Assembly: GCA_019096065.1 (NCBI GenBank)
Contig: JAGUCH010000006.1
Coordinates: 516,001 to 580,000, forward strand
Direction: 5' to 3'
Source: Paracyclopina nana
Lineage: Eukaryota; Arthropoda; Copepoda; Cyclopoida; Cyclopettidae
Length of the DNA stretch: 64,000 bases
Under the pieces are notes generated by a model. The model did not search any database. It was not told the origin of the DNA and saw only the letters and a program-made list of their open reading frames with translations. Below, piece by piece: positions 1-64,000 of this stretch. A program made the translations under genes and the position numbers. Numbering within the stretch: position 1 is the stretch's first letter; the number at the start of each line of letters is the position of its first letter.

Positions 1-311
1 GCTCCTTTCAGCTAGCTAGAGTTTATTTTCCGCTGCACTGTCTTCATAAAAAAGTCGCCAAAAATGGCATAAGAATGGAGCCATCAACCGATTTCACCAT
101 CAAGCCAAATTGAGATTTTTTTCGCCTATTAATTACACTGATTTATGGCTAACCAAAATTCAAATTTAACTACTTTTAAACCCCTTCCCTTCTCTTAAAT
201 ATTTTATGCGTAGAAATATTTTTAAAGTTAAAAAACCACAGCTTTATAGAGGCCGAGTAAACTTTTGACAGACCGAGCATTTCGCTATGAGGTAAAATTG
301 GGCGTTTTTAC
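1..311. other. Non-coding, probable first intron of the gene at 312-774
   Basis: AT-rich sequence lying downstream, in gene orientation, of the predicted donor at 311/310. No second exon is recognisable, so the rest of this gene lies beyond the left edge or is not visible. Confidence 0.4.
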
Positions 312-774
312 CTGGCTGTATTCCACTCGTTGTCGTTTTGAGCACTCGTTTCAGCGTAAAAGTGGGCAAATGCACGGGGTAATCGGGGTAAGTCGTGACG
401 CAAATGCTTTCTTGCACTAAACTGCTGTGATCACTCGGTGTAACGAGTGGTCGCCACACCGGCCACTTTAAGTGCCCGTGTCTGGGGTGTCTGGGCGGGA
501 AATTGTAGTACTCGTTCTCTTCGCTCAAGTCCCCGATTGAGGTGGTCAACGTCACTTGTTTCTCCACCACATTATCCAAACTCTGAGCAGTAACGGGTAA
601 CGGCTTGGACTTGTAGATCACTTCGTAGCGGAAAGTTGTGTTATGCTCGTGACACACGCAGCACAGTAACGAGTGGGACTTGGGGAGCGTGTCGAACAAC
701 TCGTTGCTTCCCTCACTCGTTTGCTCAGCTGTTTTCTCAGCTAGAATGGCTGCATTGGAGGCGAGGACGTGCAT
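312..774 (-). CDS. Unrecognised protein, first coding exon (partial gene)
   Basis: An open frame of 154 codons begins at an ATG at 774 with residues MHVLASNAAILAEKT and runs to a plausible splice donor after the codons for SGIQP (G|GTAAAA at 312/311), leaving phase 1. The composition is coding-like and much richer in C and G than the surrounding DNA. It contains a CCVCHEH stretch and a basic, aromatic FPPRHPRHGHLKWPVWRP segment, but no domain that I recognise. No signal peptide or membrane segment is evident. A GC-rich, CpG-dense tract lies about 100 bases upstream of the ATG and is a plausible promoter, which supports this being the 5' exon. Later exons would lie to the left of the window. 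Function is unknown; existence as a real exon is likely but not proven. Confidence 0.5.
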
Positions 775-862
775 TGAGCAAGCATACTTTTTTCACTTCG
801 GGGGAGCTGCACACTGGCACCAATGGCGGACAACTGACGAGAAGATGAAATTCCTCAGCCCA

Positions 863-897
863 AAATGGCGGGCGGGCGGGCGCGCGCGCGCGCGCCC
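863..897. promoter_or_regulatory. CpG-dense GC tract upstream of the gene at 774
   Basis: A run of GGCGGGCGGGC followed by alternating GC dinucleotides sits 90-120 bases upstream of the first ATG of the minus-strand exon. The alternating purine-pyrimidine run could adopt Z-DNA. Similar GC tracts precede the minus-strand starts near 24.35 and 36.4 kb, so a core promoter or CpG-island role is inferred. Confidence 0.4.
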
Positions 898-899
898 CA

Positions 900-3800
900 G
901 CTTTGACCACCAAACCACACAGTGGACTTAACTTGCCTTAACTTTAATTTTTCCACTTAAAATAAGCGTTAGAAGCTATAATTTTTTTTTGAGGAAATAT
1001 GAGGGTTTTTTGGGGGGCAGGCGCCCACTGTGCACGACTCCTGGGCTACTGAGGAAATCAAGGATGCCAAGGAGGCGCGCGAACGCTCAAAAATGCAGCC
1101 ACTGTGGATGGTGCACATTAGGCGAAAAAATGAATTTGGAAAACCATTTTGACTGGCAGCAAAGATTAATTTTGGCCATAATTGCTTTTGCCCCCCTTTT
1201 CTAATGATAAATTAGTCGAGCCAGATTTTGGCAAGCGAGCTTCGAGATCGGCTTTTTACCAGCACGCTGTGTCTTTTAGAAGCAGTCGGTTATTATCTGC
1301 AAAATTGTTTTGTTTTGGCCAAAATCACGGCTACGCCGTAAAAATTGTTTTGCCTTGCCATAAGAAAGTTCAATGTCCTGATGAAATTCGAGTTTTATTT
1401 ATAGACCCGAAATGGCTGCTGCTGCCGGTCAAACCGTGACCCTTCTACTTCCAGGTGTCCCGTCAAAGTTGGCCTGCTCCCGGAAGAAGTGTCCCATGGA
1501 TACAATCATAACATGAGGAAGGCTTCATTTATGCATTGGCCACCACGCACTGCTATAAATCTTGATTTTGAACAATTCCTATGCTAATTGGCCCAAGTGA
1601 GCTAAAGTCTAATGAGACTGCACAGTGTGAGAGTGAATTTGACTAATTATTATGGCTGATGGGGCAAAAGATAAAAAAAAGTGAATTTTGGAATTTTTAA
1701 GGCCGCCCAACTAATGCCAACAAATTCCTTGAGCTAATTCCAAGAAAATTCACTTTTTCAAAATAGAAACTAAAATTCACTGCTAAATAATAAAAACGAG
1801 AAAATTAGTTAATAAATTCTATCATGTATTTCCATGAAAGTTCATTTTAAAAAAAGGGAAAAAAAGAATTCACTGCTAAATTAAAAAATGAGAAAATTAG
1901 TTTTTTAATTATTTCAGCTGATTCATGTAACTTCACTTTTTCCCAAATAAATAAATAAATGAACTTCACTAAATAATGAAAAGAAAGAGAAAATAAGTTT
2001 TTTTAATTTTTTCAGCTGATTTGAAGCTGGAACTTTTTTCAATGTCTTTTGACAGTTGAATCATGTGGAGTTTTCCCGAGGAAAACACAAAGTGGAAGAG
2101 TTTTCACCAATGAGATAAGAATGTTTTTGGTGGGCGTTTTTGCCCCAAAAGCAGCAGCAAGAAAAAATGTCCTGCAAAGGACGGTTGGCATTAAACGTTT
2201 GGTCGGGGGTCAAACACCCCGGTTAATTTCAAATGGACATGGACAATAGGTGCAATTTTCACGCCAAATTGTACAACTTGTCAAGGTTGGAAGAAGCAAC
2301 AAATGGCTAAAACGCAAAGCAAGTAAAAATGGGCATCTAGGGGATGATAAAACTCGGAGCCAAATGAACTAGAGTTTCCCCAACGGAAAACGAGATTCAT
2401 TAACATTTCATGTAGGTTACACAGATTTGTAAAAAAATTATAAATAGAGCCTGATTTGTTTCATCTGAGACTTAAAAAAAGAAGAATTAGCACTAATGAA
2501 TGCAATTTAGATTTTTTTTATTGTTGATTTTTGCAGTGTGGGCGAACCGGTGTTGCTACTAAAAATTTTTTTTAATCCTTTACTCAGCCAAATTGAAGAT
2601 ATCAATAAAGATAGTCCAAAAAGGCAAACTACAAAATAGCGTTCAAAAGGAAACCAGTTCTGATTGGAAATCTCTTGCAAATATTTGAATATAGTTGACA
2701 TCTCCTAGAAACACTTCTTGGTTTTCATGCTGGAAATTTGTGCTTTCGAGAATATTTATGAGACAACTTGGAACAATAACATTTAGGCGGCCAAAGCAGG
2801 GGCCAAAAAAGCACCAATTATGCTTGCCTAAGGCGTGAAATAAAACAGAAGCAACTGCTCGAATTTTCCTCTCGAAATACCAGCAGTACACACTAGGAAA
2901 AACTATCAAAAAAAGTTCCCCAAAAAAGTCAATCAAAATCATGCAAATAACTCTGATTCGAAATTATAGTTGAAACTTAATAAAGCTGAAAAACTAGCTT
3001 TTTAAGGCTGGCAATTTGACCTAAATTTGAATTTGTACTTTTCGAGTTTTATTCTTAGGAAAATTCTCAAATGTGGGAAGAACGTGCAGTTTAATTAAGA
3101 CAGAGAATTTAGAAATTTGCCACGCTACTCCCCTACCTTATTTTGATTGATGTTTGTCAATCGAAATTCTTGCCAGGGACCACCCAAAATGCCTCCTTTT
3201 TTATGTATTTCCACAGTGGATTATTTGCCCACTTTCACCACCTCATTTTAAGCTGCATTACTATTGCTAGGATGCAAAATGCCAAATTATCTCAAATTGA
3301 GTGTTTGAGCTATGCGGGTGAAAAAATGATAGAATCCACTGTGTGCATTCCTGAGGCAAAGGAATTCACTTCAAACTCTCACTAAAGAGGGCTCTGTTTA
3401 CCCAAAAAAAGGCGCTTGACCCTTTGACATTTGACATGAAAGGCAAAAAGGCATTCATTCATTTCGCTTAGGAGGAAAACAGAGAATATGGAAGTATTTT
3501 TTGGTACCATATGTATTCCAATAAGAGCTGGTCCATAATGCACAGTGGATTATGTATATTTCTGAACGCGCGCTAAAAAATTAGCCTTATTAAAATGAAA
3601 AACATTCTTTGCTTTGGATAAAATGTTTTGACTGTTGTATGCGGCCTCAAAAGAAAAAAATCCACTGTGCATGACCATAATTCATGGGGCAAAATGTGAA
3701 TATGAGCCTTTATTGCTTCCCCATAACCATTAAGAGTGTTTTCTGCTCGCACAATCAAACCCATATCATCTTTTGGGCCTCTTTTTTCCAGCTTTATGAC

Positions 3801-4010
3801 AAAAAAGCTTTTCCCCCAATTTGGGATGAAAAACGGGCTCGAAATTGACACCCATCAGGGCCAAGATTGGTTTTTATGGGGCAATATTTTAGCATTATGT
3901 GGAAGGAACTTACCCGAAAAAAAAGCCACCACTAGGTGCAACAGTTTTCCAATTTGAAATAAAAGGAAGCCTTGGTTGTTTACAATTTTAGTACATGTTT
4001 TGGCCGCTGA
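900..4010. other. Gene-free AT-rich DNA
   Basis: No exon with coding character and splice sites was seen on either strand. The short open frames here carry no recognisable domain. A notable feature is repeated use of the word CCACTGTG or its complement CACAGTGG (for example near 1030, 1098, 3215, 3336, 3540 and 3661), often as CACAGTGGATTAT. Confidence 0.5.
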
Positions 4011-4080
4011 CGCGCTAGGGGGCGCTGCGGCGTTGCTTTGGTGTTCCGTTACTGCTGCGCAGCAGCGCCCCCTATTGGTG
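4011..4080. promoter_or_regulatory. Convergent pair of CTCF-like motifs forming a 13-bp inverted repeat
   Basis: Positions 4011-4028 read CGCGCTAGGGGGCGCTGC, and positions 4062-4079, read on the minus strand, give CCAATAGGGGGCGCTG. The shared block TAGGGGGCGCTGC (4016-4028) is repeated exactly in inverted orientation at 4062-4074. Both match the long-established CTCF core (CCANYAGRKGGCGC). Around 30 bases separate the two blocks. The match is by eye and the protein-binding role is inferred. A simple hairpin or the ends of a small element are alternatives. Confidence 0.45.
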
Positions 4081-6109
4081 AATTTTAGCACTATCTCACG
4101 GGGGGAAAATCACACTCGCATTCCTACTCACTTTTGGACTTTTTGCAGCAAAACGAGGGCAGAAAAGAGGCTGGAAATAAAATCCAGCTTTAAAATATCG
4201 GTTTCCCTTGTTTTCCTTTTGTATTGACATTTTATTGGCGAGTTTTTCTTACCTGAAATTGGAAAAAGTTCGATAATTTTAATCAAATGTGAAATCCGGG
4301 CAATTTTGTGGGAGAAAATGTCAGATTTCATTAGATTTGCACAATGCTGAGTAGTTTCTCAGGAAACTCAGTTGCTTATCTCAGGCCCAATGTCGGCCAT
4401 TTTCCCGAAATAAGGGGCCACAGTGGGCTGTCGAGTCATTTCTGCGCGCATCTCTATACAAAGTTTCAAAATTCATCTCTTACGAGGCCAACTTTGTTTT
4501 ACCCATCTATCAACTTGAAGTATGCGAGAAAAAAGAGGAAATAGTCCACAGTGGATTATTTTTCCGGCTTTTGTTGCAGATTTGATCGACTCAATCAAGT
4601 TTAAAGCGTTAGGATCTCAGACGTGAATCGACTTACAAACCTTAACGTCTTTTTCCTTTTAAAATACCACACTCTTGCTCAAAGCCTTTGCTTTCATGAA
4701 AAAGACAACTTTGGGATAACCAAAATAATTTTCGAGGGTTAATTTTAAAACCGGACTACAGTAGAATACAAAAAATTTTTTTTAATAATGGGGATTCAGA
4801 ATGCAAAATTATCCTTTGTGCAGCCAGCCTAAATCTAAAATTGCACAATATTTTTCGAAAAGTGGCGAAAAAAGCCCATTGTGCATCATGGTCCAATATT
4901 AAGTTTTACTAGGCTTTTAAACCGTGAGATACAGGATAATACATCATAATACAATACAATGTTGCAGGGTCATCTATCACAGCTACTGGTTTGTAATTGA
5001 TGTGCTCGCGCGCTACAACAAAATACATAACTCTAAAAATGGATATTACAGATGAAATACATCTGGAATACGAAAAATTACCATATCTTGCACAGAGGAG
5101 TATTTTCCCTTTCTGCGCGCATCAAGATACTTTATTTTTGAATTAATTTGAAAAAATAAAAAATAAAAATGTTTGCAGGGAAATTCTGGCGTGAAAAAGT
5201 AGAAAAAACTGCGAAATACACCTGCCAATAAATATGGAAAAAATGGCCAGCAACTTTTTTTTGGCTGTCAAAATATGAACTACATTGAACTTTTCTTCTT
5301 CGCGCCGTATTTTACAGAAAAGTATGGCTGTAATCCAATTTCTCATGACATTCTCAAAGTTTGGCGAGATTTTGGCGGAATTTAACAACTACAGCTGCTC
5401 CAAATTCCACCCTTTCACTGATAAGCTTGACAACTCCTTGTTTACTGATTGAGTCATGGCAGAAAAGAGCAATCAAACATAATTTAGTTAGGGGGAAATT
5501 GGATGTATCAGCAGCAAAACAATTTGTACAGTGCTTTTTCTTCGCAATTATGGGCGGATAATGTCAAGTGAAGGATCGGATTTAAGACCCCACCTTTCAC
5601 AAGCACCTGCTGCTTTTGCCATAAAAGAGGAAAAAGTGGCCATTATTACAAAAAATGACACTAAACTGGCTAGACACGTTTTTGTTTTGGTGGAAAAGAC
5701 GAAAGTAGAGCTGGTTTTGATGAGTTGCGTGACTGGAATGGGCAATGTTCCGCACTTGCTTAACTTGCATGAAAAAATGATATTTTATTGAGTTTGCAGT
5801 GTGAATCATGGCTATAGTCACAGTTCATGACCAAGAGCTGTCAAAGTGACAAGTGTATTTCCTTTTTTCTTCTAACTACTTTATTATTAATATTCAACAA
5901 AGGTAGTTTTGATGAACTCCATCACACTGAGTGCACACATGACTTGTCAAAGGATATGCGAAATTGGCAAAATATGCTCATGCAAAAGGGAGCATTTCAA
6001 TTTATTTTTCACCTTTGCAAAGCTAAAAAAACCACCGAAATAAAGCTCCATCATCAGCTGCTAGAGTCAATAAAAGTTGGGAAATGAGCAAAAAAGGGAA
6101 ACTGACCAA
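4081..6109. other. Gene-free AT-rich DNA
   Basis: No supported exon on either strand. Further CACAGTGG words occur near 4424 and 4546. Nothing else structured was seen. Confidence 0.45.
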
Positions 6110-6430
6110 AGAAAGTTTATCATCACTTTGATATTCCTCCATTTAAAAGCCTAACGGTTTTCAGGCGCCAGACGGTCTGGCTCTACTAACGGCTTTGTTG
6201 GCGCCATGCTTTATTTTAATATAAAAATTACCCCATTGTGACACAGGCTCAAAGCAAACTAACCATGTAAAGTTTATCATATGAGAAATACTCTCATTTG
6301 AAAGGTCCAACGGTTTTCTGGCGCCAGACTGTCTGGCTCTCCACGACTTTCCTAGCGGTTTTTATGGCGCCAGAGAGTGTCTGCCAAGTTTTTTAAACAC
6401 ATGTTTCCCCACAGTGACACATGTTATAAA
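6110..6430. repeat. Diverged tandem duplication of a ~155-bp unit with GGCGCC palindromes
   Basis: Two copies (about 6110-6260 and 6265-6430) share, in the same order, AAAGTTTATCAT, a CTAACGGTTTTC/CCAACGGTTTTC block, GGCGCCAGAC.GTCTGGCTCT, a second TGGCGCCA site and a terminal GTGACACA. A related sequence in inverted sense lies near 13,265-13,330 (GGCGCCATAGGGGAAAACCGTT and GGCGCCAGAC), so this is probably a dispersed repeat family rather than a unique duplication. No coding capacity. Confidence 0.6.
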
Positions 6431-8359
6431 GCCTCTTTTTTGCTCAATTCTGAGCTCGCTTAAGCTATAGGGAAAAGTTTCTACTTCTTCTTTGCTTTAC
6501 GGTGCATTAACAAGTTTGCCAATGAACGAAGAGAAATTTCACCCATATCTGATTTAAGCTGTCCCCTCCAATGCACACACAGTGGACACAGGTTGCCTTC
6601 AAATGAGAGTGCGTTTTGCTCACTGTGCAAACTGCTCAGTTTGCATTAGCATGCCTCAAAGAAATAAACATATTATTTCATCTAGAATTGCCAAATGTTG
6701 CAAACTGGTTAAGAGTTGGTCGGGATAAAAAAAAAAAGCATTAAATGAGGCTTGCAAAAGGAATTTTTGCACTTTGTATAATAAAAAATGCATTATCATC
6801 ATCCCCCCTAAAAAAAGTGCAACAAAAGGGAAATGACCCAAGCTGGATTTTTTGCGCGGGACATCATGGCACATAATAAAATAAACCAGTCCCAGAGACC
6901 GAGCCACTCATTTTAAGGCTCTTGCACATTCCTTTTATTTAGTCAACCGAGCCGCACTTTTTAAGGAAGCAAATATGCACTGATTGGTTGTTTTTTTTCA
7001 GCAATGTGGCGCAATAATAAATGGCAATAAAAAGCGTTTCAAATATGAAATATAGTAGAGCTGTAAAATGAGCTCACGTTTTTCCTCTTAGTTTCTGTCC
7101 AAATGTGAGATTTATTTTTCTCTTGCTACTAAAAGACTTCACGGTTCATTGCATTCAAATTGACGGATTAACTTTTTGGATTAAGCCAGGAAAAATTCCA
7201 GGCTTTAAGGCCATAATTGTCCACTCAAGTAATGTATTGTTTAAAAAGAAGATTTGGATCTCCAAATGTCTGAGATTATTCGAGCCAGCTTTAATTTGGA
7301 CGCGCGCCTCAATTTCGACCCTTTTCCCACTGTGCACTGAATGCTATGTGGTTCGTTTCTTACAAATGGATAAAGTTTTGGGGTCAGTTTTGAAATGCAA
7401 TTTTTCTCAGGGCTCTCACGAAAATTGAAAGTTGACTTACAACAACACACTGGGCTGAAATCAAGTTTGAGTGACACTTGAACTGATTGCAGCAGCAGCA
7501 GCATAATTTGATAGAATAACATTCGCCATTTTGCTGGTGGCCAAAAAAGATAATTGCAGTGAAATTACCATAGACAATTTTGCAATTGGCAACCCGCCAT
7601 CTTTTTTGCCAATCAGCTAAAAGCCTATTATTTCCAGAGCCAGATTTGCATGTAAATTATTCGCCTTAAAATGTGTAGCTCGGTGGACAAGAGGAAAAAG
7701 GTTGCGGCCACTTTTATTTTAAAAGTAGCTGTGAAAGTGCCATAATTTTCTGGCAATAATAGCCCAAGGAAACAATCATCTGACCTAGCGTTTTGCCATG
7801 CACAGTTGATTATTTTGCAATAATTTCTTTTTTAAAACCTTTTTACAATTTGGCTTTTTTTAAAAAAAACCAACATTTTTGTTAAAAATCTAGTATTTTT
7901 TTGGAAGTGCGAGCCAAAATTGCCCACTGTGGCAATTTGAGAAAAGTGGAGGCATTTCTGATCATTGCTAAGTCAAAATAATGACTTAATGCTTGCAGCT
8001 TGGCCTGAATTTGATCCTCCACTGCACGGCTGCTGCGGAAATTGAGAAAACTGAGAAAACAGAGGAACAAAGCGCTCAGCTTAGGGAAACTGAGAAGAAG
8101 AATTGTTAGACATTTCTTTTGAGAAGAGACAACTCCATTCATTCATTACACTATTTTTGTATGTAGTAGGGGAAAACAGCCCATAATTTGCTTTTGAAAA
8201 CTGACTCTTGTGCGCAGAAAAAGAACTGGGATTCTCAGCAAAAGGAAAATAATTGACCGAAAGAAAAGGTTTAATATTCCACAGTGCAGTGGCCAACAGA
8301 CATAATAAAGTTTGTAGAAAATAATAACACTTGTTATTGTTTACTTTTGCCAATATGGC

Positions 8360-8376
8360 CAATAGATGGCGTGACA
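8360..8376 (+). promoter_or_regulatory. CTCF-like motif
   Basis: The stretch CCAATAGATGGCGTGAC resembles the CTCF consensus in the AGATGGCG form common in flies, with one core mismatch (T for the final C). It is one of several such motifs in the window. The role is inferred. Confidence 0.3.
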
Positions 8377-9348
8377 AATTGAGGTTTATTCCGGTTATAA
8401 TTGAGTGTTGTTGCTGCGCTCTGAAAAAGTAACGTTTTTCTTGGCCCAAGAGCAAATTTCGTGGGAAAACAGATTTGATCCAGAAATGTGGTGGTTTTCG
8501 GTGTTGTTGTTGTAGAGGTGACCCAGAAATAATAATAACAATAAAGTAAGAGTTTTCCATTAGTGAAATTATCAGAGACTGATAAATGTTTGAATGCATC
8601 AGTGGAGCAGAAAAATCCGCTAAAGCCCATTTTCTCCAAGAGTGCCTCAATTTCAGCTGTTGATTTCATAAGTGAACCTGAATTTTCTGATAAAAGCCAA
8701 AATTTGATGGATGGCTGAGATCTTAACATAGTATGAGAATTTGTGATTGAGGAAATTTGCATTTTTCTCATAAAAATGTCTCCATTGAAGGAGAAAGTGT
8801 GCTGTATTCTTCTTAAAATGGCCATTGACACCAATATAAGCAAGGCAAGCTGAGCACAAGAATTTCCCAAGAAAAGAGTAATTACCAAGAACTTGGCAAC
8901 ATGTTGGAACTTGGCACATGCCACTTCTCAGCTTTAGGGTTGGCTCTTTTCACCAACAACAAAGTTGATTTTAAGCCTGGTTTCCAACTTTGATCAATTC
9001 TCATCATCATATGCTTTGGCATCAAGTGCTTGCAGTTTGCTCTCCCTCTTTTTTACCTTCAAAAAGGTTTTTATTGAGGCCAATTTGCTCTAGGTGCTCT
9101 AATGGATTAAGTGGATTGATCAGGCATGCCAAAAAGGCTATTTTGAAGATTTTATCCAAAAGGCTCCTTCTATCACTGAGGTAGTTACCGTAATTGAAGC
9201 CTTTTTTCCCTTAAAAGGGCCAGTGTCCAGGTGCCAATAAGTCTGGCAGAATGCACTTTCTAGGGAAACTTGCATAAAAAGGAGTGCTTAGTTCCCAGGG
9301 TCAATTTTTGCTCAAGTAGGAAGTCGATTTTCAAAATGCATCTGGAAG

Positions 9349-9384
9349 CGCTTTTTTCTCTTAAGCGTTATCCCAAAAAGGAAG
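9349..9384 (-). repeat. Dispersed TTTTGGG.TAACGC repeat, copy 1 (partial)
   Basis: Read on the minus strand this is CTTCCTTTTTGGGATAACGC followed by TTAAGAGAAAAAAG. It matches the first part of the copy at 9862-9908 in opposite orientation, about 480 bases away. The terminal GCTACCAGA part is not present. Confidence 0.5.
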
Positions 9385-9861
9385 CTATAAACTCACTTCA
9401 CTCCTTTCTGCATTAACGCTCTCTTACCACTCGGATGGTTTCCATTTTGGTCAAGAGGAGAGAAAGCAAAGCAATTCTACAATTGCTTAGGGATTCTTAC
9501 ATAAGAATAGCCGTAGCAATAAAAAGTGGGCCCAGATTGGACCCTCTTTTGGAATTGACTCTTATTTTCGATCCCCAGCTATTGCAATGCATTCAAATGG
9601 AGCGACAGTAAAATAGAAGTGTATAGGATCAATGGGATTATGGCGGGAACTTATGGCTATTACTGATAGAGTTATTAGTCTGACACACACACACACAGTG
9701 GGGCATATCTAAAAGTGGTTTGTGAGCCTTGAATAGCCCCTAGTGATGAATGGCAAGGGATTAATTCTAAGAGGCTTAAATGATTGCTTTTTTCAGCCTT
9801 ACTGCAATACCTATTTGTAAGGGGGCGCTTTATCCCAAACATGAATGAAGCTCAAGCATCG

Positions 9862-9908
9862 CTTCCTTTTTGGGGTAACGCATTAAGGAAAAAAGTGCTA
9901 CCAGACAC
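9862..9908 (+). repeat. Dispersed TTTTGGG.TAACGC repeat, copy 2
   Basis: Best-preserved copy of a ~45-bp dispersed sequence: CTTCCTTTTTGGGGTAACGC, then ATTAAGGAAAAAAGTGCTACCAGA. Related copies lie at 9349 (inverted), 27611, 54031 and 62043 (inverted). Order and spacing of the blocks are conserved. The larger element from which it derives was not recognised. Confidence 0.55.
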
Positions 9909-11127
9909 AGAGGGAAAAGTGACTTTTAATGGTCTTATACCTCCTAGTGCTCGGCTGTCCATAAGGGATTTATCGGGATTAACCTTCTTTTTATCAGCCT
10001 TGGCATGCATAATGACAAAAGGCAGGCATTTACCACCACAAACACCAACACTGGACTAATTTATAGCACAAAAACGCGAGTTCCCCACCCTGATTTATTT
10101 TTTCCATTACCCATTTGAATTTCCCCATTTGAATAACTGAGTAATTGAATACTTCTTTCCACAAAAAGAGAGAAAAGCATTTGAAAAATTCCTCTTTGTT
10201 TCCACTCACTAAAAAACGACTCATTTCCAAAGAATGGATAGAGAAAAGGGAAAATGGACAACAAAAGTGAGTACAACTGCTGGTTCATCCATTATTGGCA
10301 CTGACAGCTGATCAAATCTCACCTTTGGTACCAAATATGGATCTTTTAATGGCAAAAAAGTGCAACTACTACAGCCATTAAAATGAGTGCCAACACAACA
10401 AAACGTGCATGAAATTAATCAGCCTTTTGATGAGTTATCAATCTTTTTGCTATTGTTGAAGCTAGTGAAAAAAGTGAAGCATGGTCAATTATTAAGAAAA
10501 GAATTCCTCCTTTTTTCAGTTGCTCCCCAACCGCGAATTTTGTCCAGTGGTCAGGAAATTAATTGCACTTTCACTTTTATCTTCATCATCTTCATGAATG
10601 GATAATTTTAGGTGGACCAAGTCGAGCAAAATAAGGGGCATTTTCCTCATTAGAAACGCCAAATGAGGGTTAATTGCTAATAAGTTATTATCATAAGTGT
10701 ATCACGCAATACTCATATAAATCATTAAGCTCTTTTGAGCTGTATTCATCTAATCTCTGTTTCCCTATGTATTTTGACGACATTTTTTGCCTATCTAAAA
10801 TTAATTACACTTTTAATAACCATCTTTTTAGTAGAGTTTCAGCTAGAAAATGCATTATTTAAAAAGTAGTAATGTAAAAGTTTTGATTTTTAGACTTCAG
10901 TTGTTCAGATGAACACCACATAAAAAGTAGTTTATCAGTGAGAGTATCTCCATTTTTCTCCATTGCATGACTTTTTGTGCATGTACAAGAGTATTGGGTT
11001 TATCTGGGGTTGAAATCAGCTTTTTTGTGATAACAATTTTGTGTTGATGGTGATTATTTTGAGTTTAGGTCAATCACACTTTCACAATTGCACTCTCTCA
11101 CACACACACACACTGGGCTGTTAGGAG

Positions 11128-11345
11128 GATCACGTGACGGTGATTTTTCAAAGCCCCAGGGCAAAAACTGCGCCAAACTATTTACGCCCTTACTCCTCAA
11201 GCAAGATTTTGTCAAATTAGGACTTTTCTCGGGGCGAAAAGAGAGGGAAAACAATTGCCAGGCTATAAATTATTGACCTTGCTGTTTTTGGAAAAAATGT
11301 CAACAAAGCAGAGTTTGTTTTGATCACGTGACTCGAGACCACGTG
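11128..11345. promoter_or_regulatory. Cluster of three CACGTG E-boxes
   Basis: CACGTG occurs at 11131-11136, 11325-11330 and 11340-11345. The first two share the wider context GATCACGTGAC, which fits the GTCACGTGAC (CLEAR/USF/MITF-type) palindrome. The last two are 9 bases apart. A near-palindrome AACAACCACGCGCGGTTGTT follows at 11374-11393. Three exact CACGTG sites in 215 bases of AT-rich DNA suggest a bHLH-responsive control region. No adjacent gene was identified, so the target is unknown. Confidence 0.35.
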
Positions 11346-11393
11346 GTTTTTGAGCCCAAAGTAAACAAAGTCAAACAACCACGCGCGGTTGTT

Positions 11394-13797
11394 ATTTCAG
11401 GGTGAAGAAGAAGAAGAAGATATCATATAGCTTGGGAGAGGATCTTGGAATTGCCAATATTTGATGTGATTCTGTGAAGAAGCAATAAAAATCTGCCACT
11501 GCAGTATTTCTGCTGCTTGTCCACACCAAGTAATCCCCACTTTTTCTGGCAAAAAAGGGGACCTTTTTTGCTGTCAGGCAAAAGTTTGGCACCTCCACAC
11601 AATTGCTTATTGCTGCATTTCTCTCCTTGAGTATCAAAATGGCAGAAATTGACTCTTTCATCAGCCTCCAGCCCAGTGTGGATGAACTGCCTATATTTTT
11701 ATGCATGACTCAAAGCCCTTTGCATGGCAAATTGCAAAGGTAGGCTAGTTTTTGCAATATCACTCCACATTATATTTTGCAGCTGACCTCCTTTTTCTTT
11801 CCCCCTTTCTTTAATTCTGAGAAGGATGATGAAACTAATAGGCCATGACAAATGGGAGCAAAATTTTTTTTGCAATGAATTACACACAATGGGATTCAAA
11901 AATACATATACCCAGAACATGACAACAATTGCTGATTGTTTGGGAGGAGCTGATCTGGATTTGATTAGGACTTGGTCTCAGTAACTAGGTTTAGCTAAGC
12001 AATGATCCAGCAATGATTGGAGAAGATGAGAACATTGGCGTTTCCTTATCTTTTCCAATCATGGCTGTTTCATAGCCAAAATATACTATTTCTTCAAGAA
12101 AAAGCATCTTTTAAGCTGTGTTTCTTGAGCTAGATAACTTGGTCAGATTTCAAGCCCAAAAAAAGCATGGATAAATCTGGAAAATTTGGGGCTGAGTCCC
12201 AACCCAAAAAAGCTTAGATTATTGCCTTATAAAATGATTAGCACCAGCTTTTGGAACGATTTACAAAGCCATAAACAAACTCCTCCTATGCGATGATCTC
12301 ACGTCAAAAAGACTCATTTTGATCCTTTTTTACAATCACAAAGAAGAAGAAGAACTCATAAGTAGAACAGCACGCGTATAACTAATGGCAGCAATAATGA
12401 GCTTCATAAAGGTTAATTTATCCCAGTCAATTTCAGGCTCAAGCCACCCTTATTTTTTGCCACTAAGGGCACAAAGTGAAAAAAGACCCTTACATTTTGG
12501 CAAAATTAATTTCTCCTGCAGAGAAGAATGGTGTCATATCATGTTTAAGGTGCTTTCTTCAGGCTAATTTAATTTCTTGAGTCATTGGCTGAAAATAATG
12601 GATGCTCCTCACAGCAGCAGCAAAATTGGGCACAAAATCCCTGCAGCAGAGTGTAAACAAAGAAGCATGGCAATGCTGTTACGTAATAAGAAGGCAACAC
12701 ATCCAAATTGACTAGCTAGGATTAATGAACTTCTCAAGAGAAAATATGAAAGGTTGGCAGGAATTCAGGTGAAGCTGATAAAAATGAATACTATACACAG
12801 CTATCTATTTATGACCCTTGTCATGTCACTCTGGAAAGGGAGACTGCAAATGCGCTAACAACTTCAAACTTGTCACCCCCTTTGTGTTTATACTTCACAT
12901 TAGAATGCAAACAGCAAGATAAGAAACATTTTCCAAACTCAGATTTCACCTTTTTTGCTCATGCTCTGAGCAAAAAGGGCAGCTGATTGAAAATCAGATT
13001 GGCCATTGACTCAAATGTATTCCATAGGTGTCTATTTTTGTGTCCATGCTTGCTCTCATTATTAAAAACTTGTCTTACCTAGAAAGATAAAGAAACTTGA
13101 TATTAGTGATCAAAGGATTTGCTGTAGCTCTTTTTTTTTTTGCAGCAACTTTTGCAGACTTTGCTCATCTACTCCCAATTGAGGTGAGAAGACCATGGCC
13201 TAAATATACCTGCAATAAAACGCTAGAGTCTTTGATTCCTTGGGGAACTTTGAAAATGCTGAGCGTCACTCGACGGCGCCATAGGGGAAAACCGTTAGAA
13301 ATTGGCGAGACTTGGCGGCGCCAGACAACAAAAATTACCTCACGCAGCCTCAGTGGCATTTTGGGGCAGAAAAAAGGCACCAATAGGACTTTTTATGGAG
13401 CATCTGAAGGTAATTTGGGTGCTGTCAAGCCCAAGATTATGACGAATATGTGGTGGTGCATGTATTTTGACCTCCTGATGAATTTGTTTACATTTCAAAT
13501 GAAGTCCATCATTAGCCAAGGCATTTATCATCTGGCACAGAGGGAAAAGATGGGCAAAAAATGGCCAGTGGATGGAGAAATTGTGTAATTGATGTCCTCC
13601 ATTGTGCACCCATCATTATTGACTGCTAATGGCCATTTTTTCCCTTGGAATAGTAATAATAAGAAAAAATATACCTTGAGGCCCATCGATCTGCTCGTGA
13701 TTGAATACGAGATGTGGGCAACACACTGTGATAGCATATCGATTACGTAACAAGCCTAATTCCATAAAATATGATTCGGAACAAAAAGTTCGATTTT
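11394..13797. other. Gene-free AT-rich DNA
   Basis: No supported exon. A GAA-rich run lies at 11,403-11,420. A sequence related to the GGCGCC repeat at 6.1-6.4 kb occurs near 13,265-13,330. Nothing else was recognised. Confidence 0.45.
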
Positions 13798-14429
13798 TTA
13801 ACAGCTCCTGACTGTAAGCCACAAGCAATCCTGATACAAGGTTTCGGATTCGAAAATCAGTTTTTTGGCCCAAACCCCTTGCAATAGTGTGAAAAGTTGG
13901 AAAATTAAGTTTCATGACCACTGGACCACTCTAGGGTGGTCAAGTGGTGCGGTAAGCAAAATGCTGTTTAGATTAAGGCAAAAATGAATGGGGGCCTAGC
14001 TGGAGGTGTGGGTATGGCCAGAAATCAACTATACCCTAATTATCTAGGCCCTGGGGGGGTCTCTAGGTGTCAGGGAAAAAAAGTTGAAAAACGTAAACAA
14101 ACTAGTTGAAAAATGGCCAAAATTCACTTTTTCGGACCCTACTTTGAGGGCATTTTCCTCCCATGTCAGTGGATGGATTTTTGATTTTTCAACTCTGGAT
14201 GAAAGTCAAAGATTGGAACTGTCATTACAAAAAAGAAAATTCATTATATGTCTGCAGATGGAGCTCCTGGAGCGATTCAAAAATACACATTTTTTACAAA
14301 AATGACATTACAGTAAAACATATAAAACTGACAAGCAGAAGTGAAGTCAAATACAAACATTTTTTTATCATCACAAACATGTCAGTGCACACACAGAGGC
14401 TTCTCCCAAACAAAAAATTCAGGATATAT

Positions 14430-16060
14430 AGGCCCTGCCCTGGCCAGGAGCCTGGGCGGTCCCATTTATTCTCTGCTGTAACAGCTACATAGGCCAACAG
14501 GGAGCCCTTGGCTCCCATGTCAGTGGATGAAAGTGTCCTTTTTTGGCCTCCTGAGGTCTGTGCTGACCTTGAGGCTTGGGCCAATCAAAAAAATTCAGGG
14601 TACATTGGCCCTGGCCTGGAGCCAGGGCGGTACCGGTTATGCTCTGCTGCAGCAGCTACATAGGCCAATAGGGAGCCCCTGGCTCCCATGTCAGTGGATG
14701 AAAGTGTCCTTTTTTGGCCTTCTGAGGTCTGTGCTGACCTGGAGGCTTGGTCCAAGCAAAACAATTCAGGGTACATTGGCCCTGGCCTGGAGCCAGGGCG
14801 GTACCGGTTATACACTCTGCTGCAGCAGCTACATAGGCCAACAGGGAGCCCCTGGCTCCCATGTCAGTGGATGAAAGTGCCCTTTTTCAGCCTCCTGAGG
14901 TCTGTGCTGACCTGGAGGCTTGGTCCAGGGCGGTACAGGTTATACTCTGCTGCAGCAGCAACATAGGCCAACAGGTAGCCCCTGGCTCCCATGTCAGTGG
15001 ATGAAAATGTCCTTTTTCAGCCTCCTGAGGTCTGTGCTGGCCTGGAGGCTTGGTCCAAATAAAAATTCAGGGTACATTGGCCCTGGCCTGGAGCCTGGGC
15101 GGTACCGGTTATACACTCCTGCTGCAGCAGCTACATAGGCCAACAGGAGCCCCTGGCTCCCATGTCAGTGGATGAAAATGTCCTTTTTCAGCCTCCTGAG
15201 GTTTGTGCTGACCTGGAGGCTTGGTCCAAGCAAAAATTCAGGGTACATTGGCCCTGGCCAGGAGCCAGGGCGGTACCGGTTATACTCTGCTGCAGCAGCT
15301 ACATAGGCCAACAGGGAGCCCCTGGCTCCCATGTCAGAGGATGAAAGTGCCCTTTTTCAGCCTCCTGAGGTCTGTGCTGGCCTGGAGGCTTGGTCCAAAT
15401 AAAAAATTCAGGGTACATTGGCCCTGGCCTGGAGCCAGGGCGGTACCGGTTATACACTCTGCTGCAGCAGCTACATAGGCCAACAGGGAGCCCCTGGCTC
15501 CCATGTCAGTGGATGAAAGTGCCCTTTTCAGCCTCCTGAGGTTTGTGCTGACCTGAGGCTTGGTCCAAGCAAAAAAATTCAGGGTACATTGGCCCTGGCC
15601 AGGAGCCAGGCGGTACCGGTTATACTCTGCTGCAGCAGCTACATAGGCCAACAGGAGCCCCTGGCTCCATGTCAGTGGATGAAAATGTCCTTTTTCAGCC
15701 TCCTGAGGTCTGTGCTGGCCTGGAGGCTTGGTCCAAATAAAAAAATTCAGGTACATTGGCCCTGGCCTGGAGCCTGGGCGGTACTGGTTATACACTCTGC
15801 TGCAGCAGCTACATAGGCCAACAGGGAGCCCCTGGCTCCCATGTCAGTGGATGAAAGTGCCCTTTTTCAGCCTCCTGAGGTTTATGATGACCTGGAGGCT
15901 GGGTCCAAGCAAAAAAATTCAGGGTACATTGGCCCTGGCCTGGAGCCAGGGCGGTACCGGTTATGCTCTACTGCAGCAGCTTCATTGGCCAACAGGTAGC
16001 CCCTGGCTCCCATGTCAGTGAATGAAAGTGTCCTTTTTCAGCCTCCTGAGGTCCAAAAGC
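14430..16060 (+). repeat. Left-arm tandem array of a ~171-bp unit (about 10 copies)
   Basis: The block CAGTGGATGAAAGTGTCC (with variants) recurs near 14520, 14691, 14863, 14995, 15165, 15336, 15508, 15674, 15846 and 16016. Spacing is about 170 bases except one shortened copy of about 132. Each unit carries CCTGAGGTCTGTGCTG, a GGCCCTGGCC.GGAGCCAGGGC hairpin, GGTACCGGTTATAC and the palindrome CTGCTGCAGCAG. Small indels between copies show ongoing decay. Confidence 0.85.
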
Positions 16061-16224
16061 AAAGAAAATCTGAACACCGATGAATTGTGGGTAGAAATGG
16101 AGTCCCATTTGTGATCAAAAGGTCTAATGAATCCTTGAAAATAAATTTGATAAACAGGCTATTGATCTGAGAGTCTGAAAAAACTCATAAGAATGAAAAA
16201 TTAACAAAATGTATAGCTGAAACT

Positions 16225-17060
16225 GCCCAGACCAATGTACCCTGAATTTTTTTGCTTGGACCAAGCCTCCAGGTCAGCACAGACCTCAGGAGGCTGAAAA
16301 AGGACACTTTCATCCACTGACATGGGAGCCAGGGGCTCCCTGTTGGCCTATGTAGCTGCTGCAGCAGAGTGTATAACCGGTACCGCCCAGGCTCCAGGCC
16401 AGGGCCAATGTACCCTGAATTTTTTTATTTGGACCAAGCCTCCAGGCCAGCACAGACCTCAGGAGGCTGAAAAAGGACATTTTCATCCACTGACATGGGA
16501 GCCAGGGGCTACCTGTTGGCCTATGTAGCTGCTGCAGCAGAGTATAACCGGTACCGCCCTGGACCAAGCCTCCAGGTCAGCACAGACCTCAGGAGGCTGA
16601 AAAAGGGCACTTTCATCCACTGACATGGGAGCCAGGGGCTCCCTGTTGGCCTATGTAGCTGCTGCAGCAGAGTGTATAACCGGTACCGCCCAGGCTCCAG
16701 GCCAGGGCCAATGTACCCTGAATTTTTTTGCTTGGACCAAGCCTCCAGGTCAGCACAGACCTCAGGAGGCCAAAAAAGGACACTTTCATCCACTGACATG
16801 GGAGCCAGGGGCTACCTGTTGGCCTATGAAGCTGCTGCAGTAGAGCATGGGTCCCAGGCCGCCCTGGCTCCAGGCCAGGGCCAATGTACCCTGAATTTTT
16901 TTGATTGGCCCAAGCCTCAAGGTCAGCACAGACCTCAGGAGGCCAAAAAAGGACACTTTCATCCACTGACATGGGAGCCAAGGGCTCCCTGTTGGCCTAT
17001 GTAGCTGTTACAGCAGAGAATAAATGGGACCGCCCAGGCTCCTGGCCAGGGGCAGGGCCT
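16225..17060 (-). repeat. Right-arm tandem array of the same unit (about 5 copies)
   Basis: The complement of the left-arm unit recurs near 16313, 16487, 16618, 16793 and 16966, again including one shortened unit (16487-16618). The shortened unit is also present on the left, so the arms share internal history. The difference in copy number (about 10 versus 5) indicates unequal exchange or slippage after the arms formed. Confidence 0.85.
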
Positions 17061-17693
17061 ATATATCCTGAATTTTTTTGTTTGGGAGAAGCCTCTGGGT
17101 GTGCACTGACATGTTTGTGATGATAAAAAAATGTTTGTATTTGACTTCACTTCTGCTTGTCAGTTTTATATGTTTTACTGTAAAGTCATTATTGTAAAAA
17201 ATGTGTATTTTTGAATCGCTCCAGGAGCTCCATCTGCAGACATATAATGAATTTTCTTTTTTGTAATGACAGTTCCAATCTTTGACTTTCATCCAGAGTT
17301 GAAAAATCAAAAATCCATCCACTGACATGGGAGGAAAATGCCCTCAAAGTAGGGTCCGAAAAAGTGAATTTTGGCCATTTTTCAACTAGTTTGTTTACGT
17401 TTTTCAACTTTTTTTCCCTGACACCTAGAGACCCCCCCAGGGCCTAGATAATTAGGGTATAGTTGATTTCTGGCCATACCCACACCTCCAGCTAGGCCCC
17501 CATTCATTTTTGCCTTAATCTAAACAGCATTTTGCTTACCGCACCACTTGACCACCCTAGAGTGGTCCAGTGGTCATGAAACTTAATTTTCCAACTTTTC
17601 ACACTATTGCAAGGGGTTTGGGCCAAAAAACTGATTTTCGAATCCGAAACCTTGTATCAGGATTGCTTGTGGCTTACAGTCAGGAGCTGTTAA

Positions 17694-17933
17694 GAGTTGG
17701 ACTTTGTTACTTTTCTCAAAATGAAAAGGGTAAAAAGAGGACTCGTTAAGAGGACAAAAAGAGGCTTTTTCTTCCCCTTTTTCAAATCACAGTGGCTCGT
17801 TCTCCTTGATTGTTCCGATATCCTTTGTCTGTCTGCTTCAATTCATTTTTAAAGGTAGAAATAAAGCAAGCACTCAACTTGTCTCTAGGGTGGTCCCTTC
17901 GAGAAATCAGCCCCTTTTGTAAGTATTAACACT
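17694..17933. other. Short spacer between the foldback element and the palindrome
   Basis: Non-coding. It contains purine-rich GAGGAC.AAAAAGAGG tracts. No gene was seen. Confidence 0.4.
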
Positions 17934-18082
17934 GGCTCATTATCTTCCGCGTCTTTGATCGTAGCACGGTTGCGGTTTTTATCGGTTCTTATTTATTGAC
18001 GAGGTTGCGACGTCAGTAAATAAGAAGCGATAACAACCGTAAGCATGTTACGATCAATCAAAGACGCGGAAGATAATGAGCC
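17934..18082. mobile_element. 149-bp near-perfect palindrome, MITE-like
   Basis: The left arm GGCTCATTATCTTCCGCGTC continues through TTTGAT to a TATTGACG block. It is mirrored by CGTCAGTAAATAAG through AAAGACGCGGAAGATAATGAGCC. The arms are about 65-75 bases with a loop of under 10 bases (AGGTTGCG). The sequence is CpG-rich in an AT-rich setting, which suggests an insert. No clear target-site duplication was found. It could be a hairpin MITE or a fragment of a larger foldback family. Confidence 0.65.
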
Positions 18083-19105
18083 TCTAACAAGGCTTCTAAG
18101 CACATTTTTTATTTTATAAAATCTTTCTTTAATAAAATGTAATTGTAATTGCTAAAAAACATAAAAACTGAGCTCCTGCTATCAAAATGCAAAATCTGAA
18201 ATATTTTTGCCTTTCGGAGCATTGAACTTTCAATCTAAAATTATTTTCTAGCACGTTTTTAATATAATTATTTCAATTTGGAGGACTGAAAAAATTCAAT
18301 TAGGAATATTGAAAATAAAGCTGCGAGAGTAATGAATGATATTTCTATAGCCAAAAAAGCTAAAAATGCTGTAAAGTAAGCATAAAAGCCTTCCTTTACT
18401 TGCTTTTGCTAACTCCCACTGTGTTATGCAGATATTAATTTTCTCGATGTATTTCCCACCCTAGTAATAAGTGTATTACTAGTCATGTGCCGCGGCAGAT
18501 GCTCGGTCACGCTCATTGCTTGTCAGTTCTTCTTGAGCCTTTTTTCTCTCAGTACACACATATTTAGCTGTGCAGTAACTTACTTATTTTTTTCTGCTCA
18601 TGTATGGTCTTCTTCTGGGGCCTTGAGCATGCATAATGGCCGAAACTAGGGCCAACTTGGGCCAATGGACATTTAAGGCCAATTTTTCACAAGAAATCAT
18701 GTGTTTTCAGCCCACTGTGCAAAGTTGGGAATATTTATTGGGGCGAAAGTTTCAAAGCAAAACTAGAGGAATTTGGGCAAATAATGGTCAAAATTAATTG
18801 TTGTCATATTTGAGCATGCTGGCAAAATTTGGTTGTGCTTTGTGCAAGATGCGGGACCAAGGGTAAAATCCAATTTAGAAAGCCCAATTGTGGCTCAGTT
18901 TCTGAAGTTTAATTACGAAATGTCTTTCGGAGGCAGGACATTCGGCAAAGTTTGCTCGAGTTTGAGTGACGTCATCACCTGTGCACATTGTGGCAAAATT
19001 TGCCCTTCTTCTTAACCATAAGCAATACAGGCACACCACGTGAAAATAAACTAAAATTCAAATGAATAATTTTAATGAAAATTGCAATAGAATTTATACG
19101 TGAAT
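18083..19105. other. Gene-free AT-rich DNA
   Basis: No supported exon on either strand. CCCACTGTG words occur near 18416 and 18712. Confidence 0.45.
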
Positions 19106-19106
19106 T

Positions 19107-19532
19107 GACTTACAATTTATCAACAAGTTATTTACAAATTTATCAACAAGTTATTTACAAATTTTCTCAACTAGTCATTTACAATTGTATTAACAAGTTA
19201 TTTGCAAATTTATTGACAAGATATTAACAAATTTATCAACAAGATATTAACAAATTTATCAACAAGATATTAACAAATTTATCAACAAGTTATTTACAAA
19301 TTTATCAACGAGTCATTTACAAATGTATTAACGAGTTTTTTACAAATTTTTCAACAAGTTATTAACTGATTTATCAACAAGTTATTTACAAATTTGTAAA
19401 CAAGTCACTTACAAATGCATTAACAAGTTTATAAAAAAAATGTTCAGCAAGTTATTGACAAATGTATCAACAAGTTATTTACTAATATTTTAGCAAGTTA
19501 TTCACTAATATATTATCAAGTTATTTACAAGT
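19107..19532. repeat. Minisatellite, ~22-bp unit, about 19 copies
   Basis: The unit TTTATCAACAAGTTATTTACAA is repeated with substitutions across the interval. There is a local subfamily TTTATCAACAAGATATTAACAA near 19,208-19,280, showing recent local amplification. No coding potential. Confidence 0.85.
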
Positions 19533-22500
19533 TTTAGTCATTTCATGCATCAAAATAAAAATAAGGCAATCTTCATAACAAAATTTTTCTTAATTAAATG
19601 AGAAAATTGTATTTATGGCCCAAATTCCAGCACAAATTACTCATTGTTTACATTAATGGAACAAAAATGCCTTTTTATACACCTGCAATTATTTCTTTTG
19701 GTAAGTTTTTCAGATAAACTTATTCATTGCTTTACACTACATTGATGACAAGCAATTGTGTCATGAGTCTCCATAAGCAATTAATCATATTTTTTTGCTC
19801 TACATGGGCAGCAAAATAAGCTCGAACAAAAAAATGCTTCATTGGCTTCTTAGCGTAGTCGAACTCAAGTGGAATTTCAAGCAGACGAAACTTGATTCTC
19901 CTACTTTCCCTCGTGTAAAACCTTGATTTTGCACACTGGGCTAATTTCCCCCACAGTGGACTAGCTGCGTATGAATGAAATTGAATTCTCACAAAAATAA
20001 TGGCCGCCCATTTAAAGGAAAACGCGGGCCAACTTTCTTCCACTGAAATACTTGTCTATACACAACTTGTATTCAAAATAACACACTGGGCGGAAAAGAG
20101 GTCAAAATGCACTTTTCACCTGCTCGATGCTGCTCCAAAGAATTTTTGCCGCATTTCTCCTTTTTATTGCTGATTTGGCCTGAAATACCCCTTAAAATAC
20201 TTTAAGAACAGCCACAGTGGATTATTTTTTCACTTTGGCTCGCATCTCTAATTTTTGGAATTTATGCCAAAAAAAAAAGTTATTTATTTTTCATAGCTTG
20301 TTTTTGTTGCATTTTATATATATTATGAAGGACAAAGAAAAATTGCGTCTTATTTGTCAAATGAATGAGTTCCACTGTGTAATGTCATTTCCTTTACAGC
20401 TGTAAAAAAAGGGTGTGGCCAAAAGCTGCTGCTTCTTCATTCATAGACATTTTGAAACTGGAGGGTGTAAAATTCAATTTTTGTTTACCATTGTATAAGA
20501 CATGCACTGTGGGGGCTAGCGGACGGCTAAAAACTCTTTCTTGAGATTTCCAGACAGATTATTGGCAATTTCCGCTTCAGCTTAACCTATCTATAATGAT
20601 AAGCCAATTTTTCCGTCAAATGACGGTTGAGTGCTTTTCTGATTTCTTACTCGTGCAAATGCACACACTGTAAATATTGTTTATTATGAAAAAAAACACT
20701 GTTGCGTGGTGTCGTCACCTTTTTTAAATAGCTCACTGTGCTCATTGCATGACCCATTTTTATCATTTTCTTCCATGGCCAAATCAAGGGTGAAATTATC
20801 ATTCAGAGCAATTTGCCACCAGGGCTCTCACGCAATTTTTATGCGCATATTTTATGTACTGAATTCAAAATTGCACACTGGCCAATTTTCTCTTTTTTTA
20901 TTCAGTAAGATGTTCATTTTTGACTTACAACTTCATTATTAGGCCACATTTGCAGCAGAAACGAATTTTTGCCACATGCAATTATTTCAGCCTAGCAAAA
21001 ACTTGCAGAATGAAGGGAATTGCATAACTAAAAGGAGGCATTTTGAGTGTCCTACAATTATTTGGCTAATTAAGTATGATTTGACGCAATAATAGATTCT
21101 TAAGTGGATTTCTCACGTGGAACATCTGCCACAATTACAGCACAAGAACGAAATAATGAAAATGACACAATCAAATCACGCTGTCAATTCTGATCATTTT
21201 CCCACTGTGCAAGTTTTTCTATAAGTCTTTGTATGATGTATGAAATCTAAGTTTATGTTTCTTTCAAAAAAAATTAGACTTGAAATCTAAGCAGTGCAAG
21301 TTTCTCAATTTTAAAATCTTCTAAAAAACTGTGCTCAAATTCTATCAAGAAATGGAGTGAATAAAGGCATTTTTTTAATCACGCCTTTTCAGCTCCAATG
21401 TCCCCACTGTGCATGTGATGGCCTTTTTTAGGTGTCTAACCTTAGGACAGAGAGCTGCATTCAAACTCGAGCTTTCCCAGAAAAGCAAACACTCAATGTT
21501 TCATTATGAAAATGAGTCATGTCAAAAGGGGGAGGTCAGGCTGTATTTTTGCACAGTGGGAATAGCGCAGCCATTTTGCCAAGATGTATGAAAAGGCTTA
21601 TGCGACACTTATGATACTTTATCTTTCTTAAGCTTTTGCTTTGTGGTAGCAACTGGCAACTGATGCTCCATTATTACCTAGGGATTTGGCATCCATTTTG
21701 TCCTCTCATTTTTGGAGGCCAAGCAGCCATAAAATGAGGCATTTTCCGCCAATTGCACAGTGGTCAAATGTGAAAGGAGGCCATCAAGATATTTATGAGA
21801 AAACACATACATAAATTGCCAAGGAAAAATTCGAGTTTTTTGCGCTATTACAACAGGATGCAAATATTTGGCTGTAAAACATACTCTATCTGCCCCATCA
21901 TAAAATGGAGGCATTTTATGCTGTATGATATCATGCATGCTGCTTTCCTTGAAAAAAGTGCAATGGGCCAGAAGAAGAAAAGCCCATGGAAAAGAAGAAG
22001 ATGGTTTTATGGTGACCCTGCTTCTTCTACACTTGTATCCTATATTGGCCTTGTAAATCCACAGCTCTCATGAATATGAAGGACAAATCCCAGAGAGCTT
22101 TTAGAGCTACATACACTCAAAAAGAGGCGTTCAACTGGGCTATTTTCAGTTTTAAAAAAACCATATTTTTCTGTTAAGCACCATTTTGCAAATTATCTCA
22201 ATTTCCGGCTTTCTAAGCTTAAGTATTAAAAGATGAAAAAAATTTTATTGCCCAAAAAAAAAGAAATTTTCCAAAATCATCTCAAAAAAGAAACAATTTT
22301 ACTGCCCAAAAATAAAATAATTTTTCCAAATCATCTCAATTTTACAGCTTTCTAAGCTAAAATATTGGAAGATGAAACATTTCATTCAAATAGGATCAAA
22401 GCAAAATTCATTTTTAGAAATACAAATAGATAGAAAAAATTGGAAATGTAGATGAACACCACATAAGTTCAGAGCTCAGAACTCACAAACTTTCAGATCT

Positions 22501-23197
22501 CACACTATCACCACAAATACAGAGCCCTTGGAATTCCCTTTCCCATTGCTATGTGAGTCAATAATACATTTTGCAAGTAGCACAAAAATTCGCAGTGTGT
22601 GTGTGTGTTTAAAAATATGCAAATCTTGTGTCAATCCCAGCTAAAAGCATCCTTTTGAAGCTGCCACCAAAAAAGTGGACAAAAAGTCAGCTGAGGCAAA
22701 ACTTTAAGCCAAACAAAATAGCTGCAGCAGCAGTAAGAAGAAAAATGGCAAAACTTGCTGATCCAAGGTACATCAACTGCACACTGGGCCAAACTCCTCT
22801 CTCAGCACACTGGGCATCACCAAAAATGGCATTTTGAAAAAGCAACAATTAAGCTGCACTCACAATTGAATGCAAGCACTATTGTTTGTTGAGAGGGCAT
22901 TGTGAAAAATAATCAAAGCATTTTTCCCCTCAAAAGGCCATATATTTCAAGGCTTGAAAGGCTTTTTATTTTCTCTCAAGCTGAGAGCTCCTAAGTGTTC
23001 TCAACACAATCCTTGGCTGCTTGCTAAAATAAATGGCCAAATGGCTGCTGTAGTTATAATATGAGAGAAAAAGGCATTCAAATTAAAGAGCTACACTTGC
23101 CATGCATGCCCACTTTTTTATTAGAGTGATGAAAGCTGGATAAAAGTAGCACAAAAGGATGCTTGAGCCTGGCAGAGAAAAGATCAAAGCTTTTTCT
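19533..23197. other. Gene-free DNA enriched in CACTGTG/CACACTGGGC words
   Basis: No supported exon. CACAGTGG, CCCACTGTGC and CACACTGGGC occur repeatedly (for example 19935, 19952, 20088, 20213, 20371, 20505, 20733, 21200, 21405, 21552, 21757, 22782 and 22806). A (GT)n tract lies at about 22,594. Confidence 0.45.
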
Positions 23198-23395
23198 CCA
23201 TTAGTGTAACTCCACTTTTTAACAGGAGATTCTCTGCAGATTGGAACTGAGGCCCCGAGGCTCTAAGCAGCCTCAGTAGCAGCCTCGATTTGTCGCCAGT
23301 TGTGCTCAGCCATTAAATGCTGGCACAAAACACTCCCACTCAAATCTTGAAACTAAATTCCAATTTCAGTTGTTACATCATTCAGCAAGGCTGAA
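23198..23395 (-). pseudogene. Decayed tandem copy of the 3' part of the gene at 23.7-24.3 kb
   Basis: This segment aligns base by base with 23684-23880, about 486 bases away in the same orientation. Examples are CCATTAGTGTAACTCCA and the GATTTGTCGCCA versus GATTTTTTCCCA blocks. Read on the minus strand the frame carries two stop codons (after TEIGI and after ATEAA) that the parent lacks. The final coding stretch SPVKKWSYTNG is nevertheless preserved exactly. The bases following this stretch (GGAGAAA) lack the GT found in the parent. It is best read as a segmental duplication that has since decayed. Confidence 0.7.
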
Positions 23396-23424
23396 AATTA
23401 ATACAACTTTAAAACATTTCAACC

Positions 23425-23450
23425 AAGTTGTAGAGACGTCTCTACAACTT
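23425..23450. repeat. Perfect 26-bp palindrome
   Basis: AAGTTGTAGAGAC is followed immediately by its exact complement GTCTCTACAACTT, with no spacer. It lies between the decayed copy and its parent gene, so it may mark the duplication junction or the joined ends of a small element. Downstream, AAAGTATCGA-type words recur near 23532, 23573, 23620 and 23658. Confidence 0.8.
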
Positions 23451-23664
23451 ATTCATGGTGATTTTTAAAACTTAATTTCGTATTTTAAGAAAGGAATCAT
23501 GTAAGGGTGAATCGAATACAATGTAACTGAAAGTATCGACACAACAATTTTAAGCATCAAATACATCAAAACAAAGTATCGATTCAATTCAAAGATAATG
23601 TGGAGTGCACCCATGTAAGAAAGTATCGTTACACAATTACATTAAAAAACTAATTTAAAAAGTA

Positions 23665-24348
23665 TCAACAAAGGGCCCTACCATTAGTGTAACTCCATTT
23701 TTTCACAGGAGATCCTGTGCAGATTGGATCTGAGGACTCTGAGGCTCGAATGGCCTCAGTGTCAGCCTCGATTTTTTCCCATTTGGACTCAGTGGCCAAA
23801 TGTTCTTCCGAAGCACTTCTCCTCAATTCCTCAACCTGGGTGCCAATCTCAGTTGTCACTTTATTCAGCCTGGATGATGCGGCCGCTTTTGGCCTCAACG
23901 GCGAGGCTGGAATATGGCTGTTCACTGTGATTGGCACTGACTCACACGACCTCGCTGAGGTCATCGAGGAGGCCACTGACCTTGGCCTCGGTAATGAGGA
24001 TTTCTTTTTGTTGGGCCTCTCAGCGGCCTCTTCGTCCTCATCTAAAAAGGGGTTTTTACCAACAAGGCCAGTGGCCTTTTTTGGAGGCTGCGGGGCCGGG
24101 GATTTTTTCTTGGCCCTCACTGGAATTTTCGAGGGAGTTTTACTGACATTTTGCTGCAGCTGCTGCTGATCTTCGTCCTCAAGTGAAGGACTCGCGGATG
24201 ACCCGCGATCCGAAGTGACCTCTTGGTCCTTCAGATGACTTTTTATTTTTGTTGTTACTGTGTTGTTGTCCATAATGTTCAGGGATTCCGGACTGTGATA
24301 ATGGATGTAATATTCGTCCGCGTTCTTGATTTCAATCACACTACACAT
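23665..24348 (-). CDS. Unrecognised Lys/Pro/Ser-rich protein with an NPF motif
   Basis: From the ATG at 24348 (MCSVIEIKNADEYYIHYHSP, with A at -3) a 227-codon frame runs to a stop at 23665. A GT donor after SPVKKWSYTNG (about 23,680) could instead lead to further exons. The protein appears cytosolic, with no signal peptide or membrane segment. Visible parts are an acidic-aromatic N-terminus, a QQQLQQ tract, a basic proline-rich segment (KIPVRAKKKSPAPQPPKK), a GKNPFLDEDEE block whose NPF tripeptide is the type bound by EH domains, a Ser/Arg-rich segment, and a C-terminal helical EELRRSASEEHLATESKWEK region. An acceptor at about 24,371 (CATCAG) in phase with the exon at 31501-31663 would allow an upstream exon. 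NPF plus acidic residues recalls MICAL-like and EHBP1 linker regions, but this is a weak hint. Real coding status is supported by its GC-rich composition and by the decayed copy nearby. Confidence 0.55.
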   Translation of the reverse strand: MCSVIEIKNADEYYIHYHSPESLNIMDNNTVTTKIKSHLKDQEVTSDRGSSASPSLEDEDQQQLQQNVSKTPSKIPVRAKKKSPAPQPPKKATGLVGKNPFLDEDEEAAERPNKKKSSLPRPRSVASSMTSARSCESVPITVNSHIPASPLRPKAAASSRLNKVTTEIGTQVEELRRSASEEHLATESKWEKIEADTEAIRASESSDPICTGSPVKKWSYTNGRALC

Positions 24349-24421
24349 TTTATTTGCAATGGTAAGCCATACTGATGACACTTGTTAGTAGCTCAGCAAC
24401 TCACTCACAACTGACTTTGTT

Positions 24422-24475
24422 GGGGTGCGCGCGCGCACGGGCGCACGAAAAGTGCTCAAGCTAGAAGCGCGCACG
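24422..24475. promoter_or_regulatory. CpG-dense GC tract upstream of the gene at 24348
   Basis: GTGCGCGCGCGCACGGGCGC lies about 80 bases upstream of the start codon, followed by further GCGCGCACG. It resembles the tracts at 863-897 and 37066-37082 in position relative to minus-strand starts. A promoter role is inferred. Confidence 0.4.
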
Positions 24476-27400
24476 AAAAATGGACGCAGCTCTAATAGTT
24501 AGGCTTGGCGCTTCTTTTTTTCCAAGCCCAATTTTTTTTGCCTTACAGTTGGGATTTTGTCATGAAACTCAGTTTTTCAATTATTTGGCAGGGTGTGGCA
24601 CAAATTCCTGCTTTTTTGGCATCACCCTTTATTTTTCACTATTTTTGGACGTGCTCTTATTTGCAGCATATTTAGGAATCTAGTTTACGCTTGACCAAAA
24701 ACCCTGATAATTTATTTTGCACTTATCAGGTTTTGAATGGCGGCATTGCTGGCATTTTAGTCTGCGGAAAAGTAAAACTGGCTCATGTTACTGCAGGCCA
24801 ATTAGCCGGAGTGGATCGAAAAAAACCACCACTGCATGATTTGAAAAATCACTCTAGATATTGCAAACGATTTGTAATGGTCATCATTGTACACATCCGG
24901 CTCAGCTGCAAGCACAGCTGACTAAGTTTAACTGCACTCCGGAATAACAACAGGTTTCAAGGAGGTAATTTTTTATGGCTGTTCCTCTTTTGATCCCCCT
25001 TTTTTCCAGCAGCATTTGCCTCCAGGCTACCTTTTATGGCTGAAGATTCTTTTGGTATCAACATCGTCTCAGTTCCCTAGCAGCGATTGTAGGATCGTTT
25101 TTTATATTTGTCGCAAAGACATTGCCAAAGTTTTTCAACTTTGGTTTATTTTGCACTGACTTGTTTTGACCCAGAAGCTAGATTGGTGATGCATCAAAAG
25201 CCAAGCAATTTTCTCTCGTGGCGATTTGACAAAACTTTTGTTGGATTACTTTTAGCGCACACTCTTAAGTCAAAGTCTCAAGGTAAAATCACATCATTTT
25301 TATAGATTCTCTTCCTCAAATCTATGTAGGCATTAATTAGGGCTACTGAAAAGCAAGGTGTACCTAGTTGTCTCTTTCACTTGCCGAATAGCTACATTGT
25401 AGCAGAAACAATTAGCTGTAATGTACTCAGGCCCAAACAATGCCATACTTATTTGCTTTTGACGCAAAGCAATTCCTTTTTAGAAAGATGCGAAGCTGAG
25501 AAACAAACAACCAAGAAGAAAAATTGCTTGGCTTTCTATGCATGTCCAATTTTGCAACAGGGTCAAAACAAGCCACCAACAAACAAACCAAAGTTGGTGA
25601 ACTCAACTTGTGTCAAGTTTACAAATCGCAAAAACTTTTGAACAAATTCTTTATTTTGAACTGGATTTTGTTACCAAAACACGGCACTCAACAAAATGAC
25701 TCTCAACTAAGATGTGATGCTTGAACAATTTGATATCTCACCACATTTATTTTATATGAGCCATAATTATGCCATTAACCACCCTCCTAATAGGCTATTA
25801 TTACAACACCTACACACTATAAGTACCAAAAATACCCTTTGAAATTAACCAAAATTGGCTTTCATTTAGCTTGAAGTGACCCCTAAATGTGTTCAACAGT
25901 TCTTCTCCTGTTGCCAACTGAGAGCAAATGGCCAAAGAGCAATAATTTCAGTTCTGCTTCCAAATTCAGAGGAGCTTTATGGATGAGCTGTTTTAAGTTC
26001 CACATGCACAGGAAATTGTCCAATTTGGCTGTACAAACATGAATTCCAGCTAGGACAAAATGAGGATCAAGCTAAAAAATGCATTTAATTTCAGGAAGGA
26101 GAGGGTGACTTTTTCAGCTTTTTGCTCAGCTGAAAATAGAGCTGCCAGATGTTTACTCAATCTACTACTTGAAGTTTCAGTTAGCACATTGCACATTTTC
26201 AGGCCTTGAGATTATACAGAGCCACCTTTTTTTGTTTCTTATTTGCTCACTGAGGGAAAATCTAGCTTATAGTAACTTGACCACTTTGCTAAGCTACAAG
26301 GCAAGATTGGCTGTCAAATCCTATCAGCAATGTTGTTTCATATGCTCAGCTCTTGTGGAAAAGGGAAACATTTTTCATTTTTGTTAATATTGTGCTATTC
26401 CATGGCAGAACAGCATCAGATTCAAATTCATCTTCATGTGATGAAAATTGATCTCTTGAGATTCATCAGCAAGAGAGATGCTTCTGTTGCATTCTTAGAA
26501 CACAAAGCTAGATGCATTTCCATACTACAAAATTGCAATTCATCCCAAGAAGAAAGTGAAAATGTGAAGTAGTTGCTGATTACACAAGATGAAACTCACT
26601 CAGACATCCACTGATTGTATCTGTTGTTCAGGGGGAAATTTATGGTTATTTAAATGGACTGCTGAGCTCTTAAAAGTTTTGTATTTTTGAGTGCAGAGTG
26701 AAAATTCAAGTTCCATATAATATTGGCAAGCTTTTCAGATAGGCAAACATCCTAGAGCAACATTTGTTAAGCCCACCATTTTTGTGGCAAAAGTGGACTG
26801 GCTTTCAAGGCAATATTCTTCTTGACAAGATGAGGAAGTGAGGTAAGCTCTAGAGAATTAGCAGAATTTGGTGGCATCACAACACCTGAAGTATATGGAA
26901 TCATCACAAAGTTTGAGAGGGAGCTCCAGTTGTCAGCTGCATAATCCTAAAAGCTAATTTTCCGAGTTGGGCTCCTAGATGATAATTTTGGATTTGCTAA
27001 AATATTCAAAGGACAGCCAGAGAAGCCAGAAAGAAGTAAGTTTAAACTTTTCAACATGAAAAGTTAGGCAAAAGTTCTGACTATTAATCCTAGCCAAGCT
27101 AGCCCCATAATGGTTCAACCAGTTTGGCTACTTTTTTTAGTCTTTTTCCTCAGACTCAAGGGCTTAAAAAGAAAGTTTTGTTCTTCGCCTGAAGAGGCAA
27201 AATCTGTGGGCAATCAGCAACAAAGAAAGACTTTTTTGACCTGCCAGTGATTTACTCCAGATTGTGAGCACAAGCCTTTTAAAATCCGATGAGGATTGGA
27301 CAATAATTCACCTGGACTGAAGAAAACTTACCTGGAATTGAGAAAAAAAAGTTTTAAGTAATTGATGGTTCAACAAAGGTAGAAGCAAACCAATTTGGTT

Positions 27401-27610
27401 AAGAGAAAAATCTTGGCTTTTTTAAGGGGGAAATGCATGGTATGCCTTTTTGCAAAATCCTGCAAGAATTCTTGAGGTGATCAATCAAGAGAGATGAAAC
27501 ACATGAGCCTCAATTTTCAAATTGCAAAAAATTCAGAGGCAAAGTATGCTTTTAAAATTGCTTCATGCAAAAGTGAGCTTTAATCCTAATAATATTATCA
27601 GCAGACAACT
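24476..27610. other. Gene-free AT-rich DNA
   Basis: No supported exon on either strand, and no repeat array was seen. If the exon at 31501-31663 belongs to the 24-kb gene, this whole stretch would be intronic. Confidence 0.4.
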
Positions 27611-27654
27611 CTTCTCTTTTGGGGTAACGCAATAATAAAAAGGGGTTACCAGAT
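27611..27654 (+). repeat. Dispersed TTTTGGG.TAACGC repeat, copy 3
   Basis: CTTCTCTTTTGGGGTAACGC is followed by AATAATAAAAAGGGGTTACCAGA. The same order of blocks and the terminal TACCAGA are kept relative to the copy at 9862. Confidence 0.5.
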
Positions 27655-30480
27655 TTGAGCCAAAAATACTTCATTTTTTCACCTTTTCTAGATATTGAGG
27701 TTCATATTTCTCTTTTTTGACAGAAAAAAAAAATATATAGACGTGCTTGTAGAAGCAAAAGTAGCATCCCAGACCATCAACAATTTTCTGAGTAGTTCAA
27801 GATTTTCTCACAGATAAACTATTACATCTTCATGACACACGTATTCTAGTACCATGAGAAAAACGTCTGAAAAGTGTTGATTTACCTTGAAACTGCAACA
27901 ACTGAAGACGCTCAAAAAAGCATGTATTTTATCTGAGAAAAAAAACATAAAACGAAAATGGGAGCTGACATGACAATTGAAATTCTTTTCAGGTAAAATA
28001 AAATAGAGTTTCTCTTACTTCACAATGGAACTTCCTCCTATATGAGGTCAGCTTAATCCAATAAAAAGATTTGCACCATTGTGTGCCAAAAACAGCCACA
28101 TAATACAATTTTGCTTCAAACATGTTTGCAAAAAAAGGAACCAGTCTACAAGGTTTCATTATTTTAATGACAAAAATCACTAATTTTTTAATCTCAGAAA
28201 ACCGTTTTTCTTTCAATCTCTAACTATATATGGATCTTTGTAATGTAAACATGGGGAAATGAAGCTTAGTAAAATGTAGAAGAAGGCGCAAAGAGAATTT
28301 CAAAGACGAAATTGCTTAGATAAAAGAACAAAAAGAAGAAAAGACTCTTTTATTTTTATCACGGGCAAGCTGCAATATGCACTAAAGATGCTTTCTTCAA
28401 GCTTTAAAGTTTAACTAAATAAGCCAAAAAACAACAAATATATCTAATAAATAAAGATTTTCATAATTAGCTATTCTTTGAATTTTTATTAATTTTTTCC
28501 TCAATTCCTTCCTTTTATTTTTTAATTTCAAAATGTCAGATAATTCATTGAATTTGCCAAATCCACATTTTTTCATGAGTTTACAAATGTTCTAAAAATA
28601 AGTCATCAAAATAGACACAATTTCGAAGGTAATGACGTCAAGTCGAGGTTGCGTGATATCTCATAAAATATTGCGCTCCACTGACATTTTCATCATTGAT
28701 AAATGAACTTCTAAACTTTTTTGTATTATCTCTATATGACTCAGGGAAAGAGCCTAAATTCTTGCAATAAATGGCTTCTTTACTTTTTGCACTAGTGGCA
28801 ATTTTTGCACAAATGAGGCAGTACAGAATAATAAAGCTACTAAAAGTAGAAAGTTTGCCTCAATAGCTAAATAGAGATGTAGGGAAAAATTATGGCAGGA
28901 TGTGGGGCAGGGAACAAAAAAAATAATTTTCAGCATAAAATCCACAACTGCAATCAAGCTCAGCTCTACTAAGAGAAAAGTTCCAGAAAATTATTTGCAG
29001 TGCAATGCCACAAATCCCCTTAATTTATGCTGGCTCTTTTTTGCAGCCACTGAAACAAAATCAACTCAGGCTTGAAAAAATTAATATAAATTAGGTATGG
29101 ATAAAAACATCTCTAGCTCTGATTGATGATGACTCAGCACAAATTGCTGTTATGATGATGCTGAGCAAAAACAAGCAAAGCACTCGTGGAAAATTAGTAA
29201 AAGACCATCTGATGTCAATTTTCCCTAAAGGGAATTTGTGCATGATTAATGATGCCACAATTGAGTATGAAAACTGAATTGCATTCAGCAGAGCAAGGTC
29301 ATTAAAGAAACTCAGCAGAAATGGGCGTAAGATATTTTTTTCCTTTGAATGGCAGACTTCACTCTAGTTAGCATATACTAGTCTTGGCAATAAAGGGTGA
29401 CCCATAAAAATTGACCCCATTGGAGCTTCATTTTTATGAGCCACATAAAAAATCAAGCATGATTTTATTTTCAGCTGATGTAACTTTGGAGCAGCTCACA
29501 TGTGGAATTTGCTCTTCAAATTGCTCAAATTGAGCCAATTTAAGTCAAAATGGAAATTTCACACTCTTAGCCCTGAAGCAGCTGAGGAATTGTGCAAGTT
29601 TTAACAAATTTGCTCCTGCTGCTCTATAAATATAAAGAGAGAGTGATTCATAAAAAATCAAACTTTTCATCACAGCTAATTTCATCAGCTAAGCTTCAAT
29701 CATGTTTGCAACTGGATTTGATAATGGTATTTTTTGCAATGCAATGTCTGCTTTTTTGTGAATCACACTCTAGAGAGCAAAATGGCATGAAATGAATTTC
29801 CTCCCACCAATCCTCAAAAGGAGATGAAGAAGGTCAATCAAATGATGATTTTCTTCTCTCTCTCTCCCTCTTCTATAAATGCAAATGAATTTCTTGGAGT
29901 GACATGAAGTCTGACCTTTTTTGGACAAGAGTGAGAGTTATTGGGCTTCTGAATTATTAGAGACCCACTGCTGGGAAAACTAACAAAAATCCAAAAGGAC
30001 ATGCCATACACTCAAAGTTGCTCACTACATAGCATTTTTATTTCTAGGGTTGGGCATTTAATTTAATTTTTCAAGGCAAAAAAGGCTGCTAATTTTTTCA
30101 TGCTTCAAGCACTAAAATGGCTAAAAAATAGAGTGAATTTTTTATTGCTAGATATTGCCAGTGCACGAATAGATTCCACAAATTATTCAAAAGGCTGACA
30201 ATTTTCCTGTGAGGTGAAAATCGTGAAGATTTTTTTGCACCTCGAAAATATTCAAGAATGCTGAGAGCATCAAGCAGTCCATCAGTCATTGCTTTGTGCT
30301 TTTCGTCTCTTTTTCACTTTCTCAGCTAAATATGGTCAAAATCCCTGACAGAATATCTTGTAAGTCTCCTTAGCATAATTCAAAATCAGCAATTCACAAG
30401 TTTCCCTACTTGGGCATGTAATCTGAATCAAATGTTTACCGAGCATTAAAATAAGCTACCACTCGCTTAATTTCAGCTAT
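27655..30480. other. Gene-free AT-rich DNA
   Basis: No supported exon. A short (CT)n run lies near 29,854. Nothing else was recognised. Confidence 0.4.
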
Positions 30481-30484
30481 AGAC

Positions 30485-31400
30485 TGGTTCAGTCTCTCAG
30501 CATTACTCAGACTCAGTAGAAATCCATAACCAATGTGATTCCACTTCAGAGTGATTCAGTTCTAGTGTCATTCGGTCTCTGCCCAATACAGTCAACTGTA
30601 TCAGTGTTGTTAAGTCTTATTCAGTCTATTAAAGTATAATACACTTTCAGCTAGGAATTTCAGTCTAATTCAGTATTTTTGAGTCTCAGTCATTTTTATT
30701 CAGTATTCTGTATTATTTGGACTTGTACAGAAATATTCTGTCTCATTAGGTATTTTTCAGTCTCAGTTTGTATTATTCAGTCTCAGTTAGCCAGAGTCAC
30801 TATCAATCAGTGGCATTCAGTAATATTCAGTCTAATTCAGACATATTCAGTCTTGATCAGTAATATTCAGTCTCATCCAGTCTTATTGAGTCTTGATCAG
30901 TTGTGTTCAGTCTTATTTAGTATTGATCAGTCTGATTCAGTATTGATCAGTATGTTTCAGTATTGATCAGTCTGATTCAGTATTGATCAGTATGTTTCAG
31001 TATTGATCAGTCTGATTCAGTATTGATTAGTCTGATTCAGTATTGATTAGTCTGATTCAGTATTGATTAGTCTGATTCAGTATTGATCAGTCTGATTCAG
31101 TATTGATCAGTCTGATTCAGTATTGATCAGTCTGATTCAGTATTGATCAGTCTGATTCAGTATAGGTCAGTCTGATTCAGTATTAATCCAGCTCAGATTA
31201 GAAGTCACCAATTCAGTATTAATCAGCATTATTCAGTCTCAGTCAGTGTTATTCAGTCTAATTCAGCGTCAATCAGCTTGATTCAGTCACATTCAATCTC
31301 AATTGAATTAAGGAATTCTAAGTTTCAGCCACATTCAGCATCAATTTCAGTCTCTTTGACTCTCTGTCACATTCAGCTTTCAGTCTCATTCAGTCATCAT
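30485..31400. repeat. Degenerate minisatellite, TTCAGTCTGATTCAGTATTGA-type unit
   Basis: Repeats of (A/T)TTCAGT with the 24-base unit TCAGTCTGATTCAGTATTGA fill the interval. They are nearly perfect at about 30,960-31,160 and degenerate at both edges, the usual pattern of a young core between old flanks. The unit is close to the complement of the unit at 32.9-33.9 kb (CTCAGTTTGACTCAGT versus TTCAGTCTGATTCAGT), so the two arrays look like inverted relatives. Confidence 0.85.
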
Positions 31401-31500
31401 GGCAATTAGCTACAAACCAAGTTGATCTAGGCTCACTTCAATTACAATTTCAGTCCGAATAAGTCCTCAGCCTTAATGATAGGGAAAAACATCAGCTAAC

Positions 31501-31663
31501 CTGTTTCAGTCTCATCTTTTTGTTGCTCTTTTTCCTGGCTGTTCAAGTTGGCAGCCAAAGCTTCCAATTTTCGCATGTCCTCATCATCACACTGGCCAAC
31601 AGCTTCATCACTGTCAGCAACCACAAAAATCATTGGCTCACCCTGCGTCATCTCAAAGACCAT
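31501..31663 (-). CDS. Possible coding exon, unrecognised product
   Basis: From a well-placed ATG at 31663 (AAGCCATGG) the frame reads MVFEMTQGEPMIFVVADSDE, then an acidic-helical AVGQCDDEDMRKLEALAANL continuing to KDETETG. It ends at a donor G|GTTAGC at 31501 in phase 1 (54 codons plus one base). Codon composition looks coding and stands out from the minisatellites on both sides. The phase matches an acceptor at about 24,371, so this may be the 5' exon of the 24-kb gene across a 7-kb intron. No family was recognised. Confidence 0.35.
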
Positions 31664-32879
31664 GGCTTACATTTTGCTCTCAGCTGAAATCTACCACAGT
31701 GGCCTTCTTCACCAGCTGAGAGTCCTCACTACACTGAGATGCCAACCTCATAGAGGATGTCCCGAAAAATCCCACACTCAGACACTTGGAAGGGTGAGCC
31801 AAAAATAATGGGCCACACATGCAGTTTTTCTCCTGGCACAAAATGGAATCATGTCACAAGAAATCCTGATTGGTAAACGTGATGACTTTTTTGCTTCAAG
31901 CCAAAAAGTAAAGATATTACCCAGGAATTGAATAATATTTAGTATGAGGAGGCAATTTTGAAATGTGAAATTTGCATGGCTATTTTGCTATTGATTGAAG
32001 CAAAAAAATATCGTGAAACCACAACATGGTAAAACCACCTGAATGGAATTTCACGCACGTCTAGCAGAATATATTCAGGTCGCACAATAGCAATTCAGTT
32101 CAATGAGCGTAGAAAATCAAGATGATTGACAAATCTTGATATACAATGTGAGCACCTCAAAAGCTTCGACATGACTGAAGAAAAACTACTGAAAGTTTGC
32201 TATTACACTCCTATATAGCGCACTGTGGGGATGCAAAGGCTCTAAAAAATACATACATTTTTCGACTGCAAAGTATCTCAGTGAATTTTAAAGGCTGAAA
32301 ATCCATTTGACAAAGGTGCGTTTTTGGAGGCTTTCGGCCCAGTGTGGCAGAAATGTAGACTTGGCGCTAAAGACACCTACGCTGGCCAGAGATGCGCAAA
32401 ATTGCGACAATCAAGGACACATGCCCATAAGTGCATAAAAAAGACATTCAAATTAATTTGCTGCGCGACAATAAAAACGTGATATGCTAGTGCATACATA
32501 ATAAAAAATTGGAGGGCAGAGAGATTTATTGCCTTCAATTAAAATTATCCAAAAAGGTATAAAAAGGGGAAAATAATATAATGAAAATAATTAAGCTTTT
32601 GTAAGTCGTCTTGTGGCTGATGCTCATCTCTTTTCAGCTTAAAGGGCTTCGAAGGAAACCAGGCTCGATTCCAACATATCCTACACACTTGAGAGCGCAA
32701 CCGCGCGGTTTTTAAGAGTAGGGCTATGACGAAGAAGAAGCCATTGAGAGCCACAAAACTCTTCCCAAACGGGATGACTATTGAAGAAAGAGTTGAGAAG
32801 CAGAACTAATTGAAAGTGAGCTAACAAGGACTCATCTATTTTTACAATGCCACAAAATCGAACTGAAACTTGAGTCTAA
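31664..32879. other. Gene-free DNA between two related minisatellites
   Basis: No further exon was supported. CACTGTG-type words occur near 31693, 32220 and 32338. Confidence 0.4.
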
Positions 32880-33870
32880 TTTAGATTATTTGGGCTAAGA
32901 GCTGAGTTCGGCCATGGAGACTGAGATCAACTGAAGCAGAGTCAAGCTGAGACTTAGTCACACTGAGACAGGGTCAAGCTGAGAGAGAATCAAGCTGAGG
33001 CAGTGTCAGGCTGAGAAACAGCAAAGCTCAGAGCGAGTCAAGCTCAGATTAAGTCAAGCTGAGACTGAGTCTGTTTAGACCTAGTTGCACTGTGACTGTG
33101 TTGCACTGAAATTGAGTTGCAATGAAACTTAGTAAAACTGAGATTGAGTTGAACTGAGACTGACTCAAATTAAGACTGACCCAAACGTACACTCAGTCAA
33201 GCTGAGACTGACCCAAACATACACTCAGTCAAACTGAGACTGACCCAAACATAGACTCAGTCAAACTGAGACTGAGTCAAACTGAGACTGAGTCGCACTG
33301 AGACTGATTCAAACTGAGACTGATTCAATCTGAAACTGATTCAAACTGTGACTGAGTCAAACTGAGATTGAGACAAACTGAGACTGACCCAAACATAGAC
33401 TCAGTCAAACTGAGACTGACCCAAACATAGACTCAGTCAAACTGAGACTCAGTCAAACTGAGACTCAGTCAAACTGAGACTCAGTCAAACTGAGACTCAG
33501 TCAAACTGAGACTCAGTCAAACTGAGACTCAGTCAAACTGAGACTCAGTCAAACTGAGACTGAGTCAAACTGAGACTGAGTCAAACTGAGACTGAGTCAA
33601 ACTGAGACTGAGTCACAATGAGATTGAGTTACAATGAGTTAAACCGAGTCTGAGTAAAACTGTGACTTAGTTACACTGAGACTAAGTTAAACCGAGTCTG
33701 AGTCAATCTGATTAGAATCCATACTGAGAGTGACTTACGCTGAGACCGAGTAAAATTGAGACTGCTTCACACAGAGACTGAGCTGGCAAAGAGCCAAATC
33801 AGAGCCATACTAGGACAGAGTCAAACTAAGATAGAGTGAAACCAGGCTATTTCTCAGTTAAGTTCGATGT
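32880..33870. repeat. Degenerate minisatellite, GAGTCAAACTGAGACT unit
   Basis: The unit AGTCAAACTGAGACTGAG (about 18 bases) is repeated throughout, with a homogeneous core of GAGACTCAGTCAAACT around 33,430-33,600 and a variant ACTGACCCAAACATAGACTC subfamily. Every unit reads out of frame or with stops, so it is non-coding. It is related in inverted sense to the 30.5-31.4 kb array. Confidence 0.85.
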
Positions 33871-35250
33871 TAGGCTAGGTATGACAGCTCTTTTTTTCCA
33901 GTCACATCGCAGTAATTAGTGAAGAAAATTGAGCCTACAGCTACAAGCGACAATTTTACTGTGACAAAATTCAGCAATTTGGCGTAGCAGGAGAAAATAA
34001 TGTGCGGAAACCAATGCACACAGAAAAGAAGATATTGTGAAATCTTAAGCAAATTTCGGGGAGTGAATTTTGTCCTTTCACGAACTTTTCATGCCTCATT
34101 ATATCATTTGGTCAACACCTTTCATGTCGGAATCTTTTTGAGCAAATCTCAGCAAAGATGTGCTCAAAGGTCAATGCCAAACTAAGTGAAAAAATCTTGC
34201 CAATTTTAGGATGAAAAACCTAATTTTGATGGCTAAAAGTACACCTAATAGTGTTCACACATTTTCCAGTCTCCTTGATCCTCTTTCCTAATTAAGATTT
34301 CAGCAGAAAAACCACTGAGCTGAGGTGAATTAATCAGCTTTTGCAGTAATCCTCACCTGAAGTGGATTTCCATGTGAGTAATTAAGATAAATACTTTTGT
34401 CTATAATTACCCAAGTAGCCAAGCCTTAGGTTAACAAAGCCATATGCTCAGTTTTTGAATGCTAGTCCTACTTGCCTATATTCAAAGGGAAATTGACAAG
34501 CGTATTAATGAAGTCTTGCGCAAAACTTTTCCTAATTAACATAAGATTCCAAGAATGCTGAGAAAACTTGAGGTGACTCAGTTCTACTGTTTGCAAAAGA
34601 TTTTCGAGTCAGCTGATTGAGCACAGTGAAATGTGCACTGGAATTATCCTGACAAGCCAATCAATCAAAGGTGAGATGAATTGGTCAGCAAAAATGGGAA
34701 TTTCATGACTATGACAGCTTGAATGATGGGGAAATTCAATGACCATTGAGCCATCATTACACACAAATTAAGAATAATGGGCAATTATAATACCTTTCAA
34801 AATCTAGGTTTTTATTAAGCTGGAATATCATTAAAACTAGTTTGGGCTTAAAATAAATGCACTTCCATTGGATTTCTTATTTGCAAAGAGTTGATAAAAA
34901 ACAGGCCAAAGAGTAATTGCAAAACAAGAGGCCTGAAATATTGAAACTGACACTTTTGATAATTAACTAGTTTGTGTATGCTGTAATGCGTAGGAATGGT
35001 ATTTGAGAAAGCTTTGAGGAAATCAAAAAAGCAACGTGTGTTTTCTAGATTTGATTGCATAAAAAGCATATATGTAAAGTTAGTGCAAGTGAGCCTAGCG
35101 AGATCGAGGATCAGCTCACTAAGTTCAACATAAGGTAAATAAATAAATCAGCAAATTCGAGCCTTTTTGTAAAAAAAAAAATCACTAGATATTGGCAACA
35201 GAGCCTAAAACTAATTATGTATCAATTTCAATAGCAACTACACTTTCGCA
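33871..35250. other. Gene-free AT-rich DNA
   Basis: No supported exon or repeat array on either strand. Confidence 0.4.
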
Positions 35251-35394
35251 AATTTGTTGACTTATCTGAGAGAATGTACAGCTAGAATTCAGCAAATAAT
35301 TCAGCCTAGGCAAAATCAAAGGACTGTTTACCAAACATTTGCTAAGCATCAGAACTTAAAGCAAAAACTTAGCCAAGTTCTGATAACAGGTCTA

Positions 35395-35965
35395 AAACTA
35401 AGACTCAGCATAGAACTCAGCAAAGAGCTCAGCAAAAGAATGCAGTAAAGAGCTCAGCAAAGAACTCAGCAAAGACCTTAGCCAAGGCAAAGACTTCAAC
35501 CAAGAACAAAGCCAGGACCTCAATACTCAGCCAAGTACTCAGCTAAGACCTCAATTCCACGAACTGAGCCAGCATCTCAACAAAAATTGCTACCAAATAC
35601 TCAACCAACAACTCAGCTATCATTTCTGCAAAGAATGCTACCAAGTATTCTGCTAATAACTCAGCCAAGAACTCAGTCAAGATCTCAGCCAAGATCTCAG
35701 CCAAGAACTCAGCGAAGAACTCAGTCAAGATCTTAGCAAAGAACTCAGCCAAGACCTCAGCAAAGAACTTAGCCAAGACCTCAGCCAAGACCTCAGCCAA
35801 GAACTCAGCCAAGGCTTCAGCCAAGACTTCAACCACGAACTAAGCCAAGACCTGAATGCTCAGCAAAGTGCTCAGCCAAGAACTGAGCCAGCATCTCTGC
35901 AAAGAATGCAACCAAGTACTCTGCAAAGAACTCAGCCAAGAACTCATTCAGGAACAAAGCCGAGT
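35395..35965. repeat. Minisatellite, AACTCAGCCAAG 12-bp unit
   Basis: The 12-base unit AACTCAGCCAAG/AACTCAGCAAAG recurs with substitutions. Because the unit is a multiple of three, the minus strand gives a low-complexity open frame of the type LAEVLAEFFAE, which is not considered a gene. The array lies just downstream of the donor of the MAGI-like exon, so it is probably intronic. Confidence 0.8.
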
Positions 35966-36045
35966 CATAAGATCGCACAGCCTCGTAAATTAGTCGACCT
36001 TAAACATGCTCATAAGGCAGAAATTCAAAAGATCTGGATGCCTAC

Positions 36046-36412
36046 CTTTGGGTACAGCTCTGACCACCACCATTCTCCCGTTGTCGAGGCAACCTTTGAG
36101 CCTCTCGGCCACATCTTGTCCGGTGAAACCACTCACTTTCTGGCCCTGGATTTCCAGGAGCACATCCCCAACACTGAGGCCGTGGCCTCGCACTCCCACT
36201 TGGAAGTCCTCCGGCCTCCCCAGGATGGAGGCCACATGGGGGAACTGGCCCTCATCAGCGCCCCCACCCAGCTCAAAGTGCAACTGGTTAGGATCAGCAG
36301 CTGACAAGACGGTTTCCTGGACAATTTCGTTCCAGTTGTGGTTGTGCTGGTCCATGCTGAGCTTGAAGCTGCCCCGCGAATTGGGGGTCACTGAGCGCTT
36401 GCCCTTGAGCAT
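36046..36412 (-). CDS. MAGI-like PDZ protein, first coding exon
   Basis: The exon starts at ATG 36412 (or the in-frame ATG of MDQHNHNWNEIV) and ends at the donor AAAG|GTAGGC at 36046, phase 1. It encodes an N-terminal PDZ domain. Telling parts are HFELGGGADEGQFPHVASI, GLSVGDVLLEIQGQKVSG and MVVVRAVPK. These parallel the first PDZ domain of the membrane-associated guanylate kinases MAGI1-3 (GGAEHGEFPYVG, LGEGELLLEVQGVRVSG, FKAVRQG). MAGI proteins scaffold receptors and junctional proteins under the plasma membrane. The expected guanylate-kinase, WW and further PDZ exons are not recognisable to the left, so either the first intron is very long or the gene departs from the MAGI layout. The exon is GC-rich, with promoter-like GC tracts upstream. 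Other PDZ scaffolds cannot be excluded. Confidence 0.7.
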
Positions 36413-36530
36413 GGTTAAGCCATCATGAAGCTGGCAAAAGTCACTTAAAAAGCAGTGTTATTTGTTGTCAAAATAGTAGTGGGTGCACACGTCGCCAAAC
36501 TCTCTCACTTGCCAGAGGGGGGCAAAAAAG

Positions 36531-36563
36531 AGGGGGAGAGGGGGGAGGGGGAGGGGCAGGCGG
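36531..36563 (+). promoter_or_regulatory. G-rich tract, G-quadruplex candidate, in the MAGI-like 5' region
   Basis: Between 36531 and 36563 the plus strand has at least four G-runs of four or more separated by A or AGA, and the template gives a C-rich pyrimidine tract in the transcript. It lies about 120 bases upstream of the start codon. A G-quadruplex or i-motif in a 5' UTR or promoter is possible. A simple purine repeat is the alternative. Confidence 0.45.
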
Positions 36564-37065
36564 GTCAATTTTGGTGGGCACCTGCCCAAACCAACCAAAT
36601 GCTACAGGTAGAAGTGCCCGCTTTTTGGCTGCTGATGCCAAGAAAACGGCAGAGCTACCAGAGTCTTATCCCATCATCTTCAGTATTTGGACAGTTATCA
36701 ATGTTACTCAGCTATTTAGGTCATAAAAAAAAGATAAAAGCTCAGCAACTAAACAATGGCCTCATTTATCATTAATTAACATTTATTGCATGCTTCATTT
36801 GAAAAAAAGCCCTTTTCAATATACATAATTGAAAGATTTAAAAAAGTGCTCAATTCATAGCTGTAATTAAAAGTTGAAATAAATAAGCTTAACTGAGTCC
36901 CAAATAAGCCAAAAAAGTCAGAAAATATTTGATGCTTAATAAAGGCTTAATTTTCCTCCTGCAAAATGGAAGAAAACACTTTTGGCTGATGTGTAGCTGA
37001 AATGGCGACATCATCTGGTCACCCTGTTCAGGGATCCCTCTTAAGTCAGTGCGCCGGCATCCAAG

Positions 37066-37082
37066 TGCGCGCGCGCGCGCGC
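37066..37082. promoter_or_regulatory. Alternating GC tract, MAGI-like gene 5' region
   Basis: About 17 bases of alternating GC lie 650 bases upstream of the MAGI-like start and 270 bases beyond the stop of the third TspO-like gene. The tract sits in a CpG-richer zone (about 37,030-37,280) that is a plausible promoter for the MAGI-like gene. Confidence 0.4.
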
Positions 37083-37354
37083 CCGTTCCTGCTGATTACA
37101 CAAGGTGAGCGATTCTGAAACGCGCGGGCTTCAACTTCTTTGAAATGCTGGTCAGGTTGCCAAAAGAGCCCGGGAGGGCTTCAAAATTCACCTGCAAGAG
37201 AAGAAGAAACTTTTCCAATTCTTTTGCCAAACTTGGCCGCCAGAGGGCTCCTAGCTACGGCAAATCATGCAGAACAAGTGGCGCCAATATTTATCATGCG
37301 GTGAGTTGGTGTATTTTCAAAATTCAGATCAAAGTTAATGTTTGCTTTTCTGGT

Positions 37355-38559
37355 TCAAAAAATCGTGCCATAAGTAGACTGAGTGGTGTTGTTACTGCTG
37401 TCAGCTTGGTCCACATTTTGGCCAATTGGGCTCACTTTTTGCCTGTAGCCCATAATAACAAGTTTCAGAGCCAAAAATACACAGCTGATGCCAAGCAGTC
37501 CAGCCACAAACATTTTAGTCTTGTCATTGACAGCTTGATCCTCCACTTCATTGGCTACTATGGCACTTGTTGACCATATCAGAACTAAAAAGAAAGCAAT
37601 ATTTGATTGCACAACTGTTATATGGCTGAGGCTATGATATTACCCAGGTATGGAGTCAGCAGGAGCCTCAAAATGTGATCTAATTTTGTGTTCTCCACCA
37701 GGAAGTAAAGCACTACTATGATTAGCAGGAGTGACAGGCAAATGTTTGAAGTGGTCAACATTGAGACACCAGAGACATATCTTAGAGCATGGCCAAGATT
37801 TAGCAAGCTTGCCACTGTGGTCCAAGTTGTGTAAATACCTTGGCCATTGATCACAAATACATAAGCCCTGTGGAAAGAAGGAGATCTGTAGCATGTACTC
37901 AGAACATGGAAAAGTTCTTACCAGTAAAGTTTCTTGTTTTTGGATAGCAAATCATGGTTGTTTTTGGCCAAGTTCCTCACTAAAATTCCCGTAGCTACCC
38001 AATTTGTTAAAGCCATGAAAATGAGGACTGCACAAGAAGTGATGATCTCTTCTCTGTCCCAGGCAAAAATCCACGTTGTATTCAGAGCCAAATTGAGGGA
38101 GAAAGTAAAGCAGAAAATCAGATCAATGATGTTTGGGCTCAAATAGAGCTTTTGATGGCTACTTTTGTCCTCTTTGAACACAGTATACACAACTATTAAA
38201 AGAACAATAAGGTCAAGTTTCTATGACTCATTGATGACTAGCTCACTGAATACTAGTGAAATTCCCATCCAAATGTAAATTAGGCCCCAAATTGAAAAGG
38301 CCCATCCTGCTGGAGTGATATCCAAAAAGTACTTGTCTGACAATTCTCCTACTGTGCTATAGAATATTGAAAAGCCTAGAAAGTTACCAGATTAGGTCAT
38401 GAACTTAATTAGTACTTTTCATTTACCTCCAATTCCGGAAAGTGTGTTGAAAATGACAGCCAAGAGGTAAATGACAACAATGGCAGCTATGCCAATTAAA
38501 TTTGGCAAATTGTGACCTTCCAGCTCCAGCATTGTCTCACTTTTAACTTCCTTTATCAT
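37355..38559 (-). CDS. TspO/MBR-like multi-pass membrane protein, tandem copy 3 (diverged)
   Basis: Five exons: 38559-38427, 38375-38247, 38192-37922, 37867-37644 and 37584-37355. They total 987 bases and 328 aa with consistent phases. After an N-terminal membrane segment, exon 2 carries DITPAGWAFSIWGLIYIWMG. This matches the FTPAG.xFSIWGxIY signature of the bacterial tryptophan-rich sensory protein branch of the TspO/MBR superfamily. Exon 3 has the second signature, WIFAWDREEIITSCAVLIF. Exon 4 ends in LLLTPYLG and exon 5 carries another membrane segment. About nine hydrophobic segments are visible, more than the five of classical TspO. The C-terminus (QSTYGTIF) lacks the SEISDKPLP ending of the other two copies, and exon lengths differ slightly, so this is the oldest or fastest-evolving member. 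TspO proteins bind porphyrins or sterols; whether this applies here is unknown. Confidence 0.8.
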
Positions 38560-38569
38560 TTTAGTGGCT

Positions 38570-38880
38570 GCCTGTGCTTACATCATAAAACTAGAGATAA
38601 GGGCTGTAAAATGAGTCACATGACTTTAAGTGGGGCCAAATTCTCTTGATTCACTCTACCTATGCTTTTAAGGTTCAATTTTTAATTTTGCAATATAAGA
38701 ATGTGTATTTTTCATTTTGGACTATGTTGAGTGCTTCCATTAAATCTGAAATAATGAAGAGTGTTTTGTCCCATCTTTTTAGAATAAAGTGTCACTTCTC
38801 GGAAAGTGATTTGTCAATATTGTTGTAATGTAGCACACAATAAAAAAATGGTATGTATTCAGGATGTTTGCTCAATGTAA
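38570..38880. other. Spacer between TspO-like genes 2 and 3
   Basis: AT-rich and without a supported exon. It should contain the promoter of gene 3 and the 3' end of gene 2. A poly(A) signal AATAAA for gene 2 reads on the minus strand at 38890-38885. Confidence 0.5.
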
Positions 38881-38935
38881 GCTGTTTATTATTCACTTTG
38901 TGTGCAAAGGCTTTGGTATATTGAGATAAAGAGCA

Positions 38936-40316
38936 TTAAGGGAGGGGCTTGTCAGATATTTCAGACATGCCACTACTGCCCAATGGTCTCTTCATTTGTC
39001 TTAGGATTACAAATACAATTCTCAAGGCCAAGAAGACGCAAGCAAGGCCTAAAATGGCTTTCACCAACTTTTTGGCCTCATCTGGAACTGTGTCATCAGA
39101 GTCCTTCTTGACAAGAATCCCAATTGAGGCCCAGATGACCACTGTGGAAGAATTAATGTCATGTTATTGAGATTTATTGGTTTCCTCACAACTTACCTAA
39201 GTACGGTGTGAGTAAAAGCCTAATGTAATTATCAAGTACTGTGTTTTCGAGTAGGAAGTAGACAACGATGACAGCTAGGAGAATTCCTAGGCAAATATGA
39301 CTAACTCGTACTTCATCAATACTGGCCACATACTTCAAGCTGATGCCAAAGTTTAGCAAACTTGCTATTACTGTCCAGGTTGCATATACCCCGTGGCCAT
39401 TCAGTGCCAAAGCAACATAAAGCCTAAAATGGAAAATCATCGCGAAAAACAATTTTGTTTCCAGCATTTAAAAATGGGCTTTTTCCTTCGAAGCCCCTGC
39501 AACTATTGACTTGTATTTTTGTGGAAAATCGAATAAAATTACCAGTAAGCTTTAGGTTTCTCATTCCTCAGCTCATGACTGTCTTGTGCAATATTTTTTG
39601 CCAAAAGCCCAACGCAGAATATATTTGTTTTGGCAATCAGGAACAGAAGTATTGCTGAGGCAACCAGTTGCTCCCTGTCCCAAGTAAAAGTCCAAGCAAT
39701 ATTGTACATCAGATTGGTGATGAAAAAGTAGCTGAACCATGGGCTGATTACAACTGGGTTCAAGTATAACTTACTCATATAGCCTCCATAAAATACCGAC
39801 ACAACGTCTGGAATGAAAGTGTGACTTCTTACTGCCTTGCAATACAATCCGGAGGCGTTCAAATACTTACAGAAAATTATGGCCAAAGCCAACCAAGTAT
39901 AGATGATGCCCCAAATAGAGAAAGTGAATCCAGCTGGAGTAAATGGTAGCTCATACTTGGCACTCAGGTCGCCAACAGTGTTGATGAAGACTTTGCCTGA
40001 AATAGAGAAATGAAAAGAATTTTTTTCATGATACGGAAACATTTCACATTATTAGTTTTTTTTCATGTACCCTCTATTTCATTTGAAATTATAATCTCAG
40101 TCTCAATTTCATTGCTGAAAGTCAGCTTGAGCTGATTTTAGAACATTCTTGATGAGTCAAGCTTTATAACTCAGAAATGGTGGGCCCATTTCAAAAATAA
40201 AACGTACCTCCTGATCCTGAGAGGCCATTGATGGTGACAGTGGCAATATAAGTTGCAAAAATGCCAAAAATACCAAGCATGTTGACAACATTGTGATTCT
40301 TTTCTTCGCTGAACAT
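38936..40316 (-). CDS. TspO/MBR-like multi-pass membrane protein, tandem copy 2
   Basis: Five exons: 40316-40208, 39996-39871, 39807-39543, 39423-39197 and 39141-38936. They measure 109, 126, 265, 227 and 206 bases, total 933 bases and give 310 aa. Exon 2 carries FTPAGFTFSIWGIIYTWLAL, the canonical TspO-like (tryptophan-rich sensory protein) signature. Exon 3 carries YNIAWTFTWDREQLVASAIL, corresponding to the aromatic WxFAW helix of that family. Exons 4 and 5 add segments including LLLTPYLG, VVIWASIGILVKKD and the ending SEISDKPLP. The start MFSEEKNHNVVNMLGIFGIF matches copy 1. All five exon lengths equal those of copy 1, showing recent tandem duplication under constraint. A poly(A) signal follows at 38890-38885. 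Ligand and location are unknown; an integral membrane protein is certain from the sequence. Confidence 0.85.
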
Positions 40317-40815
40317 TTTGGTTGACTAAGGTAAACAAAAAGCGTACCTGTGCCTTGTGTGTGAGTGTATGTGCACTCTCTAGTCTTCAAACTCTCTATA
40401 TCGATTATAGGCCTCAGTTATTTATTTATGAACAGTTGGTTGTTGGAAATGCAGCCCTAAGTACTTTGCTATTCAATTTATATCTACTAAAAGCCGTCAA
40501 AGGTTAACCTTAAGTCCAAAAACTATATCTTGAATTAAGGCCAGGCTAAATGTCACAATTTGGCAAAATGGCTTTTTTCGGCTCCATTCTTTTGGGGCAA
40601 ATGTATGAGGGCAAATGTCCAGAAACCAAATAAGGATAGTTGCATAAGCGCACCCCTTGTTACGCAACAAGAAAATACTTAATCAATACAGCTTTAAAAA
40701 TACCCAATATACCCAAAAATGACTCATGGCTTTCAAATGTAATCTTGGCTGAATGCATAGGAACATTATCTAATTTGCAGCAAGAGGCCAAAACTGCTTG
40801 ATCATTGAAGTGCTT

Positions 40816-40821
40816 TTTATT
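40816..40821 (-). terminator. Poly(A) signal of TspO-like gene 1
   Basis: AATAAA on the minus strand, 37 bases past the stop codon at 40858. Confidence 0.55.
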
Positions 40822-40857
40822 CAGGTATTGTAAGATAGTATAATTTGGTTGATGAAT

Positions 40858-42135
40858 TTAAGGGAGAGGCTTGTCAGAGATTTCAGACATGCCACTTCTG
40901 CCTAATGGTCTCTTTAGCTGTCGCAAGGTAACAATCACAACCCGCAAAGCCATGCAGACGCATCCAACTCCTAAAATTGCTTTAGTCAACTGTCTGGCAA
41001 CTTCTGGAGTGTCATCTTTGGAGTCCATCTTAACAAGGATTCCGATAGAGGCCCAGATAACCACTGAAAATAACTTGTTGCAATTGTATTGCAATAGTTT
41101 TGATGTATCGACAACTTACCTAAGTATGGAGTGAGTAAAAGTCTAATGTAGTTGTCCAGTACTATGTTCTCCAGGATGAAGTAGACAATGACTGCAGCAA
41201 GGAGAGTTCCTAAGCAAATCTGACTAACTCGAGATTCATCAAGTTCAGCCACATATTTCAAGCAAGAGCCAAAGTTTAGCAAACTTGCGATCACACACCA
41301 TGTTGCATATACAGCTTGACCATTCATTGCCAAAATCACATAGAGCCTATAATAGGTGAAATGGAGATTTTATCGTTAATATGTTTACATTCTGAATTGT
41401 AACAATTTGATTCAATTACCAGTAGACTTTGGGGTTTTCATCCCTCATTTGGTGGCTGTCGTAAGCAATATTCCTGGCCAAAATTCCAACGCAAAAGATA
41501 TTTGTTTTGGCTAACAGGAACAGTAGTATTGCTGAGCCAACCAGTTGCTCTCTGTCCCAAGTGAAAGCCCATGAAATGTTGTACAGCAAATTGGTGATGA
41601 AAAAGTAGCTGTACCAAGGGCTAACAACAACAGGGTTCAAATAAAGCTTACCCATTGGCGACCCTTTGAACAAGGACACCAAGTCTGAAAAGCAACATAT
41701 TTATTAATTGCACACGAATGCCATCAATTAGTAATGCTTACAAAACAAGATGGCCAAGCCCAACCAAGCATAGATGACGTTCCAAAGCATGAAAGTGTAA
41801 CTGGCTGGAGTAAATGAGAGCCCATATTTGGCACTCAGAATGTAGATAGGGTTGATGAAGATTTTGGCTGAAATTGGAAATGAAGAGCAGCATTTTTAAT
41901 TTGGAGGTACAATTCTTTCATGCAAGTTAAATCATAACCTGGTTGGCTTATTTTCAGAGGAAAATAGTAATTATTTTTTCTTGCACGCAACTTACTATAT
42001 TCTTAGTCTATGAAAAATATACATACCACCTGATCCTGAGAGGAAGTTGATGGTGACAGTTGAAACAAAGGCAACAAAAATGCCCAAAATGCCTAGCAAA
42101 TTGAGCACATTATGATTCTTCACAGGAGCAAACAT
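40858..42135 (-). CDS. TspO/MBR-like multi-pass membrane protein, tandem copy 1
   Basis: Five exons: 42135-42027, 41867-41742, 41684-41420, 41346-41120 and 41063-40858. They measure 109, 126, 265, 227 and 206 bases and give 310 aa. The start is MFAPVKNHNVLNLLGILGIF. Exon 2 reads FTPASYTFMLWNVIYAWLGL, so the FTPAG.FSIWG signature of copies 2 and 3 is altered (G to S, SIWG to MLWN). Exon 3 keeps ISWAFTWDREQLVGSAILLF, exon 4 keeps LLLTPYLG, and the C-terminus is identical to copy 2 over SEISDKPLP. Upstream on the coding strand there is a CTTTAAAAG TATA-like box (about 42,195) and a TTCAGTC initiator-like site. Introns are 159, 57, 73 and 56 bases. Loss of the signature residues suggests a changed ligand site, but this is inference. 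Confidence 0.85.
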
Positions 42136-42199
42136 CTTTGCTGACTGAAGCAAGGCAATGAAGTGAAACTGCTGTGAGATATGTCAACACACTTTTAAA

Positions 42200-43720
42200 G
42201 CACTCTTATCAATGAAAATGCTTTTCCAATAGCTTCTTCTCCTTATTTTCTTCTTGCATAAAAAGTGACCAGTTATGCAACTGAGATATTGTTGACTTAG
42301 CGCTCGCTTGTTTTAAGTTTTCAAAGCAGTCAAGCTGGAAGTAAGACAAATACTGAGATAAGATTTTTCAAGTCCACTTGAAAATTCTCGATATACACCG
42401 AATTTTTTCCGCAATTTCAATGTTCATACAAATAAGCAATTGTCACTCTAATTGTTATTCATAATTTGATTAATTGGCTTTTTTCTTACATTGTCAGCTT
42501 ATGAATTTGAAAATGAATTTTAAGAAATCCTGACTAAATTCAAGAGTTTGAATATATGCAAGGAAACACTTTTGCTTCATAAGTTGCCTCTTAAAAAAGT
42601 TATGAAACTCAACTTAAGCAAATAATTTCAGTTTGTATATTACTTACCTAAGACACCTGAATTGTGACGCAGTTTTGTTTTGATTTGTGACGTCACATGC
42701 ACAAACAAAGAGACTCACTTGAAATGCCTGCCTACTCTTGCATAGAATTCAATGTCCAGAACTTGTGGGAATTTGGAGCTCACTTCTTTCACTAATTTGC
42801 TTTATAGCTAGAGGGGAGCTTAATTCACCAAAGCTTCCTCTACACTTGTACAAGGCCTCGCAAAATGAACTTTCAATTTCAAAACTAATGGATTTTTTAG
42901 CTTTGGCCACTTTGACGTTTTTAAAATGAGTGTTTTTGTGGCTGGACTTCAAAGGAAAACTGCACTAAAAATATCTAATGGTCTAAAATGGCCTTTTCCC
43001 CTGAATCTTACCCTGTTTGTTGCTGAAGTAAGCAAAAAAACCCACTTTTTATTGGCTTGCAACAGCATTAAAGTTCGTTTTATGCTTTTTTTGAAGCAAG
43101 AAATCACAAAGCATGACTTGTTTCTGGCAAAACTCAAGCATAATTGCCTTTTATGTATTTTTCTTTAAAATAATGCAAACTAGTTGAAGGCTGTAAGGAT
43201 GTAATTTTGCTGACCTTCTTCAATAATTCAATTTTTTGCAAATCATGCTGCCAATTTTGCATTTTATTGCCTAGAGGCAAATAAAGCCTCTGTTATTTTG
43301 CTCTAAAAACTAGCCTCGTTTTGAAGTGCTTATAATAAGAAACACTTTAGTTTCCAACTTTTCACAGCATCCAGAGAATCTGGCCAATTATGGCTTTGGC
43401 ATTTTCCCACACACAAAAGGTGAACTGGGCCTCTTTTTGGTGCAACTGAGTACACTGCTACATAATTATAATGAAGAATCTAAGCCACACCTTTCATATC
43501 TGATTGGATGCTATTGTGAGTAAAAATGCTGCCTAAATGTCAAACGTAGTCTATAGCACAGAACAAATGTTCTTCTAGCTCATCTTCAGCTTGAAGCATC
43601 TTTTCTTCACCAGGATCTTCATCACTGGGCGGTAAACCAGGCCTTGAAAACAATATGTGCAGAGCACTAAACCAAGCACAAATCACCTCCAAGTGCAAGC
43701 AGAAGCCGAGCTGAAAAAGT
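42200..43720. other. Intergenic AT-rich DNA
   Basis: Lies between the start of TspO-like gene 1 and the cuticle-type gene. No supported exon was seen; a weak minus-strand frame ending near 43540 is discussed under rejected items. Confidence 0.4.
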
Positions 43721-43727
43721 CCATGCC

Positions 43728-43735
43728 TATAAAAG
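43728..43735 (+). promoter_or_regulatory. TATA box of the cuticle-type gene
   Basis: TATAAAAG, 34 bases upstream of the A of a TCAGT initiator and 60 bases before the start codon. Confidence 0.8.
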
Positions 43736-43759
43736 ATGGCAGACTTCCACTGAGGTGCA

Positions 43760-43764
43760 TCAGT
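43760..43764 (+). promoter_or_regulatory. Arthropod-type initiator TCAGT
   Basis: TCAGT at the expected distance from the TATA box. The inferred transcription start is the A at 43762, giving a 26-base 5' UTR. Confidence 0.65.
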
Positions 43765-43787
43765 ACCAATTCTTGAAGTCATCCACC

Positions 43788-44207
43788 ATGAAGCTCCTAG
43801 TAAGTTGGGAAACAAAAAAATTCTCCAAATTTATTTGAATAACTCATCGTTTTCCTTCATGGAAAAGCATGGAAATTTTTTGCTTCTTATCTCAAAACAA
43901 ACATATTGGAATTGCAGTACATTTATACATTTTTGGGGACTTGTCTAACCGCTAGGTGGCGCTACATTTTCAGATCTTGTTTTGCTTGATTGCCATGTCC
44001 ATGGCAGCTCCTCAATACTTTGGATATGGAGGTTATGGTGGATACTATGGAGGATACAGCCATGGTCTTCCTGCTGATACTTTGCCTGCCACTGTTCAAC
44101 GAGGACTGGTTGCATACCCCAATGGTGCTGTTGTCCCTGCTCTCACCCCTTCGGTGGCAGCTGCCACCCATGACCATTTGGCATACAAATTTGGATTCTA
44201 TGGCTAA
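43788..44207 (+). CDS. Small secreted cuticle-type protein
   Basis: Two exons, 43788-43799 (MKLL) and 43974-44207, encode 81 aa. Joined in phase 0 they give a signal peptide MKLLILFCLIAMSMA, with cleavage likely before APQYFGYGG. A Gly/Tyr-rich stretch (GYGGYGGYYGGYSHG) follows, then a C-terminal part with VVPALTPSVAAATHDHLAYK. The four-codon first exon split from the rest of the signal peptide, the GGY repeats and the VxPxxTPxVAAAxxxHLAxK pattern are typical of arthropod cuticular proteins, which are secreted by epidermis and built into the exoskeleton. No Rebers-Riddiford chitin-binding domain is present. TATA box, TCAGT initiator and an AATAAA at 44238 frame a complete compact gene. An antimicrobial or shell-type Gly/Tyr-rich peptide is the alternative. 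Confidence 0.8.
43947..43965 (+). promoter_or_regulatory. CTCF-like motif in the cuticle-gene intron
   Basis: AACCGCTAGGTGGCGCTAC matches the insect CTCF core AGGTGGCGC with the extended CCGCTAG flank. It lies just upstream of the acceptor of exon 2, and binding is inferred. Confidence 0.45.
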
Positions 44208-44237
44208 TCCTCCATTTTTTGAACTTTGAATTGAAGC

Positions 44238-44243
44238 AATAAA
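44238..44243 (+). terminator. Poly(A) signal of the cuticle-type gene
   Basis: AATAAA, 30 bases past the stop codon. Confidence 0.75.
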
Positions 44244-44368
44244 AAAGTCTTGATGCATTTCATATTGTATATTTCAAAATGGGTAGTGTGTGGCATATTC
44301 ATCGAGCAAATGTAGGGAAACATTGATCTGCTTAGAATTAGGAATTTAATTGTTATTTATGGATCATA

Positions 44369-46280
44369 TTAATTGTTTGAGAAAGTATCACCCATGAGAA
44401 GGTCTTTCACACTCTCATAAATGTACTTTCGAGCTCTGGGCGTTTTGGCGTAAAATATGCACGGAAACACAATGGAGGCAACAAAATAGTAATTCATATA
44501 GAAAAATGGCGACCTTAGGAAGGCAAAGGGCACCATTTCATACCTAGCTAGCAAATTGGGCACAATCACTATGAACAGAGCAAAAACTGCTGTAAAAACA
44601 TCAATCACAGTTACTAATGAATCATTATGCAGAGTGTTGTTGTATGCAACTTGATGTTGTTCCTGCTGCTGATGCTGTTGTTGTTGGGGGACAACAGCTC
44701 TAGTGAAATTTATCTTCTTAAGGGCAATCAAGACAGGACAAATCAACAAAGTAAGAACTGTCAGAGCCATTGGGATGTTGACGCAACTGGAAGAAAGGAA
44801 GCAGAGATGAAATGTTTATCCATCTCTGTCTGTAAAAGCACTATCAAACAAATTGCCATTTTACCAAATTAAACTTGATGAAGCACCCATTAAAAAGCTT
44901 TTAGACGATGACATTTGAGGGAAATGATTGGAAAAGTTCTATCGCTACGTTAGAGCAAGGATCACGCAACCAAGACGCGCTCTCATTCCCTCGAGACCTT
45001 GTCAGCTCCAAACTGTAGCTCATCTACAGTTGCCTCAGTATTGTTAGCTTTTGCATAAGCTGTCAGCTTACTGCTAAATATATCAGTTCGTTTTGTTATT
45101 CCACATCAACAAGTTGTTCGTTTATTTCGACACTTTTGTACGAAGATTCTCTTTGCCGGGACTTCGGCTATATCCGCAAGTTAAGGACGATTACCTGAAG
45201 ACTTAGTAGCTTCAGGCCTCTTCCTTTCAGGAAACTTACATGAAGAGAGCCCAGTCTGAGATTTGAGATGCTTCTTCATTTGATTTCCCAGCAAAGAAGC
45301 CAACATGAGCATTAGCATGGAATTCTCCACAGTGATACCTCAGCCCAAATGAGAGTGTGCCAAAGATTAGAAAGCCCACTGAGAAAAAGGTGGCAAAAAA
45401 GTCATCATTGATGCCCGACATCAGTGGCCATTTGTACATGTACAGGCACTTGAGGATCATTATCAAGTCCAGCATGACTAAAGTTGCAATGACAAAAGTC
45501 GATCCAAGTCCAATTGCAATCAATCCCATAGCCATTCCTACAATTGTTCTTTTTAATTTTTACATTTGTCAGGGATACTTTCAAAGATTTTTCACGAGCA
45601 ATATTTATAAGGCAAGCTAACAATTACAATTTCGGGCTTTTAGAAGCATGGCCATTGAACAATTGCCCAAAAAGGGGAAGTACATTAGAGCATTTTAAAA
45701 AGCTTGATTCAGGTCGAACCTTCACTCACACTATTAAAATTTTTAAAGCAATGAATCAGCATTTTAAAAGCAAAAGTATTGTTGCCAGTGCAGTGCATAA
45801 CCTGGGGTAGTCTCACATAATTCATAAATGACTTTTTTAGTTACTCATCTATCTTTCTTTAAGGAATTTAAGATATTTCTTGGGACAAGGCCATTTTTCT
45901 GAAGCTATTTAGTGATTAGAAGACATTGTCATATGCTACTCTTATCATCTGTTGCTCTGGAAATTACCAGTTGATCCCAGCACGAATTTTGCTGCCACAA
46001 AATGCAGGGTTGTGATGTTGTGAAGAATCCTGGTCCAGCACACTTGAGTGATGAGTCTGTTGAATAAGTTCCTTTTTCTGGGGTCCATGCCATCCTTTTC
46101 ATAGTAGATGATTCCAACCAAGAGTCCATTGCCAATTGTTATGATGATGAAGTAGATGATGCTGACCAAGCTTGCCTTCATTGCTGAGATGGCAGCCGCT
46201 GGGCTATTTTCTGGCATGTTTGAATAATTCATGACTTCTTCTCTTGACTCCTTTGCCTGCCTAACTGAATTAGAGAGCAT
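44369..46280 (-). CDS. Seven-segment receptor-like membrane protein
   Basis: Three exons, 46280-45968, 45537-45240 and 44786-44369, give 342 aa with matched phases (1 and 2). Seven hydrophobic segments can be placed: two in exon 1 (SLVSIIYFIIITIGNGLLVG and the region after RNLFNRLITQ), three in exon 2, including GMAMGLIAIGLGSTFVIATL and FFATFFSVGFLIFGTLSFGL, and the last ones in exon 3 (MALTVLTLLICPVLIALKK, VIDVFTAVFALFIVIVPNLL and the YYFVASIVFPCIFY region). Exon 3 also has a glutamine-rich loop. The loop between segments 1 and 2 carries YYEKDGMDPRKRNLFNRL. I recall this kind of loop from uncharacterised rhodopsin-like receptor families of arthropods. DRY and NPxxY are absent as such. The ligand is unknown, and a non-GPCR seven-pass protein is possible. 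Confidence 0.75.
44909..45185. mobile_element. Possible solo-LTR-like fossil in intron 2 of the receptor-like gene
   Basis: A CpG-richer block of about 277 bases is flanked by GACGA on both sides (44904-44908 and 45186-45190) and begins with TG. It contains a TAAATATA box followed by TCAGTTCG. Such composition and promoter layout recall an insect-type LTR. The right end is not the usual CA, and no internal domain is present. This is a tentative call; family and age cannot be given. Confidence 0.3.
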
Positions 46281-47128
46281 TTCTTCTGACCAAACTTATA
46301 CTGGAAAAACCTAGCTGAATTGAGAGAGAGAGAGAAATTGCTCTTTGAAAAGTTTTTATTGAGAAGTTTGAGCCATTCTGAGTAATTCTTTTTAGTGGCT
46401 CAAGTAATCTAAGCCAGCCTTTGAATTTTGGACACCCATAATAAAACCTTACAGTTTTTTGCCAATGTCTAACAAGGTGCAATCAATAAAAAAATTGAGA
46501 GGCTGACTCAGGCTAGCAAGAGGTTGAGTTAGTCGTGCTTAAAATGTTCCGTCTATGCAGACTAATTTTCTATAGTGGCTTATGAACTTAATGCAAGTTG
46601 CAATAGAGATGGTGCAATATCTTCAGATCCCAAAAGTTGGCCCCTTTTCTTAACATGAAGTACTGAGCAAAAAAAAGTTTTGCTGAGCAAATTTGCTCAA
46701 ACTAGGAAGTAACAAAAGTTAGTGATCAGCAAGTGAAGTGAGAAAAGAGCAGGAAGATCAAAGTGAAAAGAACTTTTTTGATAAGTAAAATCCATGTTTG
46801 AATCTGTGTGAATGACTATGACAAAGTGCCCAGCTGTTAATGTTCATGCTCAGCATGAAGACCAGCGAAGTACTGAGAGTGCAAAATCCTGTTGTTGTTG
46901 TAATGAATCTGGAAAAACTTGCCTCAAAAATTATCCAGGGAAATTGCATGCTGCTTTGTGGCATGCAGTTCCTATTTATGCAGTGTGATTCTTTATTGCG
47001 ACACTTTTGCCACGTGGGCATGCGGGTCACGTAAGTTTCTCAGCACATACACAATAAGCTGCAGCATTTGTTGACAAACTTTGGCTTGAGGTAATGTTGC
47101 GGAAAAATTAGAACCTACCGAAAAACCT
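46281..47128. other. Intergenic DNA between the receptor-like gene and CFAP100
   Basis: No supported exon. A (GA)n tract at about 46,320 may lie in the receptor gene 5' region. It should hold the receptor gene promoter and the CFAP100 3' end. Confidence 0.4.
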
Positions 47129-50100
47129 CTAATAATCATCTGAGCTATTGCTGGTGGAATTCAAGTCATCAGACTTGAGGTCGCCTTTGAGGCTGTTGCG
47201 GCCTCTTTTCTTCGACATTCGATCCCGGTATGACACAAAAGAAGTTTGTGTTGGTTCCATTCCTCTCAAGCAAGGCTGAAAACATCAAAGAAAGGCCTCG
47301 TCACAAGCTGCAGGAATTAGCTTTAAAATTTTCTGTACCGGCACGCCTGTTCTCAAAATAAGTCAGCTGACGCCAGCTTGGCTTGCCTGTTAATAATATA
47401 AATGCCTCAAAACAAAGAGCTGACAAGGCCGAAAATATCCTCAAAAATTGCTCAATTAGGTCAGAATAATGAATAGATTCCGCTCAATTGGGCCATTGTC
47501 AGCTCTTTTGGATTCAGGAATTTGTTTACCCCAAGTCCAATGTAATATGAGAGCGGCTATTGATGCCTTTAAAATTTTATGTACCGGCACGCCTGTTCTC
47601 AAAAAAGTCAGCTGACGCCAGCTTGGCTTGCCTGTTAATAATGTAAATGCCTCAAAACAAAGAGCTGACAAGGCCGAAAATATCCTCAAAAATTGCTCAA
47701 TTAGGTCAGAACAATGAAGAGATTCCGCTCAATTGGGCCATTGTCAGCTCTTTTGGATTCAGGAATTGTCTTTAAAATTTTCTGTACCGGCACGCCTGTT
47801 CTCAGCTGCAATAAGTCAGCTGACGCCCGCTTGGCTTGTCTGTTAATGCCTCAAAAGAAAGAGCTGACAAGGCCGAAAATATCCTCAAAAATTACCCAAT
47901 TAGGTCAGAATAATGAATAGATTCCGCTCAATTGGGCCATTGTCAGCTCTTTTGGATTCAGGAATTTGTTTACCCCAAGTCCAATGTAATATGAGAGCGG
48001 CTATTGATGCCTTTAAAATTTTATGTACCGGCACGCCTGTTCTCAAAAAAGTCAGCTGACGCCAGCTTGGCTTGCCTGTTAAAAATGTAAATGCCTCAAA
48101 ACAAAGAGCTGACAAGGCCGAAAATATCCTCAAAAATTGCTCAATTAGGTCAGAACAATGAAGAGATTCCGCTCAATTGGGCCATTGTCAGCTCTTTTGG
48201 ATTCAGGAATTGTCTTTAAAATTTTCTGTACCGGCACGCCTGTTCTCAGCTGCAATAAGTCAGCTGACGCCCGCTTGGCTTGTCTGTTAATGCCTCAAAA
48301 GAAAGAGCTGACAAGGCCGAAAATATCCTCAAAAATTACCCAATTAGGTGAGAATAATGAAGAGATTCCGCTCAATTGGGCCATTGTCAGCTCTTTGGGC
48401 TGCAGGAATTTGTGTTTACCCCAATGAAATATGAGAGCGGCTATTGATGCCTTAGGATAATCGAGCCGAGCCCTATCATACCTTGACAAAAGGAGGTGCG
48501 AGTGCTCGGTCAAGAGCCTTTTTGTTCCTGTCAGCCTCGATTTGTCGTTGCCGTTCCATTTTGGCCTCATGCTCACGCTGACGCCTTTCACGTTCACAGG
48601 TCTGAAGAAAATAACATCGTAAATCACACATACACTGCTAAACCTAGCAGCACAATGGTAGCAAAAAAATTAATATAAAAAAGGCCAGATTTCATATGGC
48701 AATTCATGTCTCTGTACTGAGCCAGGGCTAAAAGCATACCACGTTTCACTTTGGTGCACACAGTTGCATTCGTAATTAAATCAGCCAAAGTTTTGCCTTT
48801 CCCTGCCAACTTCCCAAGGGACCAGTGTGTGTAGTCTTTAAGAGCCATGATTTATTGTAGGCTCCTTCTTGGCTATAGGTTGATCCTTCAGTGTCAATGG
48901 GCATTGTTTTCCATAGAAAGCAGTTTAGAAAATGATTACTATTTGGGTGTCCGAGGCGGTCTGGCAACGTCTCGGATCATTTGAGCGGCAGCTTAAAATG
49001 AGTGTATACACTAATTTCGAGAACTCCTTAACTAATTTTTTTTAAAAAAATCCATCCCAGTATGAAAATACATTTGGATACACATATGGTTTATGGAGAA
49101 GAACGCGTATTTAAAAGTGCGGAGCTTGGCGTCGCTCCGCTCGAATAATTACCCGTTGAGCAATTTTGACTTTCTCAATTGGGAGCCTTTCCAATTCTTG
49201 AGTGAGCACTTCCATACGCAATTCAATGCGTTTCAGCAAATCCATGGTGGACACTTCTTGGTCCAGAGGCTCGATACAGTCCACATACACAAGCCTAACT
49301 TGTTTGCCCAGCTCTGAAAAATATCAAGAGGTTTTTTTTCAAATCTTATCAAAAAATTAGATTGTCAAAGTCAAGGTCCCAAGGGAACTTTGCTGACCAG
49401 CTTAAGTCTTCAAGAGGAAATTTGCACTTCTTTCTCAGAATTGGGGCTTAACCAACCTCTGAGGATCTTGTCCTCAGCTCGTTTGGCCTCCGCGGCCGTT
49501 TCCTCCACATTCGCACGTTCCTCTTGCAACTTGATCAGTTCAGCCTCAGCGGCCTTTTCATTCGAGATTTTCTCCTCCACTTTGCGAATTTCCAGCTCAA
49601 AGTTGGCTGCTTGATGGTTCAACCTTGACCGAGTCTGAAAATCTGCTTATTTTTCTTATCATTTTTACTTAAAAAAACTTTCACCTCTCTAACCGAAGTC
49701 TTGATTTTCTCAAGATTTCCCTCCTCTTCGCGGCATTCTTGGATCAACTTGAGGTTTTCGTCCTCGAGGTCCGTAAAAATGGAAAGAAGTTGTTGAGGAT
49801 GCTGAAAGTAGAGTTTCACAGCTCCTTTGGCTTTCTCTGCAAGAATAGACGTCCAAGTCACAGTGAAAGCCTTGAGGCACTCGAGCCAGCTCACCAAATT
49901 CCTCGGTGGACATGTTCAGCGTCTGGGTCATGACCTTGGCCACGGCGGCCTCTTTTTCCAGCTTCTTTTTGCGCTCAAGCTCCTGTTGCTCTTCAATTTT
50001 GCGCAGCTCCTCAGTGGACATGATTGAGGCCGTTGAGGCTGCTGAGGCTTGAGCAGTGATTTTCCACTTTGACACACTCCTCCTTGAGGTTGTTGTGGTG

Positions 50101-53100
50101 GTTGCACTTGGCTCCCTTGTCACAGATCTTAACATAGTAAAAAGGGCTTTTAATTAACGTTTTCAATGCATGCCGTGACAGTACGAAAAATTGTAGGGCA
50201 GCGCGGGCGGACGTCAGCTGACAGCTGCAGGCCAAACGGGCAGGCGACAGCTGCATGACTTTTTGAACTAATCCCGATTAATTCGCCCTGCTTGGTTGTT
50301 TTTCAGCACAGAACTGAATTGACTGGAGCAAAAAACAAAAGTTACTGGGATGCAGGCTTGCAGTTTTGCCAAAAAGCTCTTAAGGGAGCAACTTTGGCAT
50401 ACTAGACCCTGCTTACCACTAATGCTTTGGTCTGGGCCTTTTTCATAAGTAATGCATGACTTTTTGCCATAATACTATTACAAACTCACAAGCAAATTCT
50501 TACAAGTTGAGAATGTAAACTAACCTTGGTGACATGATAAATTCCTTCAGTGAGGTGAAATCCGAATGGGTGTCATCCGAAAGCTGTCTCCAAGCTTCTG
50601 GGGACATGGAGTGCAAAAATCCCTAGAAAATTCAAAAGATTTACTGATACACAAGTCCTCAATACAAAAAGAGAGAGGCAACTTCAAGACTTCACTTATG
50701 CCAGGGTGACCAGAATATTTGAGCGGGTAGTAGCCAGATTGCTCCCTAAAATTACCACATTTGGCTATCTCAGAAAAAATGACTCAAAATTGCCAAAAAA
50801 TAGCCACATTTCTAGGAATTTTCATGATAATAATAATTTTTATGAAAATTTGATCCAATTTTTGGGATTATTGAAATAATGATTTTCATCTTTTTTTGGT
50901 TGCAAAAGTTTTAGAAAAGTCCGCCATTTTAAAAAAAAAATTTCCTAATTTTATTGCAGATTTTCAAGCGTTTATTAAGAAAAAATAACAAATTTTCGGC
51001 CTTCTCAAAAATAGCCACAAAACAAATGGCTATGGCTATTCAGCCAAATGCAAAATGGCGCGAAAATTCAAATGTTTCGCGCATCTTTTCACTTGTGCAG
51101 CATCTCTACTGACCTCATAGGTGCCATATTCAGCAAGTACATCTTTGAGCTTATTGATGTCTCTCTTCAGGGCAATAATTCTGTTATCCACCTGTTTCAA
51201 AGCTGTGGCTTTCTCCATTCTCAGCCTGGTTTCTTGCTCTGCACTGTTAAAACAGGGAGGAGGGGAAAAAAAGGATACGTTTTCATTATGATACATGGAG
51301 AATTCTCTTGGGACCGGGAAAAAAGCCTTTTTTCACATACAGTGTAACCACAATGAGGCTCAGTCTTTCATGTCAGGTTGGCTTTCATGCAATTCATCAT
51401 AACACCGTGAAGAAAGCTGCTTTTGGAGCATTTTGAGTGCCAATAAAAAGGAATTGGTGTTCATGATTTTATTTGGTGAAAAAGGGCCTTAGTTTTAGGC
51501 TTTTTGAGGGGCTCACCTTTTCATGGCCCCGACAGCCTTGCGATCGTTTTCCTGCAAAAACTGGTCAAAAGCTTGCTCAGCCAGTCTCAGCTCACTTTCA
51601 GTCTTCTGAATTGACAATTCCTCCTCTCTCATCTCGGTTTCCAGCCGTTTTTTCTCGTCTCGTTTGACAGACAACGAATACTGCAAAATCATCCTTGACG
51701 TGAGTCGTGACATATAAGGCTCGTTCCGAGCACGGATTTTTGACAGTCAGCACATAACGGATTTCGCATCCTCAATTTTTTATCTTTTTTAGCATAACGT
51801 TTGCACATATGTCATGAATTAACAAAAGCCATCCATGCATCAAATTTTACCATCAATCAGTTTTTCGCTCTGATTTTTGTGTAAAAAATCGTTATCTGAA
51901 AATGTTTGAAAAAACGTTTCTTCTCCACAATTTGCTGGTTCTTTATGCAGGCCTTGTGATCGTTACCAGGTAACGGGTATTCAAATACCCTTATGTAATG
52001 AAATGTATTTTTAACGACCTGGCTCTTCACTTCATAAGGGCATATAAGTACTTCAATATCGTTAACTGGTAACGATCTAAAGAACCAGCCATTAATAGCA
52101 AGTACCAAAACCCCATGGACTTGTTATTTTCAAGAAAGTTTGTTTACAACTTATTATTTGATTTGCTACCATTATAGTAACCATCAAATTCAATTGAAGC
52201 AATGCAACCACATGAAAATTCAGGTGTTTTCATGCAGGAAAAAAGGTAATTGGCTGCACAAAATCAAAGGGCTGCTTCGCGTGGAAGTAGCAATTTCCGA
52301 AAATTGCCTTTGGATCGATGCTGGAGGCAAAAAACAATCAAGCTCTACCTTAAGGAGAAACATTTGGCGAGAATTGGCAATAAATTTGCTCAGCGGTTCC
52401 GAGCCAATAATGAAACGGCGGACATTGGCCAACTCAAAAGTGGGATCGTCCTCATTGCTTGTTATGGCAGCCTCTTTAACTCGTCCTCGGTCGTCCTCCA
52501 AATCGTTGTTGGCCTCGTCGTCCTCGCTGCAGCCTCCGGACATCGAGTCGAGGTCGCTGTAGAGGTCGTACACATTCTCCATGGTTCGCTTCTTCAGCCG
52601 AGTGCTTTTCGTGTGCATGTAATGCAGCCTCGTTTGCTTATTGGCCTCATTTCGGTGGAGGCCGTGATTTTCCTCCTCATCTGATAAATTTAGGCCGGAT
52701 GACCTCGACTTCCGAGCCTGAAATTACGTAATATGCTCTTCAGGCCGGAACCCGTTGTTGTTAGGTGATTATCTAAGTAAATATCTGGTAGCCCCTTAAA
52801 ATCGCAATTGAGCCGGATAATTCCACTTTTCTTTGTAGTGCTACATTAATTGGTCAAGAATAAATTATTGGAATTCTGCAAACTCTGGAATTGGTCCAAG
52901 AACAGATTTATTAGGATTGGAATTATTTGGGAAAAGTACATTCTGGTAGCTCTGAAACCGGTTGAGAGCAATTTTTCCTCGACCTTAGCTGACATAACTA
53001 TATGAATACTCTGCAAGCAAAATTCTTTGATTGTTGTTTCAAATCGTACAAATGGAAAAAGGGGAAAATGTACAGTCTGGTAGCTCTGAAGTGGGTTAAA

Positions 53101-53246
53101 ACGGCAGTAATAATAATGGGCAAAATGAGGTTCTTATGTCTAAAGTGCAGCGTACTCACTTTCTTTTTGGGCTTTTTGTAGTTCGGATCCAACGAGTCCA
53201 ACTCAGCCTTGGTCAGCTTGAACGGGTTAATTTCCTCTCGAGACAT
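47129..53246 (-). CDS. CFAP100: Cilia- and flagella-associated protein 100 (CFAP100) orthologue
   Basis: Eleven exons: 53246-53160, 52717-52349, 51680-51517, 51243-51114, 50622-50525, 50127-49895, 49836-49685, 49634-49457, 49313-49153, 48601-48482 and 47275-47129. They total 1839 bases and 612 aa, close to the human length (about 611). CFAP100 (CCDC37, MIA1) is a coiled-coil axonemal protein that, with CFAP73, forms the modifier-of-inner-arms complex regulating inner dynein arms. Matches to the vertebrate protein in order are INPFKLTKAELD near the N-terminus, RQMFLLK|YSLSVKRDEKKRLE across exons 2/3 (vertebrate RQMFLLQYALDVKR), FDQFLQENDRKAVGAMK, FLHSMSPEAWRQL, VKLYFQHPQQLLSIFTDLED (vertebrate LYFTEPQQLLDVFRELEE), and a basic coiled coil TCERERRQREHEAKMERQRQ. 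The shortest intron is 58 bases (exons 6/7). The stop is TAG after NSSDDY. The last intron holds a tandem repeat and the ninth a small open frame. Confidence 0.93.
47325..48455. repeat. Higher-order tandem repeat in the last CFAP100 intron (~444-bp period)
   Basis: A block starting TTAAAATTTT.TGTACCGGCACGCC recurs at about 47325, 47572, 47773, 48015 and 48217. Successive spacings are about 247, 201, 242 and 202 bases, so two unit types alternate and the true period is about 444 bases. The longer type has GTCCAATGTAATATGAGAGC. The shorter lacks it and has TCAGCTGCAATAAGTCAGCT. Each unit contains AAAGAGCTGACAAGGCC and, further on, its near complement GGCCATTGTCAGCTCTTT, so each can form a hairpin. 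Copies 443-444 bases apart are almost identical, indicating recent amplification. Confidence 0.85.
48624..48848 (-). CDS. Possible nested small membrane protein in CFAP100 intron 9
   Basis: A 74-codon frame starts at an ATG in good context (ATCATGG) with MALKDYTHWSLGKLAGKGKT. It ends in one hydrophobic segment, SGLFYINFFATIVLLGLAVYV, directly before the stop. The layout is that of a small tail-anchored membrane protein with a basic middle (VCTKVKRG). It ends only 23 bases before the acceptor of CFAP100 exon 10 on the same strand. No family was recognised. It may be a real nested microprotein, an alternative exon or chance. Confidence 0.35.
   Translation of the reverse strand: MALKDYTHWSLGKLAGKGKTLADLITNATVCTKVKRGMLLALAQYRDMNCHMKSGLFYINFFATIVLLGLAVYV
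51934..52089. mobile_element. MITE-like inverted-repeat element in CFAP100 intron 2
   Basis: The ends GCTGGTTCTTTA and TAAAGAACCAGC are exact inverted repeats. Just inside, GATCGTTACCAGGTAACG is mirrored by CGTTAACTGGTAACGATC, and CCCTTATG by CATAAGGG. Total length is about 156 bases with no coding capacity, and no clear target duplication was found. It is a plain non-autonomous DNA element. Confidence 0.65.
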
Positions 53247-55789
53247 GATTATGGATCATTCCGATGAAAAGAGCCGGCTGACGTGTCGAGAATGCCAAAA
53301 AATACGCGAGTTTGATCAATGATCACAAGAGAAAGCTGAATGCTTCGACTATACACTCGAGCACACTCTGGGTGAAAAAGAGCCCAAATCACCCCCAAAA
53401 GAGCCAAACCTTCAATTTTCTTATTATAATTCAGCTCACAACGACTTTGTTCCAAAGGTGTATTTCCCAACTACATTTAAGCCAGTGTGGTTTTCCTTGC
53501 TTTCCATCCCTTGAGGGTGAAGAGGCATGACCCTAGAAAATCCAATCGATCAGATTACATTTCCAAGACTTGAAGATGGCTTAAGGAAGCTTTCTAATTG
53601 TTTGCAGCCTCCTTGAGCCTCTTTATAAGTTTTTGAGCATAATTTGAAATGACAACTTTTCACCATGACAGAGAAACACTGCTCAAGGTCAAGTTGAAAT
53701 TAGGAAAAAGTGTAACCAGATGCTTTGGAAATTGCCTTGAAAAAAAGGTAAACCACTAAGATGGTTATGTGGTATAACCATGCCATGCACATATGAGGGG
53801 CCCTATTATATGAAAAAGCCCATATTTCCAAGACAACTTTACGACTTTCTGCAAAATCTTGCACTCTGTTCCATGGCAGCCATTTTACTCAATTGAGTAT
53901 AGTATATAGATAAAAACGTTATTTTAGGACTTGGCCAATAAAATCTCAACAAACCGGTGCACCATGGAGACAACTGACTTTGATTCCGGCCAAGTGGACA
54001 GTACTTCAAAACATTAATGACTAAAAGCATAGCATCCTTTTTGGGATAGCGCGTAAGAGGAAAAAGTGCTTCCAGATTCCCAGCGTGAAAGGATGAGTGT
54101 GCAAATTCTTATCAGCTCAGGTTTGATTATGCAGTCCTAAAAAGTTCCAGTAGGCCTGGAAATCTCAAATCTCAACAGAGCAGAGCTACCCGATGCAAAG
54201 GAAAAGTGCTTTGAGGCATTTTTTAAAAAAGCCCTTGCTTAAATGTAGCTCAAGCTCCTTTTTTAACATTTTTCCATGGAAATTGGCTCAATGTTGAGCT
54301 CCACTTCATTTTTCTTCTCAGTCAATGAGTCTGTCACAAGTCAGCTTTCTGATTAAAATCCTTTTGAGCGAACCGAGCGCCCTTATTTGGGGCCATCATA
54401 ATTTGGATTAAATCTATACAATGAGAGCTAGATTTGGCTATTAAAGTAGTTAATCTTCTTCACAAAAGCCACCATGCTGTTGCCATAATCCCATTTGAGT
54501 GCAAATGAGAGTGTGTGTGAAATTGGTGGCATCATTTCCTCCCATTGTTGAATTTGGACATGGCTAAATTGATGCTGCCATAGCTTCTTCGTTGAATGCC
54601 ACAACCTTTACTTGTGAAAGTTTTGTCAAAAGTTAGTAGCCACACTTGTAAGATTGGAGATAAACCGAATTTCATAAAATAATTTTCCATTTTTAGCAAT
54701 ACTCTTTTAATTTCAAAATCATTTAAAAAATACTTTCTCTCTTTGATTTATTACTTTAAATTCATCATTATGCATACTTCATTAAAAAAATTAACATTTT
54801 GAAAAATGTGGACATTTCTACCTTCTAAATCTAGAGATTTGCTATGAAACGAAAGTGGCTCGAGCCTTGGCCGATCCATCAAAAGTGACAAAGTTTGAAG
54901 TGAGTGGTGGGCCAGTAAAACTTGAAGGTTATAACAAGACCATCTGGTTGGCAGTGCAGCTGCCCCTATTAAAACTTTGCCCATGATCATCACATTTATA
55001 CATTTGAAGCTGCTTTCACCATGCATACATGGTTACAAGCCCTAAAACCAAAGAGCTGACAACTGCATTAATAGGAAATGCCTTCGTTTCGTTTATGCTG
55101 TCACTGAGTTGTTACATCAGCTGACTTTTTAGTTTTTAATACAACAATGAAATTATTGGTTTTATTCACCATTAGCTATTTGACTATGGGAAGTAGGTTG
55201 TATTTCCAAGTAAAAACTAAAACGTGTTTGCCTGGCCTCAAAAAGTTGCAAAAAGCAGCAATATGTCAAGATAAAAATCACCAAAGCTTTTCCACCTTGG
55301 CATTGCCATAAATTGCTGCCATTCCTAATTTGAATTTCGTGCATTTCCACACAAAACATAGCAGTTTCTTATTATATCTCTTTCTTTTTTTAACTTATTA
55401 GAAATATTATCAAATAAGAAGGAGCATGCACAAATTTTACTCTCACAAATTAATTAGGTTAGCAGTGAACATTAGTGAAACTGAGGTTTCATTAATTTGA
55501 CATAAATTGTTCCGAATATGCATAATTTGGCTAATGGCCACTTTCAAGTTTTATATAGTTATAATATTCTGCTAGCGAAAAAAAATCCCTTTCAACCTAA
55601 GAAGAAAGGAGCACAATGGAATTTCCATTCATTCATTCATGCCTTGATGATATCCTGTTTAATTTGGGCGTGACAATTATTTGAACTGGTTGCACTGAAG
55701 GCATTCAGAATATGGCTAAGCAAAGTGGGCTCTATATTAACTGAATTTCCCACAAACAAGGCCCAGTAGCTCAAATTCAACCATAAGAA
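53247..55789. other. Divergent intergenic region between CFAP100 and the DEG/ENaC gene
   Basis: No supported exon. It contains copy 4 of the dispersed TTTTGGG.TAACGC repeat and should hold both promoters. Confidence 0.45.
54031..54078 (+). repeat. Dispersed TTTTGGG.TAACGC repeat, copy 4
   Basis: AGCATCCTTTTTGGGATAGC is followed by GCGTAAGAGGAAAAAGTGCTTCCAGA. The same block order as at 9862, more diverged. Confidence 0.5.
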
Positions 55790-58565
55790 ATGGATCAATT
55801 TTTGGACACAACTTCAGTGCATGGCTTTTACTATATACAAAAAAAGCATGCTTTCATTGACAGGCTGTTTTGGGTAAGCAAAATTGCCCCATTTCATCAA
55901 ATTGATTTTCATGCTTTTAATTTCTTAGGCTTTGGTTGTTTTGGGTGGATTTTCTTTTGGCATCACTTTGATACACAAAAGTTTCAAAGATTGGCGCGAA
56001 CATCCAACAATTACAACTTTGGAATCCATCTCAGCCCCAATCAGTCAAGTGAAATTTCCCACAGTGACAGTCTGTCCAAGTGTGAGCCAAACTGATAATT
56101 GGTCATTTCTAGAAAAGTTTCTGAATGCTTTGAACTTTGAACACTATTATCTGAATGATGGCCCCAAACAGCAACAATTGGGCCTTGAATTAAGGCATGA
56201 TTTGTCTGACCAGATAATTGGTGCTCTAAATCAGAAAATTATCAGAAGATACTTGGCCAACTCAAACAGTTCTGTGTGGACAAGTGCTAAAATTGACGTT
56301 GAAAGTGATTATTCTTACTGGTTCATCAACTATGCATGCCAAGTGGCTGATTTTATTGGGGCCAAAACAATCAAATATGAGGATTTGGTCAACATGACTT
56401 TGCAGTCTTACTTAAAAAGCTCCAGCTTCTTTTATGAGCTAGAAAAACTGGCTGAATTCAATACAGATGGCTTCTTTGACACCTTCTGCAAAGTGGACAA
56501 AAATAAATTGACAACTGCTCATCTGGAAGCAGCCAGCCAGCTGATCATGGCCCATAATCTGCCTTTTGGCACATTTTTGGCTACTTTTGCTAATGCTCAT
56601 GTCTCAAGCAGCAGCTCATTTGACAGGCATACATCCATTGTTTTTGAATCAGTAAAAGAGCTACCAGACATGGATTTGAAGCTGCATGGCTATTTCACAA
56701 GTCTGGGGCAAGCTCTGGGCTTCAATTATTCTTGGTCTCTCTATGACTTGCCAGCCATGCTGTCCAATTTGGAAACTGAAGAGTTTGTAAGCCATATGTA
56801 TTTGCCACAACTGTTTCTGTATTCTCAATTGCTGGTGGACAAGCAATTTGTGGTGAAGAAGCAGTTCAAGCATTTTTGCTTTCCTATTTGGAATAACTTC
56901 ATTGTTGCTGACAGTAGGCATCCATGTGAGTCTGAAAAAAGGTGCTGCCATTTTTGGACTAATCAGTTAGAGCATCAGCTGATGCCAATCATGAAAGTCA
57001 TGAGAATGGCCAATGGAAGAGGCAAGAGCCATTATGATTGGAATGAATTCTTACTGCCTTTTGTCAACAAGTATACTGAAAATTTTTTCTTACTGATAAC
57101 CTAACCTAAGTTAACTTTACAGGCCTGAGTTGGTGAAGTATTCATTTGTTAATTACACTTATAGTGGATACAATAGTCATTACAAATATTACAACCATCC
57201 AAATTTGGATGTAACAAGCTATATTCCTTACTGCTCTTACAAGGCTTCATCTGAAGCTGATTGTGATTTGTTTCAACCTGTCCTCACTGATAAGGGCATT
57301 TGCTATGCCTTTAATGGAATATCCACAAAAGAATTTTTGGCTCCTTCAACCTTTAAAGATTCCTTCATGGAAGCTTACAGCTCAGAGCTTGGCCAAATCG
57401 ACCTGATCAACAGCACTGGAGCAGGATCTGATTATGCTTTGACTATGTACATTTCCAACTCAAAGTTCTGGAGAAAAAAGGGGAAAACAAAGTACTTGAG
57501 TCTGGGCATTTCCTCAGAGTATGATTATTTTGATTTCAAGGCTACAGCAAATACAGTGAAGCCAGGATACATCACAGTATTTGAAGTCACTCCTGTTGAA
57601 GTTGTGGCTACTGACAACCTCAAAGATATTTCTATAGAACAGAGGAAATGCAGATTACACCATGAATCTGAAGATTCTGACTTTTTCCAATTGTACAGCC
57701 AAGCCTCATGTGAGTTTGAATGCAGGGTAAAAAAATCAGTGGAAAGGTGTCTCTGTATCCCTTGGGACATTCCTAGATTGGACACTGAGCAGCATGCCCC
57801 AATTTGTGATTTGTATGGAAATTACTGCTTCTTTACTTTGATGGCCAAGGCAGAGCTTATTGAAGGTAAAACCAATATCTATTTACATCTGTCGCGGGAG
57901 TGTAAAACTGGGCTGCAAAAAGCTGAGAGAGAGAGAGGGGATTACACAATGAAAAAACCCACGTGAAGCTTTTCTAGTCCAAGCTTTGAATACAGTCAAG
58001 ACATTGACCAAAAAATATTTGATTTTGGCATTAATTAATTTTTCAACATCTTTTGATTTCTAATTTAGGTTGTGATTGTTTACCAGATTGCGCAAGTGTT
58101 AGATACACAATGAACAAGCAGGAATTTCCCATAGACGTGCAAAGCCTTTGCACGGATACATATTCAAAAGCATACCAGTTAGCCCTGCTAAAATTGGAAT
58201 CTGGTTATAACGGACTTATCTATGACTACTACAAATATGAGTCGAATAGTACAGCAGGCGAAAGCAAAGTGACTGAGATTTGCAGGGAAATCATGACCAC
58301 AGACATTGGAATTGCTTCAGTGCAAATGGGAACCAAAAAGTACATCAGAACTGTCATGGATAAAAGAGTTACATTTTCTGACATGCTTGGTGTATTGGGT
58401 AGGTTAAAATCGCATACAGTTTCAAATTCTTACAAAATTCTTATCCTTTTGTACTCAGGTGGAACTCTGGGGCTTTTCACTGGCATGAGCATTCTCAGCA
58501 TGGTAGAATTTGTGTTTTGGATGGTGAAACTTGGCTGCAAACAGCTCTTAGTTCCTAAGCACTAA
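55790..58565 (+). CDS. DEG/ENaC (pickpocket-like) sodium channel subunit
   Basis: Five exons, 55790-55873, 55929-57070, 57123-57865, 58069-58398 and 58459-58565, give 801 aa in consistent phases. The protein is an amiloride-sensitive-type trimeric cation channel subunit of the plasma membrane. Exon 1 holds the cytosolic HG gate motif (FLDTTSVHGFYYI) and enters the first membrane helix at RLFW|ALVVLGGFSFG, followed by FKDWREHPTITTLE and FPTVTVCP, all hallmarks of the family. A long cysteine-containing extracellular domain follows, with SCEFECRVKKSVERCLCIPW and GCDCLPDCASVRYTM near its end. The pore helix reads GGTLGLFTGMSILSMVEFVF, including the G-M-S selectivity tripeptide. At 801 aa it is longer than most pickpocket proteins; the excess is in the extracellular loop of exon 2. 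Roles in this family include mechanosensation, salt or pheromone sensing and peptide gating; which applies is unknown. Confidence 0.93.
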
Positions 58566-59475
58566 ATTGTTTGTAACATAAATGCTATAATTCCTTTTCA
58601 ATACAATTTAAAGTGAAATATAATTTTACACCAAATATCTGATACTGGAGCAATCTAAAGTTTGTAATTTTCATTATCCATTTATTCAGCTTCTTTGTGT
58701 TAATTTTTCCAATCATAAAGATTTTAAAACTCAAATATATTCAGGAATCGACTTTGCAATATATGCTAATCTGATCTTGGATAAAAGTGAGAAATCGTGA
58801 GTTGGCGCTCAAATGTGCACATTTTTGGGTCTTGTATTAATGAAACGTTTTATGCGGTATTTATACCTGTATTGCTAACAAGACTGAAACTTCGCCAACC
58901 TAAGATGCTATTAGTGTTTGAGCTCACATGAATTCCGGAGTGTCCAAGTCGTTTGTCTTCCACTCCTGTATAACCTTATACAAGAGAGGAGAACCAGAAA
59001 GACTGCGGAACAAAAAATCCCAAATACACATATTTGGATACATTCTGCGATGTAATGGCAATACTGCCTATGCTATCATAAAATAATGGGTACTCTCTGC
59101 GCCATCTTGAGGAGCTGGCAATAAAATCAATTATTAACTCCTGCAGTCAAAGAGCTGGCACAATTGGAACAATTGCATATATTTACTTAAAAATGCTTTT
59201 TTGCTTGAATAATTTGTCAGAATTGGAAGAAATACAGCAAAAAATCGGGTGGAAGTCAGCTCTTCGCTCTTAGGCTTGCACAAGGAAAATGAGCCCAAAT
59301 TGAGGCCAATATCTTTGCAAGTGCCATTACCATCTGCCAATACAGGCAGTGTGTAACATCCGATACACACGATACATTTTTCAACTTTTTTATTCCCTAA
59401 TGCTTAGTCATGAAGCTCAGTATTTTGCACTGGTTGAGGTTGTCTTTTGGTGGAGGTTTTTGCAATAACTTTCAC
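58566..59475. other. Convergent intergenic region
   Basis: Lies between the stop codons of the DEG/ENaC and dpr-like genes. No exon was seen. A CTCF-like site is at 59099. Confidence 0.5.
59099..59110 (-). promoter_or_regulatory. CTCF-like motif between two convergent genes
   Basis: The minus strand reads CAAGATGGCGCAGAG, matching the insect CTCF core AGATGGCGC. It sits between the 3' ends of two genes. The binding role is inferred. Confidence 0.35.
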
Positions 59476-61893
59476 TTATCGGGAAATCCACGAGGATTCT
59501 ACACACAGCACTAGTAGGAGAAGGCCTGCTGCAAAGAAGAAGCCATTGTGGACCTGTATGCTTCCTCCATGGCTGTGTATGGCCTTAGTGATCTCCCCTT
59601 GGAGCACATGAACGACGATGGTGTCTTGGAGGCGCGGATATGTCCCCAGGACGTCCCCAGGGACGCCGCCCAATCTGCAAGTGTAATTCCCTGCGTCCGA
59701 AACGCGAGCTGAGGCCAGGCTTATGCGTGAAATAAGGTTGCCACTTTTCTCATCCATCCCTGTGTCCACTTTCACTCCACCTCGAACCACATCCCTGTAA
59801 TTTAATTACAATATAGGCAATTTCCGTTAAATTTAGCGGGAAATTCAAATTTTGGCGCCAAGCTTTAAAGTGCGCTTGGTACTCACAACAGCGCTACCAG
59901 ATGGTATTTTTTCCAATACAAAATCGGCAAATTTTGGCTTTTTATCACATACAATGCCCATTTGATAAAACTGAAATAAAGATTATGTAAATTGTCAGTT
60001 CTTTATCAGTGGGAACTAGGGCTAATTAAGGGCTTTTGATTGAAGCCTTTCTGTGCTAATAAATGTAGTAGATTCCCTTTTTGGCTTTTTTAGCTACTTA
60101 TGAAGTCTGCAAAAAAAAAGTTCAACTTGCAGACAAATCCTCGCAGAAACTGCCACAAAATTAATGACTTGAGAAACTTTGCCAGCTAGCCAGGGGGGGA
60201 AATGCACAATTCTTGAATACATATTCTGGGTTACCTGTGAAGGACCTGGATCTCATCTGGATCCTTGAATTTCCTCACTTCCCACTCGATGGAGAAAGGC
60301 CCCTGCAATGGCGGCCTTTTGACCCTGCACATCATCTCCAGTGTCGTTCCCACGTCGTAGTGCAGCTCCCAAACTGGTTGACCTTCACCATCGAGTAAAT
60401 GCACAACTGGTTGTTCAATCTCCAGCCGACTCCAAATGAGCGCTGGCGGATGGACGGCTAATTGGCACAGATAGATGCCAGCATCATGCCAATCCACACT
60501 GGCCACTTTTAGCCTGTAATTCCTGGGTGGCAAAAAGTCCACCGAGAACCTTGCATCATGCGAGTGCGTTAGAAAGCCCACAGTGAGGAGCACAGGTACA
60601 GGCCCATCTCGCCTTAACCAGGAGACCAGGTCCTTTTCCAGGGCTGTCACCTGTAAGATACATCCGAATACTGTAGTACAATACATCCAACAACAGGCTG
60701 CTTACTACTGCTTTCTAATCTCCACTGTAGTAATTGTCAAGTGGTATATGTACACTTGACTCTCTTTAGAAGCCCATTTTGGAAAGCTTATACCGTTGTA
60801 GTTAAGTGGTGCTTTCTAATTGAAACTTGCCCCCTTCTTGGCAGGATTATTTCTCATAATACAGCATATATTGTAGGAAAAATGAATTAATGGGGTGTTC
60901 ATGTAATCTATGTACCTCATGATAGAGATGTGATTACCCATTTTTTTGTCAAATTTAGACTTGGATGCAAAAAATGATTTTAAATCTTGCTTACTAAAGG
61001 GAAAAGTGACATGAACACCACATTACAGAAGTGGTAGATTTATTGCAGGGATTGCGGAAGGATTAAGATATTTTATTTCTGGCACAATTGCCCTGCTAAA
61101 TTCTTCTCTCTAGCCAAATACTTCAGATTTATTGCTACTGTATGCATAATACACTGTTTTGAAAACTCAACGTAATTCCACTGATTTAGTTTAGCATAAC
61201 AAAAGCTTGCTGAGTCACTCTTCAAAGGCCTAAACAAATTGCAATTTATGTCGATCCAATTTAGCCTGTCAGCACTTTTTTCACCACACGAAGAACCCAA
61301 ACATTCATTGAAGCTCAGAAGACGTAATTTTTATGGCAAATAGGTGAGGTCGATCTCTGACCCCAAATAAAACAGATAAATATCTCAACTTGTCGATAAA
61401 ATCGAATTCTGATAGATTCCTGCTAGACAGGAAAAGCCTCGTAAACGTTCAAACTTTATCAAAGCTCCTTTACCTTGCAACTCATGAAGATGTCGTCACC
61501 AATTCTGCTTGAATGAGTAGTTCCATTTTGTTGGTCCATGGCAAAAGTTGGTGTCGGACCATTGGGATTGTACCAAGAAGTCCCCAGTTTGGGCTCTTGA
61601 AAAAACTGCACCAGAGAGCCCACTGAAAAAAGTCCAAAAAGTGTCACCAGATTGGATTTTGGGACATTTTTCAATTGGCCATATTTGCTTTTTAGATTTT
61701 AGGTTTTGGGCTTTTTTGCCCAGAAAATGGCCAGTGCATTTTGATGCTCACCTGTGTTTTCTGGGCTTTTGGGGGGCTCCTGGTGGACACCATCTGGTCC
61801 CTCGTTGGCAACCAGTTGACAAAAAGCAGCCAAAATAAGCAGAAATGCTGTTTTGCTTCTGCTTCCAACTCCCTTCAAACCCATTTCAGCCAA
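59476..61893 (-). CDS. Dpr-like two-immunoglobulin cell-surface protein
   Basis: Four exons, 61893-61752, 61622-61474, 60650-60235 and 59794-59476, give 341 aa. Exon 1 encodes a signal peptide (KTAFLLILAAFCQLVANEG). The first V-type Ig domain begins in exon 2 (RIGDDIFMSCK) and continues in exon 3 with VSWLRRDGPVPVLLTVGFLT, then DARFSVDF and WHDAGIYLCQLAVHPP. The second Ig domain spans exons 3-4 (TTLEMMCRVKR, IEWEVRK, then SDAGNYTCRLGG). The LTVG.xT...RF and DAG.Y.CQ patterns are those of the Dpr (defective proboscis extension response) family. Dpr proteins bind DIP partners at neuronal surfaces to specify synapses in arthropods. The C-terminus is a hydrophobic stretch (FFFAAGLLLLVLCVESSW), consistent with a GPI signal or membrane anchor. 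Intron 2 carries a small inverted-repeat element. Which dpr paralogue is unclear. Confidence 0.88.
60891..61022. mobile_element. MITE-like element in dpr intron 2
   Basis: The ends TGGGGTGTTCATGT and ACATGAACACCACA are inverted repeats with one mismatch over 14 bases, about 132 bases end to end. The same terminus (GATGAACACCACATA) occurs alone at 10908-10922 and 22451-22465, so it belongs to a dispersed family. No coding capacity. Confidence 0.6.
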
Positions 61894-62042
61894 GATGACT
61901 GCATAATAATCACAAGTGCTCTTCTCTCCAAATTGCTGTAGGAGATGTCATTTCCATTTTAGTACTTCAAGATGGTCTTCTTGTCTTCATGACTTCAACA
62001 GTCATTTGAAAATTTGATGTCTCTTTATAAAGTTGAAACGTT

Positions 62043-62088
62043 TTCTGGTAGCCCGGTTTTCCCTAACGCGGTATCCAAAAGAGATGGC
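62043..62088 (-). repeat. Dispersed TTTTGGG.TAACGC repeat, copy 5
   Basis: On the minus strand: ATCTCTTTTGGATACCGCGT, then TAGGGAAAACCGGGCTACCAGA. It lies about 150 bases upstream of the dpr-like start codon, so it may overlap its promoter region. Confidence 0.5.
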
Positions 62089-63737
62089 AGCAGATTCATA
62101 ACTATCTCGTTTGAAATAGGGAGCACTCTGGGCAGAGGGGCATAAATTAGCCTTACTTGGTGAAATGGATGTTTAATGACACTTGAGTCGATTTATGGCT
62201 TTCATTAAGCCCACCTTCCAATCTTTTCTCTATGGTAATTCGTGTTATTGCTCAGAATCTGTTAGATTTGGCACCAAAACCAAGCTCTACTATGGCCGAT
62301 CTTCAATTCTCAACTGAGCCTTTGGAACTCTTCTGCTAACAGACGACTGAAAGAGAACGGCTGGTTGTTCGCAGCGCGGCTTTCCAAATGCACTCGATTT
62401 TTTGGTGTTTTTTGCACACTCCCCAAATCATCAAGGCAGAGCTTAGTCTATTTTTTTCTGAATAATTATTCTTTAAAGATTTTTTTTTAAATTTCAAAGC
62501 CAATCTAAGTAAATAATTATTTTAAGTAGCAATAGAGGTTTGAAAAAATAGGCTATAAAACTTTAAAAGAATGTGTAGTATTTTATTGTGTTTGTGATTT
62601 AAAACATGATTACAGACCAGAAAATTCTAGCAAGTCCAGCTTTTTTGGCTGTGCCAACTTGCAAACTTTTTTCTTTTTTTGGCAATTAGTACAGCAAACA
62701 TTTTTTGCCCTTGCCCTGTAGTGTAGTATGTGGATCTTTGGGTGGGTTTTTGTCAACATTTCCTCAGCAGGAGGACGGCCATGTTTGCATTTTACTTTAC
62801 TACTACGCAAGCTTCCATTTGACTACAGAACTTGTAAGCAATTGTAGCTTTGACGTATTGAGTTCCCCCTTTTTACTACGACTACAGCAGCCTTTGTAAC
62901 GATAATGGAAAAAAGGCCGCCACCGTACTGCTACAGCTACTGCTGCAGATCAAAGGCCTTTTTTTAGCGCACGTTTTGTCCTTACTTGCTTCTACTTTTG
63001 CTGTATTCATCTGATTCTCCTAAATGTGAAATGGTCAGAAAAAGGGCAAAATCAGCAATACATCAGCTACATACTTTGGCTTTTCTTACTAGGAAAAAAC
63101 CACGTGACAACTGAGGCCTTGTGTTCATTATTCAAATGCACTTTTTATTACACTTCTGAAATGAGCCCTAAAAAGCTAAGCTAATCTGGGAAAGCTTTTC
63201 TCTCTCCATTCAATGCAATTTCTTCCTTCTTTTCAAGACCAAATGTCATCACACACTGATCGATTGAAAACTTACTCTTGCATGAATTTTGCTTCAAAGC
63301 ACATAATTTTGAGGGTCAGGAAAGGTGTATGCTCTTTTTTAAGGTTGAAGGGCTAGCAAAAAATATATGAGAGCACAGCCAACTTGTGGCAGTTTTTATG
63401 CTCACTCACATAAAATATCTTGCAAAAAAGGCCACTCTACTAGTTGCACTACTAGCTTGCAGTACACTAGTTAAAAATGTATCCAAATACATCTGCCAGA
63501 AAGTGGCGAGTACATCTATCCCAAAAAGGATATTGCTAGGCATGAAATACAGGATACATTTCAGTACCTTTTGGCTTTATCTGAGGATAAACCCTGGAAA
63601 TCTCCAGAATAACTCACTGCGCACTGGGTGGCAACAAAAAACCCGCTTGTGAATCTGTATTCTGTATCTTTGTATTCAGAATACAGTCATGCATGTACTA
63701 CATTTCTCATTAGCATAATATTTGCACATCTGCCAAA
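62089..63737. other. Gene-free DNA upstream of the dpr-like gene
   Basis: No supported exon on either strand. CTACTAC and CTGCAG-type short motifs cluster near 62,800-62,950. Nothing else was recognised. Confidence 0.4.
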
Positions 63738-63891
63738 GCCCATTATCAAAGAGCTGACAATGGCTCATTTCACCTGTCAAGAAAATATGACAGGTTAAAA
63801 TTAAAATCATATATTTCAATAATGGCACATAAACTTTGTTTTTAGAAAAATTACATTAATTATTATGAATTGTCTGCTCTTTGATAGGCTA
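63738..63891. mobile_element. MITE-like inverted-repeat element with AAAGAGCTGACAA termini
   Basis: Left end AGCCCATTATCAAAGAGCTG (continuing ACAATGGC) is mirrored at the right by GAATTGTCTGCTCTTTGATA (continuing GGCT). The same core CAAAGAGCTGACAA occurs in every unit of the CFAP100 intronic array and near 55,048, with a variant near 59,145. This suggests a dispersed family from which that array may have been amplified. Confidence 0.5.
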
Positions 63892-64000
63892 GCTATTTCT
63901 GTCATTGCAAAATGGTGGCTTTTATCCAACTGTGAAGTAAAGCCATATTTTTTTGAAATCAGGATTATGGCTATGTGCAATTTTCACCTCAATACAAATG

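Follow-up and report, generated by a model that had tools for sequence, protein, structure and literature searches.

Three neighbouring genes, tandem duplicates of one another, occupy positions 37355 to 42135 on the minus strand of the window, the whole stretch of 64,000 nucleotides of Paracyclopina nana DNA that was analysed, and these coordinates are exact. As all three genes lie on the minus strand, copy 1 of the original prediction corresponds to 40858-42135, copy 2 to 38936-40316 and copy 3 to 37355-38559. Copy 1 consists of exon 1 (42027-42135, 109 bases), exon 2 (41742-41867, 126 bases), which codes for loop 1 and most of the predicted helix 2 and carries the changes G59S, S63M, I64L and G66N, exon 3 (41420-41684, 265 bases), with predicted helices 3 and 4 and the W.F.WDRE motif, exon 4 (41120-41346, 227 bases), with helix 5 and its YATW..IASLLN sequence followed by helix 6, and exon 5 (40858-41063, 206 bases including the stop codon). 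The exons of copy 2 are found at 40208-40316 (109 bases), 39871-39996 (126 bases; FTPAGFTFSIWG), 39543-39807 (265 bases), 39197-39423 (227 bases) and 38936-39141 (206 bases including the stop), and those of copy 3 at 38427-38559 (133 bases), 38247-38375 (129 bases; ITPAGWAFSIWG), 37922-38192 (271 bases), 37644-37867 (224 bases) and 37355-37584 (230 bases including the stop). The predicted three-gene array and its exon lengths were thus reproduced in full. All introns have GT-AG boundaries, the reading frames are open, and the proteins of copies 1, 2 and 3 measure 310, 310 and 328 aa, respectively. The four introns fall at identical alignment columns in all three copies, with phases 1, 1, 2 and 1 in each. 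A search of this genome revealed no further copy of the long genes; an ordinary TSPO of 168 aa is encoded on another contig. The genome also contains wnt, innexin and nuclear-receptor matches, in agreement with an animal host.

The motifs on which the original prediction relied were found in part. W.F.WDRE and LLLTPYLG can be read in all three copies, but the final G of the latter comes from reading through into the intron, and the spliced proteins contain LLLTPYLV. Copy 1 was said to have lost FTPAG.FSIWG; it does carry G59S, S63M, I64L and G66N, but F55, T56, P57, A58, F62 and W65 are retained. In copy 3, this motif starts with I instead of F. In 62 prokaryotic relatives, W.F.WDRE does not hold as a signature, the DRE sites being mostly H, Y and E or D.

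None of the three proteins matched the Pfam family PF03073 (TspO_MBR, cut-off 24 bits) at E-values up to 10 with the HMMER filters on, and the only match to this family in the genome was the ordinary TSPO on the other contig. Copies 1 to 3 are therefore not classical TspO, and the term "TspO/MBR-like" is justified by a relation that passes through a long prokaryotic branch and TSPO structures, but not by a Pfam match. A first scan of the genome collection with the three animal proteins as queries yielded no relatives, and NCBIfam provided nothing useful. In a tblastn search, query residues 21-294 showed 26.7% identity (E 8e-6) to a protein from bacteria that is annotated as a "tryptophan-rich sensory protein". 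This protein type belongs to a long family of ~260 aa found in bacteria and archaea, some members of which carry that annotation. Against an HMM of the prokaryotic long proteins, copy 2 scored 89.3 bits, copy 3 78.4 and copy 1 65.7, compared to 7.3 bits for the best of 600 shuffled and 3 reversed control sequences. The matches extend from model positions 11/12 to 251/255 of 259, so that the homology is collinear and includes helices 6-8, and profile-profile comparison of the window proteins with the long family gave a probability of 99.6 over 238 aligned columns. The near full-length match bears out the proposal of a bacterial-type tryptophan-rich sensory protein branch in an animal.

The prokaryotic proteins are collinear with nearly the whole animal proteins, at 20-25% identity to five bacterial members, and one or more animal copies retain 21 of the 27 sites that are conserved in at least 58 of the 62 prokaryotes. 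The animal copies differ in being longer (310-328 aa), in having WDRE where prokaryotes have mostly W, H, Y and E or D, and in six of the 27 sites (140, 177, 182, 190, 201 and 212), which are changed in all three copies and include two conserved tryptophans that are absent from them. Site 190 is a pocket position, with A in prokaryotes and L in the animal copies, as in TSPO. In 8 of the 30 genomes searched, a long locus exceeded the TspO_MBR cut-off, in one of these only together with its neighbours in the frame.

Classical TSPO has five helices, according to the excerpted part of PMC8243069. When the window proteins were compared with eight classical TspOs, the probability was 89.1 and the score 46.0; the highest score among 30 column shuffles was 18.7, and the reversed profile scored 17.5. 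With the long family added, the score against the same eight was 56.6 (controls 20.9 for shuffles and 15.6 reversed). Two prokaryotic members were modelled with AlphaFold2 (mean pLDDT 95.7 and 95.9, pTM 0.91 and 0.92), and each model has eight long helices in the membrane as well as short ones. In a PDB structure search with the first model, the top five matches were all TSPO, and 8e7x ranked first, with a probability of 0.99 and a TM-score by target of 0.70. Despite the high probability and TM-score, the Foldseek E-values to TSPO were no lower than 0.9. A PDB sequence search with the query A3 returned no match up to E 10. A doubled TspO was considered as the cause of the length and rejected, as the TspO part is followed by helices 6-8 and the classical profiles show a single alignment, in the region of helices 2-5. 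Given the eight-helix models of the two relatives and the five TSPO matches of one of them, the extra length is attributed to three added C-terminal helices, and the animal proteins would, like these folded relatives, comprise the TspO five-helix bundle followed by three more membrane helices. The "roughly nine hydrophobic segments" of the original prediction correspond to 9 to 11 overlapping Kyte-Doolittle peaks in the animal proteins, whereas the folded relatives have eight long helices and short ones. The copies thus resemble classical TspO/TSPO (PF03073; RsTSPO, BcTSPO and animal TSPO) in the alignable helices 2-5 region, in the fold, by way of the prokaryotic relative, and in seven pocket residues; at 310-328 aa and probably eight helices, they differ from the 168-aa TSPO of this genome and fall outside the five membrane helices and about 150-180 aa by which classical TSPO was defined.

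The TSPO pocket residues, Y32, P42, W51, N87, W138, A142 and L145 in the BcTSPO numbering given in an excerpt of PMC7956637, were located in the copies by means of a profile alignment and the RsTSPO numbering. The corresponding residues Y51, P57, W65, N114, W183, A187 and L190, all seven that were tested, are identical in the three copies. As they are kept throughout, the change of ligand that had been suggested is not supported, although in copy 1 it is possible in view of the changes beside the pocket. Matches to the cholesterol (CRAC) pattern, which is a loose one, do occur, none of them in the stretch right after helix 5.

We consider it probable that copies 1-3 are tandem paralogues of a long TspO-superfamily branch, with a five-helix TspO bundle, an intact pocket and three further helices. 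By analogy with established TSPO biology, the bundle would bind a flat hydrophobic ligand of the tetrapyrrole or sterol type within the membrane and would serve to sequester, sense or handle it. The copies might also be active in different tissues or differ subtly in the ligand they prefer, above all copy 1, as the changes peculiar to it are overrepresented in exon 2, around the tryptophan of the pocket.

Copies 1 and 2 share 73% protein identity, copies 2 and 3 44%. At the DNA level, copies 1 and 2 are 72% identical across exons 2-5, short introns included, and 79% identical at exon 1, and no match was found in the flanks, of which the query included 800 bases on each side; since the match covers exons and short introns and is absent from the flanks, their likeness exceeds chance. 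Copy 3 showed no DNA match to the other copies in the same search, and its kinship to them is indicated by protein identity and the common introns. Local duplication and divergence were thus correctly predicted, but "expanding" is weakly founded, as dS already amounts to 0.77 between the two closest copies. Copy 1 has diverged faster, in part beside the pocket tryptophan: it has 28 changes of its own and copy 2 has 11, a difference with p-values of 0.0065 and 0.0095 in two tests. That it is in early decay, losing its function instead of acquiring a new specificity, would fit this excess, as well as the dN/dS of 0.68 for exon 2 by itself and the position of G59S, I64L and G66N at sites 90-98% conserved in the prokaryotic relatives. 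However, its frame is open, its splice sites are intact, its exon lengths equal those of copy 2, the seven tested pocket residues are retained, and the overall dN/dS between copies 1 and 2 is 0.23 (bootstrap 0.16-0.33), which shows purifying selection between the two; we therefore regard decay as improbable.

In a less likely rival reading, the paralogues would retain the TspO-like part as a scaffold only, with the real activity, such as transport or lipid handling, in helices 6-8 and porphyrin or sterol binding not being the function. Helices 6-8 are present in both folded prokaryotic members, and W246 in this part is kept in the animal copies and in 62 of 62 prokaryotic members. Bacterial neighbours were scanned against Pfam (144 of 159 ORFs around 80 loci, leaving out 15 ORFs under 120 aa; 169 families matched). 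As the commonest family occurred in just 4 of the 144 ORFs, no consistent partner or function emerged from the 25 families listed out of the 169, and a tetrapyrrole theme was absent from these; lycopene cyclase was found three times and a photolyase domain twice. Against a mere scaffold, P57, W65, N114, W183 and A187 of the classical pocket are among the most strongly conserved residues, being present in all 62 prokaryotic members and all three animal copies. That this animal lineage recently acquired a bacterial gene by horizontal transfer appears very improbable. The relatives reached are prokaryotic, but this genome is the sole eukaryote in the collections searched. Against transfer, the copies share four intron positions, have just the low identity to bacterial members given above over the alignment, and group as a single clade (support 1.0) in a midpoint-rooted tree, where their branch is long, at 1.75 substitutions per site. 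The si:ch211-161h7.5 group of zebrafish, which we take to be related to copies 1-3, was also counted against transfer.

The genes belong to an already known kind, and the surprising part is a lead to herpesvirus glycoprotein M (gM; Pfam PF01528), a conserved protein of herpesviruses with a role that is still under debate. Models of gM resembled the two prokaryotic long-member models with TM-scores by query of 0.58-0.72, and ORF114 of Cyprinid herpesvirus 2 did so with TM-scores of 0.76-0.79; with E-values from 0.021 to 1.7, no gM Foldseek match passes 0.001. Copy 2 matches PF01528 over residues 143-292 (E 3.3e-4), but its 20.1 bits lie under the family cut-off of 25 bits; copies 1 and 3 gave no match, nor did any of the 62 prokaryotic members at E 0.1. 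A viral scan with A3 as query matched 11 loci, and one with copy 2 found no relatives. We tentatively propose, at somewhat less than even confidence, that gM, together with ORF114 of alloherpesviruses, has a common ancestor with the eight-helix TspO branch, a cellular long TspO having been taken up by herpesviruses and made into an envelope protein. Genes like copies 1-3 in animals would then be the living cellular relatives, and the fold link, if it holds, would provide a viral envelope protein with an origin in cells and with a ligand hypothesis open to testing. No statement of a gM-TspO link appears among the matches listed in the open-access full-text literature, including the excerpted parts of PMC12583693, PMC13030845 and PMC11599850.

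In the same literature, no long, eight-helix or tandem TSPO of animals is among the matches listed, those for TSPO with ctenophore contain nothing on the long branch, and the identifier PTHR33802 was not found. The gene name si:ch211-161h7.5 does occur in one open-access paper. An animal can keep a second TspO branch, probably with eight helices, beside ordinary TSPO, and this branch is missed by the Pfam model. With its tested drug-pocket residues intact, it offers a natural comparison for the unsettled function of TSPO.

The array at 37355-42135 consists of three complete genes, all on the minus strand and arranged head to tail: copy 1 (40858-42135, 310 aa), copy 2 (38936-40316, 310 aa) and copy 3 (37355-38559, 328 aa). 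Gene models were required to combine the exon lengths of the original prediction with GT-AG introns and an open frame, and a single spliced model per copy did so, which upholds those lengths. Each gene has four introns, whose positions coincide in the alignment of the three copies and whose phases are 1,1,2,1 throughout. The host is an animal, because searches of its own genome gave wnt (12 exon matches in 3 places), innexin (97 exon matches) and nuclear-receptor zinc-finger (73) matches. Directly upstream of the array, two hydrophobic-looking minus-strand open frames (44372-44815 and 45948-46295), neither of which matches Pfam at E 0.001, might belong to a gene for a membrane protein. Elsewhere in the window, repeats of ~130-173 bases at 14437-17051, in one orientation up to 16053 and apparently in the opposite one from 16232, perhaps form a long inverted arrangement; tandem repeats whose units measure 199, 245 and 444 bases lie at 47311-48453, and amiloride-sensitive sodium channel (ASC) matches extend on the plus strand across three large open stretches at 55929-58562.

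Copy 2 shares 73% protein identity with copy 1 and 44% with copy 3. When the genome (92 Mb, 10 contigs) was searched with the copy 2 protein, only the best candidates being scored, all 13 exon matches fell within the array. At the DNA level, copy 1 matches copy 2 at 72% across exons 2-5, including the short introns, and at 79% across exon 1; no match was found in their flanks, with 800 bases on each side included in the query, nor any between copy 3 and the other two in the same comparison. The array had been described as apparently expanding and diverging locally. The dS between copies 1 and 2 is already 0.77, and the pattern suggests an older duplication whose copies diverged unequally rather than a fresh expansion. 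The divergence itself was borne out: when copies 1 and 2 are compared against copy 3, 28 changes are private to copy 1 and 11 to copy 2 (Tajima p 0.0065; binomial p 0.0095). The dN is 0.18 and the dN/dS ratio, proposed earlier as a check, is 0.23 (bootstrap 0.16-0.33), reaching 0.68 for exon 2 alone. Exon 2, with 42 of the 309 aligned positions, holds 8 of the 28 changes of copy 1 (Fisher p 0.036), three of them (G59S, I64L and G66N) at sites where conservation among the prokaryotic members is 90% or more.

The Pfam TspO_MBR search suggested for each protein, run with HMMER's filters active and an E threshold of 10, matched none of the three copies. Its sole find in the genome was an ordinary TSPO outside the window and apart from the array (G000:C3:4653146-4653578, loci L001 and L002), whose three exons join to 168 aa. 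Judged by sequence comparison, the copies are linked to TspO through a family of long prokaryotic proteins. A tblastn search of plasmids with copy 2 returned 47 records (best E 8e-6), several annotated as 'tryptophan-rich sensory protein'. Five long proteins found on plasmids served as queries for a scan of prokaryotic genomes, which gave at least 592 pattern matches; among the matches listed, 512 encode relatives of the queries, and 80 were kept. An HMM built from the kept proteins of 221-299 aa scored copies 2, 3 and 1 at 89.3, 78.4 and 65.7 bits, and 600 shuffled and 3 reversed copies at no more than 7.3 bits. After 18 over-long, partial or closely similar sequences had been dropped by eye, 62 members remained, to which the window proteins aligned over 238 columns in a profile-profile comparison (probability 99.6). 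The top BLAST hit of copy 2 among the 80 was L021, a locus of a Lokiarchaeota genome (67.4 bits), just ahead of a Chitinophaga protein (66.6 bits).

The prokaryotic long proteins are in turn related, on alignment evidence, to classical TspO. A TspO_MBR search of 30 of the 80 source genomes brought 8 long loci to the cut-off, one of them only with its neighbours in the frame, and two further matches at 21-22 bits missed it. TspO_MBR matched 10 of the 62 members by hmmscan at E 0.1; L021 passes the cut-off in the genome search, yet has no hmmscan match at that threshold. Against 8 classical TspOs, the profile of the window proteins scored 46.0 (30 column shuffles at most 18.7, reversed profile 17.5), and that of the window proteins with the prokaryotic family 56.6 (at most 20.9 and 15.6, respectively).

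The AlphaFold2 model of the Lokiarchaeal member, made with 62 sequences (mean pLDDT 95.7), has eight long helices and a short loop helix; that of the Chitinophaga member (mean pLDDT 95.9) has the same helix order, with the third helix split in two. The five best PDB matches of the Lokiarchaeal model are all TSPO (E-values 0.9 to 1.5), the first with probability 0.99 and a TM-score by target of 0.70. When the helices are transferred to copy 2, the TspO part (helices 1-5) corresponds to residues 1-198 and helices 6-8 to residues 209-292.

Both prokaryotic models (m61d359cde2cc and mf5abfeb55e45) were also compared with predicted viral structures, and the models point to a fold likeness of herpesvirus glycoprotein M (gM) and Cyprinid herpesvirus 2 ORF114 to the long TspO branch. 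Among the matches listed (best 50 of 62 and best 50 of 106), the same three proteins reached E <=0.001 with both models: ORF114 (TM-score by query 0.76 with the first and 0.79 with the second) and two proteins from giant viruses that carry the name TspO/MBR or tryptophan-rich sensory protein. Models of gM rank next, with 7 of the best 50 matches of the first model (TM-score 0.60-0.70, probability 0.87-1.00, E 0.027-1.7) and 6 of those of the second (0.58-0.72, 0.95-1.00 and 0.021-0.73); none of those listed passes E 0.001, and the other viral matches listed have TM-scores by query of at most 0.42. Independently of the fold comparison, the gM family PF01528 matched copy 2 (38936-40316) at E 3.3e-4, under the family cut-off; it matched neither the spliced protein of copy 1 nor that of copy 3, nor any of the 62 prokaryotic members at E 0.1. 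A search of the whole genome with PF01528, at an E threshold of 10, brought up a single match (E 0.52), and this overlaps exon 4 of copy 3. Taken by itself the match is no better than chance, and one of 14 control genomes (E. coli) was also matched in that search. The accessible part of a 2026 structural survey gives gM as ND in SalHV-1 and NR in other alloherpesviruses (PMC13030845), and the part of the literature on gM with TspO available to us held no paper on a link between the two.

According to the accessible text of PMC7956637, the conserved residues of BcTSPO that bind PK11195 are Y32, P42, W51, N87, W138, A142 and L145, numbered 31, 41, 50, 84, 135, 139 and 142 in RsTSPO. Profile alignments and the RsTSPO alignment place their equivalents in copy 2 at Y51, P57, W65, N114, W183, A187 and L190. 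Copy 1 was thought to have lost the FTPAG.FSIWG residues; the motif is indeed partly lost, but this leaves the pocket residues untouched, because all seven are identical in the three copies. In the 62 prokaryotic members five of these positions are invariant, the tyrosine is kept in 49 and the leucine is replaced by alanine in 60; no consistent partner was found among the bacterial gene neighbours of the family. By analogy with established TSPO biology, as covered in the available parts of PMC8243069 and PMC13185565, the copies are likely to bind a tetrapyrrole- or sterol-like ligand in the membrane and either limit the damage that it causes or hand it on.
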